Shown piece by piece: positions 1 to 64,000 of a stretch of 64,000 nt of DNA. The stretch is from contig DVLL01000005.1 of the NCBI GenBank assembly GCA_018715525.1, positions 1 to 64,000 on the forward strand. Reading direction: 5' to 3'. Made by a program: the position numbers and the translations under genes. The first letter of the stretch is position 1. Every line of letters begins with the position of its first letter. Source of the DNA: Candidatus Faeciplasma pullistercoris (lineage in GTDB: Bacteria; Bacillota; Clostridia; Oscillospirales; Ruminococcaceae). The notes beneath the pieces were generated by a model. The model saw only the letters and a list, made by a program, of their open reading frames with translations, was not told where the DNA came from and ran no database searches.

Positions 1-380
1 GACAGCCTAATTATCTTACCACAGCTCCGTGGCTTTGTCAAGCATTTTTTCGGATTTTTTTCGCTTCCGTCTTAATGCCCGCTACCGGATTCCCCTGCGG
101 TTTCATCAATCCTTCCGCTCTATCCTCCGCCTCTCCCTCGAGACAGCTTGCTTAGCATACACCTTCCTATACCCTTTTGTCAAGCCCTTTTTGCATTTTT
201 GGGGGTTGTGCCAATTCAGGCTTTTTCTTTTAAGCCTGTATATGGGCAATTTGCAAAAAATATACCGCTTTTTGTCGCCGGTCAGGAGATACATTATCAG
301 TTTACCCAAAATATGACATGAATTATACCACGCGGGCAAGAAATACTAATACCGCCAATAAGTATGAAAGGATGACAAGC
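1..380. other. Left-edge gene-free stretch
   Basis: AT-rich non-coding sequence. I see no protein-like reading frame. A short hairpin (AGGCTT/AAGCCT) lies at about 217-238 without a following T-run. TTTACC at 301-306, 17 nt from TATACC at 324-329, is a weak candidate promoter for the gene that follows. Confidence 0.4.
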
Positions 381-1070
381 ATGAGCTCATCAAAAAGGCT
401 GACTCTTTATTATATGCTGCTGATACTAATTATATGTATTTGCGCGGCTTTTGTTCTCAAGAACAGCGCTTACCTTAATTTCGGTGAGAGCGAGGCTCTT
501 TCAAAGCTTGGCTCTCAGGGCAAGGAGGTCACCGCCATTCAGGAGGCTCTTCGCGACAGAGGACTCTTCAGCGGAGAGGCTACCGGCTACTACGGCACGA
601 AGACCCAGACCGCTGTCCGCAGATTCCAGCAGCAAAAGGGTCTTGCTGTAGACGGAATAGCGGGTCCGCAGACCCTTGGCGCTCTCGGAATAAGCATCGG
701 TTCTGTTCCGCAGGCGACTGAATCAAATATAAATCTTCTTGCGAGGATCATATCGGCAGAGGCTCGCGGCGAGCCCTACGCCGGTCAGGTCGCCGTAGGC
801 GCAGTCGTGCTCAACCGAGTCGAGCACCCCTCGTTCCCCGACACCATTGAGGGCGTTATATACCAAAACGGAGCGTTCTCCGCAATAAACGACGGACAGT
901 TCTGGGAGCCGATAGAAGCGTCTTGCTACAACGCGGCGCGCGACGCCCTCAACGGCTGGGATCCCTCCGGCGGAGCGATCTACTACTACAACCCCGCCAA
1001 GACCTCGAACGCTTTTATCACCTCGCGCCCTGTAATTACGCAGATAGGCGATCATCTCTTCTGCTCGTAA
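381..1070 (+). CDS. SleB/CwlJ-type cell wall (spore cortex) hydrolase
   Basis: Predicted exported peptidoglycan hydrolase of 229 residues. Residues 9-26 form one hydrophobic signal or anchor segment. Residues about 42-102 are a peptidoglycan-binding repeat (YYGTKTQTAVRRFQ, VDGIAGPQT). Residues about 118-229 are a Hydrolase_2 domain whose ISAEARGE motif (Glu near 127) is the likely catalytic site. In spore formers this family makes muramic-lactam-dependent cuts in cortex during germination, but vegetative roles exist, so the substrate is inferred. The ATG at 381 is chosen because GAAAGG precedes it at suitable distance; an in-frame ATG at 318 would add an atypical N-terminus. It is monocistronic, with a terminator directly after it. 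Confidence 0.85.
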   Translation: MSSSKRLTLYYMLLILIICICAAFVLKNSAYLNFGESEALSKLGSQGKEVTAIQEALRDRGLFSGEATGYYGTKTQTAVRRFQQQKGLAVDGIAGPQTLGALGISIGSVPQATESNINLLARIISAEARGEPYAGQVAVGAVVLNRVEHPSFPDTIEGVIYQNGAFSAINDGQFWEPIEASCYNAARDALNGWDPSGGAIYYYNPAKTSNAFITSRPVITQIGDHLFCS

Positions 1071-1108
1071 GCTTCAATGGCTTTACCATTATATAATTGT
1101 AGTTCCCT

Positions 1109-1150
1109 GCGGGACGGCTTTCTTAAAAAGGAGGCTGTCCCGCTTGTTTT
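1109..1150 (+). terminator. Rho-independent terminator after the cell wall hydrolase
   Basis: Ten-base-pair stem (GCGGGACGGC with GCTGTCCCGC, one G-T pair) followed by TTGTTTT. Confidence 0.8.
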
Positions 1151-1152
1151 AA

Positions 1153-1181
1153 TTGACCTTTTGACCTGAAAGTAGTATACT
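1153..1181 (+). promoter_or_regulatory. Sigma-A promoter for luxS
   Basis: TTGACC, 17-nt spacer, TATACT. It places the transcription start near 1188, leaving about 105 nt of leader before the luxS start codon. I see no riboswitch signature in that leader. Confidence 0.6.
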
Positions 1182-1293
1182 CAGCTTGTTATTCGCCTTT
1201 TTGAAGGGTATTCTATACAAAAAGTATATTCCGTCAGAGGGCGTCTACCAAATGTATTATACTATTATATATAGAGGGAGCGCAGGAAAGCAT

Positions 1294-1758
1294 ATGGAAC
1301 TTGAAAAAATAGCGAGCTTTAAGGTAGACCACAGAAAATTCGGCGTCGGCATGTACATATCGAGGTTAGACGGCGACATTATCACCTACGACATAAGAAT
1401 GGTCAAGCCGAACGGAGGAAAATACATTTCAAGCCCATCGCTGCACACCATTGAGCACCTATTTGCAACCTACGCGCGCTCGTCGTCCGAGTCGGAAAGA
1501 GTTATATATGTTGGACCGATGGGCTGCCGCACCGGCTTTTATCTTCTTATGAGGGATCCGAGCCCGGCTTCCGACATTGAGCTGGTGAAAGACTGCATGA
1601 GGTTTATCAGTAAATTTGAGGGGGATATCCCCGGGGCGACCGAGCCGGAATGCGGAAATTATCTTGAGCACGACCTGACTCAGGCAAGGCGGGATGTGCT
1701 TCCTATTCTGAGAGCACTTGAGAGCTGGGACGAAGGAAGGTTGATTTACCCTGCATAA
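1294..1758 (+). CDS. luxS: S-ribosylhomocysteine lyase LuxS
   Basis: Cleaves S-ribosylhomocysteine to homocysteine and DPD, the precursor of the AI-2 signal, in the activated methyl cycle; cytoplasmic metalloenzyme. The 154 residues match the family's usual 150-170. Metal ligands are visible as HTIEH (His51, His55) and Cys120 in ECGNY, and the catalytic Cys78 sits in GCRTGFY. The frame is open upstream to 1186, but the ATG at 1294 with AGGAAAG before it gives the usual family start. No pfs/mtnN or methionine genes adjoin it; it stands alone behind its own promoter, and no terminator is obvious after it. Confidence 0.95.
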   Translation: MELEKIASFKVDHRKFGVGMYISRLDGDIITYDIRMVKPNGGKYISSPSLHTIEHLFATYARSSSESERVIYVGPMGCRTGFYLLMRDPSPASDIELVKDCMRFISKFEGDIPGATEPECGNYLEHDLTQARRDVLPILRALESWDEGRLIYPA

Positions 1759-2099
1759 AGGCTGTGAATTTGTTACAAACTGTAACCGGATTTATGAAAC
1801 CATATGTGACAGTTGTGTGAAAAATCTGCTATGGTACAGAGAAACCCGTACCACATAATATCCGAAAATTCAAGCTAATAATATTCTTGATTTATGCAGG
1901 AATCACAAAGTTTTTGCGAAGTCATGAAAAACAGCCCTTTTAATGGTTGATTTTTTATTTTTGTCTGTTATAATAGAGAAGCTTCTTGTAACTGATTTGT
2001 AACTATTGCGGCATTTTTCTATGCAGCATTTTGCGATGTCGCGTTTGGCGACGTCATATTTAAGAGATTCGGATATTATACTTGCGAAAGGGGCATTCG
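1759..2099. other. Intergenic region with promoter of the M23 peptidase gene
   Basis: No coding frame. A small palindrome GTTACAAACTGTAAC lies near 1783-1797 and could be an operator or chance. The only clear signal is the promoter at 1947-1974. Confidence 0.5.
1947..1974 (+). promoter_or_regulatory. Sigma-A promoter for the M23 peptidase gene
   Basis: TTGATT, 16-nt spacer, TATAAT. The predicted leader is about 118 nt. Confidence 0.6.
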
Positions 2100-3851
2100 A
2101 TGCTCACACCTCACCTAAAAGCCGGGCTGAAGAAGATGTTCGGTGCGTTATTTAGCTTTCTTCAGTTCTCCGGAAAAACAGTTGCTACAATTATATATGT
2201 GATTGCCGCCACTATTTTTGGATTCGTGTTCCGCATGGCGGCTTCGGCGTTCGGTTTTTTGGGACACTGGCTGGCGAACAGATTCAAGCAGCCGCTTCTC
2301 GAGGCTTTTTGCTTTGTGATTACGCCCTTTGCCCACGCCATGGGAGCGCTCGCGCACGCTCATATCAAGCTGAAAAAGTCGAAAGGGCTCGGCGTAAAAC
2401 ATACTGCGAACACAATCGGTGAGCTGGGCTGGAATTTTATTCTTGGCCTTGGCAGATTTCTAAGAAAAGCCTTTAACTATGCAGCACCTGCCGCCTGCGT
2501 TGCGTTTTTTGTTGCGCTTATCGGTCATGCAAGCGGCCTGCAATATACTATTTCCGTCGAGTACAACGGCAATGACCTCGGAGTAATCAGCAACGAGGCG
2601 GAATACAGCAAGGCTCAGGCAATTGTTCAGGAGAAGATAACCTATACCGACAATGACACTGCTATTATCGAGACGCCGATATTCAATGTCCGCATGATGC
2701 GGACCGACGACGTCCCGGTCGACACGGACAGCCTGTCCGAGCTCATGATGAACTCCTCTGAGGCCGGAGTAGTAGACGCCTACGGTCTATACATCAACGA
2801 TTCTCTTGTCGGCGTATACAATGAAGAGGAAGTCGCGAAGATCCAGGCAGCTCTTGACGCAAGGCTTGCCGAAAACTATGACCCCGAGGCGATTGTCACA
2901 GAATTTGAAGATAAGATCGACTTTGTCGAGGGCAGATACCTTGAGACAAACCTTGTCAGCGCGGATTTTGCCGTCGAGTATATACTCGGAAGCACGGACG
3001 TCGAGGCTTATTATGTTGTTTCAAGCGGAGATTCAGTTTCGCTTATAGCTGATAAGCTCGGCTATACCACGGATGCGCTGATCGCGGAAAATTCTTTCCT
3101 TGCGGACGGGGTCCACGCCGGCGACATAGTCACATACCACTACAAGGAGGCAAACCTCCCTGTTCTGACCACACACTACGAGAGCTACGATCAGACCATA
3201 GACACAGCCGTTCAATACGTCTATGACAACGACGTTGACCAGTACTGCGAGATACTCAAGCAGCGCGGCTCCGACGGCTACGAGAATGTCACCGCCCTTG
3301 TTACCGAAAGAGACGGCAGAGAATCCGACAGAACCGTTGTTTCAAGGTATGTCATCGAAGAGATGGTGCCCAGAATCTATGTCGTAGGAACTCAGCCCAA
3401 CAGCTTCATTGAGGAAGAGGGCAACGACGTAATCGACTATCTCGGCACCTGCGTATGGCCGGTCGGCGGAGACGGCGGATATATAAGCTCGCTCTACGGC
3501 TACCGCAGCTGGGACGATTCAAACCACAAGGGCATTGATATTGCCGCCGACAGAGGCACCGAGATTTACGCGGCGGCGGACGGAGTCGTGTCCTTTGCGG
3601 GAACATACTCCTCCTACGGAAAGCTTGTTATAATCGACCACGGCAACGGCTATGAGACCTACTACGCGCATCAGTCCTCTATTCTTGTCGAGGAGGGAGA
3701 CGTCGTCAAGAAGGGCGATATCATAGGCGAGGTAGGAATGACAGGCTCGGCGTCAGGAAATCACCTCCACTTTGAGCTTAGACGCTACGACAGCAGAATG
3801 AATCCTTTCCTCTGCCTTGGCGGAGCTGGCGACCATGCGGTTTGGGAATGA
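2100..3851 (+). CDS. Membrane-anchored M23 metallopeptidase with LysM and G5 domains
   Basis: Predicted cell-surface endopeptidase acting on peptidoglycan cross-bridges. The 583-residue protein has a long N-terminal region with several hydrophobic stretches, the last (about 127-145) followed by the external part. Rough order outside: an unassigned region, LysM (YYVVSSGDSVSLIADKLGY), a G5-like beta domain (about 345-425), then a C-terminal LytM/M23 domain. The zinc-site motifs HKGID and HLHFE are intact, so it should be active rather than a scaffold. The ATG at 2100 follows GAAAGGGG; the TTG at 2082 is less likely. The long N-terminal region is unusual for the family, which often has one signal segment. 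Terminator follows. Confidence 0.85.
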   Translation: MLTPHLKAGLKKMFGALFSFLQFSGKTVATIIYVIAATIFGFVFRMAASAFGFLGHWLANRFKQPLLEAFCFVITPFAHAMGALAHAHIKLKKSKGLGVKHTANTIGELGWNFILGLGRFLRKAFNYAAPAACVAFFVALIGHASGLQYTISVEYNGNDLGVISNEAEYSKAQAIVQEKITYTDNDTAIIETPIFNVRMMRTDDVPVDTDSLSELMMNSSEAGVVDAYGLYINDSLVGVYNEEEVAKIQAALDARLAENYDPEAIVTEFEDKIDFVEGRYLETNLVSADFAVEYILGSTDVEAYYVVSSGDSVSLIADKLGYTTDALIAENSFLADGVHAGDIVTYHYKEANLPVLTTHYESYDQTIDTAVQYVYDNDVDQYCEILKQRGSDGYENVTALVTERDGRESDRTVVSRYVIEEMVPRIYVVGTQPNSFIEEEGNDVIDYLGTCVWPVGGDGGYISSLYGYRSWDDSNHKGIDIAADRGTEIYAAADGVVSFAGTYSSYGKLVIIDHGNGYETYYAHQSSILVEEGDVVKKGDIIGEVGMTGSASGNHLHFELRRYDSRMNPFLCLGGAGDHAVWE

Positions 3852-3909
3852 TACCTCTTTCGGCTTACATAGTTGAGTAAGTGCCTTGAAAGATGCACCG
3901 ATAGCTTTT

Positions 3910-3945
3910 CAGACAGCCTCTTAAAACCGGGGCTGTCTGCTTTTT
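3910..3945 (+). terminator. Terminator after the M23 peptidase gene
   Basis: CAGACAGCC pairs with GGCTGTCTG and is followed by CTTTTT. Confidence 0.8.
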
Positions 3946-4006
3946 AGCCCGTGCATGAGCAGACTGGAAAGAGGCAAAAAACTCTCAAAAAATTTCGGAC
4001 TTGGTA

Positions 4007-4035
4007 TTGACAAGACAGGAGTATGGTGCTATAAT
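4007..4035 (+). promoter_or_regulatory. Promoter of tRNA-Leu
   Basis: Consensus TTGACA, 17-nt spacer, TATAAT, ending 36 nt before the tRNA. Confidence 0.8.
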
Positions 4036-4071
4036 GATGAAGCTGTCTGATGAGACAGTCAAATAATTTAT

Positions 4072-4155
4072 GCGGCAGTGCTGGAATAGGCAGACAGGCA
4101 CGTTTGAGGTGCGTGTGTCAACGACGTGTGGGTTCAAGTCCCACTTGCCGCACCA
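4072..4155 (+). tRNA. tRNA-Leu (anticodon GAG)
   Basis: Acceptor GCGGCAG pairs with TTGCCGC. The anticodon arm CACGT-TTGAGGT-GCGTG gives GAG. There is a long variable arm and a T-loop GGTTCAAGTCC, with encoded CCA. Confidence 0.95.
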
Positions 4156-4161
4156 GAAGAT

Positions 4162-4199
4162 ACGCTGATCCCGTTCTTGGGATTCAGCGTTGTTTTTTG
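4162..4199 (+). terminator. Terminator of tRNA-Leu
   Basis: ACGCTGATCCC pairs with GGGATTCAGCGT (one mismatch), followed by TGTTTTTTG. Confidence 0.8.
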
Positions 4200-4230
4200 C
4201 TCACAGCCAATAAGCCTATGATTAAAAGCC

Positions 4231-4263
4231 AAAATCCGAGCGCGATGTGCGTCCGGATTTTTT
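4231..4263 (+). terminator. Second hairpin/terminator downstream of tRNA-Leu
   Basis: AAAATCCG pairs with CGGATTTTTT around a GC-rich loop. It may back up the first terminator. Confidence 0.55.
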
Positions 4264-4304
4264 CTTTGGGTAACGTTCTCACTACGGCGCAAACAAGCCG
4301 CTCG

Positions 4305-4333
4305 AACAAGTGAGCCTCCGGCGTCATAAAATA
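4305..4333 (+). promoter_or_regulatory. Sigma-K-like sporulation promoter for the collagen-like gene
   Basis: AACA at 4305-4308, 16 nt, then CATAAAATA at 4325-4333. This matches the mother-cell consensus (mACm, about 16 nt, CATAnnnTA) known for sigma-K. The ribosome site GGAGG lies at about 4350-4354. Confidence 0.55.
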
Positions 4334-4365
4334 TATCAAAAACTCAACCGGAGGATTTACGTTCT

Positions 4366-5487
<1,122 letters not shown>

Positions 5488-5498
5488 GCTAAGGCAGC

Positions 5499-5545
5499 AA
5501 AAAAGCCGCCGGGTTCGGAGCGTTTTCCGAGCCTGACGGCTTTTT
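5499..5545. terminator. Bidirectional terminator between the collagen-like gene and nth
   Basis: AAAAAAGCC and GGCTTTTT flank an imperfect GC stem, with T-runs on both strands. It serves the two convergent genes. Confidence 0.85.
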
Positions 5546-5563
5546 CGCACCTGCGTGCGGCGC

Positions 5564-6220
5564 TTATTTCTCCCCCGCCCCGGTTCGAGCGCAAAAGGCT
5601 GAACACACCTCCGAAAGAGGGCAGCCCGAGCACTTAGGGCTTCTCGCCGTGCATACCTCCCTGCCGAAATTGACCAGCCTATGGCAAAAGTCGCTCGACT
5701 TTTCGGGCGGAAGCAGCTCCCTGAGCTCTTTTTCCACCTTATACGGCTCGTCCGAGTCTGTAAGCCCGAGACGCCTGCAAATTCTGATGCAATGCGTGTC
5801 GGTGACGACAGCGGGCTGCTTATACACGTCTCCCATGATAAGGTTCGCGGTCTTTCTGCCTATCCCGGGGAGCTTTATCAGCTCGTCGAGCGTCCGGGGA
5901 AGCTCCCCGCCGTAGTCTGAAATAAGCATCCTGCTCAGCTCGATTATGCTCTTTGCCTTTGTCCTAAACAGCCCGCAGGGACGTATCACGTCCTCGAGCT
6001 CGGCTAAGTCCGCCTCGGCAAATGACTCGAGCGTGGGATATTTCTCAAAAAGCACCTTGGTCACTATGTTTACCCTCGCGTCTGTGCATTGAGCTGACAG
6101 CCTGGTGGCTATCAGCAGCTCGTACGGCTTTTTATATTCCAGCGAGCAGGCGGCGTCTGGATACTTCTGTTCCAAAAGCCTCACCGCCTCCGCCGCTTTT
6201 TTATTAAGCTCCTCATTCAT
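5564..6220 (-). CDS. nth: Endonuclease III
   Basis: DNA glycosylase/AP lyase that removes oxidised pyrimidines in base excision repair. The 218 residues match the family. The helix-hairpin-helix LPGIGRKTAN contains the catalytic Lys, and the catalytic Asp follows in VVTDTHC. The [4Fe-4S] loop is complete near the C-terminus (C-x6-C-x2-C-x5-C: CTARSPKCSGCPLSEVC). The gene is single and convergent with the collagen-like gene. It is divergent from the hydrogenase operon, with about 220 nt between starts. Confidence 0.95.
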   Translation of the reverse strand: MNEELNKKAAEAVRLLEQKYPDAACSLEYKKPYELLIATRLSAQCTDARVNIVTKVLFEKYPTLESFAEADLAELEDVIRPCGLFRTKAKSIIELSRMLISDYGGELPRTLDELIKLPGIGRKTANLIMGDVYKQPAVVTDTHCIRICRRLGLTDSDEPYKVEKELRELLPPEKSSDFCHRLVNFGREVCTARSPKCSGCPLSEVCSAFCARTGAGEK

Positions 6221-6351
6221 GTCGCGTCACCCCTCATAATTTGCTCTGCCGCTTATTGTACCATGCCTGAGCTATTCTTTCAAGTATCGGCACATTTACA
6301 CTTTTTGTGCAAATTGTCTTTATTTTGAGCCGTTATTTTTCCTTTTTTCTA

Positions 6352-6380
6352 TTGCCTTTAGCGTGAAATTATGATATACT
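6352..6380 (+). promoter_or_regulatory. Promoter of the hydrogenase operon
   Basis: TTGCCT, 17-nt spacer, TATACT, about 60 nt before the first gene. It is the only good promoter seen for the run of genes to 14756. I see no Rex-like palindrome beside it. Confidence 0.55.
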
Positions 6381-6439
6381 TTCATATATGTGTTGGTATG
6401 CTCTACAGGCATACCCGCAAAACACAAGGAGGTTAAATA

Positions 6440-6937
6440 ATGGGCAACAAAATAACATCCATTCCCTTTAAGACTACTCCCGAACAGATGGAGGAGCTCA
6501 TGCAGTTCATAAACGAGAACAAGCATGAAAAGGGCTGCCTTATGCCTATAATGCAGAAGGCGCAGGGAATTTACGGCTATCTTCCCATCGAGGTTCAATC
6601 GCTCATCGCTCGTGAGCTCGAAATACCGATGGAAAAGGTTTACGGCGTGGCAACATTCTACGCTCAGTTCACACTCGTGCCAAAGGGCGAGTACAACATC
6701 TCGGTATGTCTTGGAACAGCCTGCTATGTAAAGGGCTCAGGCAACATCTTCGACAAGCTCTCCGAAAAGCTGGGCATAGGAGCGGACGAGTGCACTCCCG
6801 ACGGCAGATTCTCTCTTATCGCCTGCCGCTGCATAGGCGCGTGCGGCTTGGCGCCTGTCATGACGGTAAACGAGGACGTTTACGGACGGCTTACCGTTGA
6901 CGATATAGACACCATCCTTGCAAAGTACGGTATATAA
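6440..6937 (+). CDS. hndA: NuoE-like [2Fe-2S] subunit of NAD-linked hydrogenase (HndA/HydC)
   Basis: Thioredoxin-fold electron-transfer subunit of the soluble multimeric hydrogenase encoded by this operon. The 165 residues match NuoE/HndA. The cluster ligands are Cys90 and Cys95 (CLGTAC), then Cys131 and Cys135 (CIGAC). In bifurcating complexes this subunit sits beside the NuoF-like flavoprotein, here encoded 4 kb downstream at 11133. AAGGAGG precedes the start. It is first in the operon. Six accessory genes separate it from the other redox subunits, whereas hydC-hydB-hydA are contiguous in many other genomes. Confidence 0.92.
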   Translation: MGNKITSIPFKTTPEQMEELMQFINENKHEKGCLMPIMQKAQGIYGYLPIEVQSLIARELEIPMEKVYGVATFYAQFTLVPKGEYNISVCLGTACYVKGSGNIFDKLSEKLGIGADECTPDGRFSLIACRCIGACGLAPVMTVNEDVYGRLTVDDIDTILAKYGI

Positions 6938-6971
6938 AAGCTTCTGACGCAGCCGGGAAGGATTCAAACCG

Positions 6972-7325
6972 ATGAAAATTGACAAAATTCAGGAACTGCT
7001 TGACGCCAAGGTCTTATGCTGTGAGGAGCTGCTCGGCTCGCATGTGTATTCCGCCTGCGGAAGCGACATGATGAGCGACGTTCTCGCTTATGTAAAGGAT
7101 CAGGCCGTTTTGCTCACCGGGCTTGTAAACTCTCAGGTGATAAGAACAGCCGAGATGATGGACATGCGGTGTATAGTTTTCGTTCGCTCAAAGATGCCGA
7201 ACGAGGAAATGATAAGGCTTGCCAAGGAAAGCGGCATAGTTTTGCTCGCGACAAGCAAGAGAATGTACGAAGCCTGCGGAATACTTTACACTAACGGTCT
7301 GAAGAAGGATGAGGTTTCGGGATGA
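6972..7325 (+). CDS. DRTGG-domain protein (first of two)
   Basis: 117 residues, one DRTGG-like domain: LTGLVNSQVIRTAEMMDM followed by a short alternating beta/alpha pattern. DRTGG domains occur beside CBS domains and in phosphotransacetylase regulators. Their ligand is not established, so I assign a regulatory role only. No membrane segment and no metal-binding cluster. It overlaps the next gene by 4 nt (ATGA), which implies coupled translation with the GHKL ATPase. A second DRTGG gene lies at 9065 in the same operon. Confidence 0.75.
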   Translation: MKIDKIQELLDAKVLCCEELLGSHVYSACGSDMMSDVLAYVKDQAVLLTGLVNSQVIRTAEMMDMRCIVFVRSKMPNEEMIRLAKESGIVLLATSKRMYEACGILYTNGLKKDEVSG

Positions 7326-7744
7326 GCGAGGCACTCACCTTCCACTATATCGTCGACGGCTCTGATTTTACCTCTGCCGGTCAGGCTTCGGTGCAGGTAA
7401 AAAAGAATTTGAGACAGCTTGGAATAAGCCCCGATGTTATCAGAAGAATTTCAATCGCCATGTATGAGGGCGAAATAAACATGGTCATTCACGCCGGCGG
7501 CGGAGAAGCCGACGTGTCGGTGACCGAAGACGCGGTTACCATTGTTCTTACCGACCACGGACCGGGAATAAAGGATATCCGGCTCGCCATGCAGGAGGGC
7601 TACTCCACCGCGCCGGACAATATCCGTTCTCTCGGCTTCGGAGCAGGCATGGGTCTGCCGAATATGAAAAGATACACCGATAAGATGGAGATCGAGTCAG
7701 AGGTCGGAGTGGGTACGACCGTGAGAATGGTGGTAAACCTTTAA
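7322..7744 (+). CDS. Anti-sigma-like GHKL ATPase (HATPase_c)
   Basis: Stand-alone GHKL ATP-binding domain of 140 residues, like the anti-sigma kinases SpoIIAB/RsbW. N box EGEINMVIH (Glu49, Asn53), G1 box DHGPGI (78-83), G2 box GFGAGMGL (105-112). There is no dimerisation/phospho-His domain, so it is not a complete sensor kinase. In known relatives such proteins phosphorylate an anti-sigma antagonist on Ser/Thr or sequester a sigma factor. No sigma factor or STAS partner is encoded nearby, so the target is unknown. It is coupled to the DRTGG gene upstream and 11 nt from the H-cluster-like gene downstream. Confidence 0.82.
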   Translation: MSEALTFHYIVDGSDFTSAGQASVQVKKNLRQLGISPDVIRRISIAMYEGEINMVIHAGGGEADVSVTEDAVTIVLTDHGPGIKDIRLAMQEGYSTAPDNIRSLGFGAGMGLPNMKRYTDKMEIESEVGVGTTVRMVVNL

Positions 7745-7755
7745 GGTAAAGCGAT

Positions 7756-9078
7756 ATGAACAAATACGAACATTCTGTTTATCTTGACTCTGAAAAGTGC
7801 ACGGGTTGCACCACATGTCTTAAGCACTGCCCTACCGAGGCGATACGAATCAAGAATCATCGTGCGGTCATAAACCCCGAAAGATGTATTGATTGCGGCG
7901 AATGTATTCGTGTTTGCCCACACAAGGCGAAAAAGGCGGTATGCTCGAGGCTCGACGCCATGGACGGCTTCAAGTGGAAAATAGCGCTCCCCGCTCCCAC
8001 TCTTTACGGGCAGTTTGACAACTTGGAGGACGTCGATTCCGTTCTGGACGGGCTTTATAAGCTCGGGTTTGACGACGTCTTTGAGGTGTCGGCGGCGGCT
8101 GAGCTTGTAAGCGCGTACACAAGGATATATCTTAAAAGCGCAGACGTGAAAAAGCCCGCCATAAGCTCCGCCTGTCCTGTCGTGCTCCGGCTTATCGGAC
8201 TGAGGTTCCCCTCTCTCAGCGACAATATCATCCACCTGCTCCCTCCCATGGAGGTGGCGGCAAGGCTCGCAAGGCAAAGGGCGCTCAAGGCTCATCCCGA
8301 GCTAAGCGAGCGTGACATAGGCGTGTGCTTCATATCCCCCTGCCCCGCCAAGGCGAGCTATGTAAAAAACGGCTTTGCCGACTATAAGAGCGCGGTCGAC
8401 GCGGTGGTGCCGATAAGCGACGTCTACTTCCAGCTCATAAGCAGGATGACTCGCGACGGCATAGAGCCAAAAAGCCACTCCGGAATGATAGGGATCGGCT
8501 GGGCGTCGTCCGGAGGAGAGGCGACGGCGCTGTTCAACAACAGCTATCTCGCCGCCGACGGCATCGACAACGTCATAAGCGTGCTCGACCAGATAGAAAA
8601 CGGAAACATTCCCCCGCTCGAATTTATCGAGCTGAACGCCTGCACCGGCGGCTGCGTAGGCGGAGTGCTTACAATGCAGAACCCCTTTATAGCAAAGGCG
8701 AGGCTGCAAACAATCAGGCGCTACCTTCCCGTCTCACGCAACCAGCTCACAAAAGAGGAGCAGGAGAATCTTCCCGAGTCCTATCTTTTCGACGAGCTTC
8801 CCGAATACCGCCCCATATCGCGGCTTTCGGACAGCATGAGCGAAAGCCTGAGGATGATGTCCGAGATACAGTCGATGAAGGACATACTTCCCGGAATAGA
8901 CTGCGGCTCCTGCGGAGCCCCGAGCTGCCGGGCGTTCGCCGAGGACGTCGTGACCTGCCGAGCGGATATGTCGAGCTGCGTTCTGATGAGAAACAAGGAG
9001 CTTGAAGAGCTTCTTCTATTCCATAAGGAGGACGGCTGCGGCGATAGCTGCGCCGACAACAGCAATGACAGTAAATGA
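7756..9078 (+). CDS. [FeFe]-hydrogenase-like iron-sulfur protein, putative redox/H2 sensor
   Basis: 440 residues. Order: two [4Fe-4S] ferredoxin motifs (Cys15/18/21/25 and Cys44/47/50/54); a Fe-hydrogenase large-subunit C-terminal-like domain (about 73-340); a C-terminal Fe-S motif (CGSCGAPSCRAF...CRAD, about 380-405) of the kind seen in corrinoid and Rnf-type proteins. H-cluster motifs are degenerate but keep cysteines: SSACPVV for TSCCPxW, SPCPAK for MPCxxK, NACTGGCVGG for the third. Alanine replaces the first L1 cysteine, a change associated with sensory [FeFe] hydrogenases. A catalytic role is unlikely; sensing for the neighbouring ATPases and DRTGG proteins is my inference. Its 3' end overlaps the next gene by 14 nt. 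Confidence 0.82.
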   Translation: MNKYEHSVYLDSEKCTGCTTCLKHCPTEAIRIKNHRAVINPERCIDCGECIRVCPHKAKKAVCSRLDAMDGFKWKIALPAPTLYGQFDNLEDVDSVLDGLYKLGFDDVFEVSAAAELVSAYTRIYLKSADVKKPAISSACPVVLRLIGLRFPSLSDNIIHLLPPMEVAARLARQRALKAHPELSERDIGVCFISPCPAKASYVKNGFADYKSAVDAVVPISDVYFQLISRMTRDGIEPKSHSGMIGIGWASSGGEATALFNNSYLAADGIDNVISVLDQIENGNIPPLEFIELNACTGGCVGGVLTMQNPFIAKARLQTIRRYLPVSRNQLTKEEQENLPESYLFDELPEYRPISRLSDSMSESLRMMSEIQSMKDILPGIDCGSCGAPSCRAFAEDVVTCRADMSSCVLMRNKELEELLLFHKEDGCGDSCADNSNDSK

Positions 9079-9391
9079 GCTTATCGAAAAATCCGGATAT
9101 AAGCCTGTTTCCCTGCCCGACGGGGAGAGAGAGATAAGCGGCGTGTACATAGGAGACCTTCTAAGCTGGGTGATGGGCAGAGCGAGAGCGGACAACGCCT
9201 GGATAACCATAATGTCCAACATAAACATTGTGGCGGTGGCGTCGTTAGCGGACACCTCCTGCATAATCGTAGCGGAGAATGTCGAGCTGCCCGCCGATAT
9301 AACGGCGACCGCAAAGGCTAAAGGAGTCAACATACTTTCCTCCCCCGACGGCGAATACGAGACGGCATGCCTGCTTCACAGCCTTCTGTGA
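9065..9391 (+). CDS. DRTGG-domain protein (second of two)
   Basis: 108 residues. The pattern GVYIGDLLSWVMGRARADNA, then WITIMSNINIVAVASLAD, is typical of short DRTGG proteins. The frame extends upstream to 9002, but the ATG at 9065 inside the preceding gene gives the family-like start MTVNEL and a 14-nt overlap, implying translational coupling with the Fe-S protein. Ligand and partner are unknown. Being coupled to the putative sensor, while its paralogue is coupled to the first ATPase, suggests both act in one regulatory circuit. Confidence 0.78.
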   Translation: MTVNELIEKSGYKPVSLPDGEREISGVYIGDLLSWVMGRARADNAWITIMSNINIVAVASLADTSCIIVAENVELPADITATAKAKGVNILSSPDGEYETACLLHSLL

Positions 9392-9421
9392 CGGCGGCGA
9401 GGAAGCGACACGACGCGAATA

Positions 9422-10162
9422 ATGAATAAATACTATTACGACCTGCACATCCACTCCTGCCTCTCCCCCTGTGCGGACAACGACTCCACTCCCGGCAACA
9501 TTGCCGGAATGGGAGTGCTCAACGGTCTTGACATCATGGCTCTGACCGACCACAACAGCGCGAAAAACTGTCCGGCTTTTTACAAGGCGGCGAAAAGAAA
9601 CGGCATCATCCCGATTGCGGGAATGGAGCTTACCACCGCCGAGGATATACATGTCGTCTGCCTCTTTCAGACGCTTGAGGGAGCCATGGAGTTCGACAGG
9701 GCTGTGTCGAACCGCAGAATACCGGTGCCCAACCGCCCGGATATCTTCGGAGACCAGCTTATCTGCGACGAAAACGACGAGGTAGTGTCGCGGGAGGAAA
9801 ATCTTCTGATAAACGCGACCTCCATTTCGCTTGAAGAGGCGTTTGAGATGGTTTCGCGCCACCAAGGCATATGCTACCCCGCCCACATCGACCGAGAGTC
9901 AAACGGCATTTTAGCCGTGCTCGGCGGCTTCCCGGAGAGTCCCGACTACAGCTGCGTGGAGCTTTATGACCCCGAAAGCTCCGAAAGGCTTATCAGGGAG
10001 CACAAATTGGAGGGAAAGAGACTTATAGTCAGCTCGGACGCCCACTATCTTTGGGACATAAAGGAAAAGCGGGAATACTTCGAGCTTGACGACGAGCCAT
10101 ATTCGTCGGATCTGGTAAGGCGAAGGCTGTTTGAATATCTGCGCCAAGAGGTGAAAGCATGA
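9422..10162 (+). CDS. PHP-domain metal-dependent phosphoesterase
   Basis: 246 residues with PHP-family metal ligands in order: DLHIHS near the N-terminus, ALTDHN, the Glu of GMELT, PAHIDRES and SSDAHY. Relatives of this size hydrolyse 3',5'-nucleoside bisphosphates or histidinol phosphate. No histidine genes are nearby, so a nucleotide or signalling substrate is more likely, but this is unproven. There is no signal peptide, so it is cytoplasmic. The ribosome site is weak. Its stop overlaps the next start (ATGA), coupling it to the second GHKL ATPase. Confidence 0.82.
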   Translation: MNKYYYDLHIHSCLSPCADNDSTPGNIAGMGVLNGLDIMALTDHNSAKNCPAFYKAAKRNGIIPIAGMELTTAEDIHVVCLFQTLEGAMEFDRAVSNRRIPVPNRPDIFGDQLICDENDEVVSREENLLINATSISLEEAFEMVSRHQGICYPAHIDRESNGILAVLGGFPESPDYSCVELYDPESSERLIREHKLEGKRLIVSSDAHYLWDIKEKREYFELDDEPYSSDLVRRRLFEYLRQEVKA

Positions 10163-10713
10163 AGGAGCTGTCATTGAATATCCTCGATATCGCCGAAAAC
10201 TCGGTGAAGGCGGGAGCGAAACTCACCGAGATAGAAATTTTCGAGTCTGGGGACAAGCTCACCCTCACTATCCGCGACAACGGCTGCGGAATGAGCGAGG
10301 GGGTCTTAAGAACCGTCACCGACCCCTTTTACACCACCAGAACCACCCGCAAGGTGGGCATGGGTCTCCCGCTTCTGAAGATGGAGGCGGAGATGACCGG
10401 CGGCTCTATGAGCGTCAGCTCAAGGTGGGAAAAGGACTATCCCACCGATCACGGAACGGTTGTGACGGCGGAGTTCTATAAAAACCACATAGATTTCACC
10501 CCGCTCGGAGACGTAAGCGAAACACTTGTGACTCTTATACAGGGTCACCCCGAGCAGGATTTCCGATTTTTGCACACTCGGGACGGAAAAGTCCTGTGCG
10601 AGCTTGAAACAAGTCAGCTAAGGCTTGTGCTCGGTGACGTCCCTCTTAACAGCTACGAGGTTATATGCTGGATAAGGGAATACCTGCACGAGCAATATAA
10701 TGAAAACAACTAA
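10159..10713 (+). CDS. Histidine-kinase-type GHKL ATPase lacking the phospho-acceptor domain
   Basis: 184 residues. N box LDIAENSVKAG (about 9-19), G1 DNGCGM, F box PFYTT, G2 KVGMGLPLLKME; the C-terminal 60 residues are not recognised. It resembles the catalytic half of a histidine kinase or MutL-type ATPase, but no H-box helix pair is present here or in a neighbour. With the ATPase at 7322 the operon has two orphan GHKL domains and no response regulator. Coupling to the PHP gene by a 4-nt overlap suggests paired function. Confidence 0.8.
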   Translation: MKELSLNILDIAENSVKAGAKLTEIEIFESGDKLTLTIRDNGCGMSEGVLRTVTDPFYTTRTTRKVGMGLPLLKMEAEMTGGSMSVSSRWEKDYPTDHGTVVTAEFYKNHIDFTPLGDVSETLVTLIQGHPEQDFRFLHTRDGKVLCELETSQLRLVLGDVPLNSYEVICWIREYLHEQYNENN

Positions 10714-10737
10714 TTTTACTCAGAAAGGAAAAACGGT

Positions 10738-11109
10738 ATGAAGTCATTAGCGGAATTACAGGCTATCAAGGACAAAATGAAGGACAAAGTCATCCTAAGA
10801 GAAGGCACCGGAGATGTCAGAGTAGTCGTAGGAATGGCGACCTGCGGAATAGCAGCCGGCGCACGCCCCGTTCTCAACACCTTTGTTGAGGAAGTAAACA
10901 ACGCCGGTCTGAACGAAAAGGTGTCGGTATCCCAGACGGGATGCATAGGCATATGCCAGTTCGAGCCTGTCGTAGAGGTGTTTGAGGCAGGAAAGGACAA
11001 GGTCACCTATGTAAAGATGACTCCCGAAAAGGCAAAGCGCGTAGTAGAGGAGCATTTAAAGGGCGGCAGGGTCATATCCGAATACACCATTGCAGCTAAC
11101 AACGAATAA
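10738..11109 (+). CDS. hndB: Thioredoxin-like [2Fe-2S] ferredoxin subunit (HndB-like)
   Basis: 123 residues. It resembles HndB of the four-subunit NADP-reducing/bifurcating hydrogenase: a (2Fe-2S) thioredoxin-like fold with CGIAAGARPV and QTGCIGIC. I count only three cysteines in the usual places (36, 69, 73) rather than four, as is common in the HndB group, so cluster ligation should be checked. It lies 24 nt before the NuoF-like subunit. Its fold resembles that subunit's N-terminal domain, suggesting an old duplication. Confidence 0.85.
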   Translation: MKSLAELQAIKDKMKDKVILREGTGDVRVVVGMATCGIAAGARPVLNTFVEEVNNAGLNEKVSVSQTGCIGICQFEPVVEVFEAGKDKVTYVKMTPEKAKRVVEEHLKGGRVISEYTIAANNE

Positions 11110-11132
11110 GCCAAGAAAGGAAAAACACAATT

Positions 11133-12956
11133 ATGATTCGTGCACATGTACTTATTTGCGGCGGCACAGGTTGTACATCCTCGGGCAGCAAGGCAATACA
11201 GGCGGCCTTCGCCGACAGCATAGCAAAGAACGGTCTTGAGGACGAGATCAAGATCGTTCAGACCGGATGCTTCGGTCTTTGCGCATTAGGACCGGTAGTC
11301 ATCGTATACCCCGACGGAACATTCTACAGCCGAGTACAGCCTGAGGACGTAGACGAGATAGTCTCAGAGCATCTGCTCAAGGGACGTGTCGTTACAAGGC
11401 TCGCCTACACCGACACCGGCAAGGATGTTGCCCAGGAGGTCGTCGGAAACGTATCTTTGGGCGACACCGCGTTCTATAAGTCTCAGCACCGTGTTGTTTT
11501 GAGAAACTGCGGCGTTATAGACCCTGAAAATATAGACGAATACATAGCCATGGACGGCTACGCGGCTTTGGGAAAGGTTTTGACCGAAATGACCCCCGAG
11601 GACGTTATCAAGTGCGTCACCGATTCCGGCTTGAGAGGCAGAGGCGGAGGAGGCTTCCCCACCGGCAGAAAGTGGGCTTTGTGCGCTCCCAACAAAGCTC
11701 CTCAGAAGTATGTAGTCTGCAACGCCGACGAGGGCGACCCCGGAGCGTTTATGGACAGATCGGTTCTTGAGGGCGACCCGCACAGCGTTATCGAGGCTAT
11801 GGCAATAGCCGGCTACGCAATAGGCGCAACTCAGGGCTATGTATATGTAAGAGCAGAGTACCCCATCGCGGTAAAGAGACTCCAGATCGCCATAGATCAG
11901 GCGAGGGAGTACGGACTTTTGGGCAAGGACATATTCGGAACCGGATTTGATTTTGACCTTCACATACGCTTAGGCGCAGGCGCGTTCGTATGCGGCGAGG
12001 AAACCGCGCTCATGACCTCAATAGAGGGCAACAGAGGTGAGCCGAGACCCAGACCGCCTTATCCCGCGGTAAAGGGACTTTACGAGTCTCCGACGGTTGA
12101 AAACAACGTTGAGACCTTTGCGAACATCCCTCCGATAATCCTCAAGGGCGCGGACTGGTTTGCTTCCATGGGCACTGAAAAGTCCAAGGGAACAAAGGTA
12201 TTCGCTCTCGGCGGAAAGATCAAGCACACCGGACTCGTCGAGATACCGATGGGCACCACTTTAAGAGAGATAATAGAGGACATAGGCGGCGGAATCCCGA
12301 ACGGCAAGAAGTTCAAGGCAGCTCAGACCGGAGGCCCCTCCGGCGGATGCATACCCGCGAGCCTCATCGACACGCCTGTTGATTACGACAACCTCACAGC
12401 TATCGGCTGCATGATGGGTTCAGGCGGTATGATAGTAATGGACGAGGACAACTGCATGGTGGATATGGCTAAGTTCTTCCTTGAGTTCACCGTTGACGAG
12501 TCCTGCGGAAAGTGCACCCCCTGCCGAGTAGGTACAAAGAGACTTTTGGAGATGCTCGACAAGATAACAAGGGGCAACGGAACTCTTGAGGATCTTGACG
12601 CTCTTGAGAAGCTCTGCTACTACATCAAGGAGAACTCGCTGTGCGGCTTGGGACAGACAGCGCCCAACCCCGTACTTGCTACCCTGAGATTCTTCAGAGA
12701 TGAATATGTCGCTCACGTTGTGGACAAGAAGTGCCCAGCGGGCGTCTGCAAGCACCTTGTAAGATACGAGATAGACAAGGAAAAGTGCATCGGCTGCGGC
12801 ATGTGCGCGAGACAGTGCCCCGCCTCCGCGATTTCCAAGACGAACTACATAGCTCCCGGCAAGAAGCTCCCCGCTCACGAGATAGATTCCGAGAAGTGCG
12901 TAAAGTGCGGAGCCTGCATGGGCGTTTGCAAGTTCAATGCTATTTCCAAGAAGTGA
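11133..12956 (+). CDS. hndC: NuoF-like NAD(P)H/FMN-binding hydrogenase subunit (HndC/HydB)
   Basis: Flavoprotein subunit that exchanges electrons with NAD(P)(H) and, in the bifurcating family, splits them with ferredoxin; 607 residues, as expected for HndC/HydB. Domains in order: thioredoxin-like [2Fe-2S] (CGGTGC, QTGCFGLC); NuoF core with the nucleotide/FMN glycine loop GRGGGGFPTGRKW; [4Fe-4S] motif CGKCTPCRVG; two C-terminal ferredoxin motifs (CIGCGMCARQCP, CVKCGACMGVC). All expected ligands are visible. It lies 18 nt before the catalytic subunit. Confidence 0.95.
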   Translation: MIRAHVLICGGTGCTSSGSKAIQAAFADSIAKNGLEDEIKIVQTGCFGLCALGPVVIVYPDGTFYSRVQPEDVDEIVSEHLLKGRVVTRLAYTDTGKDVAQEVVGNVSLGDTAFYKSQHRVVLRNCGVIDPENIDEYIAMDGYAALGKVLTEMTPEDVIKCVTDSGLRGRGGGGFPTGRKWALCAPNKAPQKYVVCNADEGDPGAFMDRSVLEGDPHSVIEAMAIAGYAIGATQGYVYVRAEYPIAVKRLQIAIDQAREYGLLGKDIFGTGFDFDLHIRLGAGAFVCGEETALMTSIEGNRGEPRPRPPYPAVKGLYESPTVENNVETFANIPPIILKGADWFASMGTEKSKGTKVFALGGKIKHTGLVEIPMGTTLREIIEDIGGGIPNGKKFKAAQTGGPSGGCIPASLIDTPVDYDNLTAIGCMMGSGGMIVMDEDNCMVDMAKFFLEFTVDESCGKCTPCRVGTKRLLEMLDKITRGNGTLEDLDALEKLCYYIKENSLCGLGQTAPNPVLATLRFFRDEYVAHVVDKKCPAGVCKHLVRYEIDKEKCIGCGMCARQCPASAISKTNYIAPGKKLPAHEIDSEKCVKCGACMGVCKFNAISKK

Positions 12957-12974
12957 TAATGGAGGTTAAGGAAT

Positions 12975-14756
12975 ATGGATATGATTAACATAAAGGTAAA
13001 CGGAATGCCGCTTGAAGCTCCCAAGGGCTCTACCGTCCTTGAGGCGTCAAGGCAGGCAGGCGTTGAGATTCCCACCCTCTGCTACCTCAAGGAGATAAAC
13101 GAGATCGGCGCCTGCCGTATGTGCGTTACAGAGGTCGCCGAGATGAGAGGTCCCGCGCTTGGTCCCAAGAGAATAGTCGCTGCTTGTGTCTACCCCGTTT
13201 CCAACGGCATGGAGATATACACTAATTCCCCCAAAGTAACAGCGGCAAGGCGTCAGACGCTTGAGCTGATACTTTCCACCCACGACCGCAAGTGCCTTTC
13301 CTGCGTGAGAAGCGGAAACTGCGAGCTTCAGAAGCTCTGCCGCGACTATAAGGTGGAAAACGAGGGCAGATTCGACGGCGAGCGCGTAAAGTACGAGATA
13401 GACGCCAGCGCTCCGCACATGATAAGAGACAACAACAAGTGCATACTCTGCCGCAGATGCGTTGCAGTGTGTGAAAAGACTCAGGGCATAGGCGTTATAG
13501 GACCCAACGAAAGAGGATTCTCAAGCCACATCGGTTCTCCCTTTGACTTGGGTCTCGGCGACACCTCCTGCGTCTCCTGCGGACAGTGCATTGCTGTATG
13601 CCCTACCGGCGCGCTTGCTGAGAAGGACTTCACCACAGAGGTGTTTGCCGCGCTTGCCGACCCCTCAAAGCACGTAATAGTTCAGACCGCACCTGCGGTA
13701 AGAGCTGCTTTGGGCGAAATGTTTGGCATGCCGATAGGCACCGACGCTGAGGGTAAAATGGTCGCCGCTTTGCGCAGGCTCGGCTTTGACCAGGTGTATG
13801 ACACCAACTTCAGCGCCGATCTCACCATCATGGAGGAGGCAAACGAGCTTATCGAGAGAATCCAAAACGGCGGAAAGCTCCCGCTTATCACCTCCTGCTC
13901 ACCCGGATGGGTCAAGTACTGCGAGCACTACTTCCCCGGACTTGTGGACAACCTTTCAAGCTGCAAGTCTCCCCAGCAGATGTTCGGCGCGATTGCAAAG
14001 AGCTACTATGCCGAGAAGAACGGCATAGACCCCGCTGACATTGTGGTGGTATCCGTAATGCCCTGCACCGCGAAGAAGTTTGAGATAGGACGTCCCGACG
14101 AGGACGCAAACGGCGTTCCGGACGTGGACATATCCATCACCACACGCGAGCTTGGCAGAATGATAGAGCGCGCGGGAATCCAGTTCACTTCGCTTCCCGA
14201 CGAGAAGTTTGACGAGCCTTTGGGAATCTACACCGGCGCGGGCGTTATCTTTGGTGCTACCGGAGGAGTTATGGAGGCAGCTCTCAGAACCGCTGTAGAG
14301 ACACTTACCGGCGAGGAGCTTCCCGACGTCGATTTCGTCGATGTAAGAGGCACCGCGGGAATAAAGGAAAAGAGCTACAATGTAGCCGGCATGGATATAA
14401 AGGTGGCGGTTGCATCAGGACTTGCAAACGCCAAGAAGCTTCTTAAGAGCATAGAAAGCGGCGAGGCGGATTATCAGTTCGTTGAGATAATGGCCTGCCC
14501 CGGAGGCTGCGTAAACGGCGGCGGACAGCCCCAGCAGCCCGGATATGTAAGGAACACCGTGGACATAAGAGCAAAGCGCGCGGCTGTTCTTTACAGCATT
14601 GACAAGAACGCCCCAATAAGAAAGTCTCATGAGAACCCCGCAATCAAGGCGTTGTATGCGGAGTACCTCGGCAAGCCCGGCTCTGAGAAGGCTCATCATT
14701 TGCTGCACACAACATACGTTAAGCGCGGCATAGTTGACGACCCGAGAAAGAAGTAA
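12975..14756 (+). CDS. hndD: Catalytic [FeFe] hydrogenase subunit (HndD/HydA)
   Basis: Reversible H2 production or oxidation at the H-cluster; last gene of the operon. Its 593 residues match the group with full accessory clusters: N-terminal [2Fe-2S] domain (CYLKEINEIGACRMC), His-ligated cluster (HDRKCLSCVRSGNC), two [4Fe-4S] motifs (CILCRRCVAVC, CVSCGQCIAVC), the catalytic domain and a small-subunit-like C-terminus. L2 (MPCTAKKFE) and L3 (EIMACPGGCVNGGGQP) are canonical. L1 reads TSCSPGW instead of TSCCPxW, so one of the two adjacent cysteines is Ser. GGAGG precedes the start. The hydE/F/G maturases are not in this window. Confidence 0.95.
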   Translation: MDMINIKVNGMPLEAPKGSTVLEASRQAGVEIPTLCYLKEINEIGACRMCVTEVAEMRGPALGPKRIVAACVYPVSNGMEIYTNSPKVTAARRQTLELILSTHDRKCLSCVRSGNCELQKLCRDYKVENEGRFDGERVKYEIDASAPHMIRDNNKCILCRRCVAVCEKTQGIGVIGPNERGFSSHIGSPFDLGLGDTSCVSCGQCIAVCPTGALAEKDFTTEVFAALADPSKHVIVQTAPAVRAALGEMFGMPIGTDAEGKMVAALRRLGFDQVYDTNFSADLTIMEEANELIERIQNGGKLPLITSCSPGWVKYCEHYFPGLVDNLSSCKSPQQMFGAIAKSYYAEKNGIDPADIVVVSVMPCTAKKFEIGRPDEDANGVPDVDISITTRELGRMIERAGIQFTSLPDEKFDEPLGIYTGAGVIFGATGGVMEAALRTAVETLTGEELPDVDFVDVRGTAGIKEKSYNVAGMDIKVAVASGLANAKKLLKSIESGEADYQFVEIMACPGGCVNGGGQPQQPGYVRNTVDIRAKRAAVLYSIDKNAPIRKSHENPAIKALYAEYLGKPGSEKAHHLLHTTYVKRGIVDDPRKK

Positions 14757-14786
14757 ACTCAGGCTTCATCTCATATAAAGCACTTA

Positions 14787-14823
14787 ATCCCCCTGCATCC
14801 ATTCGGATGCAGGGGGATTTTTT
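14787..14823 (+). terminator. Terminator of the hydrogenase operon
   Basis: Perfect 14-bp stem (ATCCCCCTGCATCC) around ATTC, followed by TTTTTT. Confidence 0.9.
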
Positions 14824-14826
14824 GCG

Positions 14827-14865
14827 AAAAAAAGCCCCGAAGCAGGTTTAGTCCTGCCTCGGGGC
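14827..14865 (-). terminator. Terminator of the minus-strand gene at 14914
   Basis: GCCCCGA-GCAGG pairs with CCTGC-TCGGGGC. On the minus strand the stem is followed by seven T. Confidence 0.85.
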
Positions 14866-14913
14866 TGATTGGCGCGATTTATTTGGTGAAGCCGTCCTAC
14901 ACACGGCTGAGTC

Positions 14914-15465
14914 CTACAGCTCCGGCTCAAGTGTCACGGTGTTGTCTGCAAAGCCGTTCAGGAGCTTCAGACCTCTTCCTCTGAGGTCGTATGTAAGCTC
15001 CAAGGAAGCCGAGGCTATTTCCACGCCGGTCAGAAGAAAAGCGTCAAGGGTTACGCTATTGCCGCTCGCGTCCCAGCTCATTATCATGCTCCCGCCTTCA
15101 TAGCTCACCGAAGGGGGACTGCCATACCCTCCGGGAACGGAGCAGGCTGCGTATTCCGACACCGGCTCGCCGGGGATAGTAAGTCTCGCGCGGATGTTTC
15201 TTATATCATAGCTTCCGCTCTCCTGCCCGCTTATGACAACGCTGAGGTGATAAACCCCGTCGGCAAGTGGCTTGAGCATATAGGACACGCCAAGCTCGGG
15301 GTCTGCGCCGCTTTTCATGTGGTTCACGACCTCATACACATCAGGCGATATTTTCTCAGGCTCGACAGACTCAAGCGCATCCACGTTTAAAGCTGCCACA
15401 GCAACCGCAATGACTATCACCACGACTATTATTATCTTTGCTGTTTTTTTGCCTTTCATAGCCAT
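14914..15465 (-). CDS. Signal-anchored extracytoplasmic protein, unknown function
   Basis: 183 residues, not recognised. Residues about 8-26 are a strong hydrophobic anchor (IIIVVVIVIAVAVAALNV) after a Lys-rich start. The rest is predicted outside the membrane and rich in beta-type sequence (DGVYHLSVVISG, SASLELTYDL), which could be an immunoglobulin-like or carbohydrate-binding fold. AAGGAAGG precedes the ATG at 15465. It is monocistronic, between the hydrogenase and GH97 regions. Confidence 0.6.
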   Translation of the reverse strand: MAMKGKKTAKIIIVVVIVIAVAVAALNVDALESVEPEKISPDVYEVVNHMKSGADPELGVSYMLKPLADGVYHLSVVISGQESGSYDIRNIRARLTIPGEPVSEYAACSVPGGYGSPPSVSYEGGSMIMSWDASGNSVTLDAFLLTGVEIASASLELTYDLRGRGLKLLNGFADNTVTLEPEL

Positions 15466-15570
15466 AACGCGCCCTTCCTTTGATTATTTCCCTTTGGTTA
15501 TTGAAGCATAACGTTATGTTCTTTTTTTATATTAACATATCAGCTGCAAAGTGTCAACATTTTCTCGTAA

Positions 15571-15606
15571 AATATTTAAACAGCGGCAACTTTCCGTCAC
15601 CGCTGT
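15571..15606 (-). terminator. Terminator downstream of the GH97 gene
   Basis: On the minus strand ACAGCGG pairs with CCGCTGT, followed by TTAAATATTTT. Confidence 0.65.
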
Positions 15607-15667
15607 CTATACTGTCACTTTATTCTGCGCTGTTTGCGCTTATGCTGTCACGCTTATGCGCTTTCCG

Positions 15668-18115
15668 TCACACCGGCTCGTCGCTTACCGCTATCATGTC
15701 GAGGTCGGGAGCGTAGCCGCTGTTGCGGGTGAGCTTGATGGTGTTCTCACCGGCGTTTAGGCTGATGGTTATGCTCGCAGTGCTGGGCATGTCAAAGCCC
15801 GCTCCGCTGAGTCCTGTCATCTCATATCTGTCGGTGTCGTTTACAACGATGTTTATTCCTCTTTCCTCACCTGTGCAGTAGTAAACCAAAAGCTCGTACT
15901 CGCCTGCTTCGTCTACCGTCACGGTGTGGGTTACGGAGTTGAAGGAGCCGTTTCCTACGTATCCTACCTTCTTGCCGCCGGAGCACATCATGCCGTCAGA
16001 CACGCTTGCCGCGCCGGAGAGCGTTCCGTCCTCGCACTCGTAATACGTGTAGCCCTCAAGCTTTGCGTTAGGCGCTTCCTCCACCGAGGTGTCATAGTCG
16101 CCCTGAGTTATGAGCACCGCCGCGCCGCCGATGTCAGGCATATCAAGTGTCAGCTCGTCGGCATTCGTCACGGTCTGCTCCATAAGAGCAAGCTCGCGGT
16201 TCTCATCATCATAGTAAATATACGCCGTAAACTCGCCGTCGGGCAGGAAATCAAGCGAAACCGTCTCGGTGCGCGCCTCTAAGGTCATCGCTCCGATATA
16301 GTAATCCTCGCCGCTGCGGCGCATGTATGTCACATAGTCTCCGGGGTATCCGTCTATCATCACAGACTCGTCCCACGCCGTGGGCATTCTCGAAATGAGC
16401 GGCAGTCCTAAGAAGTATGGGAACGCATATGCGGAGCTTGCAAAGTGCTGAAGCGCAGACTCGTAAACTATCGACTTGGCTATGCTGAATCCTGCGCTCT
16501 CGCCTGTCTTGGTTATCGCTATGCAGCTCGGGGTGTAGTCCATGGAGCCCACTATGTTTCTCGTGAAGGGATACATCAGGCAGTTTTCAGGCGTGGGAGA
16601 AGTTGACCACTTTCTGAACTCCTCGCCGAGTACCGCCTCGCTCGACATTATGTTGGGATAGGTTCTCGTCTCGCCGCAGGGGTTGATACAGCCGTGATAG
16701 TAAATCATAAGCTCGTATTTCGCACCTATCTCGGCACAGTTTTTCATGACCTCCAAAACGTCTATATCGTCGCTCTCAAAGTAGTCGGTCTTTACTCCTA
16801 CTACTCCCCATTCGTGCCACTGAGAAAACAGCTCCTCTATTTCCTCCGGGGTTTTAAGGTGCAAATAGTTTACCCAAAGTATAATTCCTACGTCCTTATC
16901 CTTGGCATAATCACAAAGCTCCTTTATTCTGTCCTCAAAAGCAGGCCAGCCGGCGTCTAAGCAGCAGTACTCCCAGCCGTTCTCGGCGGAAAAGTCAACG
17001 TGATCCACCTGAACGTCATAGTTTGACTGGTCTCCTCCCGACCACCACGACCACGAAACCTTTCCGGGCTGTATCCAGTCGGTGGACTTAAAGAGCTCCT
17101 CGTCCATAGGCGGGCAAAGCGAATCTATCACAGATGAGTTTGCAAGAGTGTCGAGGTCGTCAGCTATTATAGCAACCCTCCATGGGGTAGTGAACAGGTT
17201 ATCGGTAGCCACCTCGTTTATTCTTATGTGTCCCGGGCTTGCAAGATCGTCCGTTACCTCGTTGGCGGGGTCGCGGTCAAATCCGAATTTCCAGCCCAAG
17301 GACGCTGAGCCGGACTGGGTTTCAAGCACGCTCTTTACATAGTTTACCTCGCCTGCAAAGGCGTCAGACTCGGAGAAAAGCATCCACTTTTCGCCGGTAT
17401 AGGCGGTGAGAGGAGTGTTGAACACTCCTCCGTGGTTGACAAGCTCGTCATAGCTTCTCTCAATATAGTCAAACTCATAGGTGGCGCTGTAGCCGCCGGC
17501 AAAGGTAGTGGTTCCCTCGGGAAGATTTATGTCCGACTTTTCCTCGAGGACATATACGGTTCCGTTTCCGCTTCCGCCGTCTACGTCTGCGTACCTGTAG
17601 GCAAAGCCGTCGTCATAAAGCCTTACCTCTACAGTCATGCTCGCGCTTCCCTTTTTGAGGAAGATTTCGCGCTCCATGCAGTGATCCAGGCAGCTCACAT
17701 CGTCCAGCGAGACAGTCAGCGCTGTCTCGTACTCGTCCTCGATCTCATCGGCGCGGTCGTAGGCTGTGATAGTTTCAATTCCCGCCGAAAAGTCGCAGGA
17801 AGAAAGGGTAAGACCCAGCTTTGAAGCCCCTATGACCTCGTCCCCGTCAGACTCGACCGAGTAGTAAATGCCGCCGTCCTCGCCCTGCCAGAACTTCGCC
17901 TCTATTTTTCCGTTCGGGGAAGAGGTGGTGAGATCCTTCAGAGCATAGAGCTTGGTGTCGCCGTAGCTGTCCCCGCTCATAACGCTTTTTGAGACGGTGA
18001 TGAGATTCTTTGGCTCCTCGGGCTCCTCTTTTTCCTCACCCGAACAGCCCGCCAAGGACATAGCGAGCATCAGTGCCGCCAGAACCGTGGCTGTAACGCG
18101 CTTAAACAGTTTCAT
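15668..18115 (-). CDS. Glycoside hydrolase family 97 lipoprotein with C-terminal CBM
   Basis: Surface-anchored exo-acting alpha-glycosidase. The N-terminus is a lipoprotein signal with lipobox LAGC. The GH97 N-terminal beta domain, catalytic barrel and C-terminal domain occupy about residues 35-655. Residues about 665-815 are an added CBM35/CBM6-like domain (ECEDGTLSGAA, VGNGSF), so 815 residues exceeds the usual 620-700. In the barrel, GVKTDYFES places an Asp where the retaining alpha-galactosidase branch carries its nucleophile; the inverting SusB branch lacks it. The likely substrate is therefore an alpha-galactoside, by inference. It is monocistronic; no sugar transporter or sus genes adjoin it. 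Confidence 0.88.
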   Translation of the reverse strand: MKLFKRVTATVLAALMLAMSLAGCSGEEKEEPEEPKNLITVSKSVMSGDSYGDTKLYALKDLTTSSPNGKIEAKFWQGEDGGIYYSVESDGDEVIGASKLGLTLSSCDFSAGIETITAYDRADEIEDEYETALTVSLDDVSCLDHCMEREIFLKKGSASMTVEVRLYDDGFAYRYADVDGGSGNGTVYVLEEKSDINLPEGTTTFAGGYSATYEFDYIERSYDELVNHGGVFNTPLTAYTGEKWMLFSESDAFAGEVNYVKSVLETQSGSASLGWKFGFDRDPANEVTDDLASPGHIRINEVATDNLFTTPWRVAIIADDLDTLANSSVIDSLCPPMDEELFKSTDWIQPGKVSWSWWSGGDQSNYDVQVDHVDFSAENGWEYCCLDAGWPAFEDRIKELCDYAKDKDVGIILWVNYLHLKTPEEIEELFSQWHEWGVVGVKTDYFESDDIDVLEVMKNCAEIGAKYELMIYYHGCINPCGETRTYPNIMSSEAVLGEEFRKWSTSPTPENCLMYPFTRNIVGSMDYTPSCIAITKTGESAGFSIAKSIVYESALQHFASSAYAFPYFLGLPLISRMPTAWDESVMIDGYPGDYVTYMRRSGEDYYIGAMTLEARTETVSLDFLPDGEFTAYIYYDDENRELALMEQTVTNADELTLDMPDIGGAAVLITQGDYDTSVEEAPNAKLEGYTYYECEDGTLSGAASVSDGMMCSGGKKVGYVGNGSFNSVTHTVTVDEAGEYELLVYYCTGEERGINIVVNDTDRYEMTGLSGAGFDMPSTASITISLNAGENTIKLTRNSGYAPDLDMIAVSDEPV

Positions 18116-18218
18116 TTAATTTGTATGTCTCCTTGCATTGTCGTTAAATTTTTTCGGTTCGTAATTTATATAATCGCTCCAAGACAATTATATTAAAATA
18201 TTAAAATGATTCAGACGC

Positions 18219-18941
18219 TCAGCACAGCTCTACAACGGCGTGGAGCGTCGAGGCTTTTTCGCTGAGTATGGCAACGACATGTCTCCCGTCCACACGGCTG
18301 TACCTGCACCTGATCGTATCACCGAGCTTGATTTCCCGGTGATAAACTATTTTGACGCTGTCAAACGGGCGAAGGCTGTAAGCTTCCTCGGGAAGCGCCT
18401 CCATCGCCATATCAAGATAATAGATGTTGTGAACATGGCCGTAGATGTCTATATCCCGCCGTTGCACCTTATAGACGATTTCCGAGCTGTAGTCCAGCGG
18501 CTGCCTCAGCTTGGTTATCTCTCCCGGCAGAGCGTGCCTGTCCGGCTCTGACTGGAATTTCTCCTCCATCTCAGAGTCGGCTCTCATCGGAGAGCGCTTT
18601 ACCGTATTTAGGAGCACCCAGCGAGACAAAGCCGCCGCCCTGACCTTGCCCTCGGAGTCAACAAGCTCAAAATCCCTGATGCCGTAAAACTTGTCTATTT
18701 TCCTCGACCATGTGCGAGCGGTAAGCTCCGCGCCGTACTTTGGTCTGTCGATGACCTTTAGCTCCCAGTCGAGCAGCAGCCATGCTATGTGCGTTTTAGA
18801 CATGTCGCTGAGCCCATAGCCGAGGCTGTCCGAATGGCGTCCCGCGATATCCTCAAACGCCTCAAGCATCGCCTTGTTGCCCATAAGGTTGCCCTTTTCT
18901 AAGTCCTTAGCCCCGGTGCGCACCTTTTCTTCAAATATCAC
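18219..18941 (-). CDS. Acyl-ACP thioesterase (FatA/FatB-like)
   Basis: Releases fatty acids from acyl carrier protein. 240 residues forming two hot-dog domains: FGYGLSDMSKTHIAWLLLDWEL and a following ARTWSRKIDKFYGIRDFEL, then the second domain around RDIDIYGHVHNIYYLD, whose Asn-His region is typical of the catalytic face. The length matches bacterial members. The start overlaps the stop of the upstream membrane-protein gene by 4 nt (ATGA), so the two are coupled. Fatty acid synthesis genes are not nearby. Confidence 0.88.
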   Translation of the reverse strand: MIFEEKVRTGAKDLEKGNLMGNKAMLEAFEDIAGRHSDSLGYGLSDMSKTHIAWLLLDWELKVIDRPKYGAELTARTWSRKIDKFYGIRDFELVDSEGKVRAAALSRWVLLNTVKRSPMRADSEMEEKFQSEPDRHALPGEITKLRQPLDYSSEIVYKVQRRDIDIYGHVHNIYYLDMAMEALPEEAYSLRPFDSVKIVYHREIKLGDTIRCRYSRVDGRHVVAILSEKASTLHAVVELC

Positions 18942-19432
18942 TTCTCAGCGACCGCCTTTCCCTGCGACGCAGCTTCACGCTTGCGCATGGATGCCGCCCG
19001 AGCAGCCACGCAAAACGCATGCCCGACCAAAAGCGCCGTTACGGCAAAGCTTATCGCGTTGTACAGCCCCGCGCTTAAAAACAAAGGCATGAGCGACGCC
19101 GCGGCCGCAGCGGCGGACAGCGCCGTGCAGACGTACAAAAGCCACTTTCTTTCGGACAGCGCATATATGCCCGCAAAAATCAGCGTCAGAGTGGTGAGCA
19201 GCCCCGCAATGAACGGCCCGAAGTTGCCGTATCCCGGGAGCGTGAGGTCAAAATACGAATACCCCTGCAGCCGGTAGATGACGCTTCCCGACTCGGTCTG
19301 CATGTGCCCGAACCGCAGCGCCGCCCCAAGCGGCAAAAGCTCCAAAACAAACGCCGCAAGCGGCAGTGTGACGGCTAAAATCCTGTGTTTGCGCCCCGTC
19401 TTAGGCGCGTTTTCTTTATTTACAGCGTCCAT
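18938..19432 (-). CDS. Four-helix membrane protein, unknown function
   Basis: 164 residues. After a basic N-terminus (ENAPKTGRKHR) there are about four hydrophobic helices: ILAVTLPLAAFVLELLPLG, then segments around FGPFIAGLLTTLTLIFAGIY, LLYVCTALSAAAAAASLMPL and AISFAVTALLVGHAFCVA. I do not recognise the family. The ATG at 19432 follows GGAGG; the frame is open upstream to 19906, but that extension is antisense to another gene and lacks a ribosome site. It is translationally coupled to the thioesterase. Confidence 0.7.
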   Translation of the reverse strand: MDAVNKENAPKTGRKHRILAVTLPLAAFVLELLPLGAALRFGHMQTESGSVIYRLQGYSYFDLTLPGYGNFGPFIAGLLTTLTLIFAGIYALSERKWLLYVCTALSAAAAAASLMPLFLSAGLYNAISFAVTALLVGHAFCVAARAASMRKREAASQGKAVAEK

Positions 19433-19540
19433 GTTGTCCTCCGTGTTTAACCTTTCTTGATTTGTGAAAATTATTTTTAACGGTATAACAAATATAACAC
19501 GAATCCCTCGGCAATGCAAACACGGACTGCGACTTTTCAC

Positions 19541-19580
19541 AAAAAAAGCCCCTTGCACATGCATGCATGCGCAAAGGGCA
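19541..19580 (-). terminator. Terminator of the gene at 19596
   Basis: On the minus strand CCCTTTGCGCATGC pairs imperfectly with GCATGTGCAAGGGG, followed by CTTTTTTTG. The loop contains the self-complementary GCATGCATGC. Confidence 0.75.
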
Positions 19581-19595
19581 TAATTAAAGGAGACG

Positions 19596-20105
19596 TTACT
19601 GCACGGTGTTTTGGCCGTCGCTTTGATTGCTTTGCTCCGCCTGATTCTGATAGGGCGTCTGCTGATTGTATGCTCCGTACGGGTTTGCCTGATAGCCGCC
19701 TTGCTGATAAGCCTGGTTGGGCTGATAACCCTGGTTGGGCTGATAGCCGTTCGGGTATCCCTGATCGCCGTAGCCGTCCGATATGCTTCCGTACTTAGCC
19801 TTGTCGGCGGGGCTGAGCTTGTCGAACTCCACCTTTGCAAGGAACTCAAGGTGCTTTTCCGACTTTGTGTTGCTGTCGATAAGCTCTCCGAAGCCGTAAA
19901 GAACAAGCACGGACAACCATGCTATGAATATCCAGACAGCCGCAAAAATAAGCGTGCCTATAATTGCCGATGCGATCTGAGTCCGCGACAGTACCTTGCT
20001 GTATGAGATCAACATTATCAACGCCGCAAATGCAATCAGTATAACCTCTGCGATGAACACACCCTTTGCCAGGCCTTTTATTTTTCTGCCGATGTTCTTA
20101 AACAT
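19596..20105 (-). CDS. Small membrane protein with Gln/Tyr/Pro-rich tail
   Basis: 169 residues. Two hydrophobic helices (about 18-35 and 47-70) are followed by a charged linker with a short LSPADKAKYGSI segment. The roughly 60-residue low-complexity tail is rich in Tyr, Gln, Asn, Gly and Pro, with repeats of YQPNQ. Such tails occur in many unrelated small Firmicute membrane proteins and suggest multivalent protein contacts; no function is assigned. It is monocistronic with its own terminator. Confidence 0.65.
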   Translation of the reverse strand: MFKNIGRKIKGLAKGVFIAEVILIAFAALIMLISYSKVLSRTQIASAIIGTLIFAAVWIFIAWLSVLVLYGFGELIDSNTKSEKHLEFLAKVEFDKLSPADKAKYGSISDGYGDQGYPNGYQPNQGYQPNQAYQQGGYQANPYGAYNQQTPYQNQAEQSNQSDGQNTVQ

Positions 20106-20130
20106 AAATTATCCCCTCTTTAAATTTATT

Positions 20131-20286
20131 AAAGCAAAACTCGCTTATAAATACATTTTATCACTTTAATACGCATAATGCAACACCTGCGCAAGAATAA
20201 TTTGATTTTCGGGGGGATATTCGTCGTAACCGACTTTAAACCGGCATGGAAATTGCCTCCGGCGGCTCGCCGGCGCCGAACCCAAC
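20131..20286. other. Intergenic stretch before the tRNA-Arg repeats
   Basis: No gene seen. A hairpin CCGGCG-GCT-CGCCGG lies near 20258-20272, at the edge of the repeat block. Confidence 0.4.
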
Positions 20287-20558
20287 CTGCGGCGCGGGCA
20301 GGCAGTGCGTTCCCACGCAAACTGCGGCGCGATATTGGGTGCAGCGTCACGCTGCCGTCACGCTGGAAAAATTTTTGACGCCGGACTCAGCTATCTGCGT
20401 GGGCAGGTAGTGCATTTCTGCACCAACTGCGGCGCGATATTGGGTCCAGCGTCATCGCTGGTTCACAAAAGCTAAAGAGCTTTCAAGCCCATCGTCAGGG
20501 CGCCAAGGCAAAAAGCAACGCCGAACCCGGGTAATATCGGGTCCAGCGTCATCGCTGG
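20287..20558 (-). repeat. Structured direct repeats abutting tRNA-Arg
   Basis: Two related units (20287-20366 and about 20394-20461) and a partial third (about 20533-20558) share CTGCGGCGCGATATTGGGT and a following hairpin. Unit 1 has GCAGCG-TCA-CGCTGC; units 2 and 3 have CCAGCG-TCAT-CGCTGG. The upstream hairpins also differ in a paired way: TGCGT/ACGCA in unit 1, GTGCA/TGCAC in unit 2. The third copy runs into the CCA end of the tRNA gene. Strand is given as that of the tRNA. Confidence 0.65.
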
Positions 20559-20630
20559 TCTGTCCGACAGGAATTGAACCTGCGCACATACGGTCGGAGC
20601 GTATTGCTCTATCCACTGAGCTACGGACAG
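20556..20630 (-). tRNA. tRNA-Arg (anticodon CCG)
   Basis: Acceptor CTGTCCG pairs perfectly with CGGACAG. The anticodon arm ATACG-CTCCGAC-CGTAT gives CCG. T-loop GGTTCAATTCC, with encoded CCA. It lies 53 nt downstream of metG on the same strand and may be cotranscribed. An imperfect hairpin (GGGCGG/CCGCCC) lies between them with only a short T-run. Confidence 0.95.
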
Positions 20631-20683
20631 ATAAGGGCGGCGTAATACCGCCCCGAACAAATTTTCTAAAAAACGGACCGCAA

Positions 20684-22660
20684 TTACCTAAGCTTCGCTC
20701 CGACAGGCACGCTGTCGTCAAGGAAGGTGACCTTGGCGGAACCGTCCGGCATCTCCGCACAAACAATCATGCCCTGAGACTCCTCTCCGCAAAGCTTAGC
20801 CGGCTTGAGGTTGGCGACTATCACTACCTTTTTGCCTATAAGCTCCTCCGGCTTATACCACTTGGCTATTCCGGAAAGAACCTGCCTGCCGCCCATGCCG
20901 TCGTCAAGCCTAAGCTTTAAAAGCTTTTGGGACTTCTCAAGCTTGACGCACTCGACTACCTTCGCCGCGCGCAGCTCGGTCTTCATGAACTCGTCTATGG
21001 TTATCTCGTCGGCAAGCGGCTTTACGGCAGACTCCGCCTCAGCCTTTGCGTTTGCCTCTTCGGCCTTCTCCTTTTCAAGCTCAGCCTTGACGGCGTCCAT
21101 CTCGGCCTTGAGCTCCTCATAGACCTTCTTGGCGTCTATTCTCGCAAAGAGCGGCTCGGCTGAACCCACCTTTGAGCCGGCGGCGTAGCCGCCAAATGCG
21201 CAAAGGGTATCCAGTCCGTCAAGGTCGGTGCCTATCTCGGTAAGGATTTTATCCGAGGTATCGGGCATGATGGGTCTTACAAGTATTCCTATGAACCTTA
21301 TCGCCTCTATCAGCTCGTAGAGAACTGTTACCAGCCTCTTTCTTCCCTCTTCGGTCTTGGCAAGAGCCCACGGCTCCGTCTCGTCTATATACTTGTTGGC
21401 GCGTCTGGCAAGCCCGAGGACATCCGAGCAGGCGTCCGCAAACCTAAACGCCTCAAAGTGCGCGCTCAAATTCTTTGCCGCCTCCAAAGCCTTCGCCTCA
21501 AGCTCCAAATCAAGCTCCGTCTTGTCGTGCGGCGCGTCTACGTATCCGCCGAAGTACTTGTTCACCATCGCGACCGTGCGGTTGACAAGGTTTCCTATCG
21601 TGTTGGCAAGATCGACGTTATACCTGTCTATGACAGTCTCATAGGATATCGAGCCGTCCGCCGCGAAGGGCATCTCGCTGAGAAGATAGTATCTCGTCGC
21701 GTCGACTCCGAACCTCGTGACAAGGTCGTCGGCGTAAATAACATTGCCCTTTGACTTTGACATCTTGTCTGTGCCGAACAGCAGCCACGGGTGCGCGAAA
21801 ATCTTCTTGGGAAGCGGCAGCCCGAGCGCCATCAGCTCCACTATCCAGTATATAGAGTGGAAGCGAATAATGTCCTTTCCTATGATATGCGTGCAGTTCT
21901 GCCAGTAGTATTTATACATCTCGCTGGGATTGTCCACGTCGTAGCCAAGCCCGGATATGTAGTTTGAAAGCGCGTCTATCCAGACATATATGACGTGCTT
22001 TGGGTCAAAATCAACGGGAACACCCCACTTGAAGGAGGAACGGGTTATGCAAAGATCCTGAAGCCCCGGCTTGATAAAGTTATTTATCATTTCCTTCTTG
22101 CGGGACTCCGGCTGGATAAAGTCTGGGTTGGCGTCCAAAAACTCCTCAAGCTGCTTCTGGTACTTCGACAGCCTGAGAAAATACGCCTCCTCCTTTGTCT
22201 TTGTGACCTCTCTGCCGCAGTCGGGGCATTTGCCGTCTGCGAGCTGGGTCTCGGTGTAGAAGCTCTCGCAGGGGACGCAGTACCATCCCTCGTATTCGCT
22301 CTTGTAGATATCCCCCTGCTCATAGAGCTTGCGGAATATCTTCTGGACGCACCTTTCGTGATCCTCGTCGGTGGTTCTTATAAATCTTGAGTAGGAGACT
22401 CCGAGCATGTCGCAGGTGCGCTTGACCTCTCCCGCTATGATGTCAACATGCTGCTTGGGAGTGATTCCGGCTTCCCTCGCCTGCTCCTCTATCTTCTGAC
22501 CATGCTCGTCGGTACCGGTAAGAAAGAACACATCGTAGCCCTGCATTCGCCTGAATCTCGCGAGCGCATCGGCGCAGACTACATCATAGGTGTTGCCGAT
22601 ATGCGGCTTTCTGGATGTATATGCTATAGCGGTTGTGATCAGACAGGGCTTTTTGTCCAT
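20684..22660 (-). CDS. metG: Methionyl-tRNA synthetase
   Basis: Charges tRNA-Met with methionine. 658 residues: class I catalytic core with the HIGH-type motif PHIGN and KMSKS, a zinc knuckle CVPCES...CPDCG, an anticodon-binding helical domain, a Lys/Glu/Ala-rich linker (about 520-555), and a C-terminal EMAP/Trbp111-like tRNA-binding domain (about 560-658), the dimeric long form. The ATG at 22660 follows GGAAAGGAAG; the ORF extends 27 nt further upstream without a ribosome site. It has its own promoter with a TATAAT box. Confidence 0.97.
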   Translation of the reverse strand: MDKKPCLITTAIAYTSRKPHIGNTYDVVCADALARFRRMQGYDVFFLTGTDEHGQKIEEQAREAGITPKQHVDIIAGEVKRTCDMLGVSYSRFIRTTDEDHERCVQKIFRKLYEQGDIYKSEYEGWYCVPCESFYTETQLADGKCPDCGREVTKTKEEAYFLRLSKYQKQLEEFLDANPDFIQPESRKKEMINNFIKPGLQDLCITRSSFKWGVPVDFDPKHVIYVWIDALSNYISGLGYDVDNPSEMYKYYWQNCTHIIGKDIIRFHSIYWIVELMALGLPLPKKIFAHPWLLFGTDKMSKSKGNVIYADDLVTRFGVDATRYYLLSEMPFAADGSISYETVIDRYNVDLANTIGNLVNRTVAMVNKYFGGYVDAPHDKTELDLELEAKALEAAKNLSAHFEAFRFADACSDVLGLARRANKYIDETEPWALAKTEEGRKRLVTVLYELIEAIRFIGILVRPIMPDTSDKILTEIGTDLDGLDTLCAFGGYAAGSKVGSAEPLFARIDAKKVYEELKAEMDAVKAELEKEKAEEANAKAEAESAVKPLADEITIDEFMKTELRAAKVVECVKLEKSQKLLKLRLDDGMGGRQVLSGIAKWYKPEELIGKKVVIVANLKPAKLCGEESQGMIVCAEMPDGSAKVTFLDDSVPVGAKLR

Positions 22661-22707
22661 AATAATCTTCCTTTCCGTAATGGTCACAATGAGGACATTA
22701 CCTATTT

Positions 22708-22735
22708 ATTATATATCATCCTGATGATTTGTCAA
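22708..22735 (-). promoter_or_regulatory. Promoter of metG
   Basis: On the minus strand TTGACA (22730-22735), 16 nt, TATAAT (22708-22713). The leader is about 45 nt, too short for a T-box. Confidence 0.7.
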
Positions 22736-22802
22736 GTAAACAGGGCTTCCGGCGGCAGTATCTGGTCTGCCATCCGAAAGCCCTGCTCCGCTGCTTATCC
22801 GG

Positions 22803-23021
22803 CTACTCTTCTATCAGCCTTGTGTTTCTGAAATAGAGTGAGACGCACCATATAGCGCAGGCGGCTACCACGACATAGATGATCCTTGAGATTATCGCGG
22901 CAGTGCCTCCGAAAAGGTACGCCACAAGGTCGAACTTGAATATTCCGACAAGACCCCAGTTCACTCCTCCTACTATCAAAAGAAAGAGCGCTATTCTGTC
23001 GAGTATCCTAATAATAATCAC
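22803..23021 (-). CDS. DUF378 family small membrane protein (YuzA-like)
   Basis: 72 residues with two transmembrane helices. The family hallmark GGVNWGLVGIFKFDLVAYLFG is complete. Function is unknown for the family. A hairpin at about 22742-22785 with a poor T-run lies between it and the metG promoter and may end its transcript. Confidence 0.88.
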   Translation of the reverse strand: MIIIRILDRIALFLLIVGGVNWGLVGIFKFDLVAYLFGGTAAIISRIIYVVVAACAIWCVSLYFRNTRLIEE

Positions 23022-23592
23022 CCCTTAATGGTTGAAATGCTTTTTTAAAGCTTTACACTTTGTCGGTGCATCTATAGTTTGAGTCGGTTTGAGCCTTTTT
23101 ATTCAGCCGAATACTGTAATTGCTTGATTTGACCGCAAAGTCGAAAAACATTAAAATATGCCGCTGAATAAACAGCCGTTTAATTTTGTGGGAGTATGAG
23201 GCAATTTGGGTTTACTCGCTGTAATCAATTTGTAACCACTAACGCTAATGTTGAAAACTCGGTGCAAATGTTTAAAGCCTACCCCTGAAAAAAGCGAAGT
23301 TTCTAACACTTTCAACCGCTTTTTCAACACTTTCGTTGCAAATACAAGCTGTAAACCAGTCCCGAGTTAGTCATTTGTCCGGCTTTGTGTTTAAAGAGCG
23401 TGACGTTATTATATGAAAAAGTTTATTGGTTATAAAAATATATTCAAAAAAATCCGCCCGGTAATCCCGAGCGGACGCTAAGAAGTTTACATCTGTTTTC
23501 AGCCGCCGAAATGGCCGCGGGCAGACTCGCGGGCTTTACAGTCGGGCATATCCTGCCGCTAAGCAAAACCGCCCTGCCGCACGCAGCCCCAC
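23022..23592. other. Gene-free stretch
   Basis: About 570 nt without a convincing gene. The left part is AT-rich and carries a run of similar short words (AACACTTTCAACCGC, TTTCAACACTTTCGTTG at about 23300-23337). The right part is GC-richer and contains a small CCGCG/CGCGG hairpin near 23515-23535. A frame of 85 codons at 23444-23701 looks non-coding. Confidence 0.5.
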
Positions 23593-23640
23593 AAAAAGCC
23601 CGAGACGCCGTACGCCGCCTCAGGCTTTTTTGTAAAAAAT
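23593..23640 (-). terminator. Terminator of the Gld-like operon
   Basis: AAAAAGCC/GGCTTTTTT stem with GAG/CTC inside. T-runs on both strands; most likely used by the minus-strand operon. Confidence 0.7.
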
Positions 23641-23654
23641 CGCAAACATAAGGC

Positions 23655-23712
23655 TCAGGCGAAATAAGCCGCCTGAAGCTTTTTAACTTAAGGCAAAACA
23701 AGCCGCTTTAAG
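23655..23712 (-). repeat. Two similar hairpins just past the operon's last gene
   Basis: On the minus strand CTTAA...TTAAG enclosing GGCTTGTTTTGCC (23687-23712), then TCAGGCG-GCTTATTT-CGCCTGA (23655-23676). The loops share GGCTT.TTT.GCC. Together with the terminator they make three hairpins in a row. Confidence 0.5.
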
Positions 23713-23979
23713 CTATGAGATCCAGTCATGAGCGAGATCCAGCGCCTCAAACAGGCTGGACTTCTCGGCGGTCTTAGTTATACGCTCCATTACCGGCACC
23801 GACTCGTCGGTGAGCATTCTGTAGATCCTCACCTTGGTGGCAATGTCGATATCGCCCTCCTTCTTTTTCTGCGCCACCTGTAGCATGACGACCTCGCTGT
23901 CACCCATGCTTCCGTAGTACAGCTCGCCGCCCTTGCGGACGAGCGGAAGTCCTCTGTATTCAAAAAATCTGTCTGCCAT
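23713..23979 (-). CDS. Small conserved-type protein, last gene of the Gld-like operon
   Basis: 88 residues, soluble and charged, not recognised. It begins MADRFFEYRGLPLVRKGG and has a Lys-rich middle (AQKKKEGD) and an amphipathic C-terminus. No membrane segment and no known motif. It starts 35 nt after the DUF4340 gene with an AGGAAAGGAG ribosome site, so it is probably cotranscribed with the ABC exporter and may be a cytoplasmic accessory. Confidence 0.65.
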   Translation of the reverse strand: MADRFFEYRGLPLVRKGGELYYGSMGDSEVVMLQVAQKKKEGDIDIATKVRIYRMLTDESVPVMERITKTAEKSSLFEALDLAHDWIS

Positions 23980-24014
23980 TTAGTTTCTCCTTTCCTTGGA
24001 AAACCGTTATCCCA

Positions 24015-25502
24015 TTACCAAATCATCTGAAGCTCTTCTCCCGACGCCCCCGAGGCGAACAGCGCAAGGTTTGACTCAAGCACATCCAGATAGCTCTTCG
24101 GCTGGCTGAAGGAGGTGGTTCCGTTGAGCTTGATTATGACCGTGTTTGCGCCTCCGTCGTAGTACTCCACGACGTCTCCTCCGCCTCCGTCAAGCACATA
24201 CTCTATCCTTGCAAGCAGCTTGGCGTCAGCCGGCGGATCCTCAAGGCAAATATCGTCGATCGGACACTTGAGCATGAACTGGTACATCAGCTTGAAATCC
24301 TCCGTATCCTTAGGCTCGCCGTCAAGAGTGACCGACAGCTCTCCGGCATCCAGATCTCCGGTGACGTCAAAGTAGTAGTTTATATCCTCGGTGTTGTGAA
24401 GCTGAACGTCGATATAGTCAAGCCTCATTACATAGTTTGATGTCACCAGGCTGGAGAGAATGTCGATAGGCTGGAAGGTCGCCCACGGAACGGACTCGGA
24501 CGAGAACAGGAATATCACATCCACACCCTCGTAGTAGCCGTAGAAGTAGGCGGGCTCAGTCGTCTCGTTGCCGTCCTCGTCAAGAACATAGGACTCTACG
24601 TTTCCGATTTTTAGGTCATATGTCTGAAGCTCCGCGTTTATCACCACCGAGCAGAAGGGGTCGGCAAGACCGTATTCCTCCATGTCCTCCTCGGTTGGGA
24701 ACGCCTTTACCGCCTCTACCGCTGTCAGACCCCACAGACCGTAAATAATGCTGTTTGAGTTGACTATGTCAAGGTATGCGTAAACCGGGGAGATCATGAC
24801 CTGCGAGGAGGCCATGGATACCTCGTCCGCCGAATACTTCTTCGAGTCGTCGATAAACTCGATGTCATAGTCTAAATCCTTGCGGGTAATTACCATGTGG
24901 TCGATCGTGGGAGCTACGCTCTCGCTGGCTATTCCCTGCTGGACTATCAGGCTGATGTAGCTTTCCTTGGGGCTGTAGAAGTATCCCGCCGAGTTGGTGA
25001 GAACGACATACACATCTCTGCTGTCGTCTATCCTGATATACTTGCTCAGACCGTCCGGAGCGTCTATTCCGTAGTGAATGGTATAGCTGCTTCCGTCCTT
25101 GAGGTTGACAACGCTTGTCGCGACCTCCTCGCCCTCCTCAAGACCGTACTTTGAAAGATCCTCTGCGTCCTCCTCGGCAAGCGTCTGCGCCTTCATCGAG
25201 GTGGCAATGTTGGCTATCGCCTTGAGAGTGGTCTCGTTCTGATCCAAGCCGTCAAGCTCATCAATGTGGAAGCCCTTGGCGTCCTGGGATATGGTGAACT
25301 CTCCGCTCTCATTTTTTACGTTTATGCTCGCAACATCCTCGCTTCTGCCGTCAAAGAGGGCAATGGTAGTGTCTACTGTCGTCTGGCTCTCCTCATCCTC
25401 GTCCTCATTACCGGGCTGGGTAAAAATGAGAAGCAGCGCTACAGCAAGCATACAGACTACGAATATTGCGACAAAAAGAAGGTTCCTTGTCTTTGTGTTC
25501 AT
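24015..25502 (-). CDS. DUF4340 domain membrane-anchored protein
   Basis: 495 residues. One N-terminal transmembrane helix (about 7-28) precedes an acidic linker (EDEDEESQ). A large extracytoplasmic beta-rich region of DUF4340 type follows (FTISQDAKGFHID, YTIHYG, DVYVVLTNSAGYFYSP). DUF4340 proteins accompany GldG-like ABC systems, where they are thought to act outside the membrane; the cargo is unknown. The start codon overlaps the gldG-like stop by one base (TAATG). Confidence 0.85.
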   Translation of the reverse strand: MNTKTRNLLFVAIFVVCMLAVALLLIFTQPGNEDEDEESQTTVDTTIALFDGRSEDVASINVKNESGEFTISQDAKGFHIDELDGLDQNETTLKAIANIATSMKAQTLAEEDAEDLSKYGLEEGEEVATSVVNLKDGSSYTIHYGIDAPDGLSKYIRIDDSRDVYVVLTNSAGYFYSPKESYISLIVQQGIASESVAPTIDHMVITRKDLDYDIEFIDDSKKYSADEVSMASSQVMISPVYAYLDIVNSNSIIYGLWGLTAVEAVKAFPTEEDMEEYGLADPFCSVVINAELQTYDLKIGNVESYVLDEDGNETTEPAYFYGYYEGVDVIFLFSSESVPWATFQPIDILSSLVTSNYVMRLDYIDVQLHNTEDINYYFDVTGDLDAGELSVTLDGEPKDTEDFKLMYQFMLKCPIDDICLEDPPADAKLLARIEYVLDGGGGDVVEYYDGGANTVIIKLNGTTSFSQPKSYLDVLESNLALFASGASGEELQMIW

Positions 25503-27085
25503 TACATGTGTCTCCTTCTGATCCAGATAACGACGCCTACAGCCAAAACGAGCACCGGTATTACCACCGCGAACGCGAGGTTAATAGAATTTCTCACCGA
25601 ATCGTTCACCAGTATTCCCGAAGCCTGAATCTGCTTGGGAACTATTGTTATGCCCTCTGTCTTTCCGGAGAGCTCGTTGATAAGACTCAGGAAGAAATCG
25701 CCGTTATTAAACCTCGGGTCAGACATGAGCGTGCTTTGGAGCATCATATCCGAGCCGACCGCTATCACGTTTGTATAGCTTGAGATATGGGTGTCCTGAT
25801 TCAGGGCCTCGTATCTGCCTAAGACCACCGAGTCGTAGGTATTGCGCTCGGTCTCGTCCTCGGGCGACCAGTTGGGATCGTTATTGTCCATATCCTTGAG
25901 CACCGCTCCGTTTGAGGAGGATACAAGGATCTCGCAGGTCGTGTAGCCCGACTCGGTGTCAAACCTTGTGGATATTGCCCTCGAATTGGGGACTACCAGC
26001 GAAAGACCCTCGTTTGCTATGTCGTCCTTATAGTTTTCCGAGACCATCGTCTGGAAGGTGTAGTTCTCGACTCCGGTGTAGTAGTTGGAGTTTGTCTCAT
26101 AGATGACCTTTTTCTCCACCGTTATGCCGTATCTGTATAACAGCGCATCAAGGTTGGGCGTGTCGCCCTGCTGGGCGGACGCGACATAGATTATGTCCCT
26201 GCCGAGCTTCCCTCCGTTTGTCAGCCACTCGGAGATCTTCTGCGTCTCCGCCTCGGTGTAGTCAACCTTGGGCGCGGGGATTATAAGTATATCTATATCC
26301 TCGCCTATTTCATCCGTCTGGATGTCAAGGGTGGTAAGAACATATCCGTTCTTGTCAAGAAGATCAGTCAGTCCGCTGACATCAGACTCGTTCGCTCCGG
26401 GGCGGGTAACGGTAGCCACCGTTATCGGATTTGAGTCGGTGATAGCCATTATAGCGGAGGTGACCGCCTGCTCGGCGTTTGAGGAGTCTATATATCCGTA
26501 GCTGTCAAAAAGCTGGTGGGTGTAAAGCGCTCCGTAGGACTCTGTATAAGCCGTTAGGTACATAGCCACATCCTCGGGGACATTTATGATGTCGGCAAGG
26601 GTTATGACCTTTACCCTCGAGTGATCCGAGTCGCCCAGCTCGACTATTATGTCTCCGCTTGTGAGCGTCTGAGAATAGTTCGCGACAAAGTCCGGATTTG
26701 ACAAAAGGTCCTTGTAGCTCACCGTTATCATCGGGTTGTACTGCTGGTAGTTAGCTAAAAGCTCCGCGCACTGAACGGTGTAGTCGCTTATCGAGCGGAA
26801 GTTGTCCTCGGTAGCCATTACGGTTATCTCCACGGGAACGGTTATTCCCTCGATATAGTCTATCGTCTCCTGCGACACGGTGTAGATGCTGTCGCCGGTG
26901 AGGTCAAGGGTTATCGGGAAGCGGTCAAACAGCATGGTGGCAACTATGTTGACCAAAACCACCGCCGCTATGAACAGAGCCGTCAGACCTGTTGCGAGCG
27001 AGCCGTACTTTAGATGTCTTATATTGAGCTTTTTGCGTTTTTCGCCGCTTTTGGAGGCGAGCCCGGAAAATCCTTTAATATTCAT
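25502..27085 (-). CDS. GldG-like ABC transport accessory protein
   Basis: 527 residues. A basic cytoplasmic N-terminus, a transmembrane helix (about 30-52), a large extracytoplasmic GldG/IFT52-like domain (IPAPKVDYTEAETQKISEWLTNGG), and a second C-terminal helix (INLAFAVVIPVLVLAVGVVIW) ending in RRRHM. In Bacteroidetes GldG works with GldF and GldA in gliding. In Firmicutes the equivalent exporters have no proven role. It overlaps the DUF4340 gene by one base. Confidence 0.88.
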   Translation of the reverse strand: MNIKGFSGLASKSGEKRKKLNIRHLKYGSLATGLTALFIAAVVLVNIVATMLFDRFPITLDLTGDSIYTVSQETIDYIEGITVPVEITVMATEDNFRSISDYTVQCAELLANYQQYNPMITVSYKDLLSNPDFVANYSQTLTSGDIIVELGDSDHSRVKVITLADIINVPEDVAMYLTAYTESYGALYTHQLFDSYGYIDSSNAEQAVTSAIMAITDSNPITVATVTRPGANESDVSGLTDLLDKNGYVLTTLDIQTDEIGEDIDILIIPAPKVDYTEAETQKISEWLTNGGKLGRDIIYVASAQQGDTPNLDALLYRYGITVEKKVIYETNSNYYTGVENYTFQTMVSENYKDDIANEGLSLVVPNSRAISTRFDTESGYTTCEILVSSSNGAVLKDMDNNDPNWSPEDETERNTYDSVVLGRYEALNQDTHISSYTNVIAVGSDMMLQSTLMSDPRFNNGDFFLSLINELSGKTEGITIVPKQIQASGILVNDSVRNSINLAFAVVIPVLVLAVGVVIWIRRRHM

Positions 27086-27112
27086 ATTCGCTTCGTTTCC
27101 TTTCCCGCCTGA

Positions 27113-27841
27113 TTAGTTCCAGCGACGTCTTTCCAGGACCCTTATGGTCAGGAAAATGAATATCACCGCTACGCTTATGAAGAAGAGCACGTTTGAGAAG
27201 TCAAAGATGCCGTAGGTAAAGGTGTAGTACCTGTCAGCAAAGGAAAGCTCGGTGAATATTTTCGCTATCCAGTCGACGGGTATTACCGCGGCAATAGAGG
27301 ATATCAGGTACAATGCGCACATTGAGACGAATCCGCCCACAGCCGCTATCACCTGATTCTCGGTAAGGGATGAAATAAGTATTCCCACAGCGATAAACGC
27401 CGCGCCGACAAGTATAAGTCCTACGACGTTTCCCAAGACCTCAAGCCACACGACGGGTCCGAAGAAGCTGAGCACAATAGCGTACACCAGCGTCATGCCT
27501 ACGCCGAGCAGGTAAATCAGGAATGAGGCGAAATACTTGCCCAGAACCAGGCTCGTAACGCTCACGGGAGCGGTCAGAAGGCACTGGTCGGTCTTGTTCT
27601 TCTTGTCCTCCGAAAGAGTTCTCATGGTAAGTATCGGTATCAGCACCAAAAGCACGAAGAAGAGTATCGAGAACATGCTCGACATATCTGTAGTCAGGTA
27701 CAAAAGTCCGTCCTGAGGGTTCTGGGACACCGAGGTGATGCTGAACAGCACGCCTGAGGCGGCAAAGAACGCGCCCAGGAAGATGTAGCCTATAAGCGAA
27801 TTGAAATAGGAGCTTACCTCCCGCTTGAATATTGCGTTCAT
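27113..27841 (-). CDS. ABC-2 type permease (GldF-like)
   Basis: 242 residues with six predicted membrane helices. The start MNAIFKREVSSYFNSLIGYI is typical of this permease group, and the motif TMRTLSEDKKNKTDQCLLTAPVS is characteristic of ABC-2 permeases of the Gld/Nos class. The start overlaps the ATPase gene stop by 4 nt. With the ATPase it should form the membrane core of the exporter. Confidence 0.9.
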   Translation of the reverse strand: MNAIFKREVSSYFNSLIGYIFLGAFFAASGVLFSITSVSQNPQDGLLYLTTDMSSMFSILFFVLLVLIPILTMRTLSEDKKNKTDQCLLTAPVSVTSLVLGKYFASFLIYLLGVGMTLVYAIVLSFFGPVVWLEVLGNVVGLILVGAAFIAVGILISSLTENQVIAAVGGFVSMCALYLISSIAAVIPVDWIAKIFTELSFADRYYTFTYGIFDFSNVLFFISVAVIFIFLTIRVLERRRWN

Positions 27842-28839
27842 GCTTTTCCGCCCTCCTTGTCTATCGACTCAAGGTCTTCCGCCTTCTTGGTCATAAACTC
27901 GTTCACGCTTTCTCCCATTGTCAGCTTAAGGAAGATGTCCTCGAGAGTCAGCTCGGACGAGCGCAGTCCTAAGATGTACCAGCTTCTCGACCACAGCCTC
28001 TTGTTGAGCTCCCGCCTTATGTCCGTTCCCTCGACCGCCTCGATGTTGTACTCCCATACTCCCTTTTCTCGCTGCATATCGGCAAGCACGTTGACAACTC
28101 CCGGTATCGAGCTTATCACCTTGACGACCTCCTCTCTGGGACCGTCTATCCTCGCTATAAGCTTATGGTCGGCTGTAAGAGCGCTCGAGAGGTTGTCGGC
28201 TGTGTCGTCAGCGACTATCCTGCCCTTGTTTATTACCACTATCCTGTCGCATACCGCCTGAACCTCGGTCAGGATATGCGAGGAAAGTATTACCGTGTGG
28301 TTTTTTCCGAGCTTTCTGATAAGCGTCCTTATCTCAATTATCTGCTTCGGGTCAAGTCCGACTGTCGGCTCGTCAAGAATGAGCACCCTCGGGTTGCCGA
28401 CAAGCGCCTGAGCAAGTCCGACGCGCTGCTTATAGCCCTTGGAGAGATTCTTTATCATTCTGTTGTAGACGTTGTCTATCTTTACAAGCTCGCATATCTC
28501 CTTGAGGTGAGTGTTTCTCGGAAGCTTGCAGCCCTTGAGCTCATATATGAAGCAAAGATACTCCTTGACGGTCATATCGAGATAGAGCGGAGGAAACTCG
28601 GGGAGATATCCTATCTCTTTTTTCGCCTCGATAGGGTTCTCAAGGATCTCCTTGCCGTTTATATACACCTCGCCGCTCGTGGAGGAAAGGTAACCGGTGA
28701 GGATATTCATGGTGGTGGACTTTCCCGCTCCGTTAGGACCTAAGAACCCGAGTATCTCGCCGTTGTTCGCCCGAAAGCTTATGTTGTCCACGGCAAGCTT
28801 GTCGCCGTAGGACTTTGTAAGGTTTTTGACCTCTATCAT
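27838..28839 (-). CDS. ABC transporter ATP-binding protein (GldA-like)
   Basis: 333 residues; powers the exporter encoded downstream. Walker A GPNGAGKST, signature LSKGYKQRVGLAQAL, Walker B VLILDEPTVGLD and the switch His (LSSHIL) are all present. The C-terminal 110 residues are the regulatory extension common in the GldA/CcmA-type subfamily. It is the first gene of a five-gene operon. A TATAAT at 28876-28881 on the minus strand is the probable -10 box; its -35 is weak. Confidence 0.93.
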   Translation of the reverse strand: MIEVKNLTKSYGDKLAVDNISFRANNGEILGFLGPNGAGKSTTMNILTGYLSSTSGEVYINGKEILENPIEAKKEIGYLPEFPPLYLDMTVKEYLCFIYELKGCKLPRNTHLKEICELVKIDNVYNRMIKNLSKGYKQRVGLAQALVGNPRVLILDEPTVGLDPKQIIEIRTLIRKLGKNHTVILSSHILTEVQAVCDRIVVINKGRIVADDTADNLSSALTADHKLIARIDGPREEVVKVISSIPGVVNVLADMQREKGVWEYNIEAVEGTDIRRELNKRLWSRSWYILGLRSSELTLEDIFLKLTMGESVNEFMTKKAEDLESIDKEGGKA

Positions 28840-28966
28840 CAGTTTTCATCCTTTCTGACGGATTTTAGCCCTGATATTATACAGCTATTCGTGTAATTGT
28901 ACTATCTTTATGTGTAAATCTCGTGTTAAGCTATTAAATTTTTATGAATCGCTGCCTGTCTGCGGC

Positions 28967-30442
28967 TTATCTGTTCTTAAGCATTTCGATAGAGCGCTTC
29001 ATCCTCGCGATGGTGTCCGGCTTGCCGATGATGTCGGCTATTTCAATCGCTCCGCCGGGAGTAAACTGCTTGCCGCTTATCGCGACTCTTACCGGCCAGA
29101 GAATATAGCCGTTCTTGACTCCCATTTCCGCAATAAGCTTGAACAGCTCGTCATGGATGGTCTGCTCGTTCCAGCTCTCCTGGGGTATCGCCTCGAGGAC
29201 GGGAAGCGCCCTCTCAAGAGCGTCAAGCGAGGTGTCGCAGTCGGTCTTCATCTTCTTGTTTACATAAAGAGAAAGGTCATAGTCGGGCATCCGGTCGATA
29301 AAGTCCACCTGCTCGGGGATGTCGGTGAACACCTCGGTGCGGTTCTGCAAAAGCGCCGCTATCTTGCCAAGGTCGACGTCCTCGCGCTTGACCGTCTGAC
29401 GGATGTAGGGCGCCGCGTACTCGGCAAACTTCTCCGGGGCGAGCCTGCGGATATACTCGGCGTTGATAGCCCTGAGCTTCAGTGGGTCGAATATCGCGGG
29501 AGACTTTGAAAGCCCGGATATGTCGAACTCGTCTATGAGCTCCTTCAGGGAGAATATCTCCCTTTCCCCCTTCGGCGCCCAGCCCAGAAGCGCGATATAG
29601 TTTATGACAGCCTCGCTCAGGTAGCCCTTCTCCATCAGATCCTCAAAGGAGGCGTCGCCGTTTCTCTTGGAAAGCTTGTTGTGCTTGTCCTTCATGATGT
29701 GCTCGACATGGATGTACTTGGGCACCTCCCAGCCGAACGCCTTATAAAGAAGGTTGTACTTGGGTGAGGAGGCAAGATACTCGTTTCCTCTGACGACATG
29801 GGTTATCCCCATGAGGTGGTCGTCTACAACATTCGCGAAATTGTAGGTGGGCATTCCGTCCGTCTTGAGGAGTATCTGGTCGTCAAGGGTGGAATTGTCT
29901 ACCGTTATGTCTCCGTAAAGCTCGTCGTGGAAGGTGGTCGTTCCCTCGAGCGGTATCTTCTGGCGTATTACATAGGGCACGCCCGCCGCGAGATTTTTCT
30001 CAATCTCTTCCTTGGGGAGATTGCGGCAGTGCCTGTCGTACATCGGGCTTACTCCCGAAGCCTCCTGCACCGCCTTGAGCTCGGTGAGCCTGTCCTTGTC
30101 GCAGAAGCAGTAATATGCCTCGCCCTTCTCGACAAGCTCAAGTGCGTATTTCTTGAATATCCCCATTCTCTGAGACTGGATATAGGGTCCGACAGGTCCT
30201 CCGATGTCCGGTCCCTCGTCCCAGTTGAGGCCTACTCTTTTCAGAGTGCGGTAAATTATCTCGGTGGCTCCCTCGACATATCTCTCCTGATCGGTATCCT
30301 CAATTCTTAAAATAAATTTTCCTCCCGCCTTCTTGGCAATAAGGTAGGTGTAAAGAGCGGTTCTGAGGTTTCCGATGTGCATATAGCCGGTGGGGCTGGG
30401 AGCAAATCTCGTTCTTACCTCTTTATTTGTTTCGTTGAGCAT
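28967..30442 (-). CDS. gltX: Glutamyl-tRNA synthetase
   Basis: Charges tRNA-Glu, and probably tRNA-Gln in an amidation pathway, as usual in Clostridia. 491 residues: HIGH-type motif [11 protein letters not shown] and KLSKR are intact; the C-terminal helical domains bind the anticodon. It lies 28 nt after ribF and is the last gene of the rimP-nusA-infB operon as I read it; its position there is not the classical Bacillus order. Confidence 0.96.
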
Positions 30443-30470
30443 AGTTTCTCAGGCTGAACAGCTTATGGGC

Positions 30471-31349
30471 TTACTCGCCGGCAAAAGCTGCGCCCTCCTC
30501 CTTCCTCTTACTTATGTCTGCGTTGATTTGTTCTATGAGAGCCGTCAGAGAGTCAAATTTTTTCTCCCGACGGTAAAAATCATTAAAAATTATACATGCC
30601 GTAGAGTCGTATACACTATCTTCAAACCCTAAGATATGGGTTTCGACGCCGCGGGCGCTTTCCTGCGAGACAGTCGGCTTGACCCCTATGTCGGTAACGC
30701 CCATATACCTGCGTCCCGCTATCTCCACGTCGCTGGAATATACGCCGTCGGGAGGCAAAAGCTTGCAGCCGTCATAGGTGGTGTTTATGGTGCGTATGCC
30801 CATCCGGCGTCCGAGGCTCGCGCCGTGGATGACCTTTCCGCGAAGAAAGTAGTTATATCCTAAAAGCCGGTTTGCCTCCTTGAGCCTTTCCGACTCTATG
30901 AGCCCCCTTATCCTTGTCGTGGAGACCGGCTCGCCGCCGTCGATACGGAGCGGCACGCTTATCAGCCTTTTGCCATGTCCGGAAAGGATCGCTCCGAGCT
31001 CGCCTGCTCCCGCGGCCGCCCCCTTGCCGAAACGAAAGTTCTCGCCGCAGACAACGACGTCCGCATGCAGTCTTTCAATAAGCTGAGAGCTGACGAATTC
31101 CTCCGCGCTCATCTCCCTGACGCCCGCAAAGGAAGCGAATATCACTCTGTCCGCGCCTGCCGCAAGGAGCTTTTCCTCCTTTTCGGAGTCGGTCAGCAAA
31201 AGCTTTCTGACGCCCTTGGTGTCAAGCTCATCGGAGGAAAAGGTGTAAACAAGCCTTTCGTCCGCTCCGGAACGCAGCAGCGCGTCGAGCGCGGTCATGT
31301 GCCCGGTGTGAACCCCGTCAAACAGCCCCAGAAGCACTGCCCTTGTCAT
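30471..31349 (-). CDS. ribF: Riboflavin kinase / FAD synthetase
   Basis: Bifunctional enzyme converting riboflavin to FMN and then FAD. 292 residues. N-terminal adenylyltransferase domain with GLFDGVHTGHM and VSTTRIRGLI; C-terminal flavokinase domain with GRRMGIRTINT and the Asp/Gly-rich loops. It sits 38 nt after truB, the usual truB-ribF neighbourhood. No FMN riboswitch precedes it. Confidence 0.95.
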   Translation of the reverse strand: MTRAVLLGLFDGVHTGHMTALDALLRSGADERLVYTFSSDELDTKGVRKLLLTDSEKEEKLLAAGADRVIFASFAGVREMSAEEFVSSQLIERLHADVVVCGENFRFGKGAAAGAGELGAILSGHGKRLISVPLRIDGGEPVSTTRIRGLIESERLKEANRLLGYNYFLRGKVIHGASLGRRMGIRTINTTYDGCKLLPPDGVYSSDVEIAGRRYMGVTDIGVKPTVSQESARGVETHILGFEDSVYDSTACIIFNDFYRREKKFDSLTALIEQINADISKRKEEGAAFAGE

Positions 31350-31387
31350 TCGACCGTCTCCCCCTTTCCGGGATACCTTTTATAATA

Positions 31388-32302
31388 TCACCAAAAATTT
31401 TTGTACACTTCCATTTCACGAGGCTGCCCGTCCTCCCGGCTTTTGACCCTGCACAGCCCCAAAAAATTCCCGCTTTCGCCATAGACTCGGTATATCCCCT
31501 CGCGCAAGGCTCCCTTTACCCTGTCCGGGTCGAGCCTTACCCCGCTTTTATACATCCTCTCCTGCTTGCAGGAAAGCGATAATCCCGGATAGCGCTCAAA
31601 TAGGGAATCGGTTGGAATAAGCCTTGTCCACGGGTCGGGCATTTTTTTTATCTCGTCAAGCGTCACGCATTCGGATAGCCCAAACCCCTGCGAGGAGGTT
31701 CTTGTCAGAGCGGTCATCACCCCTCCGGTGCCCAAAAGCTCGCCGAGGTCGTCTATTATCGAGCGGATATAGGTTCCCTTTGAGCAGGATATCTCAAGCT
31801 CGCCTGACTGAGCGCTTTGGTCAAACCCGATAAGCTCTGCCGAGTAGACCTCGACCCGCCTAGGCGTTCTTTCAACGCTCACTCCCTGCCTTGCCAAATC
31901 GTAAAGCCTTCTGCCGCCGACCTGAACCGCCGAATACATCGGCGGGAGCTGGGTTATCACCCCTCTGAAGCTGTCAAGAGCCGCCAAAAGCTCCTCCCGA
32001 GAGGCGGTTTTGCCGCTTCTCTTTACGACCTCTCCGGTGACATCAAGCGTGTCGGTCGAATATCCGAGAGCAAACCCGGCGCGGTAGCTCTTTTCGTTTT
32101 CCGGCAGGATGTCCGCCGCCCTCGTCGCCTTTCCGACTAAAACCGGCAGGACTCCGGTCGCCATCGGATCAAGCGTCCCGGTATGCCCGAGCCTTCGCTC
32201 ACGGAGCACTCCCCTGAGCACCGCTATCACGTCAAACGAGGTGAACCCCGAGGGCTTGTCTATCAGAATAACGCCGGAGCGCGCTGCAACAAGCTCGCTC
32301 AT
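31388..32302 (-). CDS. truB: tRNA pseudouridine-55 synthase
   Basis: Makes pseudouridine 55 in the T-loop of tRNAs. 304 residues. The catalytic Asp lies in LGHTGTLDPMATGVLPV, with KPSGFTSFDV before it. A C-terminal PUA-like region is present. The start overlaps the nrnA stop by 4 nt (ATGA). Confidence 0.96.
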   Translation of the reverse strand: MSELVAARSGVILIDKPSGFTSFDVIAVLRGVLRERRLGHTGTLDPMATGVLPVLVGKATRAADILPENEKSYRAGFALGYSTDTLDVTGEVVKRSGKTASREELLAALDSFRGVITQLPPMYSAVQVGGRRLYDLARQGVSVERTPRRVEVYSAELIGFDQSAQSGELEISCSKGTYIRSIIDDLGELLGTGGVMTALTRTSSQGFGLSECVTLDEIKKMPDPWTRLIPTDSLFERYPGLSLSCKQERMYKSGVRLDPDRVKGALREGIYRVYGESGNFLGLCRVKSREDGQPREMEVYKNFW

Positions 32303-33243
32303 AGATACTTTTCCGCCTCGGAGACTATTCTAAGCAGCGCGGAATCAGCGCTTCCGCTGACCGTACAGCCCGCCGCCCTGACGTGTCCGCCGCCGCCGAA
32401 TTTTTCCGCTATCTCGCAGGCGTCCGCGCATACCGTTCTTAGCGACACCTTGAAGCATTCAGGGTTGTCCTCCTGCTGCTTCATGGTAATGCCTATCTTC
32501 ACTCCCTCGACGTTGAGGGGTATAGACGCCATACCGTCCAGCTCGGCGCGGTCTATGCCGTACTTTTCGATAAACTCGTTGGTTATGACTATCACGGCTA
32601 TGCCGCCCTCGTCAAAATACCTTATCCCGCCGATGAGGATCTGCTCCGCCGCGAGCCTTCCGCGGGATTTTATGTCAAACATCCTGCGGTTGATCTCCTC
32701 ATAATCCGCCCCCAGCTCCATAAGCCTTGCCGCAGCCCTGTGAGCCGCCGGCGTAGTGTTCTGGAACTTGAAGCAGCCGGTGTCGGTGGCGATGCCGGTA
32801 TAGAGGCAGGAGGCGACTATCCCCGACGGAGTGCCTCCCATATGCTCAAACAGCTCGTACAAAACAAGGCAGGTCGCGCTGGCGTCCGGGTCTATAAAAT
32901 TGCGGGCGGCGAACCTCTTACTCGTCCTGTGGTGGTCTATGCACAGGTCTATCCTGTCCGAGTAGTGCTCAAGCCTCTCTCCCAGAAGCTGAGTGTCCGC
33001 CACGTCCACCGAGACGACATGCCTTTCCTCAAACTCCTGCTGAGTATACCCCTCGGACAAAAACGAGAATCTTTGCGGTATCCCGTCAGAGTTAAGGACA
33101 TTCGCCCTTTTGCCCATGGCGCGCAGGTAATAGCAGAGCGCGAGCCCCGCTCCGATGCAGTCGCCGTCCGGGCTCTTGTGGGTGAGTATGGTTATGTTGT
33201 CCCAGCCGGACAACAGCGCCGCCAGTCCTTCGTAATCTATCAT
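32299..33243 (-). CDS. nrnA: DHH/DHHA1 phosphoesterase (NrnA-like)
   Basis: Probable nanoRNase and pAp or c-di-nucleotide product phosphatase. 314 residues. Metal motifs are visible: HKSPDGDCIGAG, VDVADT, DHHRTS and the DHHA1 GGGGHVRAAG near the C-terminus. The start directly follows the rbfA stop (TAAATG). Its place between rbfA and truB is the standard Firmicute order, linking RNA turnover with ribosome maturation. Confidence 0.93.
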   Translation of the reverse strand: MIDYEGLAALLSGWDNITILTHKSPDGDCIGAGLALCYYLRAMGKRANVLNSDGIPQRFSFLSEGYTQQEFEERHVVSVDVADTQLLGERLEHYSDRIDLCIDHHRTSKRFAARNFIDPDASATCLVLYELFEHMGGTPSGIVASCLYTGIATDTGCFKFQNTTPAAHRAAARLMELGADYEEINRRMFDIKSRGRLAAEQILIGGIRYFDEGGIAVIVITNEFIEKYGIDRAELDGMASIPLNVEGVKIGITMKQQEDNPECFKVSLRTVCADACEIAEKFGGGGHVRAAGCTVSGSADSALLRIVSEAEKYL

Positions 33244-33648
33244 TTATTCTTCCTCCGGCATGCTTTTTGGATCGCCCTCGCCGTCCTCTGCCGGGTCGTC
33301 CTTTGGAATGTCGTGCTCCTTGAGTATCTTTGATATTCTTGCGGAATACTCGGTGGAGTCGTCAGGTATGAACCTCAGCTCAGGCGCCTTGCGCAGGTGA
33401 AGAAGGCTTGATACCTCACGGCGTATCAGCCCGGAGGCGCTCTCAAGACCCTTCACCGCCTCCTTTGCCCGCTCCATTCCCTCTACACTGGATATATATA
33501 CCCTTGCGGAGGAGCGGTCACGGGTGACCTCGCATCTGACCACGGTGAGCATCTGACCCTTTATTCTCGGATCCTTCAGCTCAGGTATCATGCCGCTTAT
33601 TATCCTTTGCAGGTCGGACGCCATCCGTCCCGATTTGAAATCAGCCAC
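33244..33648 (-). CDS. rbfA: Ribosome-binding factor A
   Basis: Late 30S assembly factor that binds 16S rRNA. 134 residues; KH-like fold with VRCEVTRDRSSARVYIS and LRKAPELRFIPDDSTEY typical. The start is GTG with a modest AAAGGCGGG site, 20 nt after infB. The C-terminus is an acidic tail (PAEDGEGDPKSMPEEE). Confidence 0.94.
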   Translation of the reverse strand: MADFKSGRMASDLQRIISGMIPELKDPRIKGQMLTVVRCEVTRDRSSARVYISSVEGMERAKEAVKGLESASGLIRREVSSLLHLRKAPELRFIPDDSTEYSARISKILKEHDIPKDDPAEDGEGDPKSMPEEE

Positions 33649-33667
33649 TAATTACCCGCCTTTCAGT

Positions 33668-36241
33668 TTATTTGCTCGTCTCGGTCATCTGGTACGCCTC
33701 GAAGATATCTCCCTCCTTGAAGTCGTTGAACTTCTCAAGGGTTATTCCGCACTCAAAGCCTGCCGCGACATCCTTGACATTATCCTTGAATCTCTTCAAG
33801 CTGGACATTTTGTCCTCGCTTATAACTATTCCGTCACGAACCACTCTTACAAGGTCATTTCTCGATATCTTTCCGCTCACGACATAGCAGCCCGCTACCG
33901 AGCCCACGCCAGAGATCTTGTAGACCTGTCTTACCTCTACTCTCGCGGTGTCCGTCTCGACAAACTTCGGAGCGAGCATTCCCTTCATGGCGGTCTGGAT
34001 CTCCTCAATGGCGTCATAAATTACCCTGTAGGTCCTCAGATCCACTCCCTCGCGCTCGGCGTTTTCCTTGGCGACAGGGTCAGGTCTTACGTTAAAGCCT
34101 ACTATTATGGCGTTCGAGGCGGTGGCGAGCATGACGTCAGACTCGGAAATAGCTCCGACTCCGCCGTGGATGACTTTGACCTTTACCTCGTCGTTGGATA
34201 TCTTTTCAAGGGACTGCTTTACAGCCTCGACCGAGCCCTGGACGTCCGCCTTTACTATTATAGGCAGCTCCTTGACCTCGCCCTCGGATATCTGGCTGAA
34301 CAGGTTGTCCAGCGTTACCTTCTGGTACTGCTTGAATACCTCCTCCTTAGCCTCCTGCTTGCGCTGCTCGACAAGCTCTCTTGCGAGCTTCTCGTCGGCT
34401 ACGGCGTTAAACACGTCTCCCGCCGAGGGAACGTCGGCAAGTCCGGTTATCTCGACCGGCACCGAGGGTCCCGCGGTCTTTACAGCCCTGCCCTTGTCGT
34501 CGGTCATCGTCCTTACTCTTCCGACGGCGGTTCCGGCGATAATGACGTCGCCGAGCCTCAGCGTTCCGTTCTGGACAAGCACAGTCGCTACAGGTCCTCT
34601 GCCCTTGTCGAGCCTTGCCTCGATTATCGAGCCCTTGGCGAGCCTGTTGGGATTTGCCTTGAGCTCAAGCACGTCGGCTGTAAGAATGACGTTTTCAAGC
34701 AGGTCGTCTATGCCCTGACCCGTCTTTGCGGAAACAGGCACGCATATGACGTCTCCGCCCCACTCCTCAGGCACAAGCTCATGCTCGGTGAGCTGCTGCA
34801 TTATCCTGTCGGGGTTTGCGCCCTCTTTATCTATTTTGTTTATGGCTACTATTATCGAAACTCCCGCGGCCTTTGCGTGGCTTATAGCCTCAACGGTCTG
34901 AGGCATTATTCCGTCGTCAGCCGCGACTACGAGTATGGCGATATCCGTTACCATCGCTCCGCGAAGTCTCATAGCGGTAAACGCCTCGTGTCCGGGGGTG
35001 TCGAGGAAGGTTATCTCCCTGCCGTTCACGCTCACCCTGTACGCGCCTATGTGCTGGGTGATTCCTCCCGCCTCTGTAGCGGTGACGTTGGCGTGTCTTA
35101 TCCTGTCGAGCAGCGAGGTCTTTCCGTGGTCGACGTGTCCCATGACGACTACTACAGGGTCTCTGGGAACTAAATCCTCCGGCTTATCCTCCTCATCGAC
35201 AATAAGCCTCTCCTCGATGGTGACTACTACCTCGTGCTCCACCTTTGCGCCAAGCTCCTCGGCTACCAAGGCTGCGGTGTCAAAATCAATGGTCTGGTTC
35301 TGGTTTGCCATTACTCCAAGACCTATGAGTTTCTTGATAACATCCGAAACGGTCGCCTTGAGGCGTGTGGCAAGCTCGGAAACGACTATCTCGTCGGGTA
35401 TCATTACCCTAAGCTGCTGCTTTCTCGCCCTCTCAAGCTCAAGACGCTTCATCTTCTCCGCCTCGGTCTCACACTTTGTGGAAAGTCTTTCCTTCTTCTG
35501 CTGCTTTGACTTCTGGACAAGCTTCTGCTTCTTCTGGTAGTTGTCTCCGAAGCGGCTCTTGGTGTCGGCGAGGCTGTCGTACTTGTCGTTGTACTTGTCG
35601 ATATTCACATAGCTTCCCCTTGTGTCGACAACCTTCTTGTTCTCCGTCGACTCATAGGCGGAGCTTCCGGTCGAGTTGGTGACAAGCTGCACCCTCTCGC
35701 CCCTGTCCTGCTTCTTGGCGGGCTTCTTCTCGTCGTGGCGGGGCAGAGGCTTCGCCGCGGACTTGGTCTCAGATTTAACCTCCGGCTTATTCTCAGGCTT
35801 GGCTTCCTGCTTAGCCTGAGGATTCGCCTCCGGCTTGGAAGCGGGTTTTGCCTCCGACCCTACCTCGGGCTTAGTCTCGGGCTTTGGCTGGGACTGGGGC
35901 TTTGTCTCCTGCTTTACCTCGGGCTTTGGCTCTGCCTTTGTCTCCGGCTTGGAAGCGGGTTTTGCCTCCGACTTGGGCTCCTGCTTTGCCTGAGCGGGCT
36001 TATTCTGCTGCTGAGGCTGCTTTGTCACCGGCTTTCTCGAGGGCTTATAGGCGAAGTAGGCGTCAAAGCTCTCCACCTGGTTCTTCTGGGTAAAGTACTC
36101 GAGAACGTAGTTTACCTCCTCCGACGAAAGCACTACTCCCGCCTTTTTGACCCCGTACTTGGGCGCAAGGCAGTCTATAATGTCGTTTACCGGCAGCTTC
36201 AGGTCTTTTGCAAGGTCGTTTAATTTATATTTTGTAATCAT
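33668..36241 (-). CDS. infB: Translation initiation factor IF-2
   Basis: GTPase that brings fMet-tRNA to the 30S subunit. 857 residues. After a short N-terminal domain (about 1-60) there is a repetitive Lys/Pro/Glu segment of about 110 residues (KPE, KPA, SEAKPA), then the IF2_N domain, the GTPase ([18 protein letters not shown]) and C-terminal beta/C domains. The ATG at 36241 has AAGGAG at proper spacing; the ATG at 36247 is too close to it. It follows ylxQ. Confidence 0.96.
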
Positions 36242-36253
36242 AGGCATATCTCC

Positions 36254-36592
36254 TTATTCACATTCAAGGCTATCCGAGTCGAGGGCTGCTTTTTTTAGGT
36301 TCTTTTTCATAGCGTTCATAAATCCGGGGTCTGTGACCGCCATCACGCCGTACATTTTTCCCAAAGCGTATCCTATATCCTCCATGTCGAGGGTGGTGAC
36401 ATACATCTGCACGCCCTCGGCAAAGCATACCTGCGAAATCTCGGAGCGGGAATTTTTCGCGAGGTCACAGGTGACTATCACGCCGACCGCCTTGCCGCAG
36501 CGGCAGGAGTTTTTCACCTCGTCCATCCCTACTATCAGCTTGCCGGACTTGCGGCAGATGGTAAGTATACCGGTTATGTCATTTCTCTTCAT
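36254..36592 (-). CDS. ylxQ: L7Ae-family RNA-binding protein YlxQ
   Basis: 112 residues with the L7Ae/L30e fold (ILTICRKSGKLIVGMDEV, VIVTCDLAKNS). It binds K-turn-like RNA in relatives; the biological target is unknown. It overlaps the ylxR gene by 14 nt, supporting coupled translation in the nusA-infB operon. Confidence 0.9.
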   Translation of the reverse strand: MKRNDITGILTICRKSGKLIVGMDEVKNSCRCGKAVGVIVTCDLAKNSRSEISQVCFAEGVQMYVTTLDMEDIGYALGKMYGVMAVTDPGFMNAMKKNLKKAALDSDSLECE

Positions 36593-36890
36593 CCGCCGCT
36601 CCCTCCTTCAGCTCGGCTTCAAGCCGCTCGTAAACCTCGGCGGGAATATCGGCTGAAAACGCTCTTTCCAGCCTTTTAGCCCTTCTAGCCATTTTCAGAC
36701 ACTCGGCGTTAGGGCAGATATACGCGCCTCTTCCCGACTTCTTGCCGGTTGGGTCGACGGATATCTCTCCCTCCGGCGTCCGCACTATTCTTATAAGCTC
36801 GCGTTTCTCCTTTGGCTCACCGCAGCCAAGGCAGGTGCGCACAGGCGGCTTCTTAAGCGCCTTCTTAGGCTGCTTATTCTGCTTGGCCAT
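36579..36890 (-). CDS. ylxR: YlxR (DUF448) RNA-binding protein
   Basis: 103 residues. The family core is RTCLGCGEPKEKRELIRIVR with GRGAYICPN and two Cys pairs that may bind zinc. The ATG at 36890 (MAKQNKQPKK) lies inside the 3' end of nusA, a 17-nt overlap; the frame extends to 36944 but without a better start. Members bind RNase P or DNA in reported cases; the role here is not established. Confidence 0.9.
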   Translation of the reverse strand: MAKQNKQPKKALKKPPVRTCLGCGEPKEKRELIRIVRTPEGEISVDPTGKKSGRGAYICPNAECLKMARRAKRLERAFSADIPAEVYERLEAELKEGAADEEK

Positions 36891-37941
36891 TCTTCTCTCC
36901 GGCGGCGCAGATGTCAATCTTGTAGCCGGTAAGTCTGGCTGCAAGCTTGGCGTTCTGTCCCTTGTTTCCTATCGCCAGGGAGAGCTGGCTCGCGGGCACG
37001 GTGACGGTACAGCTCTTAGAGCCGTCCTCCGCAAGCTTAACGCTCACTACCTCGGCGGGAGCAAGCGCGGATGCAATGTACTCCGCATCGTCCTCGCTGT
37101 AGCTTATCAAATCTATCTTTTCGCCCGAAAGCTCATCCACTATCGCGGTGATCCTCGAGCGCTTAGCGCCTATGCACGCGCCTATGGCATCGACGTCGGG
37201 ATTGTGGCTCATGACGGCTATCTTGCTCCTCGAGCCCGCCTCTCTTGCTACTCCCTTTATCTCAACCGTTCCGTCGTAGATCTCGGGCACCTCAAGCTCA
37301 AACAGCCTTCTCACAAAGTCCCGGTGCGTCCTTGACACCTTGACAGAGGGCTTCTTGTCGGGGTTCATCACTCCTACGACATACACCTTTATAATATCTC
37401 CCGCCCTGAGCTCCTCGCCGGGTATCTGCTCGCTGCGCGGGAAGTAGATCTCGTCCTTGTCTATCACGACAATAGCGTTTCCGGTTGCCGGCTCCACCTT
37501 TAAAACAGTCGCGGATACAAGCTCGTGCTCCTTATCCTTGTACTGAGCCACCAGCCTGTCTCTTTCAAACTGCTTTATATCAGAGCGGATAGACTGCTTG
37601 GCGCTCGACGCCGCAACTCTTCCGAACCTCGCGGGAGAAAGCGGTATCTCGCAGGTCCCGCCTACCACCGCCTTGGCGTCATAGGTCTTTGCCTCGTCGA
37701 GGGTTATCTCGTTGGCGGGATCCAAAGGCTCGCCCTCGACAACCGTCTTCAAAAGACACATTCCAAAGTTCTGAGCGTCCGGGTCGATGTCTATCCTCAC
37801 ATTTTCGGTGTTGGGGTAATCTCGCTTTATAGCCTTGAGGATGCCCTGCTTGATTCTCTCGATGAGAATATCTTGGGAAATTCCGTTAGCCCTCTCGATT
37901 CCCTCCAGCGCCTCAAAAAACTCCTTGTTCATAATCTTCAA
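36874..37941 (-). CDS. nusA: Transcription termination/antitermination factor NusA
   Basis: Binds RNA polymerase and nascent RNA to modulate pausing and termination. 355 residues, the short Firmicute form: N-terminal polymerase-binding domain, S1 domain, two KH domains (NPDVDAIGACIGAKRSRI, SLAIGNKGQNAKLAARLTG), and no C-terminal acidic repeats. A TTG at 37941 has the best ribosome-site spacing; the ATG at 37932 gives the family-like start MNKEFFEAL. The true start is one of these two. Confidence 0.95.
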   Translation of the reverse strand: MKIMNKEFFEALEGIERANGISQDILIERIKQGILKAIKRDYPNTENVRIDIDPDAQNFGMCLLKTVVEGEPLDPANEITLDEAKTYDAKAVVGGTCEIPLSPARFGRVAASSAKQSIRSDIKQFERDRLVAQYKDKEHELVSATVLKVEPATGNAIVVIDKDEIYFPRSEQIPGEELRAGDIIKVYVVGVMNPDKKPSVKVSRTHRDFVRRLFELEVPEIYDGTVEIKGVAREAGSRSKIAVMSHNPDVDAIGACIGAKRSRITAIVDELSGEKIDLISYSEDDAEYIASALAPAEVVSVKLAEDGSKSCTVTVPASQLSLAIGNKGQNAKLAARLTGYKIDICAAGEKNGQAE

Positions 37942-37976
37942 ACCATTCCTTTCATATATTCAGTTTGTAAAATAAC

Positions 37977-38456
37977 CTAAAACAGATCCGCGTCGTCGTT
38001 GAGCCTGACGCGGGCGCACTCGCTCAGCGGCAGCGTCTGATTATTTCCCTCGCCCAAGTCAAGCGTCACGCTCTTTTGCTTGTCGTCATAGCCCGCAAGG
38101 ATTCCCGTTATCTCCTTCACGCCGTCCCTCTCGCGGATAAAGCGGACTCTCACCTCGTCGCCTATGCAGACCTCGAAGTGCTCCGGACGCCTGAGCTCCC
38201 TGCCGAGCCCCGGCGAGCAGACCTCAAACACATAGGACTGAGAAATCGGGTCGGTCTCGTCGAGCAGCTTGTCGAGCGGGCGGTGAACCGCCTCGCAGTC
38301 GTACATGTCTATCCCGCCGTCCTTGTCGATAAACACCCTTAAATACCAGGTCGCGCCCTCCTTTTCAAACCGGACGTCCCACAAAAAGAGCCCGAGCTCG
38401 TCGCAGATGGGCTGCGCCAATGCCCTTACCTTGGTTACGGTTGCGCTGTCAGCCAT
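37977..38456 (-). CDS. rimP: Ribosome maturation factor RimP
   Basis: 30S maturation factor, first gene of the operon. 159 residues with typical VRALAQPICDELGLFLWDVRFE and the C-terminal SH3-like domain (ITGILAGYDDKQKSVTLDL). The ATG at 38456 follows ATGGAGAT; the ORF extends 12 nt further. The predicted leader of about 170 nt contains several stem-loops. Confidence 0.92.
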   Translation of the reverse strand: MADSATVTKVRALAQPICDELGLFLWDVRFEKEGATWYLRVFIDKDGGIDMYDCEAVHRPLDKLLDETDPISQSYVFEVCSPGLGRELRRPEHFEVCIGDEVRVRFIRERDGVKEITGILAGYDDKQKSVTLDLGEGNNQTLPLSECARVRLNDDADLF

Positions 38457-38635
38457 ACTAATCTCCATTCTGAAGCGTAAGCGGCGGGAGCCTGAAAGCC
38501 TCGAGCAAAGCTTTTTCTCCGCCGTCGCAGCCGCTCGCGACGCTTCGGCGCAAACAGCCGTATAAAATTGTCCTCATACAAACATAAAAGACCGGAACGA
38601 AGATTCCAGCCTTTCATTAAGAATTTATCAAATGT

Positions 38636-38664
38636 AGTATACCACAGTATAATGGAAAAATCAA
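38636..38664 (-). promoter_or_regulatory. Promoter of the rimP-nusA-infB operon
   Basis: On the minus strand TTGATT (38659-38664), 17 nt, TATACT (38636-38641). It gives a leader of about 170 nt before rimP, with hairpins such as CGTCGC/GCGACG. Confidence 0.65.
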
Positions 38665-38696
38665 GAGCCTAAGCCTGTTTTTTTGCGGAATTTTGC

Positions 38697-39839
38697 TCAG
38701 TTTATGTAAATCCTCGGCACTCTCTGACTGATTCCGCAGACAAGCTCATAGCCGATGCTGCCGTAGCTGTCGGCAAGCTCGTCGGCGGTTATCTCAAGCC
38801 CGCCGTCCCTGCCGAAGAGCGTGACGACATCCCCCTCGCGCACATCCGGCACGCCGCTGACATCTATCATGAGCTGATCCATGCACACTCTGCCTATTAT
38901 TTTAGCCTCCCGCCCTCTGACCAGCACTCTCGCTCGGTTGGAAAGAAGCCTCGGATACCCGTCCGCGTAGCCTATCGAAACGGTGGCTATCCTGGTCTCA
39001 CGCTCTGTGACGAAGGTCCTTCCGTAGCTGACGCTGACGCCCGCCTCCACCGTCTTTACCTGAGACACGCAGGCTTTGAGCTCCATTACCGGCTCCAGCC
39101 CAAGCCCCAGCGCACGGCTGTAGTCCGGCTTCAGCCCGTACAGGACTATGCCCAGCCTCGCGTAGTCGCTTCTTGGGTCAATGTGATACATAGCGCCCGC
39201 CGAATTAAGAAAATGCACAGACTTTATCCCCGAGCCGACCCCGTCAAGCTCAGCCTTGAGCGAGCATATAAGCTCTATCTGGTCGCGGGTGTAGGCTATA
39301 TCCTCCGGCTTGTCGCTGTCCGCCACGCTCAGGTGAGTAAATATCCCCTCAGCAGAAATGCCGCCCAGCGCGGCTATCCTGAGGCAGGTGTCCCTTAGCT
39401 CAAGGACGCTGTCCGAGCGTATGCCTATTCTCGACATTCCGGTGTCCACGGCGATATGGCAGCGGACAGTCTTTCCGGTCGGGCAGCAGCCGCAAAGCTC
39501 CGCCGCGTAGTCGTACTCGGTGATAGCCTGGATTATGTCGTAGCGTATCAGCTCGGGGGCGTTGCGCGGCGGCGTGTATCCAAGAATAAGGATGCTCCCG
39601 GTTACGCCAAGCTCCCTTAGCTCTATCGCCTCGATGATGTTGGAGACCGCGAAGAAATCCACTCCCGCCTCGAGCATGGCGGGTATCACGCCTTCCGCTC
39701 CGTGACCGTAGCAGTTGGCCTTTACCACGCAGATAAGACCGCAGCGGCCGTCAAGCCGCTCCCTGCAAAGGCTTATATTATTTTTGAGCCGGTCGAGATG
39801 AATCTCCGCCCACGCTCTTTTGAGCTCTTTTTTATTCAA
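38697..39839 (-). CDS. alr: Alanine racemase
   Basis: PLP enzyme that makes D-alanine for peptidoglycan. 380 residues; the PLP-lysine lies in CVVKANCYGHG, and the catalytic Tyr in the GYADGYPR region. The start is TTG at 39839, preceded by AAGGAGG at 7-8 nt; no in-frame ATG nearby fits as well. It is single, and divergent from the DUF1273 gene. Confidence 0.95.
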   Translation of the reverse strand: MNKKELKRAWAEIHLDRLKNNISLCRERLDGRCGLICVVKANCYGHGAEGVIPAMLEAGVDFFAVSNIIEAIELRELGVTGSILILGYTPPRNAPELIRYDIIQAITEYDYAAELCGCCPTGKTVRCHIAVDTGMSRIGIRSDSVLELRDTCLRIAALGGISAEGIFTHLSVADSDKPEDIAYTRDQIELICSLKAELDGVGSGIKSVHFLNSAGAMYHIDPRSDYARLGIVLYGLKPDYSRALGLGLEPVMELKACVSQVKTVEAGVSVSYGRTFVTERETRIATVSIGYADGYPRLLSNRARVLVRGREAKIIGRVCMDQLMIDVSGVPDVREGDVVTLFGRDGGLEITADELADSYGSIGYELVCGISQRVPRIYIN

Positions 39840-39921
39840 GGGTATGCCTCCTTGTCAGTACCGGATTAAAAACGACGTACAAGCCGCAGCCGGGCTGCGC
39901 CTTCAGCCGAGGTTTTTTCTC

Positions 39922-39950
39922 TTGCAAAATTTCTAAGTATATGCTAATAT
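39922..39950 (+). promoter_or_regulatory. Promoter of the DUF1273 gene
   Basis: TTGCAA, 17-nt spacer, TAATAT. Transcription would start near 39957, so the first in-frame ATG at 39941 cannot be the start codon. Confidence 0.55.
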
Positions 39951-40048
39951 CTATCTTGAGCATTGTGCATCTTAGCATTATGCCCGTACAGATATTTCAT
40001 TTATATGATACGATATCGAAACTCATTATACGGAAGGTGGCTACGCCG

Positions 40049-40621
40049 GTGGGCTGCATACTGCTTAACAGAGATAACGTCCGGGACTATCCCTTTGACA
40101 TGGTCTCTACCGCCTGCTTCACCGGTCACAGACTGACCTCCTTGCCAAAGGAGTACTCCCACCCGCTCAGGGTGAGGATGATGCAGAGTCTGATAGCGCT
40201 CAAGGTGATCGAAGCGGCGCGAGCCGGCTACCGCACATTTATAACAGGTATGGCTCTTGGAGCCGATATGCTCTTCGCAGACAGCGTCCTTGACCACGCC
40301 GACGCCAATCCCGAGCTCGGCATAAGGCTGGTGGGCGTCTCGCCGTTCGCGGGCGAGGAAAGAAGGCTGAGCCCGGAGGAGCTTGCAAGGTACAACAGCG
40401 TCAAAGACAGGTGCCACGCTTTCATTACCCTGTCGTCCGGCTACTACAACGGCTGCTTTGCCGCCAGAAACAGGTTCATGGTCGAGCATTCCTCGCTGCT
40501 CATAGCCCTTTACCACCACGACCGCAGCGGAACGAGCCAGACGATCAACATGGCGAAAAGGAAGGGCCTTAGGATCGAGCAAATCAATCTTGGCAGCCTC
40601 TCGGTATATTTCGGTCTTTGA
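40049..40621 (+). CDS. DUF1273/SLOG family protein (YpsA-like)
   Basis: 190 residues. A SLOG-type nucleotide-binding fold: ACFTGHR near the start, TFITGMALGADMLFADSV, and the C-terminal GTSQTINMAKRKGL. YpsA of Bacillus affects cell division and copes with oxidative stress; the ligand is unknown. The start is uncertain: GTG at 40049 with GGAAGG upstream is preferred, ATG at 40100 is possible. It is close to zapA (2 kb), but no link is shown. Confidence 0.82.
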   Translation: MGCILLNRDNVRDYPFDMVSTACFTGHRLTSLPKEYSHPLRVRMMQSLIALKVIEAARAGYRTFITGMALGADMLFADSVLDHADANPELGIRLVGVSPFAGEERRLSPEELARYNSVKDRCHAFITLSSGYYNGCFAARNRFMVEHSSLLIALYHHDRSGTSQTINMAKRKGLRIEQINLGSLSVYFGL

Positions 40622-40733
40622 CAGCCGGAATACCCCGCGCGGCGCATACCAAAGGCGTATAGTATATATCATATATCACTCGCACGCAAATTGCAATAGC
40701 TTATAATTTTACCAAAGGAAGAGTATCAAGGCT

Positions 40734-41696
40734 ATGGCTAAAAAATTCAAAGGAAAAAGATCTCAGGTCAAAGTGTTTCTTGTCTACATGTCCGTAATGC
40801 TTGTCTGCATGCTTATTTTCGGAGCAGCCGCGCTCTTTTTGATGGACAGATTCGTCACACAGCCCGCTTTAGACCGCGACCGTGAGGAGCAGGAGGCGCT
40901 TGACTCCGAGCAGGACTCTCAGCCTCTTATCGACTACTCGCTCTACCGCAAGACCTATCTCTTTGTCGGAGCGGACGGTCAGGACATCAACGCGATGGCT
41001 CTTATCCGCTTTACTCCCGACGAGGGCGGTATCGAGGTCGTCCCTGTCTCCGAGCTTACCCTCTCCCGCGTAGGGGAAACGAGCGGAACGCTCCAGGCTC
41101 TTTATGAGAGCGGAGGAATGAACTATCTTAAATCCGCCGTCGAATCGACGTTCTCGGTGAGCTGCGACAGCTATATAAAAATATCCAACGACGGCTGGAA
41201 GAGTCTTGTGGAGTACACCGGCGGGGTGACCAGCTATTCCTTCCCCGAGGAGCTTTACTACAAGGACGAGGAAAGCGGCGAGCTGACCAGCTTCTCCGAA
41301 GGAACAGCCACCAGGACGCTCTGGGGCGACGATATCAGAAGAATAATGACCTATCCCAACTATTCCGGCGGCGAGCAGGCAAGGCTACAGGTGATAGGCG
41401 AGCTTACCGTTTCGCTTCTTAACAACGCCTTTACCGCTCATGCCGAGGATGTAAACTCCAACCTGCAAAATATCTTCAACGCGATATTCAACAATTCCGA
41501 TACAAATATAACCACCCGCAGCTTTAACGATGTCCGCCCGGCGTATGAGTATCTTCTCGACGGCGGCTACACCTCGGCTACCTACCGCATCCCGAGGGGT
41601 AGCTATGACTCGAACGGCTTTTTCACCGTCGACCCGGAGTTTATAGCCGAGCTGTCCGAGTACTTCGGCTTTACGGAAGCCGAGCCCGCGCAGTAA
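40734..41696 (+). CDS. LytR-CpsA-Psr (LCP)-like membrane protein, divergent
   Basis: 320 residues: basic N-terminus, one transmembrane helix (about 13-37), then an extracytoplasmic domain resembling LCP (FVGADGQDINAMALIRF, GGMNYLKSAVESTFSVSCDSYIKIS). LCP enzymes attach wall polymers to peptidoglycan. The conserved phosphate-binding Arg positions of canonical LCPs are not obvious to me, so activity is uncertain. Hairpin terminator follows; monocistronic. Confidence 0.6.
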   Translation: MAKKFKGKRSQVKVFLVYMSVMLVCMLIFGAAALFLMDRFVTQPALDRDREEQEALDSEQDSQPLIDYSLYRKTYLFVGADGQDINAMALIRFTPDEGGIEVVPVSELTLSRVGETSGTLQALYESGGMNYLKSAVESTFSVSCDSYIKISNDGWKSLVEYTGGVTSYSFPEELYYKDEESGELTSFSEGTATRTLWGDDIRRIMTYPNYSGGEQARLQVIGELTVSLLNNAFTAHAEDVNSNLQNIFNAIFNNSDTNITTRSFNDVRPAYEYLLDGGYTSATYRIPRGSYDSNGFFTVDPEFIAELSEYFGFTEAEPAQ

Positions 41697-41732
41697 AGCC
41701 TGCCGCCAATAGCATAACGCAGTAATCACGCC

Positions 41733-41766
41733 AAGACCGCAGTGCTTCAGAGCGACCTGCGGTCTT
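41733..41766 (+). terminator. Hairpin after the LCP-like gene
   Basis: AAGACCGCAG pairs with CTGCGGTCTT perfectly. The following T-run is short (TACTTTGCC). Confidence 0.6.
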
Positions 41767-41813
41767 TACTTTGCCTAAATTTCCCGCAATGTATCGAAAT
41801 AGTTATAAAGAGC

Positions 41814-41842
41814 TTGAAATGCCCCGAAAAATAGGATATACT
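41814..41842 (+). promoter_or_regulatory. Promoter of the zapA operon
   Basis: TTGAAA, 17 nt, TATACT. About 100 nt of leader follow, with hairpins GCAGG/CCTGC and GGCGGAT/ATCCGCC just before the ribosome site. Confidence 0.65.
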
Positions 41843-41949
41843 TATATTGAATCATTGCAGGTCAAGGACGCCTGCGCCACTAAACGCGAAAGGACTTGGG
41901 CGGATATAACCGGCTTTTTCTGGCGATCCGCCAAGGATAGGGCATAAAA

Positions 41950-42300
41950 ATGGAGAACCGAGTAAAAGTAAGGATCATCGGCAGGGAATATACCCTCGGA
42001 ACGGACGACACTCCGGAATACACGCTTGAGCTTGCCAGAGAGCTTGACTCAAGAATGAACAAGATGCTCGCCGAGAGCAAAACGCTCAGCGGAATAGACG
42101 TCGCTATACTTTCCGCGCTCAACGCCATGGACGAGGCGTCAAAGGCGTCCTCGAACGCCGACAACATACGCCTCCAGCTCGGCGAATATGTCACCTCGGC
42201 GGACAAGGCGCGCCAGAGGTATGAGTCCGCCAAGAAGGAGATAGCGGCTCTCAAGAAGAGAATCGAGGAGCTTGAGACCAAGCTCAGCTCTAAGATATAG
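41950..42300 (+). CDS. zapA: Cell division protein ZapA
   Basis: FtsZ-ring associated protein. 116 residues: N-terminal ZapA head (VKVRIIGREYTLGTDDTPEY) and a long C-terminal coiled coil (about 65-115) used for tetramerisation. AGGATAGGG precedes the start. It is 5 nt ahead of the U32 peptidase gene, so probably cotranscribed. Confidence 0.9.
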   Translation: MENRVKVRIIGREYTLGTDDTPEYTLELARELDSRMNKMLAESKTLSGIDVAILSALNAMDEASKASSNADNIRLQLGEYVTSADKARQRYESAKKEIAALKKRIEELETKLSSKI

Positions 42301-42305
42301 ACGGC

Positions 42306-44357
42306 ATGAGCGCAGAGATATTGTCCCCCTGCGGCTCGTTTGAGTCGCTTGAGGCGGCGCTCCGCTCCGGAGCGGACGCGGTGTATCTCGGCGGAAAGAG
42401 CTTTTCCGCGAGAGCGAACGCCCAGAACTTCTCCCACGAGGAGCTTGAGACCGCTGTCGCCCTATGCCATAGGTACGGCGCAAGGGTATATCAGGCGGTC
42501 AACACCTGCGTGCTCGGCAAGGAGCTTTCAAGTCTCGCCGACGAGCTGGAATTCTCCTGCCGTACAGGTATAGACGGGCTTATAATCCAGGACAGAGCGG
42601 TGGAGTACATAATCAGGACCGCCTGCCCCGATATGCCGATACACGCCTCCACCCAGATGACCCTCCACACAAAAAACGGCGTTCTGTGGGCTAAGGAGCA
42701 TGGCTACAGCCGGGCTGTTTTGTCCAGGGAGCTTCCGGCAAAAACAATAGAAGAGCTTTCACGCCTCGGCATAGAAACCGAGGTTTTTGTTCACGGAGCG
42801 CTGTGCATGTCCGTATCCGGGCAATGCTACATGAGCGCGCTGATAGGCTCGCGTTCGGCAAACCGAGGAAGCTGCGCGGGAGCGTGCAGGCTGCCATTTT
42901 CCGCCTCGGGAAAAACAGACTCGAAGTACGCCCTTTCCCTAAAGGACATGTCTCTTGCCGACTATGTCCAAGAATTGAATGAATGCGGAGTCTCGTCGCT
43001 GAAAATCGAGGGCAGGATGAAAAGACCGGAGTATGTGGCCGCCGCAACCACGGCGATTAAAAACGCCTCCATCGGCAGACCGTGGGACCATGAGACGCTT
43101 AAAGCCGTGTTCTCAAGAAGCGGATTTACCGACGGGTACTACACCGGTAAGACCGGAGCGGGTATGTTCGGCGCGAGGCAGAAGGAGGACGTCCTCTCTG
43201 CGTCCGGAGTTCTGCCCGGGCTCAGGGCTTTATACCGCAATGAGCCTCAGAAGTTTGAGGTGAGCTTCGAGCTATCTGCCTCGGGAGGCAGACCCTGCTC
43301 GCTCACAGCGTCTGACGGAACTGCCAAAGTCACCCTGACCGGAGCCGTGCCTCAAGCAGCGGTCAACCGCGAGACAACTGCCTGCGAGATAAAAGCCCAG
43401 CTTTCAAAGCTGGGCGGTACGCTTTACCGCCTCAAAGCCGCGTCGGTTGAAATAGACCCCGGGCTGATGCTCCCCCTATCTGAAATAAACAGGCTGCGCA
43501 GGGAGGCTCTTGGGCTTCTCGACGAAAAAAGGATAGAGCGGCTTGACCGCCGCCGCGAATTTGACCGCTCCCGTCTCATACTCGACAGACCCAAGACGCA
43601 CAAGGGCAAAATCCCCGAGCTGTGGGTGAGCGCGCAGAGCCTTTCTCAGCTCAGCGAGCTGGATATATCCAAAATCCCAAAGCTCATACTCCCCCTTTCA
43701 AGCGCCGAGGAGGCTGCCGGCTCGGGCATACCTCTCGACAAAATAATTTTGTCCCTTCCCCGGTTCAGCTTTGACGAGGAGGCTCTTGAAAAAAAGCTTC
43801 TTAAGGCTCGCGGCATGGGGCTTCGGCAGGTGGAGTGCACGAACGCCGCTCACATCAGGCTCGCAAAATCGCTCGGGCTATCCGCCTACGGCGGCTTCGG
43901 GCTCAATATCACCAACTCAGTCGCCGCCCATATGTACGCCTCGGACGGTCTTAAGGCGCTCACGCTTTCCTTTGAGCTTAAGGCGTCGCAGGCGTCAGGG
44001 ATCGCTTCGCCTGTCCCTGTGGGCGCTGTGATCTACGGCAGGCTGCCGCTTATGTTGGCGGTAAACTGCCCGATAAAAGCCGAGCTCGGCTGCCATGGCT
44101 GCACCCGCTCGGTGACCGACCGCACCGGCGCGAAATTCCCGGTGCTCTGCCGCAAAGCCGACGGATATGTCGAGATACTTAACTCCAAGGTGCTCAGGCT
44201 TTCGGACAAGCTCTCAGACTTCAGCCTCGACTACTGCATACTCAGCTTCACCCTTGAAACTCCTGCCGAGGTGAAAAGCACGCTTGACGACTACCTCTGC
44301 GGCAGAGCCCCGCAGGGAGAATATACGAGAGGACTTTATTACCGGGGTATAATTTAG
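42306..44357 (+). CDS. U32 family peptidase / RlhA-like enzyme
   Basis: 683 residues. The U32 signature EVFVHGALCMSVSGQCYMS is complete, with the four-cysteine set (C-x6-C ... CAGACR) that may bind an Fe-S cluster. The C-terminal half is the DUF3656-like extension. Relatives include the rRNA hydroxylase RlhA and the collagenase-named YrrN/O group; an RNA-modifying role is now favoured over proteolysis for many members. It follows zapA closely. Confidence 0.88.
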   Translation: MSAEILSPCGSFESLEAALRSGADAVYLGGKSFSARANAQNFSHEELETAVALCHRYGARVYQAVNTCVLGKELSSLADELEFSCRTGIDGLIIQDRAVEYIIRTACPDMPIHASTQMTLHTKNGVLWAKEHGYSRAVLSRELPAKTIEELSRLGIETEVFVHGALCMSVSGQCYMSALIGSRSANRGSCAGACRLPFSASGKTDSKYALSLKDMSLADYVQELNECGVSSLKIEGRMKRPEYVAAATTAIKNASIGRPWDHETLKAVFSRSGFTDGYYTGKTGAGMFGARQKEDVLSASGVLPGLRALYRNEPQKFEVSFELSASGGRPCSLTASDGTAKVTLTGAVPQAAVNRETTACEIKAQLSKLGGTLYRLKAASVEIDPGLMLPLSEINRLRREALGLLDEKRIERLDRRREFDRSRLILDRPKTHKGKIPELWVSAQSLSQLSELDISKIPKLILPLSSAEEAAGSGIPLDKIILSLPRFSFDEEALEKKLLKARGMGLRQVECTNAAHIRLAKSLGLSAYGGFGLNITNSVAAHMYASDGLKALTLSFELKASQASGIASPVPVGAVIYGRLPLMLAVNCPIKAELGCHGCTRSVTDRTGAKFPVLCRKADGYVEILNSKVLRLSDKLSDFSLDYCILSFTLETPAEVKSTLDDYLCGRAPQGEYTRGLYYRGII

Positions 44358-44378
44358 CCCGGTAATGAGATAAATATT

Positions 44379-44819
44379 ATGGTACTGAAATTTAAAAAGC
44401 TTCGTGAAAACGCCGTTATCCCCCGCCCCGCCACCTCGCAGAGCGCAGGCCTTGACCTGTGCGCCTGCATAGACGAGCCGCTTACCCTGCATGTCGGGGA
44501 AATAGCCACTATCCCCTGCGGGATAGCCTGCTGCCCGGATAGACAGGACGTCGCGCTTTTGGTGTTTGTGCGCTCCTCGCTCGGCAGAAAGCACGGGCTG
44601 ACGCTTGCCAATTCGGTGGGCGTGGTGGACTCCGACTATCGGGGAGAAATAATGGTTCCGATAATCAATCACGGAGCCTCGGACTACACCTTCGAGCCGG
44701 GAGAAAGGTTCGCGCAGCTTGTGGTCACGCCGGTGATTTTCCCCGAGATCGAGCAAGCGCAGGAGCTTCCGGAATCCGACCGCGGCATGGGCGGCTTCGG
44801 TTCGACAGGAAGGCTGTGA
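44379..44819 (+). CDS. dut: dUTP diphosphatase
   Basis: Trimeric dUTPase: dUTP to dUMP and pyrophosphate, preventing uracil in DNA. 146 residues; five motifs visible: AGLDLCA, VRSSLGRKHG, GVVDSDYRGE, GERFAQLVV and the C-terminal GMGGFGSTGR. It lies 21 nt after the U32 gene. Its last 136 nt overlap the 3' end of the convergent symporter gene. Confidence 0.95.
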   Translation: MVLKFKKLRENAVIPRPATSQSAGLDLCACIDEPLTLHVGEIATIPCGIACCPDRQDVALLVFVRSSLGRKHGLTLANSVGVVDSDYRGEIMVPIINHGASDYTFEPGERFAQLVVTPVIFPEIEQAQELPESDRGMGGFGSTGRL

Positions 44820-46108
44820 GCCTCTGATAAAATCTCCCCGCGCAGCTTTATCAGCGCGAAGGTGCAGGGAAAGACCATAAGCCCGTTGAATATGTCGCTT
44901 ACAAGCCAGACCCGCTCAAGGCTCATCACCGCTCCTAAATACGCCGACATGGCGTACAAAAGCTTATACGCAGTTATCAGGGGCTTTTTGCCTCTGAGTG
45001 CATAATCCGCCGCAGCAAGGCCTATCCTCGACCAGCCTATAACGGTCGCTATCCCAAAGCCGGCTATGCTGACGGCGGCTAATTTTCCGGCAAGCCCGCC
45101 GTACACCCTGCCAAACGCCGAGGTGACGAGCTGCGCTCCGTCCGCGCCGCCCAAGAGCTCAACTCCTGAGGAGAGTATTCCCACCGCCGTGAGGCTGCAT
45201 ATAACGAAGGTGTCAACAATGAGCTCAAAAATATTCATCAGACCCTGCTCGCAAGGCGTCCGACAGCCGGATTCGGCGTGTATCGCCGCGGTAGTTCCAA
45301 GTCCCGCCTCGTTTGAAAATATCCCGCGCCGGAAGCCGACGCTTACCGCTCTTCTCACAGCCGCTCCCGCCGTGCCGCCGAATACCGCTCTTATCCCGAA
45401 CGCGCCGCCGAAAATATCCGAAAACACTCCGGGCAGCGCAGAGCGGTTCATTATTATCAGAACGAGCATCGCAACGATATACCCCGCCGTCAGCAAAGGC
45501 AGAAATACTCCGCACAGCCTTCCCGCGAACTCAGAGCTTGAAAACAGACAGAACAAGGCTACCGCCGCCACGGCCGCTCCGCAGTACACAGGGTCAAGCG
45601 AGAACTCCTTGTAAAGAGCCTCCGCCGCCGAGTTTGACTGCACCATGCTACCCATTCCGAACGACGCGAGCATGCAGAACAGGGCGTATAGCATTCCCGC
45701 AAGCGGGTCCTTTAATCCGTCGCGAAGAGCATACATTATTCCGCCTTTTTTTCCGTCGCGGTACTTTATACTTAATATGCCCTCCGCGTACGCGACCGCC
45801 ATCCCGAAAAAGCCGGACACCCACAGCCAAAATATCCCGCCCGGTCCCCCGAGCGTAAGCGCAGTCGCGACTCCGGTAACGCTGCCGGTGCCTACTGTCG
45901 CCGCAAGCGCGGTGGAGATACACCCAAGCCTTGAGCCGTCGGAGGAAAACAGGTTCCTTTTGACGCAGCGGAGTATATCGGCTATTCTAAGCTGCACAAG
46001 CCTTGTCCTGAAGCTGAAATACACCCCCACCGATATTATCAGAATAACCGTCGGCATCCCCCAGACGGCGTCCGAAACCGCGGTAAGTATTTTGTTTATC
46101 GCCACCAC
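44684..46108 (-). CDS. Sodium:alanine/glycine symporter (AGCS family)
   Basis: 474 residues, about 10-11 membrane helices. Family motifs: ALAATVGTGSVTGVATAL and GGPGGIFWLWVSGFFGMA, FSNEAGLGTT. Imports alanine or glycine with Na+. The start is GTG (46108 or 46105) after GGGAGG. The natural family end is near residue 430; the last 45 residues (from about LPVEPKPPMPRS) are antisense to dut and look like a read-through tail, so the stop was probably lost and replaced downstream. Confidence 0.9.
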   Translation of the reverse strand: MVAINKILTAVSDAVWGMPTVILIISVGVYFSFRTRLVQLRIADILRCVKRNLFSSDGSRLGCISTALAATVGTGSVTGVATALTLGGPGGIFWLWVSGFFGMAVAYAEGILSIKYRDGKKGGIMYALRDGLKDPLAGMLYALFCMLASFGMGSMVQSNSAAEALYKEFSLDPVYCGAAVAAVALFCLFSSSEFAGRLCGVFLPLLTAGYIVAMLVLIIMNRSALPGVFSDIFGGAFGIRAVFGGTAGAAVRRAVSVGFRRGIFSNEAGLGTTAAIHAESGCRTPCEQGLMNIFELIVDTFVICSLTAVGILSSGVELLGGADGAQLVTSAFGRVYGGLAGKLAAVSIAGFGIATVIGWSRIGLAAADYALRGKKPLITAYKLLYAMSAYLGAVMSLERVWLVSDIFNGLMVFPCTFALIKLRGEILSEAHSLPVEPKPPMPRSDSGSSCACSISGKITGVTTSCANLSPGSKV

Positions 46109-46154
46109 TCATTCCTCCCGCTCCGGCTACCATCCTTTATCTGTGAAAGGAAGC

Positions 46155-46604
46155 ATGCACATGAGAAAGTACCGACCGAAAACGACAGCTCTTCTCATAA
46201 TAAACATCGCCGTAATACTGCTGTGCACAGGTCTGACCGTTGTGACAAGAATATATCTTGTCTCCTTTAGAATACTTATGATTCTGCTGATAGCTTTATT
46301 CTGGGCGGCGGCCGTGCTCTTTTGCTGCGTACTGCTCCCGCTGTATTTCCGCAGGACGGTGGTATATGTCTCCGGCATAGAGCTCTGCCTGCACACCGGT
46401 ATTTTCTTCTGGCGAAGGGAGTACATGAGGATGTCCGCCGTGCAGTATGTGACCTCCGTCAGTCTCCCTCTCTCCGGCTTCTCCGGGTTCAACTTCATTT
46501 TCGTCAGAGGGCTTGGCGGGACTCTGGTGCTTCCCTTTTTGCGGAGCGCCGACTGCGACGATATAATAAATCTCATTCACATCAAAATTACGGAAAGGCA
46601 ATAG
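46155..46604 (+). CDS. PH-domain (bPH2) membrane protein, first of a pair
   Basis: 149 residues. Two transmembrane helices (about 12-30 and 38-60) then a bacterial PH domain (VYVSGIELCLHTGIFFWRREYM). It resembles YdbS. The ATG at 46155 or 46161 may start it; GAAAGG lies just before. It is 28 nt ahead of the YdbT-like partner, as in Bacillus ydbST. Confidence 0.82.
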   Translation: MHMRKYRPKTTALLIINIAVILLCTGLTVVTRIYLVSFRILMILLIALFWAAAVLFCCVLLPLYFRRTVVYVSGIELCLHTGIFFWRREYMRMSAVQYVTSVSLPLSGFSGFNFIFVRGLGGTLVLPFLRSADCDDIINLIHIKITERQ

Positions 46605-46632
46605 CTCAGCATTTTTATGAAAGGAGGCAGTC

Positions 46633-48111
46633 ATGGCGGAGCGAAGCGGACAGCAGCATCCCATAAAGCTGTTTTCATACACCACCCGCTACTTCTGGCT
46701 TCTGATAATTCCTATCCTGCGAAGCCTCTACTCGCTATCGTTCAGCGTGGACGCGCTGAGAGTGTGGCTGGCGGGAACATGGTTCGACCTCATAGTTATT
46801 GCGACTATTTTAGCCTTTGCGTGGCTAAGGCTGGTGAGCGTCACCTACAGCTTCAATCAGGAGAGGATTATTGTCCGACGCGGCATCTTTATCAATGCCG
46901 AGGACTTGATATACTACCGCGAAATCTCTACTCTAAGTATAAAGCGCAATATAATTTACAAAATAGTGGGAGCAAGCAAGGTGTATATAGGCACCAACGC
47001 GGGAATTTTTGACCGCGCGGATATCACTCTCGTCATGAAACGCTCGGACGCGGATTGCCTTTACGGCTGCGTCATGAACAGCAGAGCAAGGACAATAAAC
47101 TATTCCGTCTCCCCCAACCGCTTAAGATTATTTATATTTTCAATCATCTCCTCCTCCACTCTCTCCGGAGCTATCGTGGCTCTCGCGTTCGTTATCGAGG
47201 TCTCAAGGCTTATCGACAGAGAGCTTGAGGCGAGGCTCATCATGGACGCCCTCAACGAATTTGCCGCGCGCATGTCGGCTATCGTGCCTCCGATCACGGC
47301 AGGTATCTCCGCTGTCATCGCTCTTTCATGGCTTATCTCGTTCGTCACCAACCTGTTCTACTTCTGGAACTACATCCTCACAAAATCCCCGGACAGCATC
47401 TACGTCAAAAGCGGGCTCATCGCAAAAAACGGGCATATAATCAGGCTGGACAGAATCAACTTCATAGACCTGAGGCAAAATCTCTCGGCGAAGCTGTTCA
47501 GGATATCCTCCCTGCACTGCCAATGCTCAGGCTACGGCTCGACAGGCCGCTCCGAGCTCTCAGTAGTCCTCCCTATAACCACCTCCAATGAAATCAAAGG
47601 CGCGATACAGGAGGTGTTTCCCGAGTATCCCAATCCCGAGATCCAGCTCAAGCCCTCTCTGCGCTCGTTTCCGGGCTTCTATTTCTGGCCTGTTATCTTG
47701 GCCATACTCCCGCTCGCCGCCTACGCCCTGATAAGCCTTATCTTTCCCGGCTGGAAAACCATAGCCGAAGCCGCTCTGCTGATAGCGGAAGTCCCTGCAG
47801 TCTGGCTCGCGGTAGTCAAAACCGTCGCTATATTTACTACCGGCATAGGCTTTTCGGACGGGCATCTTGTGATGAAATACGCAAAAAGATACGGCTTCCA
47901 CACCGTTATCTCCCCAAAGGATCGCATAACCAAAATAGTTATCCGTCAGTCCGTCCCACAGCACATCGGAGGAAGCTGCACAGCCATCATATACACCGCT
48001 TCCGACAAAAAAGTGCGCCATATAATCTACGGACTTCGGCTTGACAAGGCGCTCAGCTTTTTTGACAGACAGGGCTTCGACCTATATTACAGCGAAAATC
48101 CGCTCCAATAA
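46633..48111 (+). CDS. PH-domain (bPH2) membrane protein, YdbT-like
   Basis: 492 residues with about six transmembrane helices and repeated bPH2 domains (YSFNQERIIVRRGIFINAEDLIYY; SIYVKSGLIAKNGHIIRLDRINF; and a third near the C-terminus). Function is unknown, but the ydbS-ydbT pair confers resistance to some bacteriocins in Bacillus. AAAGGAGG precedes the start. Confidence 0.87.
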   Translation: MAERSGQQHPIKLFSYTTRYFWLLIIPILRSLYSLSFSVDALRVWLAGTWFDLIVIATILAFAWLRLVSVTYSFNQERIIVRRGIFINAEDLIYYREISTLSIKRNIIYKIVGASKVYIGTNAGIFDRADITLVMKRSDADCLYGCVMNSRARTINYSVSPNRLRLFIFSIISSSTLSGAIVALAFVIEVSRLIDRELEARLIMDALNEFAARMSAIVPPITAGISAVIALSWLISFVTNLFYFWNYILTKSPDSIYVKSGLIAKNGHIIRLDRINFIDLRQNLSAKLFRISSLHCQCSGYGSTGRSELSVVLPITTSNEIKGAIQEVFPEYPNPEIQLKPSLRSFPGFYFWPVILAILPLAAYALISLIFPGWKTIAEAALLIAEVPAVWLAVVKTVAIFTTGIGFSDGHLVMKYAKRYGFHTVISPKDRITKIVIRQSVPQHIGGSCTAIIYTASDKKVRHIIYGLRLDKALSFFDRQGFDLYYSENPLQ

Positions 48112-48128
48112 AAATTTTTAAAAAGCAC

Positions 48129-48157
48129 TTGACAAATCCGCTTTCATTAACTATAAT
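48129..48157 (+). promoter_or_regulatory. Promoter of the tRNA-Met/tRNA-Glu unit
   Basis: Consensus TTGACA, 17 nt, TATAAT. Confidence 0.8.
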
Positions 48158-48207
48158 GAATAAGTCTCGTATCGAAGTCTCACACAGACAGAGAATCGAC
48201 AGCAATC

Positions 48208-48284
48208 GGCTGTATAGCTCAGTTGGCTAGAGCATTCGGTTCATACCCGAAGTGTCACCGGTTCAAATCCAGTTACAGCCACCA
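48208..48284 (+). tRNA. tRNA-Met (anticodon CAT)
   Basis: Acceptor GGCTGTA/TACAGCC, anticodon arm TTCGG-TTCATAC-CCGAA, encoded CCA. The first acceptor pair G-C and absence of initiator features indicate elongator Met (an Ile-CAT tRNA cannot be excluded). Confidence 0.92.
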
Positions 48285-48288
48285 ATTT

Positions 48289-48363
48289 GGCCCGTTGGTC
48301 AAGCGGCTAAGACATCGCCCTTTCACGGCGGAGACATGAGTTCGATTCTCGTACGGGTCACCA
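48289..48363 (+). tRNA. tRNA-Glu (anticodon TTC)
   Basis: Acceptor GGCCCGT/ACGGGTC, anticodon arm TCGCC-CTTTCAC-GGCGG, encoded CCA. Four nt after tRNA-Met. Confidence 0.95.
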
Positions 48364-48367
48364 TATT

Positions 48368-48406
48368 CCCGGCTTTTCTGAAAAGGAAGCCGGGCTTTTT
48401 GTTTTT
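48368..48406 (+). terminator. Terminator of the tRNA-Met/Glu unit
   Basis: CCCGGCTT/AAGCCGGG stem followed by CTTTTTGTTTTT. Confidence 0.85.
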
Positions 48407-48437
48407 AGATCATCTTACCCGAAATGGCTTTGAGACT

Positions 48438-48781
48438 GGGATGCCGCGAAGCCCCGACGCATGGCGGCGGGGCCGGAAGCGAGCCGAGGGCGCAGGGCAG
48501 CGGCTTTTAACTTCACAGCCTTATCCCGGCAGAAAATTGCAGCATGTGGCTTAGCTCTTTTCCGCCCTGCCCTGCGCTCGCCCTCGGCTCGCTATAGCTG
48601 CCCGGACAGCAGCAGCCATTGGCTGCTGCGCAAGCCCGCGCCTTCCGGGGCGCTCCCCTGATAAACGCCCCGCATTGCCCGACTCGCACAAAAGTCAAGT
48701 TAAGAGCGGAAGCTAACGGCGCGGGCTCGCCGCGGCTGCGTGAACGCAGCCGCATGCTGTCCGGGCGGCGCGCGGCATCCC
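48438..48781 (+). repeat. Structured inverted-repeat element A (four-way junction)
   Basis: Closing helix P1: GGGATGCCGCG (48438-48448) with CGCGGCATCCC (48771-48781). P2: GCCCCG/CGGGGC (48451-48473). P3: 48479-48500 with 48567-48592, 22 bp with a 4-nt bulge (GCGAGCCGAGGG and CGCAGGGCAG on the 5' side). P4: GCCCGGACAGCA (48600-48611) with TGCTGTCCGGGC (48755-48766). P4 encloses a 7-9 bp hairpin at about 48610-48628, a 9-bp stem (48634-48642/48718-48726) and hairpin GCGGCTGCG-TGAA-CGCAGCCGC (48732-48753). No ORF of note inside. Confidence 0.75.
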
Positions 48782-48907
48782 CTGTGAAGAGCGAGTAAGC
48801 TATCATCGTGCCACATAAAAGCGCGGCGGGGAAAATCATTTAGTGTTCCCTGTCTCATGCTTTCTTTGAGGCTTGCCGCAAAATAAATTGCTTTCAAGCT
48901 TAAAAAC

Positions 48908-48937
48908 AAGAGGCACCCACATTGCGAATGCCTCTTT
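48908..48937 (-). terminator. Terminator of the polysaccharide deacetylase gene
   Basis: On the minus strand AGAGGCA.../...TGCCTCT followed by TGTTTTT. Confidence 0.75.
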
Positions 48938-49006
48938 ATGTTTTACAATTTGTATATTTATTTTTGATTTTACTCTTACTTATAATTTCCGCTGTCAAAT
49001 GTATGT

Positions 49007-49849
49007 TCAAAATTTGACCGTCTCGCCGGGCTTTACCGAGAACAGCTTTTCACCGCTCCAGCTTCGCTCGCACAGCCATATCTCCTTGGCGGTAGGATTG
49101 TATACCATCCTTGACTGCGGAGAGGTTGAGTACTCCAGCGCCTTGTAGGCAAGATGATACTCGCAGATGTCTATGTTTGCGGCGAACCATATCTTGTCGC
49201 TATGGGACGACATGAACTTAAGGATTCCCTCGACGACATCCCAGTTTCCGTCCCTGCGGAACTCGGCTGTATGACCCCAAAGATAGAACATTCTCGGCTC
49301 GTCCGAGTCCTCAGCCAAGAATTTCTTCGCCAGCTCCATTATGCCGCCGTGATTGTGGTGGCAGGTAGCCTTGAGCCTCAGCCAGTCCTCAGGCATGGCG
49401 AAGTCCTCCCTCGTCTCGACTGTCCGGCAGTATTTTATACCGTTTCTCTTCAAAGCCTCTACGCTCGCGTCGTTATAGCTTCCGTATGGATATGCAGCTC
49501 CTCTGACTACCCTGCCGTACTGGAGCTCGAGGCTTGCCCTGTCAGCCGCTATCTCGTAGTTGAGCTCCGCCTCGGTGAGCTGAGTGAAGTTTCTGTGCTC
49601 AAGACCGTGGACAGCTATCTCAACGCCGTGGGTGATATAGCTCTTTTCCGCCTCCGACCTTGTGAGCCTCGGCCAGCCTCCGTCCGGCTCTGTTCCCTCA
49701 TCGCGGTATATTCCCGAGCTGACGTTAAATGTGCCCTTGACGCCGTACTCGTCCATAAGCTCCATCAGCCTCATGTCGTCATAGTTGGCATCGTCATAGC
49801 TGAGGGTAAACGCCTTTCTCAGACCTCCCGGAAATCTCATTTTCAACAT
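49007..49849 (-). CDS. Polysaccharide deacetylase family protein
   Basis: 280 residues; NodB-type fold. Near the N-terminus LSYDDANYDD supplies the metal-binding Asp pair in place of the more usual TFDDG, followed by GVEIAVHGLEHRNF with the His-x3-His-type ligand set. No signal peptide is visible, so it may be cytoplasmic, unlike peptidoglycan deacetylases; the substrate is unknown. An ideal AAGGAGG site precedes the ATG. Single gene. Confidence 0.85.
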   Translation of the reverse strand: MLKMRFPGGLRKAFTLSYDDANYDDMRLMELMDEYGVKGTFNVSSGIYRDEGTEPDGGWPRLTRSEAEKSYITHGVEIAVHGLEHRNFTQLTEAELNYEIAADRASLELQYGRVVRGAAYPYGSYNDASVEALKRNGIKYCRTVETREDFAMPEDWLRLKATCHHNHGGIMELAKKFLAEDSDEPRMFYLWGHTAEFRRDGNWDVVEGILKFMSSHSDKIWFAANIDICEYHLAYKALEYSTSPQSRMVYNPTAKEIWLCERSWSGEKLFSVKPGETVKF

Positions 49850-49966
49850 GCTATCTACCTCCTTGATATTGACAATACTTTTTATTCACTATAAACTATT
49901 AGCTAAAACCAGTATACAGCCATGCGCTGCATTTTTCAATAGCCTTGCCTCACAGGAGGAAATTTA

Positions 49967-50740
49967 ATGACGCTGAACCACATAACAGACACTCACTCCC
50001 ACTATGACGACCCGCGCTTTGACGGAATAAGAGACGAGCTTATCTCCTCCCTTTTTTCACGCGGCATCTCGGCGATAATCCACGCCGCCGACACCGTCAA
50101 GTCGTCAGAATACGGCGTTGCCGCCGCGCAGAAATACCCGCGTTACTTCACCGCCGTCGGCATTCACCCAGAGCACGCGAACGGCGTGACAGAATCAGAG
50201 CTTGAAAGAATATCAGAGCTTGCCAAAAGCCCAAAGGTGGTGGCAATAGGAGAAATAGGGCTTGACTACCATTACGAGGGCTATGACAGCGAGGCGCAGA
50301 AGCGGCTCTTTGAGTATCAAATAAGGCTTGCGCAAAGCCTTGAGCTGCCCATAATCGTCCACTCAAGGGACGCAGCCGGGGACTGCATGGATATCCTCAG
50401 AAGATTTGCCCCCGTTTCAGGAGTGATGCACTGCTTTTCCGGCTCTGTCGAGACAGCAAGAGAGGTTCTCTCGCTCGGAATGCACATAAGCTTTACCGGA
50501 GTCATCACCTTCAAAAACTCAAAAAAGGCCGTCCAAGTCCTTGAGTCCATGCCGCTCGACAGGCTTTTACTTGAGACCGACTGCCCCTACATGGCTCCCG
50601 AGCCCTTTCGTGGAAAAACCTGCGACAGCTCGATGATAGAATACATCGCGAAAAAGGAAGCAAAGCTTCTCGGCATAAGCCTCGACAAGCTGCTTCTTGC
50701 CACCGAGGAAAACGCGAGGCGGCTCTTTAAGCTCTGGTAA
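49967..50740 (+). CDS. tatD: TatD family metal-dependent hydrolase
   Basis: 257 residues, TIM-barrel DNase family. Metal motifs: DTHSHYDD at the start, AIGEIGLDYHY, IVHSRDA, HCFSG, LETDCPYMAPEP. Relatives act as 3'-5' exonucleases or D-aminoacyl-tRNA deacylases. AGGAGG precedes the start; monocistronic with its own terminator. Confidence 0.95.
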   Translation: MTLNHITDTHSHYDDPRFDGIRDELISSLFSRGISAIIHAADTVKSSEYGVAAAQKYPRYFTAVGIHPEHANGVTESELERISELAKSPKVVAIGEIGLDYHYEGYDSEAQKRLFEYQIRLAQSLELPIIVHSRDAAGDCMDILRRFAPVSGVMHCFSGSVETAREVLSLGMHISFTGVITFKNSKKAVQVLESMPLDRLLLETDCPYMAPEPFRGKTCDSSMIEYIAKKEAKLLGISLDKLLLATEENARRLFKLW

Positions 50741-50761
50741 TTGACCGAATAGCGTCAGACC

Positions 50762-50795
50762 AACCGGCTCCTACTTTTTTAGGAAGCCGGTTTTT
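50762..50795 (+). terminator. Terminator of tatD
   Basis: AACCGGCT/AGCCGGTT stem followed by TTT. Confidence 0.85.
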
Positions 50796-50832
50796 AGCAT
50801 CACAAGCCTACAGCGCGGACAAAGTTCGTGTC

Positions 50833-51091
50833 GGGGATGCCGCGGCGCCGCCCTAAGGCGGCGTGTGGCAGCCCGCGGGAGCCGGGCGCTGTCTCTTTGG
50901 TTTGGTAACAAGCCCGACGGCTATCTCCGGCAAAGATATGCCTTGACCCTGTTACCCGCTCCCGCGGGTTGCCTTGGCTGTCCGGTCGGCTTTCGACATT
51001 CACAGGCAAGCCGCCCTTGATGTTCTCCGACACGCCACTATCTTATGCTTCCGGCTCGGTTTTTGCCGACCGGGCAGCCCGCGGCATCCCC
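50833..51091 (+). repeat. Structured inverted-repeat element B (four-way junction)
   Basis: P1: GGGGATGCCGCGG (50833-50845) with CCGCGGCATCCCC (51079-51091). P2: CGCCGCC-CTAA-GGCGGCG (50846-50863). P3: CCCGCGGGAGC (50872-50882) with GCTCCCGCGGG (50958-50968), enclosing GGTAACA/TGTTACC (50904-50910/50950-50956). P4: CCGGTCGGC (50982-50990) with GCCGACCGG (51065-51073). Its last 22 nt match those of element A with two differences. Confidence 0.75.
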
Positions 51092-51184
51092 CGAGTCTTC
51101 CATTCTGAATCAAACCCATGCGAGCCTCTTCACACTTTGCCCTGCTCTTTCGCGCTTATGCACTGTTTCTATCCGTGGGCAGAC

Positions 51185-51223
51185 AAAAAAAGCGCCTCCG
51201 ACCGCTGTGCAGCCGAAAAGCGC
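51185..51223 (-). terminator. Terminator of serCA
   Basis: On the minus strand GGCGCTTTTCGGCTG and CAGCGGTCGGAGGCGC form an imperfect stem, followed by TTTTTTT. Confidence 0.6.
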
Positions 51224-51265
51224 CTTTGTTCCACGGGGAACTATTTATGATTGTCGCTCCTGAGA

Positions 51266-52426
51266 TTACAGGATTCTCACGCCGGTGACACCCTCGATAG
51301 CGAGGATATCCGCCTTTGCAGAGTCTACGTCGCCGGTCACATCGACCATAGTATACGCCCAGTCCTTCTTGGACTTGTTTACTATGCTCTCAATGTTTCC
51401 TCCGGCGTTGGAGATGACTCCGGTGACCTGAGTGATTATGGCAGGAACATTCTTATGGATAATGCAGACAAGCTGATCGGCTGTCTTGTTGAGCTCACAG
51501 TTAGGAAGATTTACCGAGTTGGTGATCTTTCCGTACTCTATGTAGTCGACAAGCTCCTTCGCAGCCATTACCGCGCAGTTGTCCTCAGACTCCGGTGTGG
51601 AAGCTCCGAGATGCGGGATGGCGGTAACTCCCTCTACTCCGATAAGCTCGTCGTTCGGGAAGTCGGTGATATATGCGGCGACGTCTCCGGCAGAAAGAGC
51701 AGCGATGATGTCGGGAGTGTTGACAAGCTCTCCTCTCGCGAAATTGAGAATCCTTACGCCTCTCTTCATCTTTGCGATGGTATCAGCGCACACGGTGTCC
51801 TTGGTGTCCTTGTTGTAGGGAAGGTGAAGAGTGAGGTAATCAGATTCGGCAAAGACCTCAGCCTGAGACTTGACGACCTTTACTCCGGGATTGAGCCCCA
51901 AAGCGGCAGTTACGGAGAGGAAGGGATCATAGCCGATTACCTTCATGCCGAGCGCGAGAGCGGTGTTGGCTACCTTCACGCCTATCGCTCCGAGACCTAT
52001 GATTCCGAGCGTCTTGCCCATGATCTCGGGGCCTGCGAACTGGGACTTGCCTTTTTCGACAAGCTTTGAAACCTCGTCGCCCTGACCCTTGAGAGTCTTT
52101 GCCCAGTCGATAGCTGCGGCAATCTTTCTCGATGTCAGAAGAAGTCCCGCTACTACCATTTCCTTGACCGCGTTTGCGTTCGCTCCGGGAGTGTTGAACA
52201 CGCATATTCCCATCTCAGAGCAGCGGTCTACAGGGATGTTGTTTACGCCCGCGCCGGCTCTCGCTATAGCGACAAGGTTTGAGCCAAACTCATAGTCGAG
52301 CATGTTGGCAGAGCGAACCATTATTCCGTCCGGATTCTCGGCCTCAGTGGAAACTGTATACTTCGTTCTGTCGAAGTTGTCCGTTCCGACAGAGGCGATT
52401 TTATTAAGAGTTAAGATATTATACAT
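51266..52426 (-). CDS. serA: D-3-phosphoglycerate dehydrogenase
   Basis: First step of serine synthesis. 386 residues: D-isomer dehydrogenase with the NAD loop LGIIGLGAIGVKVAN, catalytic Arg in NFARGELV and catalytic His in IPHLGAST; a C-terminal ACT domain (IESIVNKSKKDWAYTMVDV) for likely serine feedback. The ATG at 52426 lies inside the serC stop region (8-nt overlap), with GAGG before it. Confidence 0.94.
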   Translation of the reverse strand: MYNILTLNKIASVGTDNFDRTKYTVSTEAENPDGIMVRSANMLDYEFGSNLVAIARAGAGVNNIPVDRCSEMGICVFNTPGANANAVKEMVVAGLLLTSRKIAAAIDWAKTLKGQGDEVSKLVEKGKSQFAGPEIMGKTLGIIGLGAIGVKVANTALALGMKVIGYDPFLSVTAALGLNPGVKVVKSQAEVFAESDYLTLHLPYNKDTKDTVCADTIAKMKRGVRILNFARGELVNTPDIIAALSAGDVAAYITDFPNDELIGVEGVTAIPHLGASTPESEDNCAVMAAKELVDYIEYGKITNSVNLPNCELNKTADQLVCIIHKNVPAIITQVTGVISNAGGNIESIVNKSKKDWAYTMVDVTGDVDSAKADILAIEGVTGVRIL

Positions 52427-53498
52427 TTTCAGCCTCAAACTTTCTCATGAATTCAACCAGCTTCTCTACTCCCTCGTAGGGCATAGCGTTGTAGATAGAA
52501 GCTCTCATGCCGCCGACTGTGCGGTGACCCTTGATGTTGATAAGTCCCGCCTTCTTTGCCTCAGAGACAAACTTAGCGTCAAGCTCCTCGTTGCCGGTGA
52601 CGAAGGGAACATTCATAAGCGATCTGTCCTTGCCCTGAACGGTTGCCTTGAAGAGCTTCGAGGAGTCAAGGAAGCTGTACAGAGGCTCCGCCTTGCGCTT
52701 GTTCCTCTTTTCCATCTCGGTAAGTCCGCCCATTTCCTTTATCCAACCGAGCACGAGTCCGAGGATATAAATGCCGTACGTCGGAGGCGTGTTGTACATC
52801 GAGCCGTTATCAGCATGGATCTTGTAGTTGAACATCGTAGGAGTCATCTCCATGGCGTTGCCAATGAGATCCTCACGGATTATAACTACGGTAAGACCCG
52901 CAGGTCCCATGTTCTTCTGTGCGCCCGCATAGATGAGTCCGAACTTGGAAACATCTACAGGCTCGGAAAGTATGCAGGACGACATGTCGGCTACCAGCGG
53001 AACGTCTCCGGTCTCGGGAAGCTCGTTGAAGCGTGTACCGTAGATAGTGTTGTTGTAGCAGATGTGGAAGTAATCCGCCTCAGGATCGAACTTGGACTTG
53101 TCGAGCTCGGGAATATAGGAGAAGGTCTTATCCTTGGAGGAAGCGATTACATTGCACTTTCCGTATCTTGAAGCCTCCTGATACGCCTTGTTCGCCCACT
53201 GTCCGGTGATAACAAAGTCCGCCTTATGGTTCTTGTTCATCAGGTTGAGGGGGATCATTGCGAACTGGCTGGAAGCTCCGCCCTGAAGGAAGAGTACCTT
53301 GTAGTTGTCAGGGATGCTCATGACTTCCCTCAGACCTGCCTCGACGCTGTCGATAATAGCCTGATACTCCTTTGAGCGATGGGACATTTCCATGACCGAC
53401 TGTCCGGAAGTGCCGTATTCCAGCATCTCGTCTGCCGCTCTTTTCAAAACTTCTTCGGGCAGCATTGCAGGACCCGCGCTGAAGTTGTAAACTCTCAT
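52419..53498 (-). CDS. serC: Phosphoserine aminotransferase
   Basis: Second step of serine synthesis; PLP enzyme. 359 residues; FSAGPAMLPEEV at the start, and the PLP-lysine in YAGAQKNMGPAG. The ATG at 53498 follows GGAGG (the ORF runs 15 nt further). First gene of serC-serA, with a consensus promoter. Confidence 0.96.
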   Translation of the reverse strand: MRVYNFSAGPAMLPEEVLKRAADEMLEYGTSGQSVMEMSHRSKEYQAIIDSVEAGLREVMSIPDNYKVLFLQGGASSQFAMIPLNLMNKNHKADFVITGQWANKAYQEASRYGKCNVIASSKDKTFSYIPELDKSKFDPEADYFHICYNNTIYGTRFNELPETGDVPLVADMSSCILSEPVDVSKFGLIYAGAQKNMGPAGLTVVIIREDLIGNAMEMTPTMFNYKIHADNGSMYNTPPTYGIYILGLVLGWIKEMGGLTEMEKRNKRKAEPLYSFLDSSKLFKATVQGKDRSLMNVPFVTGNEELDAKFVSEAKKAGLINIKGHRTVGGMRASIYNAMPYEGVEKLVEFMRKFEAENV

Positions 53499-53542
53499 CT
53501 TTGTAGCCTCCAAATATAAATTTAGTAAAATAGCTGCTTTCT

Positions 53543-53571
53543 ATTATACTTCACTTGCGCACAGGTGTCAA
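53543..53571 (-). promoter_or_regulatory. Promoter of serC-serA
   Basis: On the minus strand TTGACA (53566-53571), 17 nt, TATAAT (53543-53548). No T-box structure in the short leader. Confidence 0.8.
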
Positions 53572-53756
53572 CCATATGAGAACAAAAATTTTTACTGCAC
53601 TAAAGCAGTAAATATGTCACAATGCCTAAACCCCGGATGAACGGATATAAAAACAAAGGCAAGTCGCATTAACCTAAAGGAAAACGCATGAAGCCCGACA
53701 GTATTCTGCCGCTCCCTCGTCCGCTCTATTAGCGGCTTTCAAGAGCGCTCCGACAC

Positions 53757-54025
53757 GGCATGTCGCCCCGCCGGCGGCTCGGCGCTGGCTTTTTTGGCAC
53801 CCACTCTCTTTGCGCCGCGCAGCCGCCCGGAACGCAATGCGCGCGTAGCAAGGAGCCGGGCCGCCGGCGAAATACGCCCTTCCTTTTTTTCGCGCGGAGA
53901 TAAATTTTCTCCGTCAATCCGGCTGAGCTGCCGAATATTCACTGCCCACAACGCCGCGTCTGTGGCTTTGACTCCGCGCGAAAAAAGGAAGGCGTCGGAC
54001 GCCTTAGGGCGTCAGGCGACATGCC
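53757..54025 (-). repeat. Structured inverted-repeat element C (four-way junction, minus orientation)
   Basis: P1: GGCATGTCGCC (53757-53767) with GGCGACATGCC (54015-54025). Read on the minus strand, P2 is the hairpin at 53998-54013 (GACGCC-TTAG-GGCGTC). P3 pairs 53972-53995 with 53874-53899, about 23 bp including six A-T pairs. P4 pairs 53855-53869 with 53769-53783, 15 bp with one G-T. Order and spacing equal those of A and B, but the sequence differs. The element lies between the divergent serC and glyS promoters. Confidence 0.7.
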
Positions 54026-54172
54026 CGAGACCTGCACCACTGACTCAGCCTAAAAAAGGCGCTTTAGGTGCTTTTCCCGCCGCTATAACGCTCGAGCCTT
54101 AGCGGATCACCGAGTGCTGCGGCGGGAGTGACTAAAAGCAGTCCCTAAACGCCCAAGTTTGCGCCGTACTAC

Positions 54173-54201
54173 TTGACTTATCGGATAAAATGGAATACAA
54201 T
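54173..54201 (+). promoter_or_regulatory. Promoter of glyS
   Basis: TTGACT, 17 nt, TACAAT. The leader of about 60 nt has no T-box. Confidence 0.65.
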
Positions 54202-54266
54202 AGGCGTTGAAATCTGACGGCAGCGGGATTTTGCAGCCGTTCAACATTCCTTCAGGAGAGAAAGAT

Positions 54267-55646
54267 ATGGATAATTCACTCAAGACCATGGACAAAATCG
54301 TCGCGCTGTGCAAGGGCAGAGGCTTCATCTTTGCCGGAAGCGACATCTACGGCGGACTTGCGAATACATGGGACTACGGCCCCTTGGGAGCAAGAATGAA
54401 GAACAACATCAAGGACACCTGGCGCAAGCGCTTCATCCAGGAGAGAAAGAACAGCTATGAGATGGACGCGGACATCCTCATGCACCCCAGAGTCTGGGAG
54501 GCTTCGGGACATGTCGGAAGCTTTTCCGACCCGCTTCTTGACTGCAAGGAGTGCAAGATGCGCTTCAGAGCGGACAACCTCATCGACGACTTCGACCCAA
54601 ACGCACACGCCGACGGGATGACCAAGCAGGAGATGTTCGAGTATATCAAGGCTCACTCCATTCCCTGCCCTCACTGCGGAAAGCACAACTTTACTGAGAT
54701 AAGAGAGTTCAACCTGATGTTCAAGACCTTCAGGGGCGTGACCGAGGACGCCAAGAGCGTTATTTATCTCAGACCTGAGAACGCTCAGGGAGAGTATGTA
54801 AACTATCTCAATGTTCAGCGTACCATGCGCGCCAAGCTCCCCTTCTCGATAGGTCAGATAGGCAAGGCGTTCAGAAACGAGATAACTCCCGGCAACTTCA
54901 CCTTCAGGACTATTGAGTTCGAGCAGATGGAGTTCCAGACCTTCTGCAAGGAGGGAACGGACGCCGAGCTTTATGAGTACTTCAAGCAGTTCGGCAAGCA
55001 GTATTATGAGGATCTCGGACTTCCTGCCGAGCATCTTAGGTTCCACGACCATGAGAAGCTCGCCCACTACGCTAAAGCCGCCTGCGATATAGAGTTCCTC
55101 TTCCCGTTCGGCTGGGGAGAGATAAACGGCACTCACAACCGCACAAACTTTGACCTCGCCCGCCATCAGGAGTACAGCGGCACTAAGCTCGAGTACCTCG
55201 ACCCCGAGACAAACGAGAGGTATATCCCCTATATCATAGAGTCCACCTACGGACTTGACAGAACCTTCCTTGCGCTTCTGTGCGAGGCGTATGACGAGGA
55301 AGTAATAGACGCGGAGAAGAATGACGTCAGGACTGTGCTCCACCTCAACCCCGTCATAGCCCCTTATAAGGCGGCGGTGCTTCCCCTCTCCAAGAAGCTC
55401 TCCGATGAGGCGATGAAGGTGTACGACAAGCTCTCCAAGAAATTCATGGTTGATTTTGACGAGAACGGCTCTATCGGCAAGAGATACCGCCGCGAGGACG
55501 AGATAGGCACGCCATACTGCATCACCTTTGACTTTGACTCCCTCGAGGACGGCTGCGTTACTGTCAGGGACAGAGATACCATGGAGCAGGTAAGACTTCC
55601 TATCGACCAGCTTGAGAGCTATATTCAGGATAAGATAGTGTTCTGA
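54267..55646 (+). CDS. glyS: Glycyl-tRNA synthetase (dimeric type)
   Basis: Class II synthetase for tRNA-Gly. 459 residues, the eukaryote-like alpha2 form (often named glyQS). N-terminal [15 protein letters not shown], motif 2 [21 protein letters not shown], motif 3 [10 protein letters not shown], and a C-terminal anticodon-binding domain. A zinc-like cluster CKECKMRF and CPHCGK lies in an insertion. The ATG at 54267 follows AGGAGAG; the frame is open further upstream to 54207. Confidence 0.96.
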
Positions 55647-55682
55647 TAGATTCCGTGCCGGAAGCCGGCGGAATATGAATGA

Positions 55683-55715
55683 GCGGCGCGATATTTTGAA
55701 ATTTTTCGGCGCCGC
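55683..55715. other. Hairpin and gene-free stretch after glyS
   Basis: GCGGCGC pairs with GCGCCGC around an AT-rich loop. The remaining sequence to 56088 has no gene; it contains the two terminators listed next and a GC-richer filler at about 55820-55950. Confidence 0.4.
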
Positions 55716-55740
55716 AAAACAAATATAATTCTTACTGCTT

Positions 55741-55782
55741 ACACCCTTTTACCGTGAACCTGCGGCAAAAGGGTGTTTTTTT
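55741..55782 (+). terminator. Terminator of glyS
   Basis: ACACCCTTTT pairs with AAAAGGGTGT, followed by seven T. Confidence 0.85.
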
Positions 55783-55965
55783 GGCTGTATTTATAATCTG
55801 AGGGCAAAGTGCTTCCCACTTTTTTACCGCGCGGGCTCATCTCTGCCCTTCCCTGCCATGCTCTGCCCTGCTCAGGCAAGCCTCACGCTCGCTCGCCTAA
55901 TAAGCTGTTAACCCAAGACGGACGGCTTACGCTCTCCTGCTGGCTTGACCTGATCGCAACAACAA

Positions 55966-56005
55966 AATTGCCCTTTTGCCGTGTGAATGCGGTAAAAGGG
56001 CAATT
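55966..56005 (-). terminator. Terminator of birA
   Basis: On the minus strand AATTGCCCTTTTACCG pairs with CGGCAAAAGGGCAATT, then TTGTTGTTG. Nearly the same stem as the glyS terminator. Confidence 0.65.
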
Positions 56006-56088
56006 ATCTTTTCGCGGTGTTCAAAGTATAATCACAGCGGCGATTTTTCCATGGCGATACCTATGCCTATGCCTTTGCATATGCCCGG

Positions 56089-56856
56089 CTACGCCCCGGC
56101 AAGCTTCACGCTCACCTCACCGGAATCAAGGCTTATTGTTCCGCCTGCTGTCATTACCTCAAGGCGGCATCTGTCGTCTATGCCCGTGACCGTTCCGCAG
56201 ATAAGCGAGCCTCCCCTTTGAAAGCTCACTTCCCTGCCTGTCAGTATCGAGCGCGAGCGGTACTCCTCCAAAAAGCCCCGGGACGAAATTGAGGAAAGAA
56301 CCTCTTCGAGCCTGTCGATGATCTTAAGGACGACCTTCGCGCGAAGCTCAGCGTCAGGCTTAAAGTCAAACACCGCGCCCGCCTTTGACTCAAGCTCTCC
56401 GATAAAGCCTCCCTCTGGGGCAGTCAGGTTCACGCCTATGCCTATGACCGCGTAGTCGAGGGCGTTTTTAGAAAAATCAAGCCTGCACTCGGTCAAAATC
56501 CCGCATACCTTTTTCCCCTCGCAGTAGACGTCGTTCACCCACTTTATGCCCATTTTCCTGCCGGACAGCTCCTCAAGCACCGATGCTACCGCGCAGGCGG
56601 CGGCGGGAGTTATCAAAAGCGAGCTCTCTACGTCCAGTCCGGCTCGGTACACAAGAGAAAAATACACGCCGGTGGAGGCTGGGCTGTAAAAGCTTCTGCC
56701 CTGACGGCCTCTGCCTGCCGTCTGAGAATAGGCGACGACGCAGACTCTCTCCCTCTCGCCTGACTTGGCAAGCTGAAGACAAATATTGTTCGTAGAGTCC
56801 ACCTCAGGGTATTCTATAAGCCTGATGCCATGGTATATTTCAGGGAGTTTAAGCAT
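56089..56856 (-). CDS. birA: Biotin-[acetyl-CoA-carboxylase] ligase, without HTH
   Basis: Attaches biotin to carrier proteins. 255 residues, the monofunctional form without the N-terminal repressor domain. Motifs: GRGRQGRSFYSPASTGVYFS (biotin/AMP loop) and KWVNDVYCEGKKVCGILTE. C-terminal SH3-like domain present. Two TATAAT-type boxes lie upstream at 56887-56892 and 56901-56906 on the minus strand, without clear -35 boxes. Confidence 0.93.
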   Translation of the reverse strand: MLKLPEIYHGIRLIEYPEVDSTNNICLQLAKSGERERVCVVAYSQTAGRGRQGRSFYSPASTGVYFSLVYRAGLDVESSLLITPAAACAVASVLEELSGRKMGIKWVNDVYCEGKKVCGILTECRLDFSKNALDYAVIGIGVNLTAPEGGFIGELESKAGAVFDFKPDAELRAKVVLKIIDRLEEVLSSISSRGFLEEYRSRSILTGREVSFQRGGSLICGTVTGIDDRCRLEVMTAGGTISLDSGEVSVKLAGA

Positions 56857-57131
56857 AAAACCCGCTCCTTTTTAATTACGCATCGTATTATATCTAACAT
56901 ATTATACTATAAGTATGCCGCAACTTCCTGTCTGAGCCTGCAATCCGCCGTTTATCCACGCTTGCCAATCCGGAAGAAAATCCCCGCGCCCCATTCCCAT
57001 TTACAAACCAAGCGCGAGAGCACTCGCTTTGCACTGCTATGCAAGGCCTGCCCTCACGCCTGATGAACTGTAGATATTCAGCTTATGCCGCACGCAGACA
57101 AATGCCACGCAGGGCAGCACATGATCTTCGC
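56857..57131. other. Intergenic sequence between birA and guaB
   Basis: About 275 nt. It holds the birA -10 region; the rest shows no gene and no clear terminator for guaB. Confidence 0.4.
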
Positions 57132-59815
<2,684 letters not shown>

Positions 59816-59836
59816 ATGACGCCTCCTTTGTCGGTT

Positions 59837-59853
59837 TAATTAAGTCTTAATTA
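59837..59853 (-). promoter_or_regulatory. Palindromic operator candidate upstream of the xylanase gene
   Basis: TAATTAAGTCTTAATTA: two perfect 8-bp arms around one base, 22 nt before the start codon and directly upstream of the ribosome site. Probably a repressor site; the regulator is not encoded in this window. Confidence 0.55.
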
Positions 59854-59870
59854 GTTTTATGTCTATCCAT

Positions 59871-59908
59871 GCCGCCGTATGCGGGGCTTACGCCCCGCAT
59901 ACGGCGGC
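59871..59908. repeat. Perfect 17-bp hairpin
   Basis: GCCGCCGTATGCGGGGC, TTAC, then the exact complement GCCCCGCATACGGCGGC. No T-run on either strand, so it is not a usual terminator. It lies between element D and the xylanase operator. Confidence 0.8.
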
Positions 59909-59952
59909 AGACTGTCACTTATTTCACGAATTTAGGCTTTGTGCGCTCCCCA

Positions 59953-60213
59953 CGGACGCCGCCATGCTGCCCGAAGGGCAGCCCCGACGGCTTTTCCCCG
60001 GCGGTCGCCGACTTTAGCCATGCGTCGCCTTGAGAAAAGCTTTTAAAACGGGCAGGTACGGTCATTTCAGCGTTCAGACCGGCGACCGCATCCGGAAAAG
60101 CCGTTATCGCCGCGCCTTGGCGGCAGCTTCGCCCCTGACGATCCTTGAAGCCGGGGCTATGCTGCCGGCCTTGCCGTCGTAAGCAAAGCCACGGCGCGGC
60201 GGAGCGGCGTCCG
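59953..60213 (+). repeat. Structured inverted-repeat element D (four-way junction)
   Basis: P1: CGGACGCCGC (59953-59962) with GCGGCGTCCG (60204-60213). P2: GCTGCCC-GAA-GGGCAGC (59966-59982). P3: ACGGCTTTTCC (59987-59997) with GGAAAAGCCGT (60094-60104), continued by GCGGTCGCCG (60001-60010) with CGGCGACCGC (60080-60089). P4: CGGCAGC (60121-60127) with GCTGCCG (60161-60167), enclosing GCCCC/GGGGC. An outer GCGCTC/GAGCGC pair (59943-59948/60223-60228) may extend it. Confidence 0.7.
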
Positions 60214-60288
60214 ACCTTTGCTGAGCGCAATGAGTTTGAGGATACGGCTGCGTGACAGCCTGACCGCCGGTAAGCCTAAAGCCGCTTT

Positions 60289-61575
60289 TTACTTCTTGGG
60301 AATAAGCTTGTCCTTGCCGCCCATGTAGGGTCTGAGCGCAACCGGTATCTTTACGCTTCCGTCCTCGCAGAGGTTGTTCTCGAGGAAGGCTATCAGCATT
60401 CTCGGAGGCGCTACTACCGTGTTGTTTAAGGTGTGGGCAAGGTATTTTCCGTTTTCTCCGTTTACTCTGATCTTAAGGCGTCTTGCCTGAGCGTCTCCGA
60501 GGTTGGAGCAGGAGCCCACCTCAAAGTACTTTTTCTGCCTCGGGCTCCATGCCTCTACGTCAACCGACTTCACCTTGAGGTCCGCAAGGTCGCCCGAGCA
60601 GCATTCAAGCGTTCTTACTGGGATGTCCATGCTCCTGAAGAGCTCTACGGTGTAGCCCCAGAGCTTGTCAAACCATGCCATGGATTCCTCAGGCTTGCAC
60701 ACGACGATCATTTCCTGCTTCTCGAACTGGTGAATGCGGTATACTCCCCTCTCCTCGAGACCGTGAGCGCCCTTTTCCTTGCGGAAGCAGGGAGAATAGC
60801 TTGTCATGGTTATCGGAAGCTGCTGCTCGGGGATGATCTGATCTATGAACTTGCCTATCATCGAGTGCTCGCTTGTTCCGATGAGATAGAGATCCTCGCC
60901 CTCGATCTTGTACATCATGGCGTCCATTTCGGCAAAGCTCATTACTCCGGTTACGACGTTTGACCTTATCATAAAGGGAGGAACGCAGTAGGTAAAGCCC
61001 TTGTCTATCATGAAATCACGGGCATAGGCTATTACAGCCGAATGGAGACGGGCAATGTCCCCCATAAGGTAGTAGAAGCCGTTTCCCGCAACCCTGCGAG
61101 CTCCGTCAAGGTCTATGCCGTCAAATCTCTCCATGATGTCGGTGTGATACGGCACCTCGAAATCGGGAACGGCAGGCTCTCCGAACCTCTCCCTCTCGAC
61201 GTTTTCCGAGTCGTCCTTGCCTATCGGAACGCTGGGGTCAATGATGTTGGGGATAGTCATCATGATTTTATTGATTTTCTCCTGGAGCTCCGCCTCGGAG
61301 ACCTCAAGCTCCTTGAGCCTCTCAGCCTGATCGTTTACCTGCTGCTTGACCTTTTCGGCCTCCTCGCGGTTTCCCTTTGCCATAAGACCGCCTATCTGCT
61401 TGGAAAGGCGATTGCGCTCGGCTCTGAGCTGATCCGCCTCGGTTATCGCGGCGCGATACTCCTTGTCCAGCTCGATGACCTCGTCCACGAGGGGAAGCTT
61501 TGAATCCTGGAATTTTTTCTTTATGTTTTCGCGAACCACGTCCGGATTTTCTCTTAAAAATTTGATGTCTATCAT
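60289..61575 (-). CDS. serS: Seryl-tRNA synthetase
   Basis: Class II synthetase for tRNA-Ser (and Sec). 428 residues: N-terminal coiled coil (about 28-100) that grips the long variable arm, motif 2 with FRKEKGAHGLEERGVYRIHQFEK, motif 3 near the C-terminus. GAAAGGACAAG precedes the start. It follows parB, a frequent origin-proximal order in Clostridia. No T-box in the 160-nt gap. Confidence 0.97.
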   Translation of the reverse strand: MIDIKFLRENPDVVRENIKKKFQDSKLPLVDEVIELDKEYRAAITEADQLRAERNRLSKQIGGLMAKGNREEAEKVKQQVNDQAERLKELEVSEAELQEKINKIMMTIPNIIDPSVPIGKDDSENVERERFGEPAVPDFEVPYHTDIMERFDGIDLDGARRVAGNGFYYLMGDIARLHSAVIAYARDFMIDKGFTYCVPPFMIRSNVVTGVMSFAEMDAMMYKIEGEDLYLIGTSEHSMIGKFIDQIIPEQQLPITMTSYSPCFRKEKGAHGLEERGVYRIHQFEKQEMIVVCKPEESMAWFDKLWGYTVELFRSMDIPVRTLECCSGDLADLKVKSVDVEAWSPRQKKYFEVGSCSNLGDAQARRLKIRVNGENGKYLAHTLNNTVVAPPRMLIAFLENNLCEDGSVKIPVALRPYMGGKDKLIPKK

Positions 61576-61683
61576 TTTAGCTTGTCCTTTCGGTTTCTTT
61601 CTATATTTCCGGGCTTACCCGCCCGATACAATATATAATGTATACTGCGTGCCCCTGAGCGGCTTACCGCCGGTGGCCTTACA

Positions 61684-61699
61684 TGTTCCATGTAGAACA
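61684..61699. promoter_or_regulatory. parS-like site downstream of parB
   Basis: TGTTCCATGTAGAACA, compared with the conserved parS TGTTNCACGTGNAACA: a degenerate copy with 2 changes in the core. Confidence 0.55.
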
Positions 61700-61737
61700 T
61701 TTTGATTTTGCGCGCATGTTTATATAAGCGGCGGGTC

Positions 61738-62634
61738 TTACCCCGCGTTCTCTTCGCTGCCGTCCTCAGCGCCGTGAGGCTGTTTGGGCAAGGTTACACC
61801 CTCGAGCAGCCTCGCTATGGCCGCAAGGTCGTCCTCGGAGTAGAATTCTATCTCCAGTCTGCCCTTTCCGCCCTTTCCCTTGACGGTGACCTTTCTGCCG
61901 GTCGTTTCCGCGAGGGAGAGCTCGATTTCCTTCATGAATACCTCTTTTTTGGGCGGCTGCTTGGGAGCCTTCTGCTTGTCAAGCTTTTTAACCTCGTCCT
62001 CGAGGTTCCTGACGGTAAGCATGTCCCTTTTTACCTTGAGGGCAAGCTGCGCTCTTACCTCCTCGTCGGCAACGCCGGCAAGCACTTTAGCGTGTCCCGC
62101 GGATATCTGACCGTCCCGAACCAGCTTGAGGGTCACTTCGTCCAAAGAAAGTATTCTTAAGGCGTTGGCAACGGCGGGACGCGATTTGCATACGATTTTA
62201 GCCACCTGCTCCTGAGTGTAGCCGTAGTGCTCGATAAGCTCCTTGTATCCGAGCGCCTCTTCAACCGGGTTTAGGTTCTCGCGCTGCAAATTTTCTACCA
62301 GCGCAACCTCCATGATTTTTTCTCCCTCGAGAGGCCTGATATATACGGGTACCTCCTCCAGTCCCGCCATTCTTGCGGCTCTCCAGCGGCGTTCTCCCGC
62401 GATTATCTCATATCCGCCGGCTTCAAGCGGTCTGACAAGTAGAGGCTGAAGTATCCCGTGCTGCTTGATGGATTCGGCAAGAGCCTGCAGCGCCTCTTCG
62501 TCAAAGTCGGTTCTGGGCTGGGATTTGTTTGGTGATATTTCGGTAATGCGAAGGTTTCTCGCGTTTCTCTCCTCCGACCGGTTTTCGTCAAAGAGAGCGT
62601 CCATGCCCATTCCGAGAGTTTTGTTCTTTGCCAT
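61738..62634 (-). CDS. parB: Chromosome partitioning protein ParB/Spo0J
   Basis: CTPase clamp that loads at parS and spreads. 298 residues: N-terminal ParB/sulfiredoxin domain with the CTP motif GERRWRA, central helix-turn-helix ([23 protein letters not shown]), a linker with Lys-rich [16 protein letters not shown], and a C-terminal dimerisation part. It follows parA by 14 nt in one operon. Confidence 0.95.
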
Positions 62635-62648
62635 GGAAGCACCTCCTG

Positions 62649-63428
62649 TTATTTAGCGGCACGCTGATTGCTTCGTGCCAAAAACTCGTTGCAGAAATGC
62701 TCGTATGACTCCGCGCCTTTTGATGACCTGTCGTAATACATGATAGGCTTGCCGTGGCTCGGAGCCTCCGAAAGCGCGACGTTTCTCGGGATAACCGTAT
62801 CGTAAACGTCGTTCGGGAAGTATTTCTTTACCTCCGCTACGACCTGCGAGGTAAGATTATATCTTCCCACATACATGGTAAAGAGTATTCCCTCTATCCT
62901 CATGTACGGGTTGTAGCCGTCCTTTACCCTTTTGATGGTGTCCATAAGCTGGACAAGACCCTCGAGCGAGTAAAATTCACATTGAATCGGTATCAGTACC
63001 GAGTCGCAGCAAGCAAGCGCGTTGAGGGTGATAAGGCTCAAAGACGGCGGCGAGTCTATAAGTATAAAGTCAAATCTGTCCTTTACGGTGAGGAGCTGCA
63101 TCTTCAGGCGCATCAGCCTGTTGTCAAGAGGAGCCAGCTCTATCTCCGCGCCCGCGAGCTTCTGAGCCGAGCTTATAAGCGAGACTCCCTTGAAGGCGGT
63201 GGGAACTATGGCGTCCGCCGCCCTGCACTCTCCGATAAGAACCTCGTAAACAGTTTTCTGTATTGATTTTTTCCTGACGCCGAAGCCGGTAGTCGTATTG
63301 CCCTGAGCGTCTATATCGACGACAAGAACCTTTTTCCCCTTGCCTCCCAGAGCCGCGGCGAGGTTGACAACAGTCGTGGACTTTCCGACTCCGCCCTTCT
63401 GGTTTGACACGGTTATAATTTTGCCCAT
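62649..63428 (-). CDS. parA: Chromosome partitioning ATPase ParA/Soj
   Basis: Walker-type ATPase that binds DNA in its ATP form and works with ParB; in sporulating species Soj also influences replication start. 259 residues with the deviant Walker A KGGVGKSTT and DIDAQGNTT, and the switch region IDSPPSLSL. First gene of the parA-parB unit with its own promoter. Confidence 0.95.
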   Translation of the reverse strand: MGKIITVSNQKGGVGKSTTVVNLAAALGGKGKKVLVVDIDAQGNTTTGFGVRKKSIQKTVYEVLIGECRAADAIVPTAFKGVSLISSAQKLAGAEIELAPLDNRLMRLKMQLLTVKDRFDFILIDSPPSLSLITLNALACCDSVLIPIQCEFYSLEGLVQLMDTIKRVKDGYNPYMRIEGILFTMYVGRYNLTSQVVAEVKKYFPNDVYDTVIPRNVALSEAPSHGKPIMYYDRSSKGAESYEHFCNEFLARSNQRAAK

Positions 63429-63466
63429 CTGATCTCTCCCCTGCTATAAAAATAGTGTACATTTTC

Positions 63467-63494
63467 AGTATAACACAAATGCCGCAGTTTGCAA
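63467..63494 (-). promoter_or_regulatory. Promoter of parA-parB
   Basis: On the minus strand TTGCAA (63489-63494), 16 nt, TATACT (63467-63472). Confidence 0.6.
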
Positions 63495-63563
63495 CTGATT
63501 TTTGCACTCTTTTTATCATCAGGGAAAAAACTTGGGCTGGAAGTGTAAATAAAGGGGACAAAA

Positions 63564-63579
63564 TGTTCCATGTGGAACA
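63564..63579. promoter_or_regulatory. parS-like site upstream of parA
   Basis: TGTTCCATGTGGAACA, one change from the conserved palindrome TGTTCCACGTGGAACA (T for C in the core). Flanking AAA/TTT extends the symmetry. Confidence 0.8.
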
Positions 63580-63654
63580 TTTTGCTTTTTAGCGCAGATA
63601 ATGCAATAGAAGAGGGCACGTCTGTCCGTCCTTTGACTGATGCGGAATAAATCA

Positions 63655-63682
63655 GGGACAGCCCGGCTTTTCGAGCTGTCCC
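63655..63682 (-). terminator. Hairpin downstream of the noc-like gene
   Basis: GGGACAGC/GCTGTCCC stem. The following T-run is short (TGATTTATT), so termination may be weak. Confidence 0.5.
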
Positions 63683-63710
63683 GCGCAAGATATGACCTAT
63701 GAGCAGGCTA

Positions 63711-64000
63711 TTATTTTTTCTTGAGAGGTATTCTTATGTGATAGTCAAGATAGTCCTCAGACTGCTTCTTGTCTACATTCACATCTACTCCTGCTATCTG
63801 CATGGTCTCAACCGCCTTGTTGACGGTGTTCATAAACAGCCGAAGATCCTTGAATACCACAGAGCCCTTTCTTATCCTCTCCTTGTACTTTTCGTACTCG
63901 TTCATGCTGTCGATAAGCTGCTCCGTCCTCTCGACATTGAGCTTTCCCCTGACGATTTTAGACAGCGCCTCCTCCCTTTTTTCGGGGGTATCAAGCTTCA
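63711..64000 (-). CDS. ParB-family protein, probably Noc, 3' part only
   Basis: The gene runs off the right edge; the C-terminal 95 residues are present, in frame from 63998. Upstream of the internal Met at 63905 the frame continues through TPEKREEALSKIVRGKLNVE, typical of ParB-family C-terminal linkers. Then come FKDLRLFMNTVNKAVETMQ and the end IRIPLKKK, typical of Noc/Spo0J dimerisation domains. Since parB proper lies two genes on, this is probably the nucleoid occlusion paralogue Noc, as in noc-soj-spo0J of Bacillus. The DNA-binding half is outside the window, so Noc versus ParB is not settled. Confidence 0.8.
   Translation of the reverse strand, partial: KLDTPEKREEALSKIVRGKLNVERTEQLIDSMNEYEKYKERIRKGSVVFKDLRLFMNTVNKAVETMQIAGVDVNVDKKQSEDYLDYHIRIPLKKK

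Follow-up and report, generated by a model that had tools for sequence, protein, structure and literature searches.

Four intergenic elements, here called A–D, lie in the 64,000-nucleotide stretch of the Candidatus Faeciplasma pullistercoris genome that was analysed (the window), and each can be folded into a large branched structure. The first of them, A, follows tRNA-Met and tRNA-Glu and precedes a convergent polysaccharide-deacetylase-like gene. What are these elements, and is it as RNA or as DNA that their structure matters? Our analysis indicates that A–D are probably non-autonomous, non-coding, MITE- or REP-like dispersed DNA elements able to fold. This reading draws directly on the fold, on the layout common to the four, on sister families in which pairing is nearly strictly Watson-Crick, on covariation in one of these families (E), and on the presence or absence of D, and probably of C, among relatives. 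With both sister families, E and the "clovers", A–D share architecture, genus, and intergenic position; in sequence they are unrelated to them.

The folds of elements A–D

A sequence-only reading of the window had drawn A as a compact four-way junction with an 11-bp perfect closing helix (P1), a short hairpin P2, and a branched arm P4. Refolding bears this out; the arm P3, earlier put at 22 bp, was found as 23 bp (14 + 9, with one 4-nt bulge). The features concerned are as follows, G012 being a close relative.

48438–48781, plus strand: element A, whole; 344 nt, GC 0.68, folded with RNA and with DNA energies
48438–48448, plus strand: 5′ arm of P1 of A, pairing with 48771–48781 (11 bp, perfect)
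48771–48781, plus strand: 3′ arm of P1 of A, partner of 48438–48448
48451–48473, plus strand: hairpin P2 of A, 48451–48456 with 48468–48473, plus an inner CGC/GCG
48478–48593, plus strand: arm P3 of A, 14 + 9 bp, 48478–48500 with 48567–48593, one 4-nt bulge
48597–48769, plus strand: branched arm P4 of A, 12-bp stem 48597–48608/48758–48769, sub-hairpins of 9, 10, 7, and 9 bp
48368–48394, plus strand: terminator-like hairpin after tRNA-Met/tRNA-Glu, in the flank outside A and pointing into it
48908–48936, minus strand: terminator-like hairpin of the polysaccharide-deacetylase-like gene, in the other flank and pointing into A from that side
50833–51091, plus strand: element B, 259 nt, homologous to A, with an orthologue in G012
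53757–54025, minus strand: element C, 269 nt, helix order as in A
59953–60213, plus strand: element D, 261 nt, helix order as in A, present in G012

The junction linkers of A measure 2, 4, 3, and 1 nt. Its folding energy stands far from that of dinucleotide shuffles, with a z score of −8.8 for 48420–48800, −9.6 for the exact element under RNA energies, and −9.1 under DNA energies, where the four helices are unchanged; in each case none of 100 shuffles equalled it. With z at about −9 throughout, the earlier judgement that pairing of this extent exceeds chance holds, and the structure of A is confirmed as real and strongly folding. Elements B (z −10.8), C (−6.8), and D (−6.4) likewise outdo all of their 100 shuffles, and refolding of each recovers the helix order of A that had been claimed for them, P1-P2-P3-P4, on the minus strand in the case of C. 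Across the four, P1 is perfect and 10–13 bp long. Only short, overlapping open reading frames cover A, and indels between the copies in this genome (G000) and in G012 would break reading frames; on these grounds A–D qualify as non-coding.

Wide dispersal within this genome, by contrast with the shared layout, finds no support. A descriptor requiring at least 10 bp in P1, 6 in P2, 12 in P3, and 14 in P4, with thresholds fitted post hoc after A–D had been seen, matched only A–D on both strands of 864 kb (the window and 40 further stretches with small overlaps, about half of the 1.71 Mb genome), and none of 10 dinucleotide shuffles of those 864 kb gave a match; in the half sampled, all four copies thus lie within 12 kb. 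Looser settings fail to tell real from shuffled sequence: one gave 20 matches versus 8 and 10 in shuffles, another 15 versus 16, and in 344 kb of relatives 28 were found versus 18 and 22, with one strong-looking match in one of the two shuffles. A 300-nt folding scan of the window placed B first, yet ranked a plain terminator pair at 14601–15000 alongside it.

Sequence comparison separates what layout unites. A and B are homologous, and C and D are joined to them by layout alone, since the A–B score rises above shuffles and the pairs involving C or D mostly do not. The A–B alignment spans about 200 nt, P1 being exactly alike in the two, and scores 56 against a shuffle mean of 29.5 (sd 5.6, maximum 50, 60 shuffles), a value to which shared palindromic composition may contribute; A scores 43 against the reverse complement of B. 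The A–C score is marginal (43 versus a maximum of 40 in 60 shuffles) and its match falls outside P1, and the A–D, B–C, B–D, and C–D pairs do not exceed their shuffles. The genome contains exactly five copies of the 10-mer GGATGCCGCG, four of them the P1 arms of A and B and one (L003) in what looks like coding sequence. With one mismatch allowed the pattern gives 60 + 61 matches versus 76 + 63 for a reversed control, which is mostly noise.

Several other folded or repetitive places were observed. Two strong intergenic hairpins at window 14780–14870, one with a T-run, are read as plain terminators. A perfect hairpin of 18 bp, its loop 4 nt long, stands beside D (window 59870–59909) and is altered in the G012 copy. 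Beside tRNA-Arg, window 20274–20559 holds small palindromes and imperfect GC-rich direct repeats, some of 76 nt (79% alike) and others of 26 nt in three copies. A folding hotspot on contig C8 of the same genome (L050, 1–683) is due to a CRISPR-like array, in which the repeat ATTTCAATCCACGCTCCCCGCAGGGGGAGCGAC recurs every ~66–69 nt between differing spacers.

Conservation and presence or absence among relatives

A DNA search with A across 60 genomes, its own and 59 others, found the element in its own genome and in G012 only. B and D also have G012 counterparts, and the matching G012 contig does not include the C site. In those parts of A, B, and D for which G012 has sequence, with gaps scored as differences, 13 of 372 positions in helices of at least 6 bp differ between G000 and G012 versus 41 of 387 elsewhere (Fisher p 1.2e-4). 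Of the 11 pairs that changed, six still pair and five are broken, and two-sided compensation was not found against this one close relative; A–D show stem conservation without compensatory proof. The paired substitutions that the sequence-only reading had expected of a structured family are consequently seen in sister family E and not in A–D themselves.

The presence of the elements varies further afield. Between matched flanks at the D site, the window has 483–488 bases, versus 80 in G023, 58 in G008 (UBA1409), and 51 in G021 (UBA1828); D is thus in G012 and missing from the same spacer in these three genomes. Element C is probably also missing from the same spacer in a relative: its site holds 139 bases in G021, AT-rich and weakly folded, versus 632 in the window, and 350 in G008 versus 673 in the window. 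The relatives' spacers are too diverged at these sites to reveal exact insertion points or target-site duplications, and gain here and loss in the relatives both fit these data.

Two sister families, E and the clovers

In UBA1409, the spacers adjoining serA and tRNA-Glu, that is, the places of B and A, carry two elements of a different sequence, with P1 around GCAAAGTGAG, a GTCAGC hairpin as P2, a long P3 built on TGATTGCC, and a hairpin as P4. A DNA search with this family, E, covered the 31 genomes of the genus; it gave 28 matches in UBA1409, fragments and both-strand matches included, a single short and weak match in G026, another in G011, and nothing in the other 28. Family E amounts to about two dozen copies in UBA1409 that have the layout of A–D and an unrelated sequence. 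By simple ORF calls, none of 22 copies (the truncated L208 counted) lies inside an ORF of at least 120 aa.

The pairing of E is supported by covariation. From 23 candidates, an alignment of 21 copies (A1) was made, leaving out a 258-nt alternative in L199 and L208; 95% of its 840 cells are paired, and 14 of its 40 pairs have changed on both sides. Covariation is 0.166, versus 0.079 when shuffled (none of 500 as high) and at most 0.050 when slid.

A covariance model built from E (R1) gave 58 matches on both strands of UBA1409, about 26 of them full-length places by a count from the list. Across the genus, it matched at E ≤0.1 in 16 of the 31 genomes, many of the matches being weak, and the best outside UBA1409 reached E 2e-13 and 3e-13 in G026 and G030. 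In the genome of A–D (867,713 bases), seven matches were returned at E up to 10; the best, at E 0.03, is one short hairpin, and the other six range from E 1.9 to 6.9. None falls on A–D, so that common descent of A–D with E is without support. A search of ten relatives matched further loci, and 71 of 80 named loci gave four matches at E ≤1, the best (1e-9) in a Ruminococcus MAG from roe deer. R1 matches in other Clostridia (L176 8533–8682, L151 4654–4819, and L137 12928–13020) have in common a TGTC..GAC hairpin preceded by GGGAG or GGGGAG and followed by GAGGG, which suggests that E-like elements may extend beyond this genus. The flanks of E copies, as at about 1660–1860 of L199, often carry short units, each made of AGTGAA and a small hairpin with a stem that differs per unit.

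The second family is that of the clovers. When a 181-bp piece of G003 was searched as DNA, 13 of the 31 genomes gave matches, at most 36 in any one genome with both strands counted. Clovers were delimited by P1 arms 70–120 nt apart that matched GGGCGAAGCC with no more than two mismatches. Of the 30 loci fetched, which were those ranked highest by sequence search, 27 yielded the sample of 30 elements; duplicates were merged, and L218, L225, and L226 (the same place as L214) gave no new element. Each of the 30 forms a junction that has three arms, no more and no fewer. The mean arm length is 9.3 bp, 8 of 90 arms have an internal defect, and at 81 of 120 places the linker length is 0 nt. With P1 included, 1168 pairs are Watson-Crick versus 7 G-U. 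Arm sequences are distinct in 88 of 90 cases, yet arms of different loci share an 8-mer in 379 of 3879 pairs versus 150–208 when shuffled, about a twofold excess, so that they are not wholly independent.

Triloops make up 66 of the 90 clover loops, 29 of them GNA and 29 TNC. As TNC is a GNA loop seen on the opposite strand, the equal counts imply that both strands qualify for stable mini-hairpins. GNA loops with G-C pairs are described as forming extraordinarily stable DNA mini-hairpins such as d(GCGAAGC), in the available part of the source as something that short DNA does in vitro and not as a genomic element (PMC4686876); that loop type is found in many clover arms and in the clover P1 arm GGGCGAAGCCC, and among the four P2 hairpins of A–D a C-GAA-G loop is found in D only. 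A strict perfect-arm junction finder returned two clovers only and missed A–D, whereas a looser one recovered A, C, and D at the price of noise (43 matches versus 8 and 11 in shuffles). Three clovers stand within ~630 bp at 906–1531 of L221 (G017).

Transcript, gene-end signal, or dispersed DNA

The sequence-only reading had left the function of these elements open among noncoding RNA, mobile element, nucleoid element, and termination element. Rfam at gathering scores returned three tRNA matches only and nothing for A–D in the window, and only two tRNAs and a tmRNA in 20 sister-family loci. A consensus scan covering one promoter type found no promoter-like site in 48395–48907, between the two inward-pointing terminators. 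With these results the list can be narrowed: a termination role and a discrete transcript for A are disfavoured because of the inward terminators and the lack of a promoter-like site, and A departs from an intrinsic terminator in that each neighbour has its own terminator-like hairpin outside it.

That A–D encode a structured noncoding RNA of about 340 nt, transcribed from the element and with its junction acting at the RNA level, is in our estimate unlikely. The very stable fold of A, the covariation in E, and the stems conserved against G012 would all suit such an RNA, as would a sign contrary to the DNA reading in the core stems of E (33 pairs, seven outer or frayed pairs having been dropped after the pair table was viewed), where 6 G-U against 0 A-C in 693 cells lean toward a one-strand, RNA-like bias (p 0.03). 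An RNA is, however, expected to prefer one strand and to pass through G-U, and this disfavours it here: G-U is scarce in E and in the clovers, and GNA and TNC triloops are equally common in the latter. The 21 aligned E copies divide 8 versus 13 in strand preference (p 0.10, not significant), and A–D show no consistent preference, RNA energies favouring the minus strand of A by 15 kcal/mol, the plus strand of B by 8, the minus strand of D by 4, and neither strand of C, while DNA energies of the two strands of A–D lie within 3 kcal/mol. The silence of Rfam and of the promoter scan also counts against it. Scarce G-U, balanced GNA and TNC, and strand neutrality are what DNA hairpins or cruciforms would be expected to show; together with the inward terminators around A, they favour structure at the level of DNA. 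A dispersed DNA element is favoured, furthermore, since D, and probably C, varies in presence among relatives and the sister families are dispersed.

A role at gene ends, as a bidirectional terminator, an mRNA 3′ stabiliser, or a transcription insulator between convergent genes, strikes us as very unlikely. A and B do stand between convergent genes (tatD and serA in the case of B), and by crude ORF calls, taken without a genome-wide baseline, the E copies are 9 convergent, 13 tandem, and 0 divergent (n=22); such promoter avoidance is, however, equally expected of tolerated insertion. C lies between the divergent serC and glyS, and A is already flanked on each side by a terminator-like hairpin and has no T-run after P1. 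D lies between serS and an esterase/xylanase-like gene (sub-cutoff similarity to xylanase/feruloyl esterase).

Among known systems, bacterial MITEs and REP/REPIN elements appear to be the nearest kinds, and A–D seem to fit neither definition fully. With MITEs such as RUP, NEMIS, Bcr1, ERIC, and YPAL, A–D share non-coding, intergenic character, inverted ends, and strong secondary structure. Bacterial MITEs are given as 70–300 bp long with terminal inverted repeats of 15–30 bp (PMC3733652, as far as available); B (259), C (269), and D (261) are of that size and A (344) is outside it, and the perfect 10–13 bp P1 falls short of such repeats. Unlike MITEs, A–D form a four-way junction with three separate arms, a layout shared where sequence is not; DNA searches with A found no parent insertion sequence, and the spacers are too diverged to display target-site duplications. 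It is a distinctly unlikely, if related, proposition that A–D are relics of a single family of insertion sequences or MITEs, ordinary in kind, that lost its transposase, the junction being incidental to terminal and subterminal inverted repeats, a view that overlaps the preferred one in treating them as mobile DNA. The inverted terminal arms, the lack of a conserved reading frame, and presence or absence between relatives agree with a relic. The shortness of P1 relative to the MITE repeats of that source does not, and three arms in 30 of 30 clovers and the covariation in E, if these are of the same kind as A–D, would go unexplained by a chance relic.

REP, BIME, and REPIN elements resemble A–D in being palindromic, intergenic, dispersed, and devoid of coding capacity. 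They differ in size and in the junction, A–D and the sister elements being junctions of about 80–344 bp and REPs palindromes of 20–40 bp with GTAG or CGTC tags, as given in PMC3733652. RAYT/IS200-605 enzymes are described as reading DNA hairpins as structures (PMC6006769, in the part available). The corresponding domain, Y1_Tnp (PF01797), is present in 8 of the 31 genus genomes and absent from G000, G008, and G012, which sets A–D apart from RAYT-linked REPs and lowers the standing of RAYT mobilisation for A–D. Transposase-carrying or longer elements with the same ends were not found when A and E were used for DNA searches. Stem-loop sequence families of bacterial genomes (PMC2267715) are likewise repeated intergenic sequences able to fold; the words "Ruminococcus", "multi-branched", and "compensatory" are absent from the main text of that paper, so far as available, and its table has two Clostridium species. 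Among open-access matches listed by title and the start of the abstract, none describes elements like these.

On the preferred reading as dispersed DNA, an element would owe its identity to its shape, a perfect closing stem P1 with three self-complementary arms, and the four-way junction would form in a single strand or, in supercoiled DNA, in both. Copies may spread as folded DNA (single-stranded, on the lagging-strand template, or as an extruded cruciform), moved by an enzyme presumably made elsewhere than by the element; they would settle in intergenic spacers where insertion harms little and would be gained and lost between species. Arm sequences could drift freely if one half of a palindromic arm serves as the template for the other, a hypothesis designed to fit the clovers. 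Tentatively, and with considerable doubt, A–D might be the large-armed lineage of a class of selfish DNA that is defined by structure and found in gut Ruminococcus, made of a closing stem and three palindromic arms and recognised by shape alone, in which half-arms are copied from each other (templated palindrome repair) and unrelated-looking copies keep near-perfect Watson-Crick arms.

The surprise of the analysis is that clover arms change and yet stay palindromic. Repeats are normally found by sequence, whereas the letters of these arms change almost freely as the three-armed fold stays in 30 of 30; sequence searches would thus miss much of the class, and Rfam is without an entry for it. If the DNA reading is true, common gut bacteria would offer a natural setting in which to test cruciform extrusion, template-switch mutagenesis, and shape-directed transposition, and would supply a warning that covariation alone is no proof of RNA.

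A separate observation concerns the deacetylase-tatD block between A and B (window 49007–50740). Compared at loci L095/L106, L085, L088, L093, L097, and L098, this block is inverted in UBA1409, G010, G011, G005, and G003 relative to the window, G012, and G023. Palindromes may serve as marks of recombination points, and UBA1409 has E elements at the same two ends of the inverted block.
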